Assembly (NCBI GenBank): GCA_017561085.1
Contig: JAFZDQ010000109.1
Span: 1 to 33,017, forward strand
Source: Lachnospiraceae bacterium
GTDB taxonomy: Bacteria > Bacillota > Clostridia > Lachnospirales > Lachnospiraceae
Direction: 5' to 3'
Length of the DNA: 33,017 bases
The position numbers were made by a program, and so were the translations under genes. Of this stretch, positions 1-33,017 are shown piece after piece (positions within the stretch are counted from its first letter, which is position 1; each line of letters starts with the position of its first letter). The notes below the pieces were generated by a model. It searched no databases, was not told the DNA's origin, and worked only from the letters and a program-made list of their open reading frames with translations.

Positions 1-54
1 AAGCAGGCCATGAATTACCTCGCTATTGAAAATGAAGAGGAGGTGGTACTGTGA
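1..54 (+). CDS. 3' end of an upstream gene (partial)
   Basis: An open frame enters from the left edge and stops at TGA 52-54; the visible tail ends in EEEVVL. It overlaps the GTG start of the ABC exporter by four bases (GTGA), which indicates translational coupling. Such ABC half-transporters are usually encoded as tandem pairs, so this is probably the C-terminus of the partner subunit. That is inference from arrangement only, because 17 residues are too few to assign a family. Confidence 0.6.
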   Translation, partial: KQAMNYLAIENEEEVVL

Positions 55-1880
55 AAAAAGTAAGTAATGAAAAAGAAAAGACCAAGCAGTCTGTAAAAGA
101 AGTTTTCAGTAATAACTTTTTCCTGTTAAAACTGATGTTTAAAGCATCTCCGGCGTACCTTATTTTTGTTGCGCTGGATGCAATCCGAAACCAGGTATCT
201 ATTTTCTTCGAGCATGTAGTTGGTATCGGATATGTGCTTGAAGCAGCTGAGTACGGCTATCCTTTCAGACAGGTAGCAACCTTTATTCTGATTTTGGCGG
301 CGTGTATTACCTTAGGTATGGTTTTTACGGTAGTAGCATGGGATTATGTTGTGGAAAAGGAACGTCCCAAGGTCCGCGAGAAAATCAAGATGATGCTTTA
401 TGAAAGAGCCAAAGAGTTAGACCTTAAATGTTACGACAATCCGGAGTTTTATAATGAGCAGGTACTTGCCATCTCCGAGGTAGATAAGCAGATTGACAGA
501 GGAACCCAGTTTATCCAGAATACATTATCCGGTCTTACGGTGTTTATATCCACCGGTATTTACTTCTTTATGAAGGATAAGGTGTCCATTATTTTTGCGG
601 TGGTTTCCTTTGTACTGGCATTTATTTTTAACCAGATGTACAACAAGATGAACTTCTTAGTGCGTGTGGAAGGCAATCCTTTTACTCGAAAGAGAGACTA
701 TATTAAGCGTATTTATTACCTGAATGATTATGCTAAGGAAATCAGGTTAAATCCTGATGTGTCCAAAATTCTTTTCAAGCATTTTGAAGAAGCCAACGAT
801 GAAGTGTATGAGATTGAAAAGAAGTACACCAAGAGGAAATTCGTGCTGGGCTTTTTGCGTCGTTATGTAAGTAATGCCATGTTCAGTGATGTGCTTTATA
901 TTTCGTATCTGGTATTCCAGGCGGCGGTACGTAAGACCCTGTCCTTTAGTACGGTGGCGATTTTGTACAATTCCTTCGGAAGTTTGAAAAACGGTATGCG
1001 TATTTTTACGGACGTATATCCCTTTGCCAGTGAGACCAGTCTTTATGTAAGTAAAATCCGGAAGTTTTTAGAGTATGAGCCGGAAATTGTTTCCGAGGAA
1101 GGCCTGATTCCTACGCAGGATGCCAAGGAAATCGAGCTTAAGGATGTATCCTTTGCGTATGGTGCGCAGACTAAAATGCTGCTGCAGGACTTGAATATTC
1201 ATATTAAACCCGGCGAAAAGATTGCGCTTGTCGGTTATAACGGCGCCGGAAAGACCACGTTAGTAAAGCTTTTGATGCGTTTATATGATGTAAACAGCGG
1301 AGAAATTTTAGCAGACGGAACCAATATCAGGAAATACGATGTGAAAAAGTATCGTGATACCATCGGTACCGTATTCCAGGATTTCCAGATTTTTGGCGGA
1401 AACGTGAAGGAAAACGTCATGCTGGATGTGGATGATGCCTGTGACGAAGCAAGGATGATACAGGCCCTTACGGACAGCGGACTGATGAAGAGAATAGAGC
1501 GCATGCCGCAGGGACTGGATACCGAGCTTACCACGGAGTTTTCACAGGATGGTATCAACTTATCCGGCGGAGAAAGCCAGAAACTGGCCATCGCCCGTGT
1601 ATTTTATAAAGATGCAGGTCTGATGATTCTGGATGAACCCTCCAGTGCCTTAGACCCTATTGCAGAATATCAGTTAAATCATGCCATGTTGTCGGCCACC
1701 AAGGACAAAACGGTGATCTTTATTTCCCACAGATTGTCCACTACCAGAATTGCGGACCGTATCATCATGCTTGAGAACGGACGGATTGTGGAGCAGGGAA
1801 GCCATGAAGAACTGCTTGCCATGAACGGTAAGTATGCACAGATGTGGAAGGTACAGGCCGGCGCGTACATAGCGGTATAA
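51..1880 (+). CDS. ABC exporter half-transporter (membrane domain fused to ATPase)
   Basis: This 609-residue type-IV ABC exporter subunit has an N-terminal six-helix membrane domain (about residues 25-330) and a C-terminal nucleotide-binding domain. Walker A GYNGAGKTT lies near 394-402, the ABC signature LSGGE near 504-508, Walker B LMILDEP near 525-531, and the H-loop histidine (FISHR) near 560. All catalytic motifs look intact. The GTG start at 51 is supported by GAGGAGG just upstream and by the four-base overlap with the preceding gene, so it is probably one half of a heterodimer. Family members export peptides, lipids or drugs; the substrate cannot be told from sequence. Transcription ends at the hairpin at 1914-1942. 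Confidence 0.93.
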   Translation: MKKVSNEKEKTKQSVKEVFSNNFFLLKLMFKASPAYLIFVALDAIRNQVSIFFEHVVGIGYVLEAAEYGYPFRQVATFILILAACITLGMVFTVVAWDYVVEKERPKVREKIKMMLYERAKELDLKCYDNPEFYNEQVLAISEVDKQIDRGTQFIQNTLSGLTVFISTGIYFFMKDKVSIIFAVVSFVLAFIFNQMYNKMNFLVRVEGNPFTRKRDYIKRIYYLNDYAKEIRLNPDVSKILFKHFEEANDEVYEIEKKYTKRKFVLGFLRRYVSNAMFSDVLYISYLVFQAAVRKTLSFSTVAILYNSFGSLKNGMRIFTDVYPFASETSLYVSKIRKFLEYEPEIVSEEGLIPTQDAKEIELKDVSFAYGAQTKMLLQDLNIHIKPGEKIALVGYNGAGKTTLVKLLMRLYDVNSGEILADGTNIRKYDVKKYRDTIGTVFQDFQIFGGNVKENVMLDVDDACDEARMIQALTDSGLMKRIERMPQGLDTELTTEFSQDGINLSGGESQKLAIARVFYKDAGLMILDEPSSALDPIAEYQLNHAMLSATKDKTVIFISHRLSTTRIADRIIMLENGRIVEQGSHEELLAMNGKYAQMWKVQAGAYIAV

Positions 1881-1913
1881 TTTGTGCATGGAAGTATCAT
1901 ATAATATATGCTG

Positions 1914-1942
1914 AAAAAAGACATCGTAAGGTGTCTTTTTTT
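1914..1942 (+). terminator. Rho-independent terminator after the ABC exporter
   Basis: A-rich arm plus GACAT pairs with GTGTC followed by seven T residues, 34 bases after the ABC exporter stop codon. The A tract can also pair with the T tract, lengthening the stem. Confidence 0.8.
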
Positions 1943-1954
1943 AGTTTTGCCGAT

Positions 1955-2007
1955 TTACACATTGCGTAAGTGCATGGTTTGTGGTAAAGTGATTACACAA
2001 CGTGTAT
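1955..2007 (+). promoter_or_regulatory. Promoter with two operator-like repeats for the XRE gene
   Basis: TTGCGT (1962-1967), a 17-base spacer and TAAAGT (1985-1990) form a plausible sigma-A promoter. Two related dyad-like 15-mers, TTACACATTGCGTAA (1955-1969) and TTACACAACGTGTAT (1993-2007), match at 11 of 15 positions. One overlaps the -35 box and the other lies just after the -10 box. This is the usual geometry for autorepression by a small XRE repressor such as the one starting at 2021. The binding itself is inferred. Confidence 0.55.
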
Positions 2008-2020
2008 ATGGGAGGGTGTT

Positions 2021-2248
2021 ATGGAACAAAGTCAAAAAATTAAAGAATTAAGGGAAAGCACCGGAATGAACAGAAAGGAATTTTGTGATTATTTCTCCAT
2101 TCCGTACCGTACTGTGACGGAATGGGAGCGGGATAACAGACATGCACCTGAGTATGTACTTCGATTGTTGGAGTATTATATCCGTGCAGAGAAGTTGCAA
2201 AAGGGAGAAGGGGAAAACACAGCAAATGGAGAAAGAAATCAAAAATGA
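2021..2248 (+). CDS. Small XRE-family HTH transcriptional regulator
   Basis: This 75-residue protein consists almost entirely of one helix-turn-helix domain (about residues 5-55, with the recognition segment around SIPYRTVTEWERDNR). A good GGAGGG site precedes the ATG. Its last codons overlap the start of the ORF6N gene at 2226, so the two are probably co-translated. The duplicated dyads around its promoter suggest negative autoregulation. Codon and base composition are more AT-rich than in the preceding transporter, in keeping with an accessory or phage-derived pair. Confidence 0.8.
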   Translation: MEQSQKIKELRESTGMNRKEFCDYFSIPYRTVTEWERDNRHAPEYVLRLLEYYIRAEKLQKGEGENTANGERNQK

Positions 2249-3293
2249 AAATTTAGAAGAACAGGGAAAAAGGAATAATAATGAAATAGTATTGATTAGC
2301 GAAGATACAATCAGAGAGAAGATATATAGTATCCGTGGACAGAAGGTGATGTTGGATGTTGATTTAGCGGAACTATACGGGTATACAACAAAGCGTTTTA
2401 ATGAGCAGATTAAAAATAATATTGAAAGATTTGATGAAGATTTTCGATTTCAGTTGACCAGAGAGGAATTTGAAAACTTGAGGTCGAAAAAAACGACCTC
2501 AAGTTGGGGAGGAACAAGATATCTTCCATATGTATTTTCAGAACAAGGAATATATATGCTTATGACAGTTTTAAAAGGTGAGTTGGCTGTCGAACAGAGC
2601 AAAGCACTAATCAGAACTTTCAAAGCGATGAAAGACTACATTATAGAAAATCAAAATCTAATTGGTGAACGTGAATATCTGCAGTTATCCATGCAAGTGT
2701 CTGAGAGTTTTCGTACTACGATGGAACTGCGCTCTGATTTGCAGGATGTAGAAGAACAAGTGGCAGAAGTGATGGATAAACTTAGCGATGTAGTTACCCA
2801 TTCCGAATTATCCGAAGTTATGAATGAGTTTGGGGAACCGCAAATAAAGCGTGGTTATTTGGTGATGAACGGAAACCCGTTTAGAGCGGATTCTATATTT
2901 GCAGAAATATACAATCAGGCAAAAAAGACGATATTTATCGTAGATAATTATATTGGTTTGAAAACATTAGAAAAATTAATCTATATCCAAGATGGTGTGG
3001 AAGTGTCTATTTTCAGTGATAATCTCGCAAAAGGACTCCGTCAAAGTACATATGATGATTTTTGTAAAGAGTATCCGGATATACATATCAGACTATTTCA
3101 ATCCGGCGGAGTTTTTCATGACAGATATATTGTTTTGGACTATGGGACGGATGATGAGAAGATTTATTTGTGCGGTTCATCTTCTAAAGATGCAGGCAAT
3201 AGAATTACTTCTATTTTGGAGGACCCGGACCGTATGAAATATACAGTAATGATAAAAGAACTATTAAAGAACATACCGTTGATACTTAAATAA
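2226..3293 (+). CDS. ORF6N-domain protein with C-terminal PLD-like domain
   Basis: This 355-residue protein uses the ATG at 2226. A longer frame opens at 2142, but its extra residues lie inside the HTH gene and lack a ribosome site. The N-terminal part (about 20-145) matches the phage ORF6N DNA-binding domain, with the run IRGQKVMLDVDLAELYGY and then YVFSEQGIYML. A helical linker follows (about 150-215). The C-terminal part (about 220-355) resembles a phospholipase-D-like fold: HDRYIVLD fits an HxRx4D variant of the HKD motif, followed by GSSSKDAG. Only one such half-site is seen, so activity would need dimerisation, or the domain may only bind DNA. ORF6N proteins are common in phages and defence-type accessory DNA. 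The exact role is unknown. Confidence 0.8.
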   Translation: MEKEIKNENLEEQGKRNNNEIVLISEDTIREKIYSIRGQKVMLDVDLAELYGYTTKRFNEQIKNNIERFDEDFRFQLTREEFENLRSKKTTSSWGGTRYLPYVFSEQGIYMLMTVLKGELAVEQSKALIRTFKAMKDYIIENQNLIGEREYLQLSMQVSESFRTTMELRSDLQDVEEQVAEVMDKLSDVVTHSELSEVMNEFGEPQIKRGYLVMNGNPFRADSIFAEIYNQAKKTIFIVDNYIGLKTLEKLIYIQDGVEVSIFSDNLAKGLRQSTYDDFCKEYPDIHIRLFQSGGVFHDRYIVLDYGTDDEKIYLCGSSSKDAGNRITSILEDPDRMKYTVMIKELLKNIPLILK

Positions 3294-3320
3294 AAGAGTA
3301 GAATGATTCAGGAGTAAAAA

Positions 3321-4355
3321 ATGTATAACAAGATAAATCAATTAATGATAAAACTAAACTTGGGTGAAATTACAGATAACCCACAATCCATAACCGGCGG
3401 TCTGATGCATCAGATGTATCGCGTGGAAACGGAAACAGGAATTTATGCGGTAAAGGTACTTAACGAAGAAGTTATGTCCAGGCCTGTAGCCTACAGGAAC
3501 ATGGTAAACTCAGAAAAAATAGCAGCAGGATTTCGTGAAATTCTGCCGGTAGTAGCCGCGATGGAGTTTGAAGGTGCCCAGATCCAGGAGGTATCCGGAA
3601 CTTATTATATGCTGTTTCCGTGGGTAGAAGGTACATCAGTTTTTCCACCTGACATTGATGAAATACATTGTGAAATGATTGGAGAAATACTGGGGAAAAT
3701 GCACACAGCAAACTTATCTGTAGAGGGAATAGAGCCGGAGCAGGTAGAAGCAGAGATGTATGATTGGGATTCGTTTGCAAAGGCAGTGGAAGAAAAGAGA
3801 ATCAGTATGTTACCGTGCCGAAAAGAGCCGATGGAGAATTTATGTTGGACGGCAGAATTTGGAAAAGCACTTGCCGATATTAAAAAGTGGAACAAAGCGG
3901 TTTGCGAAGCAACCGATGATTTAAATCAGTTTAGGGTTCTCAGTCACCGTGATCTTGACCCAAAGAATGTCCTGTGGAATGAGGGGGAACCGTTGTTGAT
4001 TGATTGGGAGGCAGCGGGATTTGTGAATCCTTATCAGGAGCTTCTTGAAATCATTAACTACTGGGCGGATGACGGAGCAGGCGGACTGTATAAAGCCCAT
4101 TTTGATGCATTGATACATGCTTATCAGAAACATATGCAATTAGTTGATGTGAACTGGGATGCGGTATTTGACGGAAGCTATGCAGGGATGCTTGGCTGGC
4201 TGGAATATAATGTTAAAAGGGCATTGGGCCGTTTGTCTGAGGTGGAAAAGGACCGGAAAGAAGGTGCAAACCAAGTGGCTAGTACGGTGAGGGCACTGTA
4301 TGACTATCAGGAGAAAGTCAAGGTTATGAAAACGTGGCTGAATATTCCCCGTTGA
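3321..4355 (+). CDS. APH/choline-kinase-like phosphotransferase
   Basis: This 344-residue protein has the aminoglycoside-phosphotransferase-family kinase fold. The catalytic loop HRDLDPKN carries His209, Asp211 and Asn216, and the metal-binding motif IDWE carries Asp228. An AGGAG site lies just before the ATG. In this family the substrate may be a sugar, choline, amino-sugar or antibiotic. Nothing here points to a true resistance enzyme, so the substrate is left open. The stop codon lies within the left copy of the 45-bp direct repeat, and its TGA overlaps the -35 box of the duplicated promoter, so this gene sits exactly at the island junction. Confidence 0.85.
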   Translation: MYNKINQLMIKLNLGEITDNPQSITGGLMHQMYRVETETGIYAVKVLNEEVMSRPVAYRNMVNSEKIAAGFREILPVVAAMEFEGAQIQEVSGTYYMLFPWVEGTSVFPPDIDEIHCEMIGEILGKMHTANLSVEGIEPEQVEAEMYDWDSFAKAVEEKRISMLPCRKEPMENLCWTAEFGKALADIKKWNKAVCEATDDLNQFRVLSHRDLDPKNVLWNEGEPLLIDWEAAGFVNPYQELLEIINYWADDGAGGLYKAHFDALIHAYQKHMQLVDVNWDAVFDGSYAGMLGWLEYNVKRALGRLSEVEKDRKEGANQVASTVRALYDYQEKVKVMKTWLNIPR

Positions 4356-4394
4356 ATAACGGACCAAGCGGTTGTATAATAGGGCATGGATTTT
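4350..4394 (+). repeat. Left copy of 45-bp direct repeat carrying a promoter
   Basis: This segment matches 13554-13598 at 43 of 45 positions; the differences fall in the short stretch after GAATAAC. It contains TTGAAT (4352-4357), a 17-base spacer and TATAAT (4375-4380). Here the promoter has no gene after it: a strong terminator follows at 4419, so at most a transcript of about 65 bases is expected. The start overlaps the stop codon of the phosphotransferase gene. Confidence 0.9.
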
Positions 4395-4418
4395 TAGAGA
4401 TATATTTGTGGAAATGAG

Positions 4419-4453
4419 ATAAGTCGGTATGTAAATACCGACTTATTTTTACT
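4419..4453 (+). terminator. Strong terminator at left end of island
   Basis: A perfect 12-bp stem (ATAAGTCGGTAT, loop GTAA, ATACCGACTTAT) is followed by a T-rich tail. It would stop transcription from the phosphotransferase gene and from the orphan promoter at 4352-4380. Its core sequence resembles the terminator at 13477-13506 near the other end of the island. Confidence 0.9.
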
Positions 4454-4490
4454 TCATAGAGGAATTTTATAAGTAAAAGAATATGATGCG

Positions 4491-4553
4491 TAGCTCAGGC
4501 GAGGGAAGTGTCGCTTTGCGACTAGTTCATGCGCAAAGAGTTCGCGAAAGCTA
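4491..4553. repeat. GC-rich palindromic (REP-like) element
   Basis: A compact stretch unlike its AT-rich surroundings contains nested inverted repeats. The outer pair is TAGCT (4491-4495) with AGCTA (4549-4553). GTCGC-TTT-GCGAC (4510-4522) forms a tight hairpin. CTTTGCG (4514-4520) can pair alternatively with CGCAAAG (4532-4538), and TTCGCGAA is a perfect palindrome. Only one copy occurs in the window. It looks like a dispersed intergenic repeat unit, but that needs a genome-wide search. Confidence 0.5.
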
Positions 4554-4734
4554 ACTTATTTCTATAAAAAAGTCTTGATTAGTGAATGCCAGAGTTATTG
4601 GAAGAAAGAACATGATTTATATGTGTAGACAGGAAGTATAATGCCGTTTTAAAGAAGTATAGTTAATTGCGGAATTTGTTGATTTTGGTAATCTTAATAG
4701 TGGGAAGAACTGACTGTGATTAAGGAGAATGATA

Positions 4735-5271
4735 ATGAAAAAAAGAATAATATTTGCATTACTGTTCGCATTGCTCAATTTGCAAGCATGTTTAACCGCA
4801 AGTGATAATACTGTAGAGGGAAAAAGAATAACATTGAGCGAGCTTAAAGCGTTGCCTATTACGAGCGAAATTCAATCTGTTTTGGAAGAGGAAATAGGAG
4901 AAGCAATGTTAATGGACATGAATTTCGATGGTAATGATGAACTAATAATTAGAACATCAATAGATTTATTGATTTGTGAACGCATAGAGAACGAATTCGA
5001 AATTGTGTATAGTGGTACATATTCAGTAATTTTAGAGAATGGTATGATTCAATACCACAGACCCGGAGGTGCCCCATTACATGACGATTACATGTTTTTT
5101 GTGTATGAACAAAATGAGTATAAAGAAAAAGTATCTTTGAGTAGATATGATGAAAATGAAGATGGGCAATATGATGAACAGGACGTATACTTTTTGAATG
5201 ATTCAAAGGTGACAATGGGAGAATGGAATGCGAGTTTACAGTTATATCAGAAATATGATGAAATCTTCTAA
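4735..5271 (+). CDS. Small lipoprotein with EF-hand-like acidic loops
   Basis: This 178-residue predicted lipoprotein starts at ATG 4735, seven bases after AAGGAG; the ATG at 4729 is too close to that site. The signal peptide ends in lipobox LQAC. Two calcium-loop-like motifs are visible: DMNFDGNDE from residue 61 and DENEDGQYD from about residue 139. Such DxNxDGxxE loops are common in VCBS- or dockerin-like surface proteins of Clostridia. It probably sits on the outer face of the membrane. Its 3' end overlaps the next large gene by 44 bases, suggesting coupled translation. The specific function is unknown. Confidence 0.75.
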   Translation: MKKRIIFALLFALLNLQACLTASDNTVEGKRITLSELKALPITSEIQSVLEEEIGEAMLMDMNFDGNDELIIRTSIDLLICERIENEFEIVYSGTYSVILENGMIQYHRPGGAPLHDDYMFFVYEQNEYKEKVSLSRYDENEDGQYDEQDVYFLNDSKVTMGEWNASLQLYQKYDEIF

Positions 5272-8200
5272 ATTAGTTGGGACAGTTCTTTTTTTCTTGC
5301 TGGCATTATTTATTCTGGTAGCGCTAATAATATATTTTTTCCAATACAAGCAACAAGTTTTTGATAAAAGAGAAATTAATGAGAAAACTTTAACGATAAG
5401 AACGGTGGAATATTCAAATGAAGGAATAACGTTACAATATCCACAGTTGGAGGGCTTTGAAGATGCAGAGAAGGAAGAAAAAATTAACGGATTAATTAAA
5501 GCACATATCTTAGAAAGCAATTTAAAAGTGGCGGAGGAACTACCTGATACCGATAAGTTGATTTTGAATATGGATTATGAAATTACAATGAATACGCCGG
5601 ATGTGTTAAGTATTCTTTATAAAGGATTCAGCGAATTACAGTCTGATTCAGAGACATATTATTATGGATGTGAAGTTGCGGCATTGACAATTGATTTATT
5701 AAATGCGAAAGAAATGTCATTGACGGATTTTGTGACCATAGATAAAGAGTTGGTTAGAAGTATAAAGGAATCCGTTAAGGTAGTTGGTGGTGCACCACAA
5801 GATTGGGAAATCAGTCATGGTGCCTTGATTGATATTGTGCAACAGCAGAATGAAGAGAATATTATACAGGGCCTTCAAGAGGGATGGAGTTATTATACAT
5901 TTTGTATTACACCCAAGTCAGTTATTGTGAGTATTGCTATTCCTCATAGTGAAGGAGATTATGTATTGATAGAAGTGGAACCGCTTAAGGGAAAAAAGCA
6001 AGAGGAAAATTTTGTGTCGGAAGTAGTAGATACTCAGAAAATCAGTACAGAGCATCATGATACGCTTTATTTTGAGGAGGCTGAAGCTGTTATTTGCCAA
6101 GCAGATAATGCAGTGCGTGAAATAATGCAGTGCTTAGAAAATAATGAGAAAATGAACAAAGCAGATATCTATGCGCATTTAGAGAACTATTTTGATAAAT
6201 CTATTATAGATTACGTTCTGTTTTGCTATCAAATATTAGAGACGAATGGTGAATACACATACAAACCTTATAGTGAGTATAAACTCTTTTGGATGGATGT
6301 AAATTCTGAGATGAGAGAACTTTCTCAAAAAAATGAAAATTATGAAATTGGTGTTGTATTTCGTCATGCATGGAAAATTAATCAAGAGGAAGAGGTTGTT
6401 CCTGTAAAAATAGAGTGGAAGGAAGATAGGTGGAAAATTACAGATATCAGTCAATGGTACAATGATTTTTGTTATTATCATATGCAGGGAGAAAATTTTG
6501 CACCTGATTATTTTACAAAAGAGCAAGCAGAGTGGTTGATAGTAAATTTTGGAATTGATGAGAACGGAAAGCGGATACCAATTACAGCTAACGTTGATAA
6601 TAATGGATACATATTAGCAAATAGTAGTCAGCGATTGCTTTCTGAAGAGGAAATTGACGGTTTGTCAGTATACGAATCTTATCTTGCGGTGCAGGAAATT
6701 TATGCACGGCATGGTAAAAAGTTTTCGGATTCTGTTTTACAGCAGCATTTTAGTGCATTGGAATGGTACAAACCATACAGTTTTATTTTTTCAAAAGAGC
6801 CCTTATCAGAAATCGAAAATGAAAATATTAAAAAACTTAATGACAAGAGACTTTTAGAAAGAGGATGGGTCGGAGAGGAGGTGTTACCGGAGTATGGAAG
6901 CCTGTATCCGGTGACAAATAATGAGATAGGGTCAATTACTGAAGAAGAAGCAGCATGTATTGTATATCAAACTTTTGAGATGGTTGATGAGGTAATGACA
7001 TATAAGGAAGAAAATTTGATAGAAGAGAAATCACAGGATGTTATTCAGTATTATTCATTAGGTGAATATTCAGATGAAGACAGCTTAAAAGCTTATTTAG
7101 CCAAGTGGTTTAATGAAAAGACCTTTGATTATCTACTTATGATGTACAATACCCGAACCGGTATATCCAAGGATGAGAATGGACAGTTTTATGTTTCACG
7201 GGAAGGTACTTATGCAGGAGAATCCTATGAACCATATTTTGCTTCTAAGATATCCTTCAAAGAAAAGAATGAAGATAGGGTGGTTTTAGAAGTTGCATTC
7301 TATAACTATAGCTTGCCGGAAATAAATACAGGCGAAATAGTTTTGGAAAGAAGAAATGATGAGTGGATCATTACTTCAATCTCTCATCCTTATTATGATG
7401 CGCTTATTAAGATATATAAAAGTGAAAAAATGTCTATGGAAGATATCATAGAAGCGTGTATTGGTAGTGATTTTGTATACAGTAAAAGAAATAGTGAAGA
7501 ATGGACTATTTTTGAATGTGTTCCTAACGGAGATAGTTTTTACGCCGAGCCATCTACTATAAAAGTGAAACAGGATTTTAGTTTACAAGGATGTGGTTAT
7601 GAGGAAGCAAAAGCATTATTTAGTGAAGTGATTGATTATTATGTAATGTGGTACTTTGAAAGTCCGCAAAATGAATATGGAATAACAGATGTGTTTGAGG
7701 CTGTAGCAGATAATGGTTCTAAAGACTATTATTTACTGAAGAGGGGAGATAATTACTATTGGTTATTGGTAGATGGAAAAAATAATTTATCTATCAATAT
7801 GTTTTCACATATGTGGTCAGATGACGCTGCAATGGAGTACAGAAAACAAGTAGTAGAGTGTATTGGCGGAAAGAAAAATAGAATCATTAGTAATAAAAAT
7901 AATCAAGAAAACAGAGCAGAATATGAAATATACTTTGATAATCTGAATGAAGCGGATTATACTGCAACATTATTGATAGATAGTCACCAATATACATGGA
8001 TTATCTATAGTGGTCAGGAGGAAAAACAAAGGATAAACTGGGAATCAAAAGGACAGAAGAAATATCCTTTATTTCTTGATGCAAATAAGGATGGTTATAC
8101 AGATATGATGGTAGCCACATTGCAGGGAACTTCATACGATGTTCATGATTTATATATTTGGAAAAAAGAGAGCGAAGGCTTTGAAAAGGTAATCTATGAG

Positions 8201-8344
8201 GATTGGATTGGGGAATTGGAGGTAAAGGAGGACTGCTTGTGGAATTGGCAGAGACTAACAGGAGGATTCAATTTACAAACATTAACGTGGAATGGAGACA
8301 AGTTAGTATTGATATCTGAAGAAGAAATAATGCCGGAAGAGTAA
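5228..8344 (+). CDS. Large membrane-anchored multidomain surface protein (DUF3298-like, YARHG)
   Basis: This 1038-residue protein is anchored by one membrane helix (about 16-38) with the rest predicted outside. The start at 5228 has GGGAG six bases upstream; an alternative ATG pair at 5258-5263 lacks a site. The order of parts is as follows. A DUF3298/RsiV-like region lies at about 50-255. An NTF2-like unit lies at about 285-420. A YARHG domain (EIYARHGKKF near 490) lies at about 460-545. A second NTF2-like unit lies at about 573-727, clearly similar to the first (YFDKSIIDYVLFCY versus WFNEKTFDYLLMMY). The C-terminal region contains an EF-hand-like loop DANKDGYTD near 951. It reads as a mosaic of ligand-binding or sensory extracellular modules. 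No catalytic motif was found. Confidence 0.75.
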   Translation: MRVYSYIRNMMKSSKLVGTVLFFLLALFILVALIIYFFQYKQQVFDKREINEKTLTIRTVEYSNEGITLQYPQLEGFEDAEKEEKINGLIKAHILESNLKVAEELPDTDKLILNMDYEITMNTPDVLSILYKGFSELQSDSETYYYGCEVAALTIDLLNAKEMSLTDFVTIDKELVRSIKESVKVVGGAPQDWEISHGALIDIVQQQNEENIIQGLQEGWSYYTFCITPKSVIVSIAIPHSEGDYVLIEVEPLKGKKQEENFVSEVVDTQKISTEHHDTLYFEEAEAVICQADNAVREIMQCLENNEKMNKADIYAHLENYFDKSIIDYVLFCYQILETNGEYTYKPYSEYKLFWMDVNSEMRELSQKNENYEIGVVFRHAWKINQEEEVVPVKIEWKEDRWKITDISQWYNDFCYYHMQGENFAPDYFTKEQAEWLIVNFGIDENGKRIPITANVDNNGYILANSSQRLLSEEEIDGLSVYESYLAVQEIYARHGKKFSDSVLQQHFSALEWYKPYSFIFSKEPLSEIENENIKKLNDKRLLERGWVGEEVLPEYGSLYPVTNNEIGSITEEEAACIVYQTFEMVDEVMTYKEENLIEEKSQDVIQYYSLGEYSDEDSLKAYLAKWFNEKTFDYLLMMYNTRTGISKDENGQFYVSREGTYAGESYEPYFASKISFKEKNEDRVVLEVAFYNYSLPEINTGEIVLERRNDEWIITSISHPYYDALIKIYKSEKMSMEDIIEACIGSDFVYSKRNSEEWTIFECVPNGDSFYAEPSTIKVKQDFSLQGCGYEEAKALFSEVIDYYVMWYFESPQNEYGITDVFEAVADNGSKDYYLLKRGDNYYWLLVDGKNNLSINMFSHMWSDDAAMEYRKQVVECIGGKKNRIISNKNNQENRAEYEIYFDNLNEADYTATLLIDSHQYTWIIYSGQEEKQRINWESKGQKKYPLFLDANKDGYTDMMVATLQGTSYDVHDLYIWKKESEGFEKVIYEDWIGELEVKEDCLWNWQRLTGGFNLQTLTWNGDKLVLISEEEIMPEE

Positions 8345-8404
8345 CCTGATGCAGGAGAGTAGGAGCAAAGGGGTGCATGGAGTTGTTTGGAGGTTATGAT
8401 ATAA

Positions 8405-9265
8405 GTGAAATTAAATAAGAAATGGATAGTAATATTCTTGCTTTTGGTAATCGGAATAGGATGTTTGGTAAGTACATTAATCAAAAAAAGAAATGTTCCA
8501 GATATATGGAAAGACGGAATGAATGATGAATCATTGTTGAAGTACTATGCGCAAGATATTAGTGATGTGCAAACCGGAGATGTCGAAAAAAATAAAATAA
8601 TGATAAATTCCGTAGAAACAGATGGTAAAAAAGTGGAATTGCAAGATTACGCTATCTATCCGTCCACTATATCAGAGCGGAATGAAGGAGAAACTAATCA
8701 ATATCTATGGAATGAGATCAATATAGATATTACATGCCCGCAAATATATTTTTCCAATGCTTATGTGCAATATGATAGTGAGATTGAAACAACTATTAAC
8801 AAAGCACTATTTGAGCAGAGTTTAATGGATGATGATAGCTTTTTGGTAGGAAGGGATATGCGTGGCCTTGTAGAGTATCATATGGATTATGTGATATCCA
8901 AGGCAAATGATTATCTATTCAGCATCCAATATGAAGGACAATTATATTCTGTGAATCATGGTCACAATTTATGTTCCGGTATCACAATTGATATTCAGAC
9001 AGGGGAAAGAATAGACCTATCTGAAATTATTGTATTAGATGATACATTGGTTGAGAAAATCAAAAACGGACAAATTGAATATATTGATTCAGCCGGATAT
9101 GAAGAGGAATATATTATTGAACTGTTAGAAGAATTTTTGACCAATTATCAAGAGGGTCTACTGGATACATACAGTTGCTATTTTCTAGAAGATGACTTAG
9201 TTAACTTAATTATTCCGATGTCACGTGGGAATAGTAATTATATTGTAGTGAAAGTGCCATTTTGA
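8405..9265 (+). CDS. Membrane-anchored DUF3298/RsiV-like protein
   Basis: This 286-residue protein has an N-terminal membrane helix (about 7-25). The GTG start is preceded by GGAGG at an 11-base distance, slightly long. The C-terminal half (about 185-286, including GITIDIQTGERIDLSEII and the ending IVVKVPF) resembles DUF3298 domains found in anti-sigma factor RsiV and cell-wall proteins. It also resembles the N-terminal region of the 1038-residue protein just upstream, so the two may be related surface proteins. There is no sigma-factor gene nearby, so an anti-sigma role is not supported. It follows the large gene by 60 bases in the same direction. Confidence 0.65.
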   Translation: MKLNKKWIVIFLLLVIGIGCLVSTLIKKRNVPDIWKDGMNDESLLKYYAQDISDVQTGDVEKNKIMINSVETDGKKVELQDYAIYPSTISERNEGETNQYLWNEINIDITCPQIYFSNAYVQYDSEIETTINKALFEQSLMDDDSFLVGRDMRGLVEYHMDYVISKANDYLFSIQYEGQLYSVNHGHNLCSGITIDIQTGERIDLSEIIVLDDTLVEKIKNGQIEYIDSAGYEEEYIIELLEEFLTNYQEGLLDTYSCYFLEDDLVNLIIPMSRGNSNYIVVKVPF

Positions 9266-9406
9266 TTGAAGTGAAGTAATGTGGAAAGAAATAGAGCGAG
9301 CATGATTATGCCAGGGGTTATCATATTATTACCATCAGAGGAAACAGGAAAGTGAGTAGAAGAAAGTATTGGAAATAGTAAGGGGAACGGATAATCTTAT
9401 CCTTTA

Positions 9407-9750
9407 GACGGTGAGTTTTATGCAGACACTGGATATTGCTTCACAATTCCGGGAGGGAAAGAGAGACATAGTAATGCACCATATCATTGGGAAGAAAGAG
9501 GAAAAGAATGAGTGCGCTTGCAAACGGTGAAGAGTATATGTTTATAGAATATGAGGGACTGAAATATTTATGTACACCGAAAAGAGATGCAGATGGAAAT
9601 ATAGAAGGCATTGCAGTGCGCATATAGGAGTTGAATGATTATATAAGCGCAATATTATATATTGAATATATAGATGAAGTTCGTGTCACTTACTATAGCA
9701 CAATAGATGGATATATTGGAGAATTAATACCTGCATATTTAACGGATTAG
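9407..9750 (+). pseudogene. Decayed gene remnant (frameshift plus in-frame stop)
   Basis: Coding-like sequence continues across broken frames. Frame one runs from 9407 (reading DGEFYADTGYCFTIPGG and on) to a stop near 9510. A second frame opens at ATG 9508, reads through MSALANGEEYMFIEYEGLKY to TAG 9625-9627, and then continues in the same frame as ELNDYISAILYIEYIDEV to TAG 9748. One frameshift plus one nonsense mutation would reconstruct a protein tail of about 115 residues. The family was not recognised. The rest of 9266-9771 (9266-9406 and 9751-9771) shows no gene. Confidence 0.5.
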
Positions 9751-9771
9751 TATTATGGAAAACAGGAGATT

Positions 9772-10359
9772 ATGTTAAGCGCCATGGATAAAAGAAGAAA
9801 AATTAAGTGTTTGATAATAATTGGAATTATTTCATTTGTATTAGGTGGATGTAGGGAAAAAAATACATTAAATATTTCAGGTGTTGATAGTTTAAACGTT
9901 GTGGAAAAAGAAAATGAAATACTTGTTGATTTAACTACGGTTCCATTAGAGGGTGAGTTTTATGAATATATTGAAAATAATCCAATAGATGCAAAATATG
10001 TATTGAGTGATTCGGGAGCAGAAAAACGTATTAAGTCAGCTGTTGAATATCGGGATGCATGGATGCAGGAAATAGACCACTCATTAATAAATTTAAAAGA
10101 GTATTTACTGGAAGATGATTATAAAAAACTATGTTTAGCCTCTGATGGGTGGAAGAAATACATAGAAAATACATTAGAAGTAGAACAATCTTTATTTTAT
10201 GTTGGTAGTCATTATGCGGGAGTAAGTAATATTGCCGGTGATAGTCTTACATATCCGCAAGTAATGGAAGTGATGGCTCTAAGGACTCGGAATTTTGCAG
10301 TTGAATTAAAATCCTTAGAATATGCGTTTACCGGGACAGTAGAATTTGTTTTTGAATAA
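9772..10359 (+). CDS. Lipoprotein of unknown function
   Basis: This 195-residue protein has a lipoprotein signal: basic KRRKIK, a hydrophobic stretch, then LGGC as lipobox. AGGAG lies a few bases before ATG 9772; an in-frame ATG at 9784 is possible but farther from that site. The mature part (about 30-195) is mixed alpha/beta by eye with no family recognised. It is AT-rich like its neighbours. It belongs to a run of envelope-exposed proteins in the island and lies directly after a decayed gene. Confidence 0.65.
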   Translation: MLSAMDKRRKIKCLIIIGIISFVLGGCREKNTLNISGVDSLNVVEKENEILVDLTTVPLEGEFYEYIENNPIDAKYVLSDSGAEKRIKSAVEYRDAWMQEIDHSLINLKEYLLEDDYKKLCLASDGWKKYIENTLEVEQSLFYVGSHYAGVSNIAGDSLTYPQVMEVMALRTRNFAVELKSLEYAFTGTVEFVFE

Positions 10360-10439
10360 TATTCCGGAGACATTGCTATGAAGAAGAGAATAATTTTTTA
10401 CAAGAGGAATTATAGTGCCGAAAGAGGCAGTATAATGGA

Positions 10440-10467
10440 TTGTGCGTACAATGAATTCTGATATAAT
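10440..10467 (+). promoter_or_regulatory. Candidate promoter for the small membrane protein gene
   Basis: TTGTGC (10440-10445), a 16-base spacer and a consensus TATAAT (10462-10467) lie about 35 bases before the start codon at 10503. Confidence 0.4.
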
Positions 10468-10502
10468 TATTGGCAAATAAATAATTACGGAGGAATTTGC
10501 TA

Positions 10503-10826
10503 ATGTACGAAGAGGAAAATTTAGTGGTGGAAGAAAGTGTAGATTGGGACACAAATCCGTTAAAGGGTAAGTTTTGTTGGGCGGGTTTGATAATGCCGCA
10601 GTTCTGGGGATTGGGAAACGGTATAGGCTGGTGGATTTTAGCATGGATACCGGTTGCATTTCCTATTATGGCCTTAGTTTATGGAATTAGCGGATATGAC
10701 TTTGCATTTGAAAAAATCAAGTACTCAGAGAAGAGAAAAACCTTTGTAGAGAGTCAGAAAAAGTGGAATATCGCAGCAGTTATTTATCTTATTATTGTAA
10801 TTGGCATTATTGTGGCTTGTTTATAA
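10503..10826 (+). CDS. Small two-helix membrane protein
   Basis: This 107-residue protein starts at ATG 10503, nine bases after GGAGG (10489-10493). A TTG two codons earlier is less likely. Two hydrophobic segments are visible, about 40-62 (IGWWILAWIPVAFPIMALVY) and about 86-106 near the C-terminus, joined by a charged loop. The N-terminus is acidic. No family was recognised. It lies between a lipoprotein gene and the LytTR two-component pair, so a membrane accessory role for that pair is possible but unproven. Confidence 0.6.
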   Translation: MYEEENLVVEESVDWDTNPLKGKFCWAGLIMPQFWGLGNGIGWWILAWIPVAFPIMALVYGISGYDFAFEKIKYSEKRKTFVESQKKWNIAAVIYLIIVIGIIVACL

Positions 10827-10835
10827 GAACGTTGT

Positions 10836-10874
10836 AAAAAAGGAGATTCTGTATAAGTATAGGTCTCTTTTTTT
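10836..10874 (+). terminator. A/T-rich intrinsic terminator
   Basis: AAAAAAGGAGA can pair with TCTCTTTTTTTT through one G-T pair around a loop of about 17 bases, ten bases after the stop of the small membrane protein gene. The stem is A/T-rich, so efficiency is uncertain. Confidence 0.5.
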
Positions 10875-10996
10875 GTTTGAAGAAAATAAAATAAAAAATG
10901 CACTGGTAAATTATATTTTTCATTGTTAAAATTATAGAAGACTGGAGATATTCCGGAAGAATTTGAGAAAGCAGTAGATAAGTAATAGGGAAACAC

Positions 10997-11728
10997 ATGA
11001 AAAAGAAAATTTTGATAGTTGAAGATAATCCGAGATGGTTGAAGCGGATAGAAGATATTGTTTCTTTAGTTTCTTGGGAGACAGAAATATTTGCGGCATC
11101 AGATTTACGGGATGCATATGAATTTGCTATGGGAAATAGCATTGATTTATTTATTGTTGATATTATTCTTAATTCAAATAAACTGGGGGATGTTTCGGGA
11201 ATGGAGTTTGCTGAAAATATAAGGTTACATGCTAAATACCGATATACTCCGATTATTTTTATTACTTCTTTGGAAGATATAAAACTGAGAGCATATAGCA
11301 ATATTCATTGTTACAGTTATATAGAGAAACCGTTTGATGATGAAAAAACCGGAAAGATAATAGAAGAAGCATTAGATATGCCGTTAAAAAAAGAAAATGA
11401 GAGAGAGTACTTTTATTATCGCAAAGATGGTGTGCTATATGGATATTATGCGGACGATATCCTATATTTTAAAAACTGTAACCATAAAATTGTTTTGTAT
11501 AGTATTCATGAAACAGTTACTTTGGGCTATCGCTCGATGAATAGTTTATTGAGCGAGTTAGATACAGGAAAGTTTATTCAGTGTAACCGTAATACAATTA
11601 TTAACCGCAGACATATAGAATATATTGACCCGTTAAACAGATTTGTAAAATTACGAAATGTTGATGAACAGCTGGAAATAGGAATTGTATTAAAAAATAA
11701 ATTTTTAAGCGAGATGCAGGATGATTGA
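10997..11728 (+). CDS. LytTR-family response regulator (AgrA-like), first copy
   Basis: This 243-residue regulator has a receiver domain (about 1-125) with acidic pocket ED at 9-10, phosphoacceptor Asp55 (LFIVDII), the ITSLED switch region and conserved Lys in YIEKPF. A LytTR DNA-binding domain follows (about 135-240, with FIQCNRNTIINRRHIEYID). It overlaps the histidine kinase gene by eight bases, so it is its cognate regulator. It is clearly paralogous to the regulator at 21865: the motifs GDVSG, ITSLED, YIEKPF and VDEQ are shared in the same order. LytTR regulators of this group normally answer AgrC-type kinases in peptide quorum sensing. Target promoters were not identified. Confidence 0.88.
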   Translation: MKKKILIVEDNPRWLKRIEDIVSLVSWETEIFAASDLRDAYEFAMGNSIDLFIVDIILNSNKLGDVSGMEFAENIRLHAKYRYTPIIFITSLEDIKLRAYSNIHCYSYIEKPFDDEKTGKIIEEALDMPLKKENEREYFYYRKDGVLYGYYADDILYFKNCNHKIVLYSIHETVTLGYRSMNSLLSELDTGKFIQCNRNTIINRRHIEYIDPLNRFVKLRNVDEQLEIGIVLKNKFLSEMQDD

Positions 11729-12995
11729 GATAATTTCATGGACGTTAGAATTTTTTGCAGTAATTGGATGCTTGTATAAATTCCAACAGAAAAAATTAAA
11801 AATAGATGTTGCCCTGATTGGATTGTTGATATATGACTTTTTGATTTTTTATGGTATTAATCATTTAAAGTTACCATTAGGGTTATCGATAAGTGTTTAT
11901 TTAGCAATTTATATTTTTTCTATATATAAGTTCAAGAAAAGATACATTACTAATTTAGTAGAATGCTTTTTGGCTTATATATTTTTGGCCATATTGCAAT
12001 TATTATGCTATATTCCGATTGTATTGATAATAAGCGATCCATATAAGGATGTTTTGATTGGTTGTCTGGTAAATGCTTTAAGCTGTTTTATTGTAAATTT
12101 ATTGGGAGATAAATTGAAAATACATAAAGTAAGTAAATATATAGAAAAACATAATTTATTAACCTATGTTTGTTTGAACTGTGTGATTATATATCTGGGA
12201 ATAAATATATATAATCTTCGCATGGTTCATTTCTGGAGTGGGAGGCGATTCTTAGAAATTGCTATTTGGCTGATACTTATCATGATTTTGTGGTTTCAAG
12301 TTCAAAAAAATAAAGATGAAAAGGAAGAAAGGGAACGGCAGTTACAAAATCAGAAAAGGTATGTACAAAATTTTGAAGAGCAGTTACTTGAAGTGAGGTA
12401 TAAGCAACATGATTTAAAGAATCACTTGGCTGCATTTCAAGGTCTGGCAGGCGAGAATGAAGAAAACAAGGAATTAATTTCCATGCAGGAGAATTATTGT
12501 AATTATGTATTGCAAGAAGACGCATATAAGCGTCTTGTAAAAGGTGGCAACCCAATTATTACCGGTTTCTTGAATGAAAAAATAAAAGAAATGGAAGATA
12601 AGAAAATTAGTTTTCAGTATGATTTAGCGTATGTAGAACTTCCAAGACTTGAAATTTATGAGTGGATAGAGGTATTAGGGATTTTGCTGGATAATGCCAT
12701 AGAAGCAGTAGAGCATAGCGCGGAAGAACTAAGAAAGATATCCCTGAAACTGATTCAAGAAAGTGAAATAACACTACTTGGTGTTGCCAATGTAAGCAGA
12801 TATATTGGAAGCGAAGAAAGCAGAGCATTTTTTACAGAAGGATATAGCTCGAAGGGCAGCGGAAGAGGTTTAGGCTTGCCAAAAGTAAAAAAAATCATAC
12901 ATAAAAAAGAAGGTGAAATTTCAGTAAGTAACATAAATAGAGAAAACCATAACTGGTTAGAATTCAGGATATCCATTCGTAATGAGTCAAAATAA
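11721..12995 (+). CDS. AgrC-like sensor histidine kinase, first copy
   Basis: This 424-residue kinase has about six membrane helices in residues 5-205, typical of the AgrC/ComD group. A coiled segment precedes the H-box KQHDLKNHLAA with phosphoacceptor His230. The GHKL ATPase domain has an N-box (GILLDNAIEAV) and a G-box (GRGLGLPKVKK). Length and layout match the second kinase (22586-23860) almost exactly, including the eight-base overlap with its regulator gene. No agrB or convincing agrD lies beside it, so its ligand is unknown: it may sense a peptide made elsewhere, including the peptide from the second module. Confidence 0.87.
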   Translation: MIEIISWTLEFFAVIGCLYKFQQKKLKIDVALIGLLIYDFLIFYGINHLKLPLGLSISVYLAIYIFSIYKFKKRYITNLVECFLAYIFLAILQLLCYIPIVLIISDPYKDVLIGCLVNALSCFIVNLLGDKLKIHKVSKYIEKHNLLTYVCLNCVIIYLGINIYNLRMVHFWSGRRFLEIAIWLILIMILWFQVQKNKDEKEERERQLQNQKRYVQNFEEQLLEVRYKQHDLKNHLAAFQGLAGENEENKELISMQENYCNYVLQEDAYKRLVKGGNPIITGFLNEKIKEMEDKKISFQYDLAYVELPRLEIYEWIEVLGILLDNAIEAVEHSAEELRKISLKLIQESEITLLGVANVSRYIGSEESRAFFTEGYSSKGSGRGLGLPKVKKIIHKKEGEISVSNINRENHNWLEFRISIRNESK

Positions 12996-13173
12996 TACTG
13001 AATGTGGTATATTTTTGAAACTAAATGAAAAAGGAATGTATTTATGGGAGATTTTTGGATTTTGTTTCAAAAATCAGTAACTTAGTAATCATTAATTTAC
13101 AGAACGGCTCTTTTTGTTATATGAAATATTTAGATGAAATTTATTTTGTGTTGTAAAAGGGATAAATATAAAT

Positions 13174-13473
13174 ATGGCAAATGACTTTAAAGAAGCTATG
13201 GGAATGCGTGTGAAGTTACTAAGAAATATAAGAGGATACAGCAGAGAAGAAGTTGCCTTCCAAGCATCAATATCCGTTAAATTTCTGTATGAAGTGGAAA
13301 AAGGTAAAATTGGCATATCAGCCGAAAAGCTGGTGAAGCTGGCAAAGATACTAAATGTCAGTTGTGACTACTTGCTTACAGGTACAGTTCCGAAGATTGC
13401 TAATATTATGGAACAACACGAATTGGAATATATAGAAAAAATTACTTGTAATGCAAATGAAAAATGTAAGTGA
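13174..13473 (+). CDS. XRE-family HTH regulator at right end of island
   Basis: This 99-residue protein has an XRE helix-turn-helix (about 10-65), ending with the NVSCDYLLTG motif usual at the end of Clostridial XRE domains. The similar motif GISADYVLFG occurs in the XRE protein of the second two-component cluster (21446). The upstream ribosome site is weak (AGGGA about 13 bases away), so expression may be low or the start may differ. It follows the first kinase by 178 bases and is the last gene before the right direct repeat. Confidence 0.72.
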   Translation: MANDFKEAMGMRVKLLRNIRGYSREEVAFQASISVKFLYEVEKGKIGISAEKLVKLAKILNVSCDYLLTGTVPKIANIMEQHELEYIEKITCNANEKCK

Positions 13474-13476
13474 ATG

Positions 13477-13506
13477 AGTCGGCATGAAAATGCCGGCTTT
13501 TGTTTT
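13477..13506 (+). terminator. Terminator at right end of island
   Basis: AGTCGGCAT, loop GAAA, ATGCCGGCT (one G-T pair) is followed by TTTTGTTTT, directly after the XRE stop codon and 48 bases before the right direct repeat. It resembles the terminator at 4419-4453. Confidence 0.85.
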
Positions 13507-13553
13507 ATGTCCGGTCTTTTATTAACAGGTGATTTTTAACACAGGTATTTTTT

Positions 13554-13598
13554 CGTTGAATAACAGCCCAAGCGGTTGTATAATAGGGCATGGATTTT
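13554..13598 (+). repeat. Right copy of 45-bp direct repeat; promoter of the isomerase gene
   Basis: This is the partner of 4350-4394 (43 of 45 identical). TTGAAT (13556-13561), a 17-base spacer and TATAAT (13579-13584) form a near-consensus sigma-A promoter about 34 bases before the isomerase start codon. In this copy the promoter has its natural gene. The left copy is therefore probably the duplicate made when the intervening DNA was inserted. Confidence 0.9.
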
Positions 13599-13617
13599 GA
13601 CGAAAGGAAGAAACACT

Positions 13618-14442
13618 ATGAGTCAGATTTTATGCTCTACGGGAGCGCTGATTGGCCGTCCCAACGGAAGGGATTACAGACTGCTGGAAAAACTGGCAGG
13701 GCAGCTTACTTGTGACGGTTTTGAATTTATGATGTACAGCAACTGGTATGAGGAGAAAGAGGAATTGGTGAAGTCTCTTCTTGCCATGGAGTTAAATATT
13801 CCGGTGATGCATTGTCAAAAAAGTGTAGGAGAAGCCATCAGCATGGGTGGCAACGAGAACTTTGAGGATGCGTTCCGCCGCTTTGCTATCAACTGTGAAA
13901 TTGCGCAGCAGATTGGGGCTAAGAAGCTGGTAATGCATTTGTGGGACGGAATGACTTCTGATTCTAATTTTGCGAACAATATAGAGGCTTATCCCAAACT
14001 TCGTGCCATGGCAGAAGAGAGAGGCCTTGATTTGCTGGTGGAGAACGTGGTTTGTAATGTGGAAAATCCTATGAAACACTGGTGCGAGCTTGCAGAGATT
14101 TTTCCGGATATTCATTTTATTTTTGATACCAAGATGGCGGCCTTCCATGAGCAGATGGACATGCTTTACGGGAAAGAGTGTGCGTGGCTTTGGAAGGAAA
14201 GCCATATCCGTCATTACCATGTGAATGATTATGCCGGCGGCTATATGGATTGGAGAAATCTAAAGACCCTGCCCATCGGAAAAGGACATATTGATTTTGA
14301 ACAGTTTTTTGCTTACATAAAAGAAACCGGTTATGACGATACCTTCACGGTGGAATCCACAGCCTTCGGCGCGGACGGTAGCGTGGATATCGATATGCTG
14401 AATGCGCAGTTTGCGTATATAAGAGAAAAACTGGGGAATTAG
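13618..14442 (+). CDS. Sugar phosphate isomerase/epimerase family protein (TIM barrel)
   Basis: This 274-residue protein starts at ATG 13618 with AAAGGAAG upstream; an earlier in-frame ATG at 13576 falls inside the promoter. It matches the AP-endonuclease-2/xylose-isomerase-like TIM-barrel family. Candidate metal-binding residues include the glutamate in DLLVENVV, the aspartate and histidine in HFIFDTKMAAFH, the run RHYHVNDY and the final glutamate in FTVEST. Family members isomerise or epimerise sugars or cleave related substrates, so the exact reaction is open. Transcription starts from the promoter in the right direct repeat. The dus gene follows by 31 bases and is probably in the same operon. 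Confidence 0.85.
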   Translation: MSQILCSTGALIGRPNGRDYRLLEKLAGQLTCDGFEFMMYSNWYEEKEELVKSLLAMELNIPVMHCQKSVGEAISMGGNENFEDAFRRFAINCEIAQQIGAKKLVMHLWDGMTSDSNFANNIEAYPKLRAMAEERGLDLLVENVVCNVENPMKHWCELAEIFPDIHFIFDTKMAAFHEQMDMLYGKECAWLWKESHIRHYHVNDYAGGYMDWRNLKTLPIGKGHIDFEQFFAYIKETGYDDTFTVESTAFGADGSVDIDMLNAQFAYIREKLGN

Positions 14443-14473
14443 CAGGAAGGTAACGAAAGCACAGGAGAAAATC

Positions 14474-15568
14474 ATGCAGATTTATTATGCCCCTTTGGAG
14501 GGAATTACGGGATATTTGTACCGGAATTTGTATCAGGAATATTTCGGTAAAGGAATGGATAAATATTTTACGCCCTTTATCGTGCCTAGCGGAGGCGGGT
14601 ATACCAAACACAAATCCATGCGGGATATTTTGCCCGAAAATAACGAAGGGATGCCGATTGTGCCTCAGCTGCTTAGTAATAATGCAGAGGACTTCCTGAT
14701 TCTTGCCAAAAAAATAAAAGAGCTTGGTTATGAGGAAGTGAATTTAAATTTGGGCTGTCCTTACAGGACGGTGGTATCCAAAGGCCGGGGCTCAGGCTTT
14801 TTAGGTAAAAAGCAGGAACTTAAGGAGTTTTTGGATGCAATTTTTGATGGATGCGGCGGTAAAATGGACATTTCCATCAAAACCAGAATCGGTATGCAGG
14901 ATTTAGGGGAATGGGAAGAAATTCTGGAGCTTTATAACCGATATCCCATGAAAGAACTGATTATCCACCCCAGGTTGCAGAAGGAATTTTACAGCGGAAC
15001 GCCCCACAAGGAAGCTTTTGAACTGGCGCTTGCAAAGAGTAAAAATCCCCTTTGCTACAATGGCGATATTTTCACCAAGGAGGATTATTTAGACTTTACA
15101 AAGCAGTATCCGCAGGTAGATAAAATTATGATTGGCAGGGGCTTTTTGGTAAATCCCGGATTGTATCGTGAGATTAAAGGGGGAGAGCCTATGACCAAGG
15201 AGGAATTTAAGGCTTTTCATGACCGTCTTTATAAAGAGTACCGCAGCTATATGGGCGAGGATAGAAATACCCATTTCAAGATGAAAGAACTCTGGCATTA
15301 CATGCAGTATCTGTTTGTGACGAATAGGGCGGATGTGCCGGCGGCAGTCGGCGGCGCGGATGCAGGAAAGATTGGAGAGGCAGTCGGCGGTGCGGACGCA
15401 GGAAAGATTGGAGCAGCAGTCGGCGGTGCGGACATGGCGGAATCCGAAACTGCTTGGAAATATATTAAGAAAATCCGTAAGTCCGTAAAAGCAGCGGAGT
15501 ACGAGGCGGCGGTAAACGGACTTTTAAGAGAATGTGAAATCAAGGAGGGTGCAACCTTTGAAGGATAA
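14474..15568 (+). CDS. dus: tRNA-dihydrouridine synthase family protein
   Basis: This 364-residue FMN enzyme reduces uridine in tRNA D-loops. The start MQIYYAPLEGITG is the usual Dus N-terminus. NLNLGCPYRTV carries the catalytic cysteine near residue 95, SIKTRIG follows, and the phosphate-binding end of the barrel reads CYNGDIFT and IMIGRGFL. This member belongs to the short-domain group common in Firmicutes and Bacteroidetes. An unusual 12-residue repeat (AVGGADAGKIG(A/E)) of about 2.5 units interrupts the C-terminal helical domain near residues 290-320 and looks like a minisatellite expansion. Its last bases overlap the next gene. Confidence 0.9.
   Translation: MQIYYAPLEGITGYLYRNLYQEYFGKGMDKYFTPFIVPSGGGYTKHKSMRDILPENNEGMPIVPQLLSNNAEDFLILAKKIKELGYEEVNLNLGCPYRTVVSKGRGSGFLGKKQELKEFLDAIFDGCGGKMDISIKTRIGMQDLGEWEEILELYNRYPMKELIIHPRLQKEFYSGTPHKEAFELALAKSKNPLCYNGDIFTKEDYLDFTKQYPQVDKIMIGRGFLVNPGLYREIKGGEPMTKEEFKAFHDRLYKEYRSYMGEDRNTHFKMKELWHYMQYLFVTNRADVPAAVGGADAGKIGEAVGGADAGKIGAAVGGADMAESETAWKYIKKIRKSVKAAEYEAAVNGLLRECEIKEGATFEG
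15344..15433 (+). repeat. 36-bp in-frame tandem repeat inside dus
   Basis: Two full 36-base units (15344-15379 and 15380-15415) and an 18-base partial unit (15416-15433) are nearly identical, differing at only a few positions. They are GC-rich compared with the rest of the gene. Because 36 is divisible by three, copy-number change by slippage would keep the reading frame. Confidence 0.92.
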
Positions 15569-16673
15569 AATGATAGCATTTTGCAAAAAGGAAATAGTTT
15601 TTGTGATTGCACTGCTGGCGGCGGTGCTTTCCATGTTTTTCGTGCGCCCGTCCAAAGAATATCTGGCATATCCTGACTATCGGGTGCTGGCTCTTTTGTT
15701 TTGTCTCATGATAATTGTGGCGGGACTGCAGGAAATTGGTGTTTTTATGAGAGTCGGCAAGGAGCTTACCGAGCGTGTGAAAAGCAGCAGAGGACTGACG
15801 ATGGTTTTAGTGATGCTCTGCTTTTTTACAAGCATGCTGATTACCAATGATGTGGCGCTGATTACCTTTGTGCCCTTTGCCATCGAACTTTTGAAAATGG
15901 CAGGCTTAAAAGACCGGATTATCAAAGTGGTGGTGCTGCAAACCATTGCGGCGAACCTGGGAAGTATGTTTACCCCTATCGGCAATCCGCAGAACCTGTA
16001 TCTTTATAATTTGACGGGAATGAGCATCGGAAGATTTTTGATATTGATGTTGCCTCTTAGTGCAGTGTCGTTTTTGTTACTGTTTGTTATCATATGGCTG
16101 GAAAAGCCGGTTCCTTTGGCCACTGATTTGCCGGAAACAAGCGGAGCAATTGATGTAAAGCATACCGTAATTTACGGAGTTTTATTCGTTGTTTGTCTGC
16201 TTACGGTGGTGAGAATTTTGCCGTTCCTTATCATGCTGGGGATTGTTGTGATTGGTATTTTGGCGGTAAACAGGGGATTGTTTGCAAAGGTGGATTATTG
16301 TCTTTTGGGTACGTTTTTGGGATTCTTTGTGTTTGTAGGTAATATGGAAAATATTCCGGCGGTAAAGGCGCTTCTTGAAAATCTTCTGGCAGAGCGGGAA
16401 CTTATTGTATCTGTACTTGCCAGCCAGGTAATCAGTAATGTACCTGCGGCAATGCTGTTGGCAGGATTTACCACATCGTATGAAGCACTGCTTTTCGGTG
16501 TGAATATCGGAGGTCTCGGTACGCTGATTGCTTCTCTTGCCAGCGTGATTTCTTACAAAGCCTACGCTGCGGAGCCGGATTCTGCCAAAGGAAAATACAT
16601 GGCGGTGTTTACTGTTTATAATCTGGCTTTTTTAGCAGTTTTAATGATTTTCGGATTCCTTTTAATTCCTTAA
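15558..16673 (+). CDS. SLC13/ArsB-NhaD-type anion permease
   Basis: This polytopic permease of about 371 residues has about ten hydrophobic segments. Motifs typical of the ion-transporter superfamily (CitMHS/ArsB/DASS) are present: SMLITNDVALITFVP and NLGSMFTPIGNPQNLYLY in the first half, and SQVISNVPAAMLLAG and NIGGLGTLIASLAS in the second. The pseudo-symmetric halves are complete. The start is taken as TTG 15558, eight bases after AAGGAGGG (15542-15549); the ATG at 15534 would place that site inside the gene. It overlaps dus by 11 bases. The substrate (dicarboxylate, arsenite, sulfate or sodium/proton exchange) cannot be decided. Confidence 0.85.
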   Translation: MKDKMIAFCKKEIVFVIALLAAVLSMFFVRPSKEYLAYPDYRVLALLFCLMIIVAGLQEIGVFMRVGKELTERVKSSRGLTMVLVMLCFFTSMLITNDVALITFVPFAIELLKMAGLKDRIIKVVVLQTIAANLGSMFTPIGNPQNLYLYNLTGMSIGRFLILMLPLSAVSFLLLFVIIWLEKPVPLATDLPETSGAIDVKHTVIYGVLFVVCLLTVVRILPFLIMLGIVVIGILAVNRGLFAKVDYCLLGTFLGFFVFVGNMENIPAVKALLENLLAERELIVSVLASQVISNVPAAMLLAGFTTSYEALLFGVNIGGLGTLIASLASVISYKAYAAEPDSAKGKYMAVFTVYNLAFLAVLMIFGFLLIP

Positions 16674-16674
16674 C

Positions 16675-16704
16675 TTGTAATTCCTAGTTAATTGGTAGTA
16701 TAAT
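16675..16704 (+). promoter_or_regulatory. Promoter of the Rrf2 regulator gene
   Basis: TTGTAA (16675-16680), an 18-base spacer and consensus TATAAT (16699-16704) lie 31 bases before the start codon. The spacer contains CCTAGTTAATTGGTAG, an imperfect dyad that could be an autoregulatory Rrf2 site; that part is a guess. Confidence 0.6.
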
Positions 16705-16735
16705 AAAGGTACTTTCAAAGAAAAGAGGAAAGCAC

Positions 16736-17161
16736 ATGAAGATTTCTACCAAAGGAAGATATGCACTGCGTTTGATGATAGATCTTGCCATGCAAGGGGG
16801 CGGTACGCCGGTTTCCCTAAAGGATATAGCAGTAAGGCAAGGCGTTTCCGATAAATATTTAGAACAGATTATTGCCATGTTAAATAAAGCAGGCTATGTA
16901 AAGAGTATCAGAGGGCCGCAGGGCGGCTATATGCTTACGCAGGAACCTTCCTATTACACGGCGGGGATGATACTCCGTTTAACGGAAGGGTCCCTTGTGC
17001 CGGTTGCCTGTGCAGAAGAAGAGAGCATTTGCGAACGGGAAGGCGGATGCGGAACCATGGAGCTTTGGAAAAGGCTTGATGATGCCATCAAATGCGTGGT
17101 GGACGGCGTGACACTGGCGCAGCTTTTGGAGTGGCAGCTTGCCAAACAACAGGATATTTAA
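16736..17161 (+). CDS. Rrf2-family transcriptional regulator
   Basis: This 141-residue protein is of the typical length for the IscR/CymR/NsrR family. The winged helix covers about 1-80, with the family signature start MKISTKGRYALRLMIDLA and the wing IRGPQGGYML. Three cysteines (in VACAEEESICEREGGCG, roughly 92, 99 and 105) match the iron-sulfur ligand spacing seen in cluster-binding Rrf2 members, so it may sense iron-sulfur status, redox or nitric oxide. It has its own promoter and stands alone; the next gene is on the other strand. Confidence 0.9.
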   Translation: MKISTKGRYALRLMIDLAMQGGGTPVSLKDIAVRQGVSDKYLEQIIAMLNKAGYVKSIRGPQGGYMLTQEPSYYTAGMILRLTEGSLVPVACAEEESICEREGGCGTMELWKRLDDAIKCVVDGVTLAQLLEWQLAKQQDI

Positions 17162-17249
17162 ATTATAGCGAGCTTTGAAACATTGCTCCGGAACAAGATC
17201 ATGAAACATAACTCCGGAACATGGATCTGATACTTGACCATGAAACACG

Positions 17250-17289
17250 ACTCTGTAACGGATGAATTCCGCTACAGAGTTTTTATTTT
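17250..17289. terminator. Terminator shared by Rrf2 and AGCS genes (convergent)
   Basis: ACTCTGTA and CGGA on the left pair with TCCG and TACAGAGT on the right, followed by TTTTATTTT on the plus strand. The stem contains the TAG stop (17272-17274) of the convergent symporter gene. Termination on the plus strand is well supported; on the minus strand the T tract is poor. Confidence 0.75.
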
Positions 17290-18603
17290 GTTCCTTAACA
17301 GATAAAGGGCCAGTAAATTGGGCAAAAGCATGATGGCATTGATGAAATCCGTGCACTCCCATACGAAGGATAAGGGGAGGATTGCCCCGATATAAATCAT
17401 GACGATATAGGCTATTTTATAATAGGAAACTCCCTTCGGTCCGGTCAGATACGAAATGGCGGATTCTCCCAGATAGGACCATCCGATTAGGGTGGTTACG
17501 GCAAAAGCAATCAGGCAAACGGACAAAAAAGAACTGCCAAAGAAGGGAAATTGTAAAAAGGCAGCTTCCGTAAAGGAGGCATCCCCGATGCCTGAGAGGG
17601 AAGCCGGATGCTTGATTTGATTTACCACAATTACGAGGCCGCTGAGTAAGCACATCACAACCGTATCCCAAAACACGGCAGTCATGGAAACAAAAGCTTG
17701 CTTGACGGGATTGTTGGATTCGGAAGCAGCCGCCACGATGGAGGAAGTTCCGATGCCGGCTTCATTGGTAAAAAGGCCCCTGGCAATGCCATATCGTGCA
17801 GATAAAAGCAGGGAAGAAACAGCAGTACCTGATAAAGCAGCCTTGGGACAAAGGGCATCCGACAAAATCAGGCGCACGGCAGGAAGCAGGGCATCCCGAC
17901 CCAGAAACAGCAAAAGCACGCAGCTTCCCATATAAACAATTGCCAGAACCGGAACCAGCTTCATGCAAAGGTTTCCTATGGCCGAAACACCGCCTACGAT
18001 AACAAAGCCTGTAAGTATGGCAGCCACAAAACCGGATAAGCCGGGGGGAATACGGAAACTGGTATAGGTAGTTTGGGTAATGGCATTGGCCTGGGTGGCA
18101 CAGCCGACTCCGAAGGCAGCGATAACCGTAAGAAACGCATAGAATTTACCCACGGATTTGTGCTTTAAGCCATATTCCCATATGTACATAGGGCCACCGC
18201 GATAAAACCCTGCGGCATCCTTTTTCTTATATAGCACACTTAAGTAGCTTTCACTGTAAGCGGTAGCCATCCCCAGTATTCCGGTAATCCAGCACCAGAA
18301 TAAAGCTCCCGGTCCGCCAAGCGCTATGGCAGTAGAAACGCCTACAATATTGCCGGTTCCGAGGGTTGCCGCCAAGGTAGTGGCAAGGGTAGCAAAGACA
18401 GATAAATTTGCGGCAGCGTTTTTCTCTGCGGAATCTTCCGGTTTTTCGGGGGTAATACTAAGTAAGATGGCTTTTTTTATTTTTTTCTGCGGGAAGTGTA
18501 ATTTCATGGTAAAATAAAGGTGTGTACCCATAAGTAAGACCAGTAAAGGTCCGCCCCATAAAAATTGATTTATTCGGGAAATCGTTGCAATGAGATTGGA
18601 CAT
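17272..18603 (-). CDS. AGCS family sodium/alanine (glycine) symporter
   Basis: This 443-residue integral membrane protein has about ten or eleven helices and spans the whole family length. The alanine/glycine:cation symporter signature is present (ATLGTGNIVGVSTAIALGGPG), followed by FWCWITGILGMATAYSESYL. Later conserved runs include RGLFTNEAGIGTSSIVAAA and YLGESAISYLTG. It probably imports alanine or glycine with sodium or protons. The ATG at 18603 has only a weak AAAGAGA upstream, so the exact start is less certain. It is divergent from the HExxH membrane protein gene, sharing a 60-base intergenic region. Confidence 0.93.
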   Translation of the reverse strand: MSNLIATISRINQFLWGGPLLVLLMGTHLYFTMKLHFPQKKIKKAILLSITPEKPEDSAEKNAAANLSVFATLATTLAATLGTGNIVGVSTAIALGGPGALFWCWITGILGMATAYSESYLSVLYKKKDAAGFYRGGPMYIWEYGLKHKSVGKFYAFLTVIAAFGVGCATQANAITQTTYTSFRIPPGLSGFVAAILTGFVIVGGVSAIGNLCMKLVPVLAIVYMGSCVLLLFLGRDALLPAVRLILSDALCPKAALSGTAVSSLLLSARYGIARGLFTNEAGIGTSSIVAAASESNNPVKQAFVSMTAVFWDTVVMCLLSGLVIVVNQIKHPASLSGIGDASFTEAAFLQFPFFGSSFLSVCLIAFAVTTLIGWSYLGESAISYLTGPKGVSYYKIAYIVMIYIGAILPLSFVWECTDFINAIMLLPNLLALYLLRNKIKTL

Positions 18604-18663
18604 GAAGGTGGGATTCTCTTTCGAAGGTCGTTGTTACAAGTATAGTAGGAAAAGGATGCGGAT

Positions 18664-19869
18664 ATGCTGAAAAATTGCTGTGTTCCGAAGCGGAACGGTA
18701 GTAAATTAAAGCAGAATAAAGTAAAGCAAAACAAAGTAAAGAAAAACAATATTTGGATACCGGCAGGACTTATTCTCTTGGCACTATTCTTAAATCTTTT
18801 GGGATGGCTCAGTGAAGGATTTTGTGATTTTTACGTGCATCATATATTTCCGATATGGGTAGCTACCTACGGAAGGGTGATGGGATGGTTTCCTTTTTCA
18901 GTAGGAGAACTGATGTTGTATGCGGCGGCGATGATAGTAGCGGTGTTGGCGATGAGTATTCCTTTTTACTTGGCGCTTCGGAAGAAGATACCGGGCAAGG
19001 TGAAAAAGTGCTATGCTGCGTTTGTCAAAGTAGTTGTTTGGATTTTTTCCGTGGTTTGCCTGATTATGACCTTAAACTGTTTTCTTCTTTATCATGTCAG
19101 CCCCTTAAAAGAAAGTCATCCGATGTTTACGGAAAAAGAGGCGCGTGAGTATGGTTTGGAAGAAGTGGAAATTTTGCGCAATGAAATCGTGCTTCTTTCT
19201 AACTATTTGGCTGAGCAGTTGGAGCGGGATGACGAAGGAAATCTGATTTATGAAAAGGATATGATGATTGCCCGGGCCAAGCAGGCGATGGCTTCTTTGG
19301 GGGAAGAAATCCCCCGGCTGCAAGGATTTTATCCGGATCCGAAACCTTTGTGGAAGTCGGACTTTTTCAGCCAGCAATATATCATGGGGTATTATTTCCC
19401 ATTTTCATTGGAAGCAAATTATAATAATATGATGTGTATCGGCAATTATCCGGCAACGCTTTGTCATGAACTGTCTCATTTAAAGGGCGTTATGCGGGAG
19501 GATGAAGCCGGCTTTATCGGATATCTGGCCTGTATGGAAGCGGATGATTTGTTTTTTAATTACAGCGCCTGTTTAAGTGTGCTTACTTATGTCGATAATG
19601 ATTTTTACAGGGCTATCGGTGAAAATGATGCGTATTATAAGTCTATGCCGGCGATTTCACCGCTGGTAAAGAAGGATAAGCAATTTTTGACCGAGGAAAC
19701 CTGGAAAAAGGTAGAGGAGGATGCAATGCTTAGCACGGAAACCGTGAAAAAGGTATCCGATACCTTTACGGAAACAACCCTCACCTTAAACGGAGTATCA
19801 GAAGGAAAAATCAGCTACAGTAAGGTAGTGGATTTGCTGCTCGTTTATTATGATGGAATATTATATTAG
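18664..19869 (+). CDS. DUF3810-like membrane protein with HExxH motif
   Basis: This 401-residue protein has a basic, repetitive N-terminus (KLKQNKVKQNKVKKNN) and membrane helices at about 30-50, 75-100 and 118-140. A large C-terminal domain follows. CHELSHLKG near residue 267-275 gives an HELSH zinc-metalloprotease-type motif (His268, Glu269, His272). EAGFIGYLACMEADD downstream may supply the third ligand. The pattern fits DUF3810 proteins, which are predicted but not proven membrane peptidases. AAAGGATG precedes ATG 18664. The Mbeg1-like hydrolase gene follows by 24 bases in the same operon. Confidence 0.85.
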   Translation: MLKNCCVPKRNGSKLKQNKVKQNKVKKNNIWIPAGLILLALFLNLLGWLSEGFCDFYVHHIFPIWVATYGRVMGWFPFSVGELMLYAAAMIVAVLAMSIPFYLALRKKIPGKVKKCYAAFVKVVVWIFSVVCLIMTLNCFLLYHVSPLKESHPMFTEKEAREYGLEEVEILRNEIVLLSNYLAEQLERDDEGNLIYEKDMMIARAKQAMASLGEEIPRLQGFYPDPKPLWKSDFFSQQYIMGYYFPFSLEANYNNMMCIGNYPATLCHELSHLKGVMREDEAGFIGYLACMEADDLFFNYSACLSVLTYVDNDFYRAIGENDAYYKSMPAISPLVKKDKQFLTEETWKKVEEDAMLSTETVKKVSDTFTETTLTLNGVSEGKISYSKVVDLLLVYYDGILY

Positions 19870-19893
19870 GCAGAAAGGCAGGAGAAGAACGGA

Positions 19894-21093
19894 ATGAATA
19901 TTATAGATTACGTCCGTAAATATGGAGAATTATCGTTCCTTGAAGCGCCTTTTAATGAGGTGGACAGCCTGGTTCTTTGCCAGCTGACCTATTTGGATTT
20001 TGGAAAATATGTACCCGGACTGGATAAAAGAAATGCGCCGGTAACCCTGCAAAGTATCTATGAAGACCCGGAGTGGCCTGAGATTTTGGAGAGTTACTGG
20101 TTTAAAGAAGATAACCGCAGACTTTTTACTGCGGCGGTTGAATCAAAGCGGTTTGGGGATTTGAAACTGAATTATTATGTCAATTTGATTGATGAAGACA
20201 GGGAAATGCAGTTTTGTGCGGTTACCTATATTTTAGGGGACAAAAACTGCTATTTGGCATATCGCGGTACGGACGCTACCCTTATCGGATGGAAGGAAGA
20301 TGCGAATTTTGCCTTGTCCGGTCCACGCAGCAGTCATCGGTTGAGTTGCGAGTACATGAACCGGGTAGCCGGATATATTGCCGGATGTTTTTATGCTGGC
20401 GGACATTCAAAAGGCGGAAACCTGGCGGCTTATGCTGCCATGAATTGTGCAGAGTATACCAGGGATAAGCTGATTGCTTTGTATAATAACGACGGTCCGG
20501 GCTTTTTGCCGGAAATTCTCAAGGAAGGGAATTATGAGCAGATTAAGGATAAGACCGTGAAGCTGATTCCCCGCTCTTCCGTGGTAGGCGTTCTTTTGGA
20601 GTCGGAAGTAGATTATGAAGTGGTAGAAAGCAGAAGCTTTGGCGTGTTCCAGCACAACGCCTTTAACTGGAAGATAAAGGATATGGGGTTTGTCCGTGCG
20701 GGAAAGAGGGATGATTTTTCAAAATTCCGGGATGCAGCGTTCAATGAGTGGATTTTTTCCCTTTCCGAAGAGGAAAAACATGCGTTGATTGATTCCTTAT
20801 ATCAGGTTTTGGCCGCATCTCAGGTGAAGGATCTGTTTCAGATGGCAGCAGATTGGCCCACTTGTATGCAGAGTATGTCCGTGGCACTTCGGGATATGAA
20901 TGATGAAACCCGAAAGGCGATTATGCGGATTTTGCGTACCGGATTTGAAATTGCCAGAGGTATGGCGGTGTCGGAAATGAAGGACTGGCAGCAGGAAATG
21001 AAAGGCAAACAGCAGGAGATGATTCTGCGCCAACAGGAGAAGACACAGGCCTTCATAGAAAAGACCCAGGAATTTTTGAAAAAGAAGAAATAG
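19894..21093 (+). CDS. Mbeg1-like (DUF2974) alpha/beta-hydrolase
   Basis: This 399-residue protein resembles the DUF2974/Mbeg1 family of lipase-like hydrolases from Clostridia. The nucleophile elbow GGHSKGGN has Ser172 in GxSxG, preceded by AYRGTDATLIGWKEDAN, the usual strand and oxyanion region of this group. NNDGPGF follows, and a histidine near GVFQHNAFNW is a candidate triad residue. The last 60 residues are very rich in Gln, Glu and Lys (QQEM repeats) and probably form a coiled coil. There is no signal peptide, so it is likely cytoplasmic. The true substrate is unknown. It is last in the operon with the HExxH protein. Confidence 0.87.
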   Translation: MNIIDYVRKYGELSFLEAPFNEVDSLVLCQLTYLDFGKYVPGLDKRNAPVTLQSIYEDPEWPEILESYWFKEDNRRLFTAAVESKRFGDLKLNYYVNLIDEDREMQFCAVTYILGDKNCYLAYRGTDATLIGWKEDANFALSGPRSSHRLSCEYMNRVAGYIAGCFYAGGHSKGGNLAAYAAMNCAEYTRDKLIALYNNDGPGFLPEILKEGNYEQIKDKTVKLIPRSSVVGVLLESEVDYEVVESRSFGVFQHNAFNWKIKDMGFVRAGKRDDFSKFRDAAFNEWIFSLSEEEKHALIDSLYQVLAASQVKDLFQMAADWPTCMQSMSVALRDMNDETRKAIMRILRTGFEIARGMAVSEMKDWQQEMKGKQQEMILRQQEKTQAFIEKTQEFLKKKK

Positions 21094-21134
21094 GCGGAAT
21101 TTGAGGAACAGTTCAAATTTCTGAAAATAAACTG

Positions 21135-21163
21135 TTGACAGATGGAGAGAAAACAGATAAAAT
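21135..21163 (+). promoter_or_regulatory. Promoter of tRNA-Leu
   Basis: A consensus TTGACA (21135-21140) is followed by 17 bases and TAAAAT (21158-21163), about 11 bases before the mature tRNA start. An alternative TATAAT at 21163-21168 would need a 22-base spacer. Confidence 0.65.
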
Positions 21164-21174
21164 ATAATGTGTTC

Positions 21175-21258
21175 GCAGGAATGGCGGAATTGGCAGACGC
21201 GCACGGTTCAGGTCCGTGTGGTAGCAATACCATGAGAGTTCAAGTCTCTTTTCCTGCA
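21175..21258 (+). tRNA. tRNA-Leu (CAG anticodon)
   Basis: An 84-base class II tRNA: acceptor arms GCAGGAA and TTCCTGC pair perfectly. The anticodon stem CACGG/CCGTG encloses loop TTCAGGT with anticodon CAG at 21209-21211. A long variable arm follows, and the T-loop reads TTCAAGT. The CCA end is not encoded. The D-arm has the GGCAGACGC pattern of bacterial leucine tRNAs. Confidence 0.97.
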
Positions 21259-21261
21259 TAG

Positions 21262-21290
21262 AAAAACCCTAGTATTTACTAGGGTTTTTT
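21262..21290 (+). terminator. Terminator after tRNA-Leu
   Basis: A 12-bp perfect stem (AAAAACCCTAGT, loop ATTT, ACTAGGGTTTTT) begins four bases after the tRNA, with the T run continuing. Confidence 0.92.
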
Positions 21291-21445
21291 GTTTTGTAAC
21301 AGGCAAAAACAATATGACATATGCTAAAACGTATAAAAGAACACTACAAAGGTATCTTAGCGAGCACTTACGGTGGCTGGATAATGGTATAAAATCTGTT
21401 TACACTAATATGGACTATATAATCTTTTGATGGGGGATATAGGCC

Positions 21446-21865
21446 ATGAAGAAAGCGGAAACTGAAGAAGAAAGAATGCTATCTGCAAATAGATTGCGTA
21501 ATATACGTGAAAATGCCGGTTTGACACAAGAACAGTTTGCAGAAAAGATAGGTATTTCTACATCAGGCTACAAAAAAATCGAACATGGAGTAAATGGTGT
21601 TACTTCAGAATTTTTGCGTTTATTACACGAGAATGTTGGTATTTCGGCAGATTATGTTTTGTTTGGAAAGACACAAAGTGTTGATAATGCCTGGGAAGAA
21701 ATTTCCAATTGCTCAGAAGAAGATAAATTATTTATACTGATGAGATTAACGGCTTATTTAACCATAGCAAAAAAAGGTACATTTCCTTTTATAGAAAAAC
21801 AGACGGAATTGGATAAAGAAATCAGATTATTGATAAAAAAATTTTTGAATGGTGGTAAAGACTGA
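21446..21865 (+). CDS. XRE-family HTH regulator heading the Agr-like operon
   Basis: This 139-residue protein has an XRE DNA-binding domain at about 14-72 (LRNIRENAGLTQEQFAEKIG, ending GISADYVLFG) and a helical C-terminal part (about 80-139). GGGGGA precedes the ATG. Its TGA overlaps the ATG of the response regulator by one base (TGATG), so it is translated with the LytTR regulator and AgrC-like kinase. It probably controls its own operon. A TATAAT lies around 21418-21423, without a clear -35 match. Confidence 0.85.
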   Translation: MKKAETEEERMLSANRLRNIRENAGLTQEQFAEKIGISTSGYKKIEHGVNGVTSEFLRLLHENVGISADYVLFGKTQSVDNAWEEISNCSEEDKLFILMRLTAYLTIAKKGTFPFIEKQTELDKEIRLLIKKFLNGGKD

Positions 21866-22593
21866 TGCCACAGAAAATACTTATACTTGAAGACAATTAT
21901 GTGCATATGCAGGCTTTAACGGAAATTATCCGAAGTTTGCATAGTGATTTGCAAGTGTATTGTGCTTCCGATGTAAAAACAGCGTATCAGCTGGCATTGG
22001 AAAATCACATACACTTGTTTTTAGTTGATATTATATTAGATATTCATAAGCCCGGCGATGTGTCGGGACTTGATTTTGCAAAAGCGATTAGGGGAGTCAC
22101 AAAGTACAAATTTACACCGCTTGTTTTTATCACATCACTGGAAGATCCCAAATTATATTCCTACAGTCAATTGCATTGCTATGGCTATATTGAAAAGCCG
22201 TTTAGTGTCGCTCAGGTGAGGGATACTGTTTTGAGTGCCTTAGAGTATCCGGTGAAAGAAGATGATGATAAGTACGTTTATTTCAGAAAAGAGGGAATCG
22301 TTTATTCTGCCCACGTTAAGGATATCGTTTTTATTGAAAGCAGCAGGAGAAAAATCAGAGTTCATTGTATCAATGATGAATTGGAAATTCCTTATAAAAC
22401 TTGTGAAGAGATGCTGAAGGATTTGGATTCGGACTCTTTTATTCAGTGTAGCAGATATAGCATCATTAATAAAAGATATATCGAGCAGATTGATTATACC
22501 AACCGTTATATAAAGTTAAAATATGTTGATGAACAGGTGGAAATCGGCAGAATTATGCAAAAAGAAGTGAAAAAGAGGTTGGGATATGAATGA
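21865..22593 (+). CDS. agrA-like: LytTR-family response regulator (AgrA-like), second copy
   Basis: This 242-residue regulator has a receiver domain (about 1-122) with acidic pair ED at 9-10, phosphoacceptor Asp55 (LFLVDII), ITSLED and YIEKPF. The LytTR DNA-binding domain (about 132-240) includes FIQCSRYSIINKRYIEQID. It overlaps both the upstream XRE gene (one base) and the downstream kinase gene (eight bases). It pairs with a kinase located beside agrB and agrD, so it is the likely output of peptide sensing. A box reading ACAGTTAAA on the minus strand before agrB (24630-24638) resembles one half of an AgrA site. The paralogue is at 10997. Confidence 0.9.
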   Translation: MPQKILILEDNYVHMQALTEIIRSLHSDLQVYCASDVKTAYQLALENHIHLFLVDIILDIHKPGDVSGLDFAKAIRGVTKYKFTPLVFITSLEDPKLYSYSQLHCYGYIEKPFSVAQVRDTVLSALEYPVKEDDDKYVYFRKEGIVYSAHVKDIVFIESSRRKIRVHCINDELEIPYKTCEEMLKDLDSDSFIQCSRYSIINKRYIEQIDYTNRYIKLKYVDEQVEIGRIMQKEVKKRLGYE

Positions 22594-23860
22594 GGTTATC
22601 GTGATAGTCGTTTTGATTGCGGAGATATTGACGGTTCTTCAGTGTTTGCAGATTGCCTTTATGCAGGAACTGAAGTTTGATAAATACATGGCTGGGATTA
22701 TCGTAGCGGATGTTTTGTTGTATTCGGCGATAACCTTTGGGCTCTTACCGAAGATATGCTCCGTGTTGTTTTATGTACTGGTTTTTGTGTATTGCTATTT
22801 TAAGTTTAAGCAGAAGATGGCAAAGACGGTGATTAGTTTTATTATTGGGGTGTCATTAGGTGGATGTATTGAAGCGATAGTGGCTTGTGCGTTTAGTACA
22901 CTGATTAATTTGTTAGATAAAAACATAATTCTTTTATTAGCGAGTTTTGTTACTTTGGTATTTTCTTATATTGTAAACCGAAGTATATCGATATTAACTA
23001 TCAAGAAAATATATAACGGTAAAAAGATGATTTTGTGTTGTATAACTATTTATGGGTTGGCATATGCAGGGTTGTTGGTTGACTATTATTTGAATCATCA
23101 GATTATTAAGATATATGCAGTATTTATTTTATTGTTTTTAGTAGTAATTGTTTTCTATTTGTATAAACTGGTGCAAGCACAGAAAGAAATTGAGCTAAAG
23201 AACCATGAATTAGAATTGCAAAATATTTATGGCAATATGTATGAAAATCTTTTGTGTGAAGTGAGAAGAAAGCAGCATGATTATAAAAATCAGATAGCAA
23301 CTATATATAGTATGCAAATGGCTACTGACTCAAACAATGATATGTTAGAGATGCAACGGGAGTATATAGATACGCTACATATGAATCAGAAATATGAATC
23401 TGTATTAACCGGTTGTGAGCATCGTATATTAGCAGGATATTTTTATTATCAATTTTTATCATGTGAAGAGAAGAATATTATCGTTGATTATAATATTTTT
23501 GCTAATCAAGTAGAGTGTAGCTTTTCTTTACATGAAATAATTGAAGTATTAGGTATATTAATTGATAATGCATGTGAAAATGTTTTGGAAGAAGAGAAAG
23601 AGGAGAAAAGGATAAGGGTAGAGTTTTTGGAAAGTAATAAATCAATTACATTGGCGGTTTCAAATCCAGCACAGAAATTTTCTTATGCCCAAATTGATAA
23701 ATTGTTTGAGGAAGGTTATAGCAGCAAAGGAAAAAACAGGGGATTAGGGCTAGCCAGATGTTTAGAATTGGTAAAAAAATATAGTGCAGACATGGTTGTA
23801 CAAAATTTTATGTTTAAGGAAACGAATTGGGTAGAATTTAGAATTAATATTAAGAAATGA
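22586..23860 (+). CDS. agrC-like: AgrC-like receptor histidine kinase, second copy
   Basis: This 424-residue sensor has about six membrane helices in residues 3-200, a coiled linker, and H-box KQHDYKNQIAT with phosphoacceptor His231. The GHKL ATPase domain follows, with N-box GILIDNACENV and G-box KNRGLGLARCLE. It overlaps its regulator gene by eight bases. It converges on the agrD-agrB genes across a bidirectional terminator, so it is very probably the receptor of the AgrD-derived peptide. It has the same length as the first kinase (11721-12995) but a diverged membrane region, as expected if the two recognise different ligands. Confidence 0.9.
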   Translation: MNEVIVIVVLIAEILTVLQCLQIAFMQELKFDKYMAGIIVADVLLYSAITFGLLPKICSVLFYVLVFVYCYFKFKQKMAKTVISFIIGVSLGGCIEAIVACAFSTLINLLDKNIILLLASFVTLVFSYIVNRSISILTIKKIYNGKKMILCCITIYGLAYAGLLVDYYLNHQIIKIYAVFILLFLVVIVFYLYKLVQAQKEIELKNHELELQNIYGNMYENLLCEVRRKQHDYKNQIATIYSMQMATDSNNDMLEMQREYIDTLHMNQKYESVLTGCEHRILAGYFYYQFLSCEEKNIIVDYNIFANQVECSFSLHEIIEVLGILIDNACENVLEEEKEEKRIRVEFLESNKSITLAVSNPAQKFSYAQIDKLFEEGYSSKGKNRGLGLARCLELVKKYSADMVVQNFMFKETNWVEFRINIKK

Positions 23861-23864
23861 AAAA

Positions 23865-23896
23865 CTACCGGTTGAGAAATATTCACAAACCGGTAG
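23865..23896. terminator. Bidirectional terminator between kinase and agrD
   Basis: CTACCGGTT (23865-23873) pairs perfectly with AACCGGTAG (23888-23896). T-rich sequence follows on the plus strand and TTTTCATTT on the minus strand, so both convergent operons can stop here. Confidence 0.85.
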
Positions 23897-23902
23897 CCTT
23901 TC

Positions 23903-23986
23903 TTATTCTTCGTCCAAGAGCGGATGCTTTGGTTCACCGAAGAAAATCATGCTGATAATATCAAAACCGATACCCCATTCGAACAT
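23903..23986 (-). CDS. agrD: AgrD-like cyclic autoinducer precursor with serine at the cyclisation site
   Basis: A 27-codon gene too short for routine calling. GGAGGTGA lies just before ATG 23986, and an in-frame TGA sits nine bases upstream of that ATG, so the frame cannot extend. The leader (residues 1-11) is short and hydrophobic. Residues 12-16 read SMIFF and 17-27 read GEPKHPLLDEE. AgrD peptides have a five-residue ring beginning with Cys followed by an acidic Pro-containing tail that AgrB cuts; the EPK.P tail here fits that pattern closely. Cys is absent, so Ser12 would form a lactone ring with Phe16. It overlaps agrB by 26 bases in another frame. Product processing is inferred. Confidence 0.82.
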   Translation of the reverse strand: MFEWGIGFDIISMIFFGEPKHPLLDEE

Positions 23987-24524
23987 AGTTCGTCACCTCC
24001 TTTAAGATATGAGATAGAATTAATTGAGAAATATGCAGTATAATTGTCCAATACCCGATGTACCAAAATGTATGATAAGGACAGATGCATATTATCGCTG
24101 AAAATAGGGTTAGAATGATCGCCGTATTCCGTTTGCTTTTTCGGACTTGGTCCGCAGTAGCCGGCGGTCGGTTAGACGAGGTGACCGGGACCAGATGATA
24201 ACCCAGCATAATATATACTAAACATGTGATACACATAAATATTTTCGTTGGTGTGACATATAGTGCCAGGAAAATGCTTCCGCATAAAAAGGAAAAACTG
24301 ACAATCAGGCAAGTAATATAGTGATTAAAGTGAAGCCCGCCGCCGTGGTTTCGCAGCGGTAACAGAAACAGCAGTGAGATGAAATATTCCGGAACCAGCC
24401 TCAGGAATAAGAAGACTAAAAAGAAGATTAGTATTTTACTGAATTCAGAAAGGAAGCAAAGTCTGTAATACTTTTTTAGTTTCATTTCATATTCGGTGTA
24501 TTCCCGTTTTGTTTTGGTTTTCAT
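23961..24524 (-). CDS. agrB: AgrB-like membrane peptidase processing the autoinducer
   Basis: This 187-residue integral membrane cysteine peptidase cuts and cyclises AgrD. The start is ATG 24524, preceded by GAGGAA; an upstream in-frame ATG at 24707 adds residues unlike the family. The active-site region GGGLHFNHYITC contains His65 and Cys72, seven apart as in known AgrB proteins. About five hydrophobic segments follow the basic N-terminus (KTKTKREYTEYEMKLKKYY). The gene runs opposite to the kinase operon and contains the start of agrD in its 3' end. Expression may be driven by the weak promoter near 24615-24641 with the AgrA-like box. Confidence 0.92.
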   Translation of the reverse strand: MKTKTKREYTEYEMKLKKYYRLCFLSEFSKILIFFLVFLFLRLVPEYFISLLFLLPLRNHGGGLHFNHYITCLIVSFSFLCGSIFLALYVTPTKIFMCITCLVYIMLGYHLVPVTSSNRPPATADQVRKSKRNTAIILTLFSAIICICPYHTFWYIGYWTIILHISQLILSHILKEVTNYVRMGYRF

Positions 24525-24861
24525 TTTAAATTCCTCGTTTGTACTTTGGTTTATTTTTGTTGATAAGAGGAATATAAAACAGAAAAAGGGTGATTTTTGA
24601 TTTTGGTCCCCGGATGTATAAATACATGATTTAACTGTCACCAATGAGTGAAAATGAAGCGAAAAGGTGTAGATTGATTGAGAAATGATACAGTTGAGGA
24701 CATACACATGAAAAACAGGATAGATTTGCTATAATATACAGCAGACTATTCCTTACAATGAAATAAGATTTGATTGTTTTTGTGCATACTATCTATGAAT
24801 AGAAAAAGGAAGGTGGTATAATACGCATAGAAACAAAACGATGACAAAGGAGGATGATGAA
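24525..24861. promoter_or_regulatory. Divergent control region between agrB and the antitoxin-like gene
   Basis: No gene was seen. On the minus strand GTGACA (24636-24641) lies 15 bases before TATACA (24615-24620), a sub-optimal spacing that suits an activated promoter. ACAGTTAAA (24630-24638) overlaps it and resembles one half of the AgrA recognition repeat; no second direct copy was found. A further CAACTGT on the minus strand lies near 24690-24696. On the plus strand a consensus TATAAT (24817-24822) lies about 40 bases before the 51-aa gene, with a poor -35. Confidence 0.4.
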
Positions 24862-25017
24862 ATGAGTGCTTATGTAAAACCGATTCAGGCAACACCAACA
24901 CTTTCCGGAAAAGATGCAGTTAGTATACTAAAGCAAGGCGCAATAGCACCTTCACCGGAATCCATAGAAAAGAATAAAAAGATGCTGGAAATGAGAAAGC
25001 GCATCGTTCAGAAATGA
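24862..25017 (+). CDS. Small antitoxin-like partner of the GNAT protein
   Basis: This 51-residue protein has an excellent AAAGGAGG site eight bases before ATG 24862. It overlaps the acetyltransferase gene by four bases (ATGA). The N-terminal run KPIQATPTLSGKDA is followed by a helical, charged C-terminus (SIEKNKKMLEMRKRIVQK). Small size, upstream position and tight coupling match antitoxins of GNAT toxin systems. It is not an obvious ribbon-helix-helix protein, which is the usual antitoxin fold there, so the assignment rests mainly on context. Confidence 0.65.
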   Translation: MSAYVKPIQATPTLSGKDAVSILKQGAIAPSPESIEKNKKMLEMRKRIVQK

Positions 25018-25601
25018 GTTATTTAATTTCTGAAGAGTTTGCGAGAATTTGTAATACTGTGAAAATATTACCAATAAGTTCGGATGCTGTTGGAGATGTT
25101 TCACAGTATGCTTTTCATTGTGGGGAAGCAACAGAGTATGAAACATTTTTAAAGCAGAAGGCTTTGGAACTGGAGAAAATAGGAGTAACGCGCACGTTTT
25201 TAATTTTACACAACGAAACGAATGAATTAATCGGTTATTATTCTTTGGCGGCGGATACAGTTAGGTTAACCATAGATGAAAAAGTCGATTCTGATTTAGA
25301 AAGTGTGAATTTTATGGCATTTCCCGCTCTTAAATTAGGGAAATTGGCGATTAATAAGTCACTAAGTGAAAATGCAAGAAGAAAGGGATATGGTTCATTT
25401 GTGTTGGATATTGTAAATACATATGCCTATGAAATGCTGGAAAATGGAGTGGGTTGCAGATTCGTTACGGTAGATGCAGATATTGAATATAATCCTTATA
25501 CTACTGAATTTTATGTAAAAAATGGTTTTATTGAGAATCAGTCAAGAAAGAAAAAAGGATCCGATAAAACAGTAAGTATGCGAAGAGATATTTTTATATA
25601 A
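25014..25601 (+). CDS. GNAT-family N-acetyltransferase, probable toxin
   Basis: This 195-residue acetyltransferase has the acetyl-CoA loop ARRKGYGSFVLD (near 122-133) preceded by FPALKLGKLAIN. That arrangement is characteristic of the TacT/AtaT group of toxins that acetylate aminoacyl-tRNA. A terminal FYVKNGFIE strand completes the fold. The four-base overlap with a 51-residue protein gene supports a toxin-antitoxin operon. A plain metabolic acetyltransferase is the alternative. It lies at the right edge of the AT-rich cluster that begins after tRNA-Leu. Confidence 0.75.
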   Translation: MSYLISEEFARICNTVKILPISSDAVGDVSQYAFHCGEATEYETFLKQKALELEKIGVTRTFLILHNETNELIGYYSLAADTVRLTIDEKVDSDLESVNFMAFPALKLGKLAINKSLSENARRKGYGSFVLDIVNTYAYEMLENGVGCRFVTVDADIEYNPYTTEFYVKNGFIENQSRKKKGSDKTVSMRRDIFI

Positions 25602-25634
25602 GGCGCTTGTATTTTTAGTACCAAAGTGCTATGA

Positions 25635-25715
25635 TATAATTAACTATAGGATAAACATGGGAACATGGACGTTCCTTTTTCGTGTATGGTATGGTCCAAG
25701 AAGGAATCCGTACCA
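25635..25715 (+). promoter_or_regulatory. Promoter and two-hairpin leader of the FliD-like gene
   Basis: A consensus -10 TATAAT (25635-25640) is followed by GGAAC/GTTCC with a six-base loop and five T residues (25659-25680), which looks like an intrinsic terminator. A second hairpin follows, TGGTATGG/CCGTACCA (25687-25694 with 25708-25715, one G-T pair), ending shortly before AAAGGAG. The first hairpin may simply end the GNAT transcript, but it lies downstream of the -10 box, so it could also act as an attenuator. Confidence 0.4.
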
Positions 25716-25735
25716 AAATCAAAGGAGTGATGATT

Positions 25736-26521
25736 ATGGGAATCAGCATTAATGTAGGTATGAAGCAAGATTATTCTTATTTATTCCAGAGCATGTCTAC
25801 CGGTAGCGGTGGTGGTATGGGGAATTTGAATTTCCTGTCTGATTATGCGTCTATTAAAAACGGCAGCTACGGCAAACTGATGAAGGCTTACTATGCAGAA
25901 ACAGGCAACTCGGCTAAATCTGCGTCCAAGACTTCTTCCAACAAAAAGTCTATCTCAACTGCTTCTGACGATACCAAGACACTTGCGAATATTGAAAAGG
26001 CAGCAGAAGGTATGAAGGAAGTTGCAGATGATCTTCTTGCTACAGGCAGTGATTCCGTATTCCGTAAGGTTAGTGTGACCAGGAAGGATGAGTTTGGCTT
26101 TGAAAATACCACCAAGGAATATGACGTGGACAAGATTTACAAGGCAGTATCTTCCTTTGCGGATAAGTACAATAAGGTGATTGACGCTGTAGAGAAATCC
26201 GAGACCCAGAGCATTGTAAACAAGACATTATCTCTTGTAAATATGACAGAGGCGAATAAAGATTTACTTGCCAAGGTTGGTATTACCATTGGCGAAGACG
26301 GTGACTTAAGTATTGATGAAAAGACCTTCAAGGCAGCAGATATGAACACCGCGAAGTCCTTATTTAACGGAAACAATTCTTATGCATACAGAGTATCCGC
26401 GCAGGCGTCCCTGATTGATTATGCTGCAAGTAGAGAAAGCAACAAATCAAATACATACACCTTTACAGGCAACTTCAGTAATAACTATTCCACAGGTAAT
26501 CTGATGGACGCGTTATTCTAA
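25736..26521 (+). CDS. FliD-like (flagellar hook-associated 2 C-terminal-type) orphan protein
   Basis: This 261-residue protein starts at ATG 25736, eight bases after AAAGGAG; longer in-frame starts have no suitable site. The C-terminal part resembles the end of FliD: KDLLAKVGITIGEDGDLSIDEKTF, then NTAKSLFNGNNSYAYRVS. The middle is helical (EKAAEGMKEVADDLL; ADKYNKVIDAVEKSE) and the N-terminus is Gly/Ser-rich. FliD is normally over 400 residues and encoded with flagellar genes; neither is the case here. It may be a FliD-derived surface or coiled-coil protein. No signal peptide was seen. Confidence 0.72.
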   Translation: MGISINVGMKQDYSYLFQSMSTGSGGGMGNLNFLSDYASIKNGSYGKLMKAYYAETGNSAKSASKTSSNKKSISTASDDTKTLANIEKAAEGMKEVADDLLATGSDSVFRKVSVTRKDEFGFENTTKEYDVDKIYKAVSSFADKYNKVIDAVEKSETQSIVNKTLSLVNMTEANKDLLAKVGITIGEDGDLSIDEKTFKAADMNTAKSLFNGNNSYAYRVSAQASLIDYAASRESNKSNTYTFTGNFSNNYSTGNLMDALF

Positions 26522-26589
26522 GAAGGAAAGATACGTCGGTTCCGGACAGGTGAATAGGTAGAAGTGGATATCAAGAAGTAAAAAGAAAA

Positions 26590-26631
26590 GCCCGGTGCAG
26601 TTAAGAAACACTGCACTGGGCATATTTTTTT
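26590..26631. terminator. Terminator shared by FliD-like and AraC genes (convergent)
   Basis: GCCCGGTGCAGT (26590-26601) pairs with ACTGCACTGGGC (26610-26621) through one G-T pair, followed by ATATTTTTTT on the plus strand. The minus-strand side reads into CTTTTC. The right arm lies inside the end of the AraC gene. Confidence 0.85.
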
Positions 26632-27455
26632 GGTGAAATGCCGACGGCCTTCGTGAAGGCCTTATAAAAGTTGCTGTAGTCTGTAAAACCGCTTTTTTCA
26701 TAGGCTTCGGAAACACTCAGTCCCTCACTTAACAGGGCTTTGGCGATACTGATGCGTCTGGCACTGATATATTTATTGATGGTGGTTCCGGTGGCTGATT
26801 TGAAAATCCGGCAGATATAGGATTCGCTTAGGAAAAATTCCCCGGCGAGCGCATCAATCGTGATGGGAGTAGCAATATTGCGGTTAATATAAGCAAGAAT
26901 TTCATCCACCTGATGATTGTATACATGGGAATCGTCCTCAAGATATTTGCTGGCCTGCAGTGTGTTACTAACCAGCACCATAAGCTCCATAAATGCTGCT
27001 TTTTCAATGATATCATGCCCGAAACCGTTTGCTCCCGTGATTTTATTTATCAGATACAAAAAGCGCTTTTGCTGTTCACGGCCCAGAGAGATTTTGTGAC
27101 TGAAACCATCATACCGCTTGGAAAAACAGGCGTCCAAATCGGTCGTATCTGAGGATAACTTTTTGATGTATTCCGGATAAATGGACACAATAAGCCGTTC
27201 ATGAATCATCTTGTCAATCTGGGTAAGCTTATGGCTTTCGTATTGATTGATGATGAAAATATCGCCCGGCTCAATGGAATAAAATCGGTTGTCGATCAGG
27301 AACTGCTTTCCGCCGGAAATAGAATAATAGATTTCGTAGCAGTCATGGATGTGCATATCCATGACTTTTTCTTCGGAATAAAGGTGGGCAATGGAGAAGG
27401 TCTGTGTAGAAATGCACTGCTCAATGGCCCGTTTGTTTGAATAAATTTCTTCCAT
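26601..27455 (-). CDS. AraC-family transcriptional regulator
   Basis: This 284-residue protein starts at ATG 27455 with AAAGGATG upstream; an earlier in-frame ATG at 27506 lacks a site and adds atypical residues. The N-terminal part is a cupin-type sensing domain (about 25-165; MHIHDCYEIYYSISGG and EPGDIFIINQYESHKL). The C-terminal part has two helix-turn-helix motifs (about 180-280; ITIDALAGEFFLSESYICRIF and SEAYEKSGFTDYSNFYKAF). It is divergent from the KDPG aldolase and KDG kinase genes, so it probably activates them in response to a sugar acid. A widely spaced inverted repeat lies in the shared intergenic region. Confidence 0.92.
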   Translation of the reverse strand: MEEIYSNKRAIEQCISTQTFSIAHLYSEEKVMDMHIHDCYEIYYSISGGKQFLIDNRFYSIEPGDIFIINQYESHKLTQIDKMIHERLIVSIYPEYIKKLSSDTTDLDACFSKRYDGFSHKISLGREQQKRFLYLINKITGANGFGHDIIEKAAFMELMVLVSNTLQASKYLEDDSHVYNHQVDEILAYINRNIATPITIDALAGEFFLSESYICRIFKSATGTTINKYISARRISIAKALLSEGLSVSEAYEKSGFTDYSNFYKAFTKAVGISPKKYAQCSVS

Positions 27456-27500
27456 AAAGGGACATCCTTTCGGTGACTTTAGGCTGGCGCATGCAAATAA

Positions 27501-27607
27501 AAACATATGGATACGCAGATTCTAAATTTATTATAAGAAAAAGGTTCAAGATTTGCAATGTTTTTATCCATATTTGAAAGGACATAGATAATTTCATATA
27601 TTATAAT
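27501..27607. promoter_or_regulatory. Inverted half-sites and promoter before the KDPG aldolase gene
   Basis: ACATATGGATA (within 27501-27513) and TATCCATATTT (27565-27575) are inverted copies of one 10-11 base element, about 50 bases apart. A consensus TATAAT (27602-27607) follows with no good -35 box, as expected for an activator-dependent promoter. The likely binder is the divergent AraC protein; this is inferred. Confidence 0.5.
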
Positions 27608-27673
27608 ACAAATTAAGTAGAAAGTGAAATTTTTTGGATAAACTCATAAACAGAAAGAAAAAAGGAGAGTGCC

Positions 27674-28639
27674 ATGAACGCAGTATTAGAACAAATCAGT
27701 AAAATCGGTATTGTACCGGTAGTGAAAATTGACAGGGCAGAAGATGCGCTTCCTCTTGCGAAAGCGCTTTGTGCAGGCGGACTTCCCTGTGCGGAAGTGA
27801 CCTTCCGTACCGATGCGGCAGCAGAAGCAATTAAGATTATGGTGGACAACTTCCCGAATATGTGCGTGGGAGCAGGTACCGTATTAAATGCAGCGCAGGT
27901 GGATGCGGCAGTGGACGCCGGAGCTAAGTTTATCGTAAGTCCGGGCCTGAATCCCAACACAGTGAAATATTGTATCGAAAAAGGTGTTCCGATTACACCC
28001 GGTACATCAAGTCCCAGCGATATTGAAGCGGCTATTGAACTTGGTCTTGACGTGGTGAAATTTTTCCCTGCAGAGCAGTCAGGTGGTCTTGCGAAGATTA
28101 AAGCCATGGCAGCACCTTATGTAAATATGAAATTCATGCCTACCGGCGGTATCAGTGCCAAGAATTTGAATTCTTATCTGGACTTCCCCAAGATTATTGC
28201 CTGCGGCGGTTCCTGGATGGTTCCCGGTGACCTCATTAATGCCGGCGCTTGGGATGAGATTGAAAAGCTGACCAGAGAAGCTGTACAGACCATGCTTGGT
28301 TTTGAACTGGCTCATGTCGGTGTGAATGCCGAAAGCGAAGAAGAAGCAGTGAAAGCGGCAAACCGTTTTGCATTTTTGTTTGGTATGCCTGCGAAGGTTG
28401 GCATTAGCTCCGTATTTGCGGGAAGTGCCCTGGAAGTTATGAAAATTCCTTACCTTGGCAAAAACGGCCACATTGCCATCAGAACCAATTACATTGACAG
28501 GGCAGTGAATTATATGACCACCGTACTTGGCGTGGAATTCAACGAAGAATCCGCAAAGAGAGATGAAAAGGGCGCGTTAAAGGCCATTTACCTTCAGGAA
28601 GAAATCGGCGGTTTTGCAGTACATTTAGTTCAGAAATAA
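27674..28639 (+). CDS. eda: KDPG/KHG aldolase fused to a VOC-like domain
   Basis: This 321-residue protein has residues 1 to about 208 forming a complete class I KDPG/KHG aldolase, which cleaves 2-keto-3-deoxy-6-phosphogluconate to pyruvate and glyceraldehyde 3-phosphate. Glu41 (AEVTFRT) and the Schiff-base Lys129 (DVVKFFPAE) are present, as is the phosphate-binding MPTGGIS. About 110 additional residues (210-321) start FELAHVGVNAES and end in GGFAVHLVQK. They look like a vicinal-oxygen-chelate (glyoxalase-like) module with two beta-alpha units. AAAAGGAGAG precedes the ATG. It forms an operon with the KDG kinase gene 70 bases downstream. Confidence 0.92.
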   Translation: MNAVLEQISKIGIVPVVKIDRAEDALPLAKALCAGGLPCAEVTFRTDAAAEAIKIMVDNFPNMCVGAGTVLNAAQVDAAVDAGAKFIVSPGLNPNTVKYCIEKGVPITPGTSSPSDIEAAIELGLDVVKFFPAEQSGGLAKIKAMAAPYVNMKFMPTGGISAKNLNSYLDFPKIIACGGSWMVPGDLINAGAWDEIEKLTREAVQTMLGFELAHVGVNAESEEEAVKAANRFAFLFGMPAKVGISSVFAGSALEVMKIPYLGKNGHIAIRTNYIDRAVNYMTTVLGVEFNEESAKRDEKGALKAIYLQEEIGGFAVHLVQK

Positions 28640-28709
28640 AGTGTGAAGAATTGCGTACGGGATTTGAGCCTGTGCAAACAAATTTAAAAATAAAGAGAGG
28701 TATGTAAAT

Positions 28710-29741
28710 ATGGCAAAAGTAATTACCATGGGCGAAATTATGCTCAGATTATCAACACCCAATAATGAAAAATTTATTCAGGCAGACGAATTTGATATTA
28801 ACTATGGCGGCGGCGAAGCCAACGTGGCGGTATCCCTTGCCAATTACGGACATAATGCAGAATTTGTAACCGCAGTACCGAACAATGAAATCGGTGAATG
28901 CGCGGTAGCGGCTCTGCGCAAGTACAATGTAGACACAAAGCATATTGCTAAATGTGGCGAAAGACTTGGTATTTATTTCTTAGAGACAGGTTCTTCCATG
29001 AGACCTTCTAAGGTGGTTTACGACAGAGCACATTCTTCCATCTCCACAGCAACAGAAGCAGATTTTGATTTTGACGCTATTTTTGAAGGAGCAGACTGGT
29101 TCCATTTTACAGGAATTACTCCTGCAGTTTCCGACAGTGCTGCGCTCCTTACCGAAAAAGCACTGATCGCTGCCAAAAAGCATGGCGTGAAGGTTTCCGT
29201 AGATTTAAACTTCCGTAAGAAATTATGGTCTTCCGAGAAGGCGCAGAAGGTTATGACGAACCTGATGAAATATGTGGATGTATGTATCGGTAACGAAGAA
29301 GATGCTGAACTGGTTCTCGGCTTTAAGCCCGGAGAAACTGATGTTACCAGCGGAGAATTAGAGCTTGCGGGATACAAATCTATTTTTGAACAGATGGTAG
29401 AGAAATTCAACTTTGAATACTGTGTATCTTCCCTTCGTGTAAGCCGTTCCGCTTCCGATAACGGTTGGTCCGCTTGTATTTACAACAGAGATACCAAGGA
29501 GTTTTATCATTCCAAGGAATACAGCATTCATCCCATCGTAGACCGTGTAGGAGGCGGAGATTCCTTCGCAGGCGGTGTGATTTGCGGACTGCTTGACGGA
29601 AAAGATTTTAAAGCAGCCCTTGAGTTTGGTGTAGCTGCATCTGCATTAAAGCACACCATCCCCGGTGACTTTAACTTAGTTTCCAGAAAAGAAGTAGAAA
29701 CCCTGGCAGGCGGCGACGCTTCCGGACGTGTACAGAGATAA
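28710..29741 (+). CDS. kdgK: 2-keto-3-deoxygluconate kinase (PfkB family)
   Basis: This 343-residue ribokinase-type sugar kinase has an N-terminal substrate-binding motif (GGGEANVAVSLANYG). The C-terminal PfkB signature DRVGGGDSFAGG carries the catalytic base Asp284. Position next to a KDPG aldolase supports 2-keto-3-deoxygluconate as substrate, giving the aldolase its phosphorylated substrate in uronate or pectin breakdown; the sequence alone would also allow another ketose. A good AGAGAGG site precedes ATG 28710. Confidence 0.9.
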   Translation: MAKVITMGEIMLRLSTPNNEKFIQADEFDINYGGGEANVAVSLANYGHNAEFVTAVPNNEIGECAVAALRKYNVDTKHIAKCGERLGIYFLETGSSMRPSKVVYDRAHSSISTATEADFDFDAIFEGADWFHFTGITPAVSDSAALLTEKALIAAKKHGVKVSVDLNFRKKLWSSEKAQKVMTNLMKYVDVCIGNEEDAELVLGFKPGETDVTSGELELAGYKSIFEQMVEKFNFEYCVSSLRVSRSASDNGWSACIYNRDTKEFYHSKEYSIHPIVDRVGGGDSFAGGVICGLLDGKDFKAALEFGVAASALKHTIPGDFNLVSRKEVETLAGGDASGRVQR

Positions 29742-29828
29742 AAAACTTGCTAATTTGCTCCCGGAATGATATATTTATATCCGTTGTGTAAATATATGGT
29801 GAAAAACACCGAATCGAGGAGGAAAATA

Positions 29829-30581
29829 ATGAAAAAGAAATTAGCAGTATTAGTATTAGCATCTGCAATGATGTTAAGCGCATGCGGCGGTAAAGAAACT
29901 GTTGCGGATGATGTTGAAGCAGCAGTAGAAGAAACTGTGGACGACGCAGAAGGAACTGTTGAAACAGAAGTAGAAGAAACTGTGGAAGAAGTTGCTGACG
30001 ATGTAGAAGAAATAGTTGAAGAAGTTGTTGAAGATGCAGAAGAAGCACTTGATTATGCCAAGGGAACTCTTATCGAAAACGGATGGGAAAGCAAGTGGCT
30101 TGGTCTTCGTTTTACAGCACCTGAAGGTATGGTAATGTCAACGGAAGAAGAGCTGGCTGAAATAATGGGAGTCGGACAGGAAATTTTAGCACAGGACTTT
30201 TCAGAGCAGCAGTTGGCATATGCTGAACTTGCTACTGTATATGAAATGATGTGTTCTGATGCAATGGGTACCAATGTGATTTTAATGGCTGAAAAGCTTC
30301 CCATGACTTTAACAGAAGAACAGTATATCGAAATTCTTGCAAATCAGATGACTTCCGTAACAGCAATACAGTATGAAGTTGAAAGCAATGATGAAGTTGT
30401 TACACTGGGAGGCATCCCTTTTAACAAGTTAGCATGTGTGGCTGATTATGAAGGCATTTCTTTGTGTCAGGACTACTATATTAAAATCAAAGATAACAGA
30501 GCAGTAGCAATTGCAATTACTTATACAGATGCGACGGCAGATGTTTACGCTGGCATTTTAAACGGATTTACAGCATATTAA
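29829..30581 (+). CDS. Lipoprotein with acidic Val/Glu-rich repeat segment
   Basis: This 250-residue protein starts at ATG 29829 with GAGGAGG upstream; an earlier in-frame ATG at 29766 has none. The lipoprotein signal ends in lipobox LSAC followed by GGKE. Residues about 24-75 are almost only Val, Glu, Asp, Ala and Thr (for example VEETVEEVADDVEEIVEEVV), probably an amphipathic helix or spacer holding the domain off the membrane. The rest (about 80-250) is a compact globular domain of unknown family. Upstream at 29769-29797 lies a perfect ATATATTTA/TAAATATAT dyad. Its terminator is at 30593. Confidence 0.78.
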   Translation: MKKKLAVLVLASAMMLSACGGKETVADDVEAAVEETVDDAEGTVETEVEETVEEVADDVEEIVEEVVEDAEEALDYAKGTLIENGWESKWLGLRFTAPEGMVMSTEEELAEIMGVGQEILAQDFSEQQLAYAELATVYEMMCSDAMGTNVILMAEKLPMTLTEEQYIEILANQMTSVTAIQYEVESNDEVVTLGGIPFNKLACVADYEGISLCQDYYIKIKDNRAVAIAITYTDATADVYAGILNGFTAY

Positions 30582-30592
30582 GAAATTTACAG

Positions 30593-30630
30593 ATTCCGCA
30601 GGCTTTAGGCTTGCGGGATTTTTTTGTTTT
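30593..30630 (+). terminator. Terminator after the acidic lipoprotein gene
   Basis: ATTCCGCAGGC, loop TTTA, GGCTTGCGGGAT (two G-T pairs) is followed by seven T residues, 11 bases after the stop codon. Confidence 0.9.
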
Positions 30631-30726
30631 ATGTTATATTAATTAAAACAGGCTCAGAGTAGTAGCATTGGGAATAATATTAGTATATAGGCAGATATCC
30701 GCGTTGGGATATCGGAAAGAGGGAAT

Positions 30727-31521
30727 ATGAATCAGGCAATTTTGTGGGCGGCAGCAGGTACGGGATTTACATTTTTGATGACAGCACTTGGTGCCGGCGT
30801 TGTATTCATTTTTAAGAAAGATATGGGCAAAAATGTACAAAGAGCCTTTCTTGGTTTTGCTGCAGGTGTTATGATGGCAGCCTCTGTATGGTCCTTACTG
30901 ATACCGGCAATTGAAGAAGCGGAAAGTGCAGGGAAAATAGGATTTATTCCGGCAGCCGGAGGTTTTGTTTTAGGCGGTCTGTTTCTTATGTTATTAGACT
31001 ATTTAATGCCGCATTTACACATTGGTGAAGACAAACCGGAAGGTATGACTTCGTCCTTCCGCAGAACGACGCTTCTTATTTTGGCAGTGACCCTGCACAA
31101 TATTCCGGAAGGAATGGCAGTAGGCCTTGCATTTGCGGTAGCATCCCAGCATCCGGGACAGGAGGGATTATTTGCCACAGCCCTTGCTTTGGCAGTGGGT
31201 ATGGGTATCCAGAATTTCCCCGAAGGAGCAGCCATTGCTTTGCCCTTAAGGCAGGAAGGAATGAGCCGGTTTAAAGCATTCTTCTTCGGAAGTTTGTCCG
31301 GAATTGTGGAACTGATTTTCGGTGTGGGCATTACATTAATTGCAACGCAGATTGCGCCTTATTTACCGTGGTTTTTGGCATTTGCGGCCGGTGCCATGAT
31401 TTATGTGGTAGTAGAAGAATTGATTCCGGAAGCCAACCAGGGAGGCCATTCCAATTTGGGAACAATCGGTGTTATGCTTGGATTTTTGATCATGATGGTG
31501 CTGGATGTAGCACTGGGATAA
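30727..31521 (+). CDS. ZIP-family metal transporter
   Basis: This 264-residue protein has eight predicted membrane helices. The ZIP metal-binding helices are intact: helix IV LHNIPEGMAVGLAFA and helix V NFPEGAAIALPL, with EELIPEA near the C-terminus. It probably moves zinc, iron or manganese into the cytoplasm. A histidine-containing cytoplasmic loop (PHLHIGEDKPEG) lies between helices III and IV. An AGAGGG site precedes the ATG. It stands as a single gene ending at a large hairpin. Confidence 0.93.
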   Translation: MNQAILWAAAGTGFTFLMTALGAGVVFIFKKDMGKNVQRAFLGFAAGVMMAASVWSLLIPAIEEAESAGKIGFIPAAGGFVLGGLFLMLLDYLMPHLHIGEDKPEGMTSSFRRTTLLILAVTLHNIPEGMAVGLAFAVASQHPGQEGLFATALALAVGMGIQNFPEGAAIALPLRQEGMSRFKAFFFGSLSGIVELIFGVGITLIATQIAPYLPWFLAFAAGAMIYVVVEELIPEANQGGHSNLGTIGVMLGFLIMMVLDVALG

Positions 31522-31540
31522 GTACTAAGAAAAGAGAGAG

Positions 31541-31600
31541 GAAGCGCGCTGTAAGGTATGGGATTAAAAAAATCTTTATGCTTGACAGCGCTTCTTTTAT
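31541..31600 (+). terminator. Terminator after ZIP gene, overlapping the next promoter
   Basis: GAAGCG(CG)CTGT pairs with ACAGCGCTTC (31585-31594) around an inner GATT/AATC hairpin and is followed by TTTTAT. The right arm overlaps the -35 box of the EssC promoter. Confidence 0.7.
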
Positions 31601-31610
31601 CTGTTACGAT
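31582..31610 (+). promoter_or_regulatory. Promoter of the EssC-like gene
   Basis: A consensus TTGACA (31582-31587), a 17-base spacer and TACGAT (31605-31610). The expected leader is about 100 bases and contains the small hairpin GACCT-TATC-AGGTC before the ribosome site. Confidence 0.65.
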
Positions 31611-31716
31611 AGGTTCACTTCAAATATTTCAAATCATTTTATTCTAATTTTTCAGACCTTATCAGGTCAGTAAATTTTACCCTTAATGAAAATTTAAAAG
31701 GAAGGTGTGGTGTTTT

Positions 31717-33017
31717 TTGTGTGCCCGGAAATTAAATGACGGCGGGTTAACGGTGTGCTTTTATTTGCTTGCAAAGAAAGAGTGGCGTTCAGTGACCAGA
31801 AGTTTTTATGACAGTGAGCCGCTACAGATTACGTGTCAAATAACAGGAGAGAATCCGGAAAATGAGGTCGCGTTCCGGGTAGGTCTTTCGGAAGGCAGAC
31901 TGACGGTAGAAGGACGTTTGGCAGAAACCGGAAGTTATCAGGTGCTGCGGGATACGGAAGGAAATGCAGTTTACCTTTTTTGTTGCTTGGAAGAAAGAAT
32001 CTCCCTTGGCTGCGGCAGGATTCCGGTGGCCGAAAAGCGGATGTTGACGATTGGTACGGATTATCGGAATGATATTTTTTATGACTGCTTTTCGTTTATG
32101 AACGGGAAAAACCATCTTTTGTATCAAGAAGAAAACAGGATGGTTTTTGAAACGGATTCTAAAGCGGAAAGTGGTGGGGAAGAGGGAGTCTACATCAACA
32201 AAAAAGCGGTGCACGGCAAAGCATATTTACAAAAGGGAGATGTGCTGGATATCTACGGGTTAGGAATATTGGTACTGCAGGGTGTCCTAATCTGTTACAC
32301 CCATTTCGGAACCCTTAGGATTGCACAAAGAAAAGCAGTTCCGAATGCCGCAGACTATGGCGGATGCGGAAGGGGTCTTTTAGAATATCCCTTGCAGAGG
32401 CGCATGGCAGTAAAGGAATCTTTGTTAAAGGAAGAAGTGGAACTGGAAGAAATAAAGGCGGTACCAAAGAGAGAGGAGCTTCCGTTGTTTTTGACCATAG
32501 GGCCCTTGTTTTCCATGATACTTCCGACCCTGATGATGCTATTGGTAGGACGGACCGTATCCGGACAAAATACAGGAAACTTTTATATTGGGTCCCTGGT
32601 GATGACCGGTACTTCTGCTTGTTTTTCTGTTTTTTTCAGTCTCGCAAACCGCGGCTATCAAAGGAAACTGCAAAAAAAACTGGAAGTCAAAACGAAGCAG
32701 GAATATCTGGCTTATTTACAGCGCGTAACCGAATATCTGACCTCCCGGCATGAAAATATCAGGGAACATTTATTCAAGTGTTATCCCGATGCGGGAGAGA
32801 TTATGAAGGAAGGAATTTTCTTTTGGAGCGGCGAGAACGTAGGAGAAAAGTCGGTTAATTTGCGCCTCGGAACCGGGCGTATGTTATCTCCCATAACTTG
32901 TAAGGTGTCCGGTAAAAAGCGATTTTTGGAACCTTCTTTAGAGGTAAGGAAGCTTTATGACCTGATTGGGCAGTTCCGGTATATTCATGAAGTTCCGTTG
33001 GGCATCCGGCTTACGGC
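31717..33017 (+). CDS. essC: EssC-like type VII secretion ATPase, N-terminal part (runs off window)
   Basis: The first 433 codons are visible and the frame stays open to the right edge. A TTG start at 31717, 11 bases after AAGGAAGG, is preferred; GTG 31705 overlaps that site. The N-terminus contains FHA-like domains, with the second ending around KAYLQKGDVLDIYGLGILVL. Two membrane helices follow (PLFLTIGPLFSMILPTLMML and IGSLVMTGTSACFSVFFSL). Then comes the EssC-type cytoplasmic stretch with YLAYLQRVTEYL, YPDAGEI, FFWSG and VNLRLGTG. In known systems this is followed by FtsK/SpoIIIE ATPase domains that drive export of WXG100-type proteins. Those lie beyond the window, as would any esxA-, esaA- or essB-like partners. 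Confidence 0.85.
   Translation, partial: MCARKLNDGGLTVCFYLLAKKEWRSVTRSFYDSEPLQITCQITGENPENEVAFRVGLSEGRLTVEGRLAETGSYQVLRDTEGNAVYLFCCLEERISLGCGRIPVAEKRMLTIGTDYRNDIFYDCFSFMNGKNHLLYQEENRMVFETDSKAESGGEEGVYINKKAVHGKAYLQKGDVLDIYGLGILVLQGVLICYTHFGTLRIAQRKAVPNAADYGGCGRGLLEYPLQRRMAVKESLLKEEVELEEIKAVPKREELPLFLTIGPLFSMILPTLMMLLVGRTVSGQNTGNFYIGSLVMTGTSACFSVFFSLANRGYQRKLQKKLEVKTKQEYLAYLQRVTEYLTSRHENIREHLFKCYPDAGEIMKEGIFFWSGENVGEKSVNLRLGTGRMLSPITCKVSGKKRFLEPSLEVRKLYDLIGQFRYIHEVPLGIRLT

Follow-up and report, generated by a model that had tools for sequence, protein, structure and literature searches.

The small gene agrD, found at the 3' end of agrB in the window (here, the whole 33,017-nucleotide stretch of Lachnospiraceae DNA that was analysed), probably encodes the signal of an agr-type quorum sensing system, a peptide that AgrB would cut and close into a five-residue lactone through a serine residue. 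Judged from the sequences compared here, the real oddity of the window AgrD appears to be its short leader and not its serine. L numbers denote the loci with which the window was compared, L208 being the one which carries the orthologue of this agrD.

The agrD gene and its orthologue

The features of the locus, with positions in the window, are:

21446..21865, plus strand: HTH regulator, 5' of the response regulator (PF12844; 69 of 139 residues identical in the L208 homologue)
21865..22593, plus strand: AgrA-like response regulator with receiver (PF00072) and LytTR (PF04397) domains
22586..23860, plus strand: AgrC-like sensor kinase, 424 aa, hydrophobic stretches followed by a GHKL domain (PF14501, E 7.2e-12), with the motif QHDYKNQ (His231)
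23859..23902: hairpin between the convergent units, possibly a shared terminator (-22.8 kcal/mol, z -5.0)
23903..23986, minus strand: agrD, 27 aa, identified from its sequence and a same-length orthologue in L208
AgrD parts: leader 1-11 (MFEWGIGFDII), predicted ring Ser12-Phe16 (SMIFF), tail GEPKHPLLDEE
23951..23953, minus strand: AGC codon of Ser12, the predicted ring nucleophile by its position five residues before GE (AGT in L208)
23961..24524, minus strand: agrB, 187 aa, membrane peptidase expected to cut and cyclise AgrD (PF04647)
23993..24000, minus strand: ribosome site GGAGGTGA, 5' of the agrD ATG; the TGA within it is the in-frame stop beyond which the leader cannot extend

The window AgrD (MFEWGIGFDIISMIFFGEPKHPLLDEE) contains a single serine (Ser12), no cysteine and no threonine. 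The agrB stop codon ends at 23961, so that the two genes overlap by 26 nt, in different frames. The first-pass annotation had proposed just such a gene, of 27 codons, with a strong ribosome site, overlapping agrB and free of cysteine, and the sequence bears this out. A search of the whole window in six frames for [SC]xxx[hydrophobic]GEx(1-3)P, a permissive form of the tail motif, gave one match, where 100 shuffles of the window by a first-order Markov model averaged 0.37 matches each. At that rate the motif is by itself weak proof, although the sole match coincides with the agrB 3' end and with the strong ribosome site. Better proof comes from the conservation of the gene in L208, which confirms that agrD is real and, together with the shuffles, rules out a chance open reading frame.

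L208 (CAMWYM010000005.1, an uncultured Clostridium sp. MAG) was found by profile scan of a genome collection and has an AgrB 54% identical to that of the window. Its AgrD (MSNRGFHFDFISLLFFGEPKHPFLNEE) lies in the same place, is also 27 aa long with no indel, is identical to the window AgrD at 17 of 27 residues and keeps Ser12. Comparison of the two agrD genes gave a dN of 0.22 and a dS of 1.6, values which are only indicative because they come from 27 codons with synonymous sites near saturation. The L208 layout is that of the window (HTH, regulator and kinase, then convergent agrD and agrB), with an overlap between agrB and agrD of 8 nt as against 26 nt in the window.

Elsewhere the nearest AgrB was at most 35% identical in 37 genus genomes (genus AgrBs being 26-35% identical to that of the window) and 43% identical in 397 sampled family genomes; this family sample and an order sample of 392 genomes were drawn from larger groups, and part of the matches became loci. 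The second-nearest AgrB relative, L032, is assigned to the same family as the window, probably Lachnospiraceae, whose members live largely in the gut. The genus of the L033 genome added distant AgrBs only, and that of the L032 genome added none. No AgrB relative was obtained from a single-protein scan of genome contigs, from two viral-contig scans or from a plasmid tblastn search; phage sequences yielded a single weak match, the faecal scaffold L241, and the search of solved structures returned two unrelated hits (E 0.068 and 1.5) and no AgrB relative.

AgrB, kinase and regulator

The window AgrB scored 92.4 bits with PF04647 (cut-off 23, E 2.8e-26), the query in this and the other early AgrB searches being 188 aa long, with one extra codon before the ATG, and 187 aa in later ones. 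The small gene thus adjoins a true AgrB, as had been claimed for it. R58, G62, G63, H65 and C72 were invariant in an alignment of 10 AgrBs. In S. aureus AgrB the residues R70, G75, H77 and C84 are needed for AgrD cutting, and R58, G63, H65 and C72 of the window AgrB match their spacing. At E 0.001 the only AgrB match in the genome of the window was this AgrB itself.

The kinase has the multi-TM sensor and GHKL kinase domain expected of an AgrC (PF14501 and hydropathy), and the regulator the receiver and LytTR domains expected of an AgrA (PF00072, PF04397). Scores against curated equivalog models were far lower than their cut-offs, at 85.3 bits against 500 for staphylococcal AgrC (NF046015) and 23.1 bits against 400 for AgrA (NF046049), and the locus is convergent in place of a co-directional agrBDCA order. 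No curated AgrD model matched the window AgrD. TIGR04223 (AgrD family cyclic lactone autoinducer peptide) gave no hit with it and, with the AgrDs of 8 relatives, a single hit of 16.9 bits, below the cut-off of 19; annotation may miss such AgrDs, since this NCBI model reached its cut-off in none of the nine tried. The gene does have the general features of an agrD, namely a small gene at the agrB 3' end, a ring nucleophile and a tail with E and P, and it also has those of a Ser-lactone peptide, with serine at the ring position and no cysteine available, the lactone bond itself being predicted. Its AgrB, its partner genes and the place of its small gene mark the locus as an agr-type system.

In 15 of the 20 regions retrieved, agrBD and the regulator-kinase unit converge; the remaining five comprised two that end near agrB (L083, L090), one with no kinase or regulator match (L089) and two with other layouts (L094, L097). 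Of the other genus genomes, 31 have an AgrB match, and in 25 of these a regulator match was found on the opposite strand within 4 kb downstream of agrB. Compared with that of L208, the window kinase is 45% identical in its sensor half and 49% in its kinase half; with seven others the values are 17-22% and 27-40%, a pattern to be anticipated if sensors track their signals.

The hairpin between the two units was not equalled in stability by any of 200 shuffles; a simple terminator scan did not list it. Upstream of agrB, a scan for the LytTR site pattern found one half-site each in the window and in L208, at different places, and no direct repeats, while promoter-like sites were not in excess (16 found, 18.7 expected). 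These two scans lend no support to autoinduction, as there was neither a site pattern nor an excess.

A second AgrA/AgrC-like pair lies at 10997-13473 of the window (regulator 10997-11728, kinase 11721-12995, followed by an HTH-like gene), and no AgrD-type tail motif was found near it. Since the genome has one AgrB match, this second pair may sense the same peptide or foreign ones.

Serine and cysteine at the predicted ring position

A set of GE-type AgrDs was assembled from small genes near AgrB which had a ribosome site and a GE-P tail, the ring residue being ignored in the choice. The 178 loci (L105 dropped beforehand) contained 59 GE-type AgrDs, 36 candidates without a GE tail and 83 with none, and L208 brought the set to 60. 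The residue five positions before GE was serine in 50 of these 60 AgrDs (window and L208 included), cysteine in 7 and another residue in 3, which look like misregistered tails, two with a cysteine nearby and one with a serine. Within the genus, 29 of 30 GE-type AgrDs including that of the window had serine at this position, the single cysteine case (L024) having close serine relatives in the AgrB tree. Across the 60 AgrDs this position is almost restricted to serine and cysteine and the neighbours on the leader side vary more. A nucleophile with a shared role in ring closure would lead to just such a constraint, on which our case for the lactone mainly rests.

The first-pass annotation had regarded relatives with cysteine, and Ser12 as a lone variant, as grounds for giving up the lactone. 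What was found is serine in L208 and in 28 of the 29 other genus GE-type AgrDs, and with serine in 50 of 60 overall a lone variant is ruled out. Its five-residue ring spacing also agrees with the relatives, which hold serine or cysteine at precisely this position, five before GE. Its view that a lactone would be unusual chemistry for gut Clostridia is not supported, as by sequence serine is the majority state in GE-type AgrDs. A second AgrD type of the family, with the tail QPK.P, mostly has cysteine, with four members lacking it (L053, L171, L185, L196). The genus too has distant AgrBs without a GE-type AgrD, among them L121, which has a QPKRP-type peptide with cysteine.

For the AgrB trees the serine and cysteine sets were collected by tail motif, the search giving 71 hits in the 178 loci. 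A first tree of 69 rows (55 Ser, 14 Cys), which omitted L105 for its masked letters and L107 as a false hit, needed at least 8 changes between serine and cysteine, 6 of them forced by well-supported branches. When the long branches L048, L056, L123, L172 and L192 were excluded and L208 was added (65 rows; 54 Ser, 11 Cys), the fewest changes were 7, again with 6 forced by well-supported branches. Serine and cysteine thus appear to have been swapped repeatedly at this position, which supports a ring-closing role for the residue and a five-residue lactone.

In L035 and L046 a cysteine immediately precedes the ring serine (GCSMLFFGE, GCSILFFGE) and these two are therefore ambiguous, since the ring might close as a thiolactone of six residues or as a lactone of five. 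L081 has a tandem pair of different serine AgrD genes after one agrB (GISFLFFGE, KMSFCFFGE). Among the matches listed from the open-licence literature (titles and the beginnings of abstracts) there was no description of serine AgrDs in Lachnospiraceae.

A short leader

According to passages of PMC12312760, an AgrD typically has 40-50 aa with an amphipathic leader of 24-25 residues, and AIP production in S. aureus depends on the amphipathic leader helix (Zhang et al. 2004, cited in passages of PMC5789755). The window AgrD departs from this expectation, with a leader of 11 residues, at most 13, and a hydrophobic moment of 0.11. The leader had been called shorter than usual, and so it is, the median being 28 in 69 motif-bearing AgrDs and the range 20-36 in those other than the window, L032 and L033. 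L208 also has 11 residues, the one other genome found with a leader of this length and likewise a MAG, and L033 has 16, while in L032 the AgrD core is continuous with a shortened AgrB.

An in-frame TGA lies three codons 5' of the agrD ATG in both the window and L208 and limits the leader to 13 residues whatever the start codon; a longer leader from an alternative start is excluded. By upstream stop, the maximal leader among 68 motif matches was 13 in the window, 20 in L033 and at least 26 in all others, and in L208, determined separately, it was 13. The window leader is neither amphipathic nor basic. Its hydrophobic moment and charge were 0.11 and -2, with 0.10 and 0 in L208 and 0.20 and 0 in L033, whereas three long-leader relatives, measured over residues 1-18, gave 0.26-0.33 and +3.

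In the AgrB tree that includes L208, the window groups with L208, L032 and L033 in a single clade (bootstrap 100, SH-aLRT 98), for which reason the shortening looks inherited within a lineage and not like damage to a single assembly. AgrD might be held at the membrane by the hydrophobic ring segment itself or by docking on newly made AgrB, the latter being conceivable because agrD overlaps agrB. As to the leader protease, the genome has five proteins of PF02517, the Rce1-like group in which we would place MroQ, and these are not specific.

Two further arrangements were seen. At 1468-2055 of L032, which shares its contig with L209, a single unbroken ORF encodes an AgrB lacking its end, followed by the AgrD core, a fusion that may be real or an artefact as the ORF ends 29 nt from the contig end of a MAG. 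In L079 (1291-2148 of the reverse complement) agrD is in frame at the end of agrB with its own AGGAGG and ATG, resembling fsrB/fsrD of Enterococcus.

Proposed mechanism and alternatives

In the mechanism we propose, AgrB would cut AgrD with Cys72 and His65 after Phe16, just ahead of the tail GEPKHPLLDEE, and hold the peptide as a thioester, which the hydroxyl of Ser12 would attack to close, in the manner of Staphylococcus pseudintermedius, a lactone of five residues (Ser-Met-Ile-Phe-Phe). All or part of the 11-residue leader would be removed and the cyclic peptide exported, to be sensed by the convergent AgrC-like kinase, which would then phosphorylate the AgrA-like LytTR regulator. We infer lactone closure, cut sites, export, kinase pairing and autoinduction from the locus and its relatives; the closure onto Phe16 is suggested by the Ser/Cys constraint and its fixed distance to GE, and the pairing with the convergent kinase by the layout.

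The shortened leader might instead mark a decayed agrD, truncated by deletion of the amphipathic leader, whose product is no longer processed. The distance between 11 residues and the median of 28, the requirement for the leader helix in S. aureus (in passages of PMC5789755) and the L032 ORF lacking the AgrB end, by which this branch does rearrange, would all fit with decay. However, we consider decay unlikely. The gene has kept its length of 27 residues in L208, where 17 positions agree and nothing has been inserted or deleted, and the leader of L033 measures 16 residues. In the window the ribosome site is strong and the reading frames of agrB, kinase and regulator are intact, each product matching its family.

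It is also conceivable that AgrB processes AgrD and that Ser12 closes no ring, leaving a linear signal or one cyclised differently, such as head to tail. The lactone of the serine AgrDs is a prediction here, which leaves room for this, but serine and cysteine alternate at one position with the same GE spacing in 57 of 60 AgrDs, and serine lactones are known in S. pseudintermedius and E. faecalis from the passages cited below, so that a signal without the Ser12 ring is improbable. Highly improbable, in our judgement, is a ribosomal shift from agrB into agrD, by which an AgrB-AgrD fusion would anchor the signal and the 27-residue start would be minor. The uninterrupted ORF of L032/L209 and the in-frame fsrD and fsrB of E. 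faecalis (passages of PMC7028047) offer precedents; against them, in the window and in L208 alike, a strong ribosome site of its own precedes the agrD ATG and the agrB stop falls within agrD in a different frame, and the L032 ORF may, as noted, be an assembly or deletion artefact.

We would tentatively suggest, with a little less than even confidence, that this branch of the agr systems of Lachnospiraceae has dispensed with the amphipathic leader. AgrB would then recognise and cyclise a nearly leaderless serine AgrD by core and tail alone, membrane anchoring and an MroQ-type protease would be dispensable, and the GE-type systems of the family would largely make pentapeptide oxo-lactones and not thiolactones.

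Relation to known systems

The AIP ring of S. pseudintermedius has five residues. This size fits the nine-residue peptides given in passages of PMC3673130 and PMC12312760, in which the agr system of S. pseudintermedius/intermedius is described with an AgrD that has serine in place of cysteine at the ring position and a lactone AIP. The window resembles that system in its AgrB and Ser-ring AgrD and differs from the staphylococcal pattern of AgrDs with an amphipathic leader, and of co-directional agrBDCA in S. aureus, in its leader of 11 residues and its convergent kinase and regulator. The first-pass annotation cited the Staphylococcus intermedius group for serine lactones and omitted the GBAP of Enterococcus faecalis, which has a nine-residue ring (passages of PMC12312760). 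GBAP, the fsr peptide, is a Ser3-Met11 lactone. Passages of PMC7028047 presume that an AgrB-type protein makes it, and its origin in a small gene directly downstream of fsrB is a further likeness to the window. In contrast, fsrD is in frame with fsrB within an fsrABDC operon, whereas the window agrD has a predicted five-residue ring, another frame and its own ribosome site. The window AgrD also resembles the long-leader serine AgrDs of the genus and family (L002-L030, L036 and others), which share the SxxxFGE-type core, the AgrB family and, mostly, the convergent layout, and which differ in their leaders of mostly 27-32 residues.

If the proposal is correct, lactone signalling would be common rather than exotic in one large AgrD type of the family. 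The short-leader branch would offer a natural test of whether an amphipathic membrane anchor is indispensable to AgrD, as the rule from S. aureus has it, and its AgrD a minimal substrate for the study of cutting and cyclisation by AgrB, while the repeated natural swaps between serine and cysteine would allow lactone and thiolactone to be compared directly with machinery that is otherwise similar.

A weak match was also observed at 3700-4658 of L241, a human faecal scaffold deposited as phage (MT839371.1, unverified and unannotated), in which an agrB-like stretch is accompanied by the Ser-type AgrD core KMSLLLFGEQPYP.
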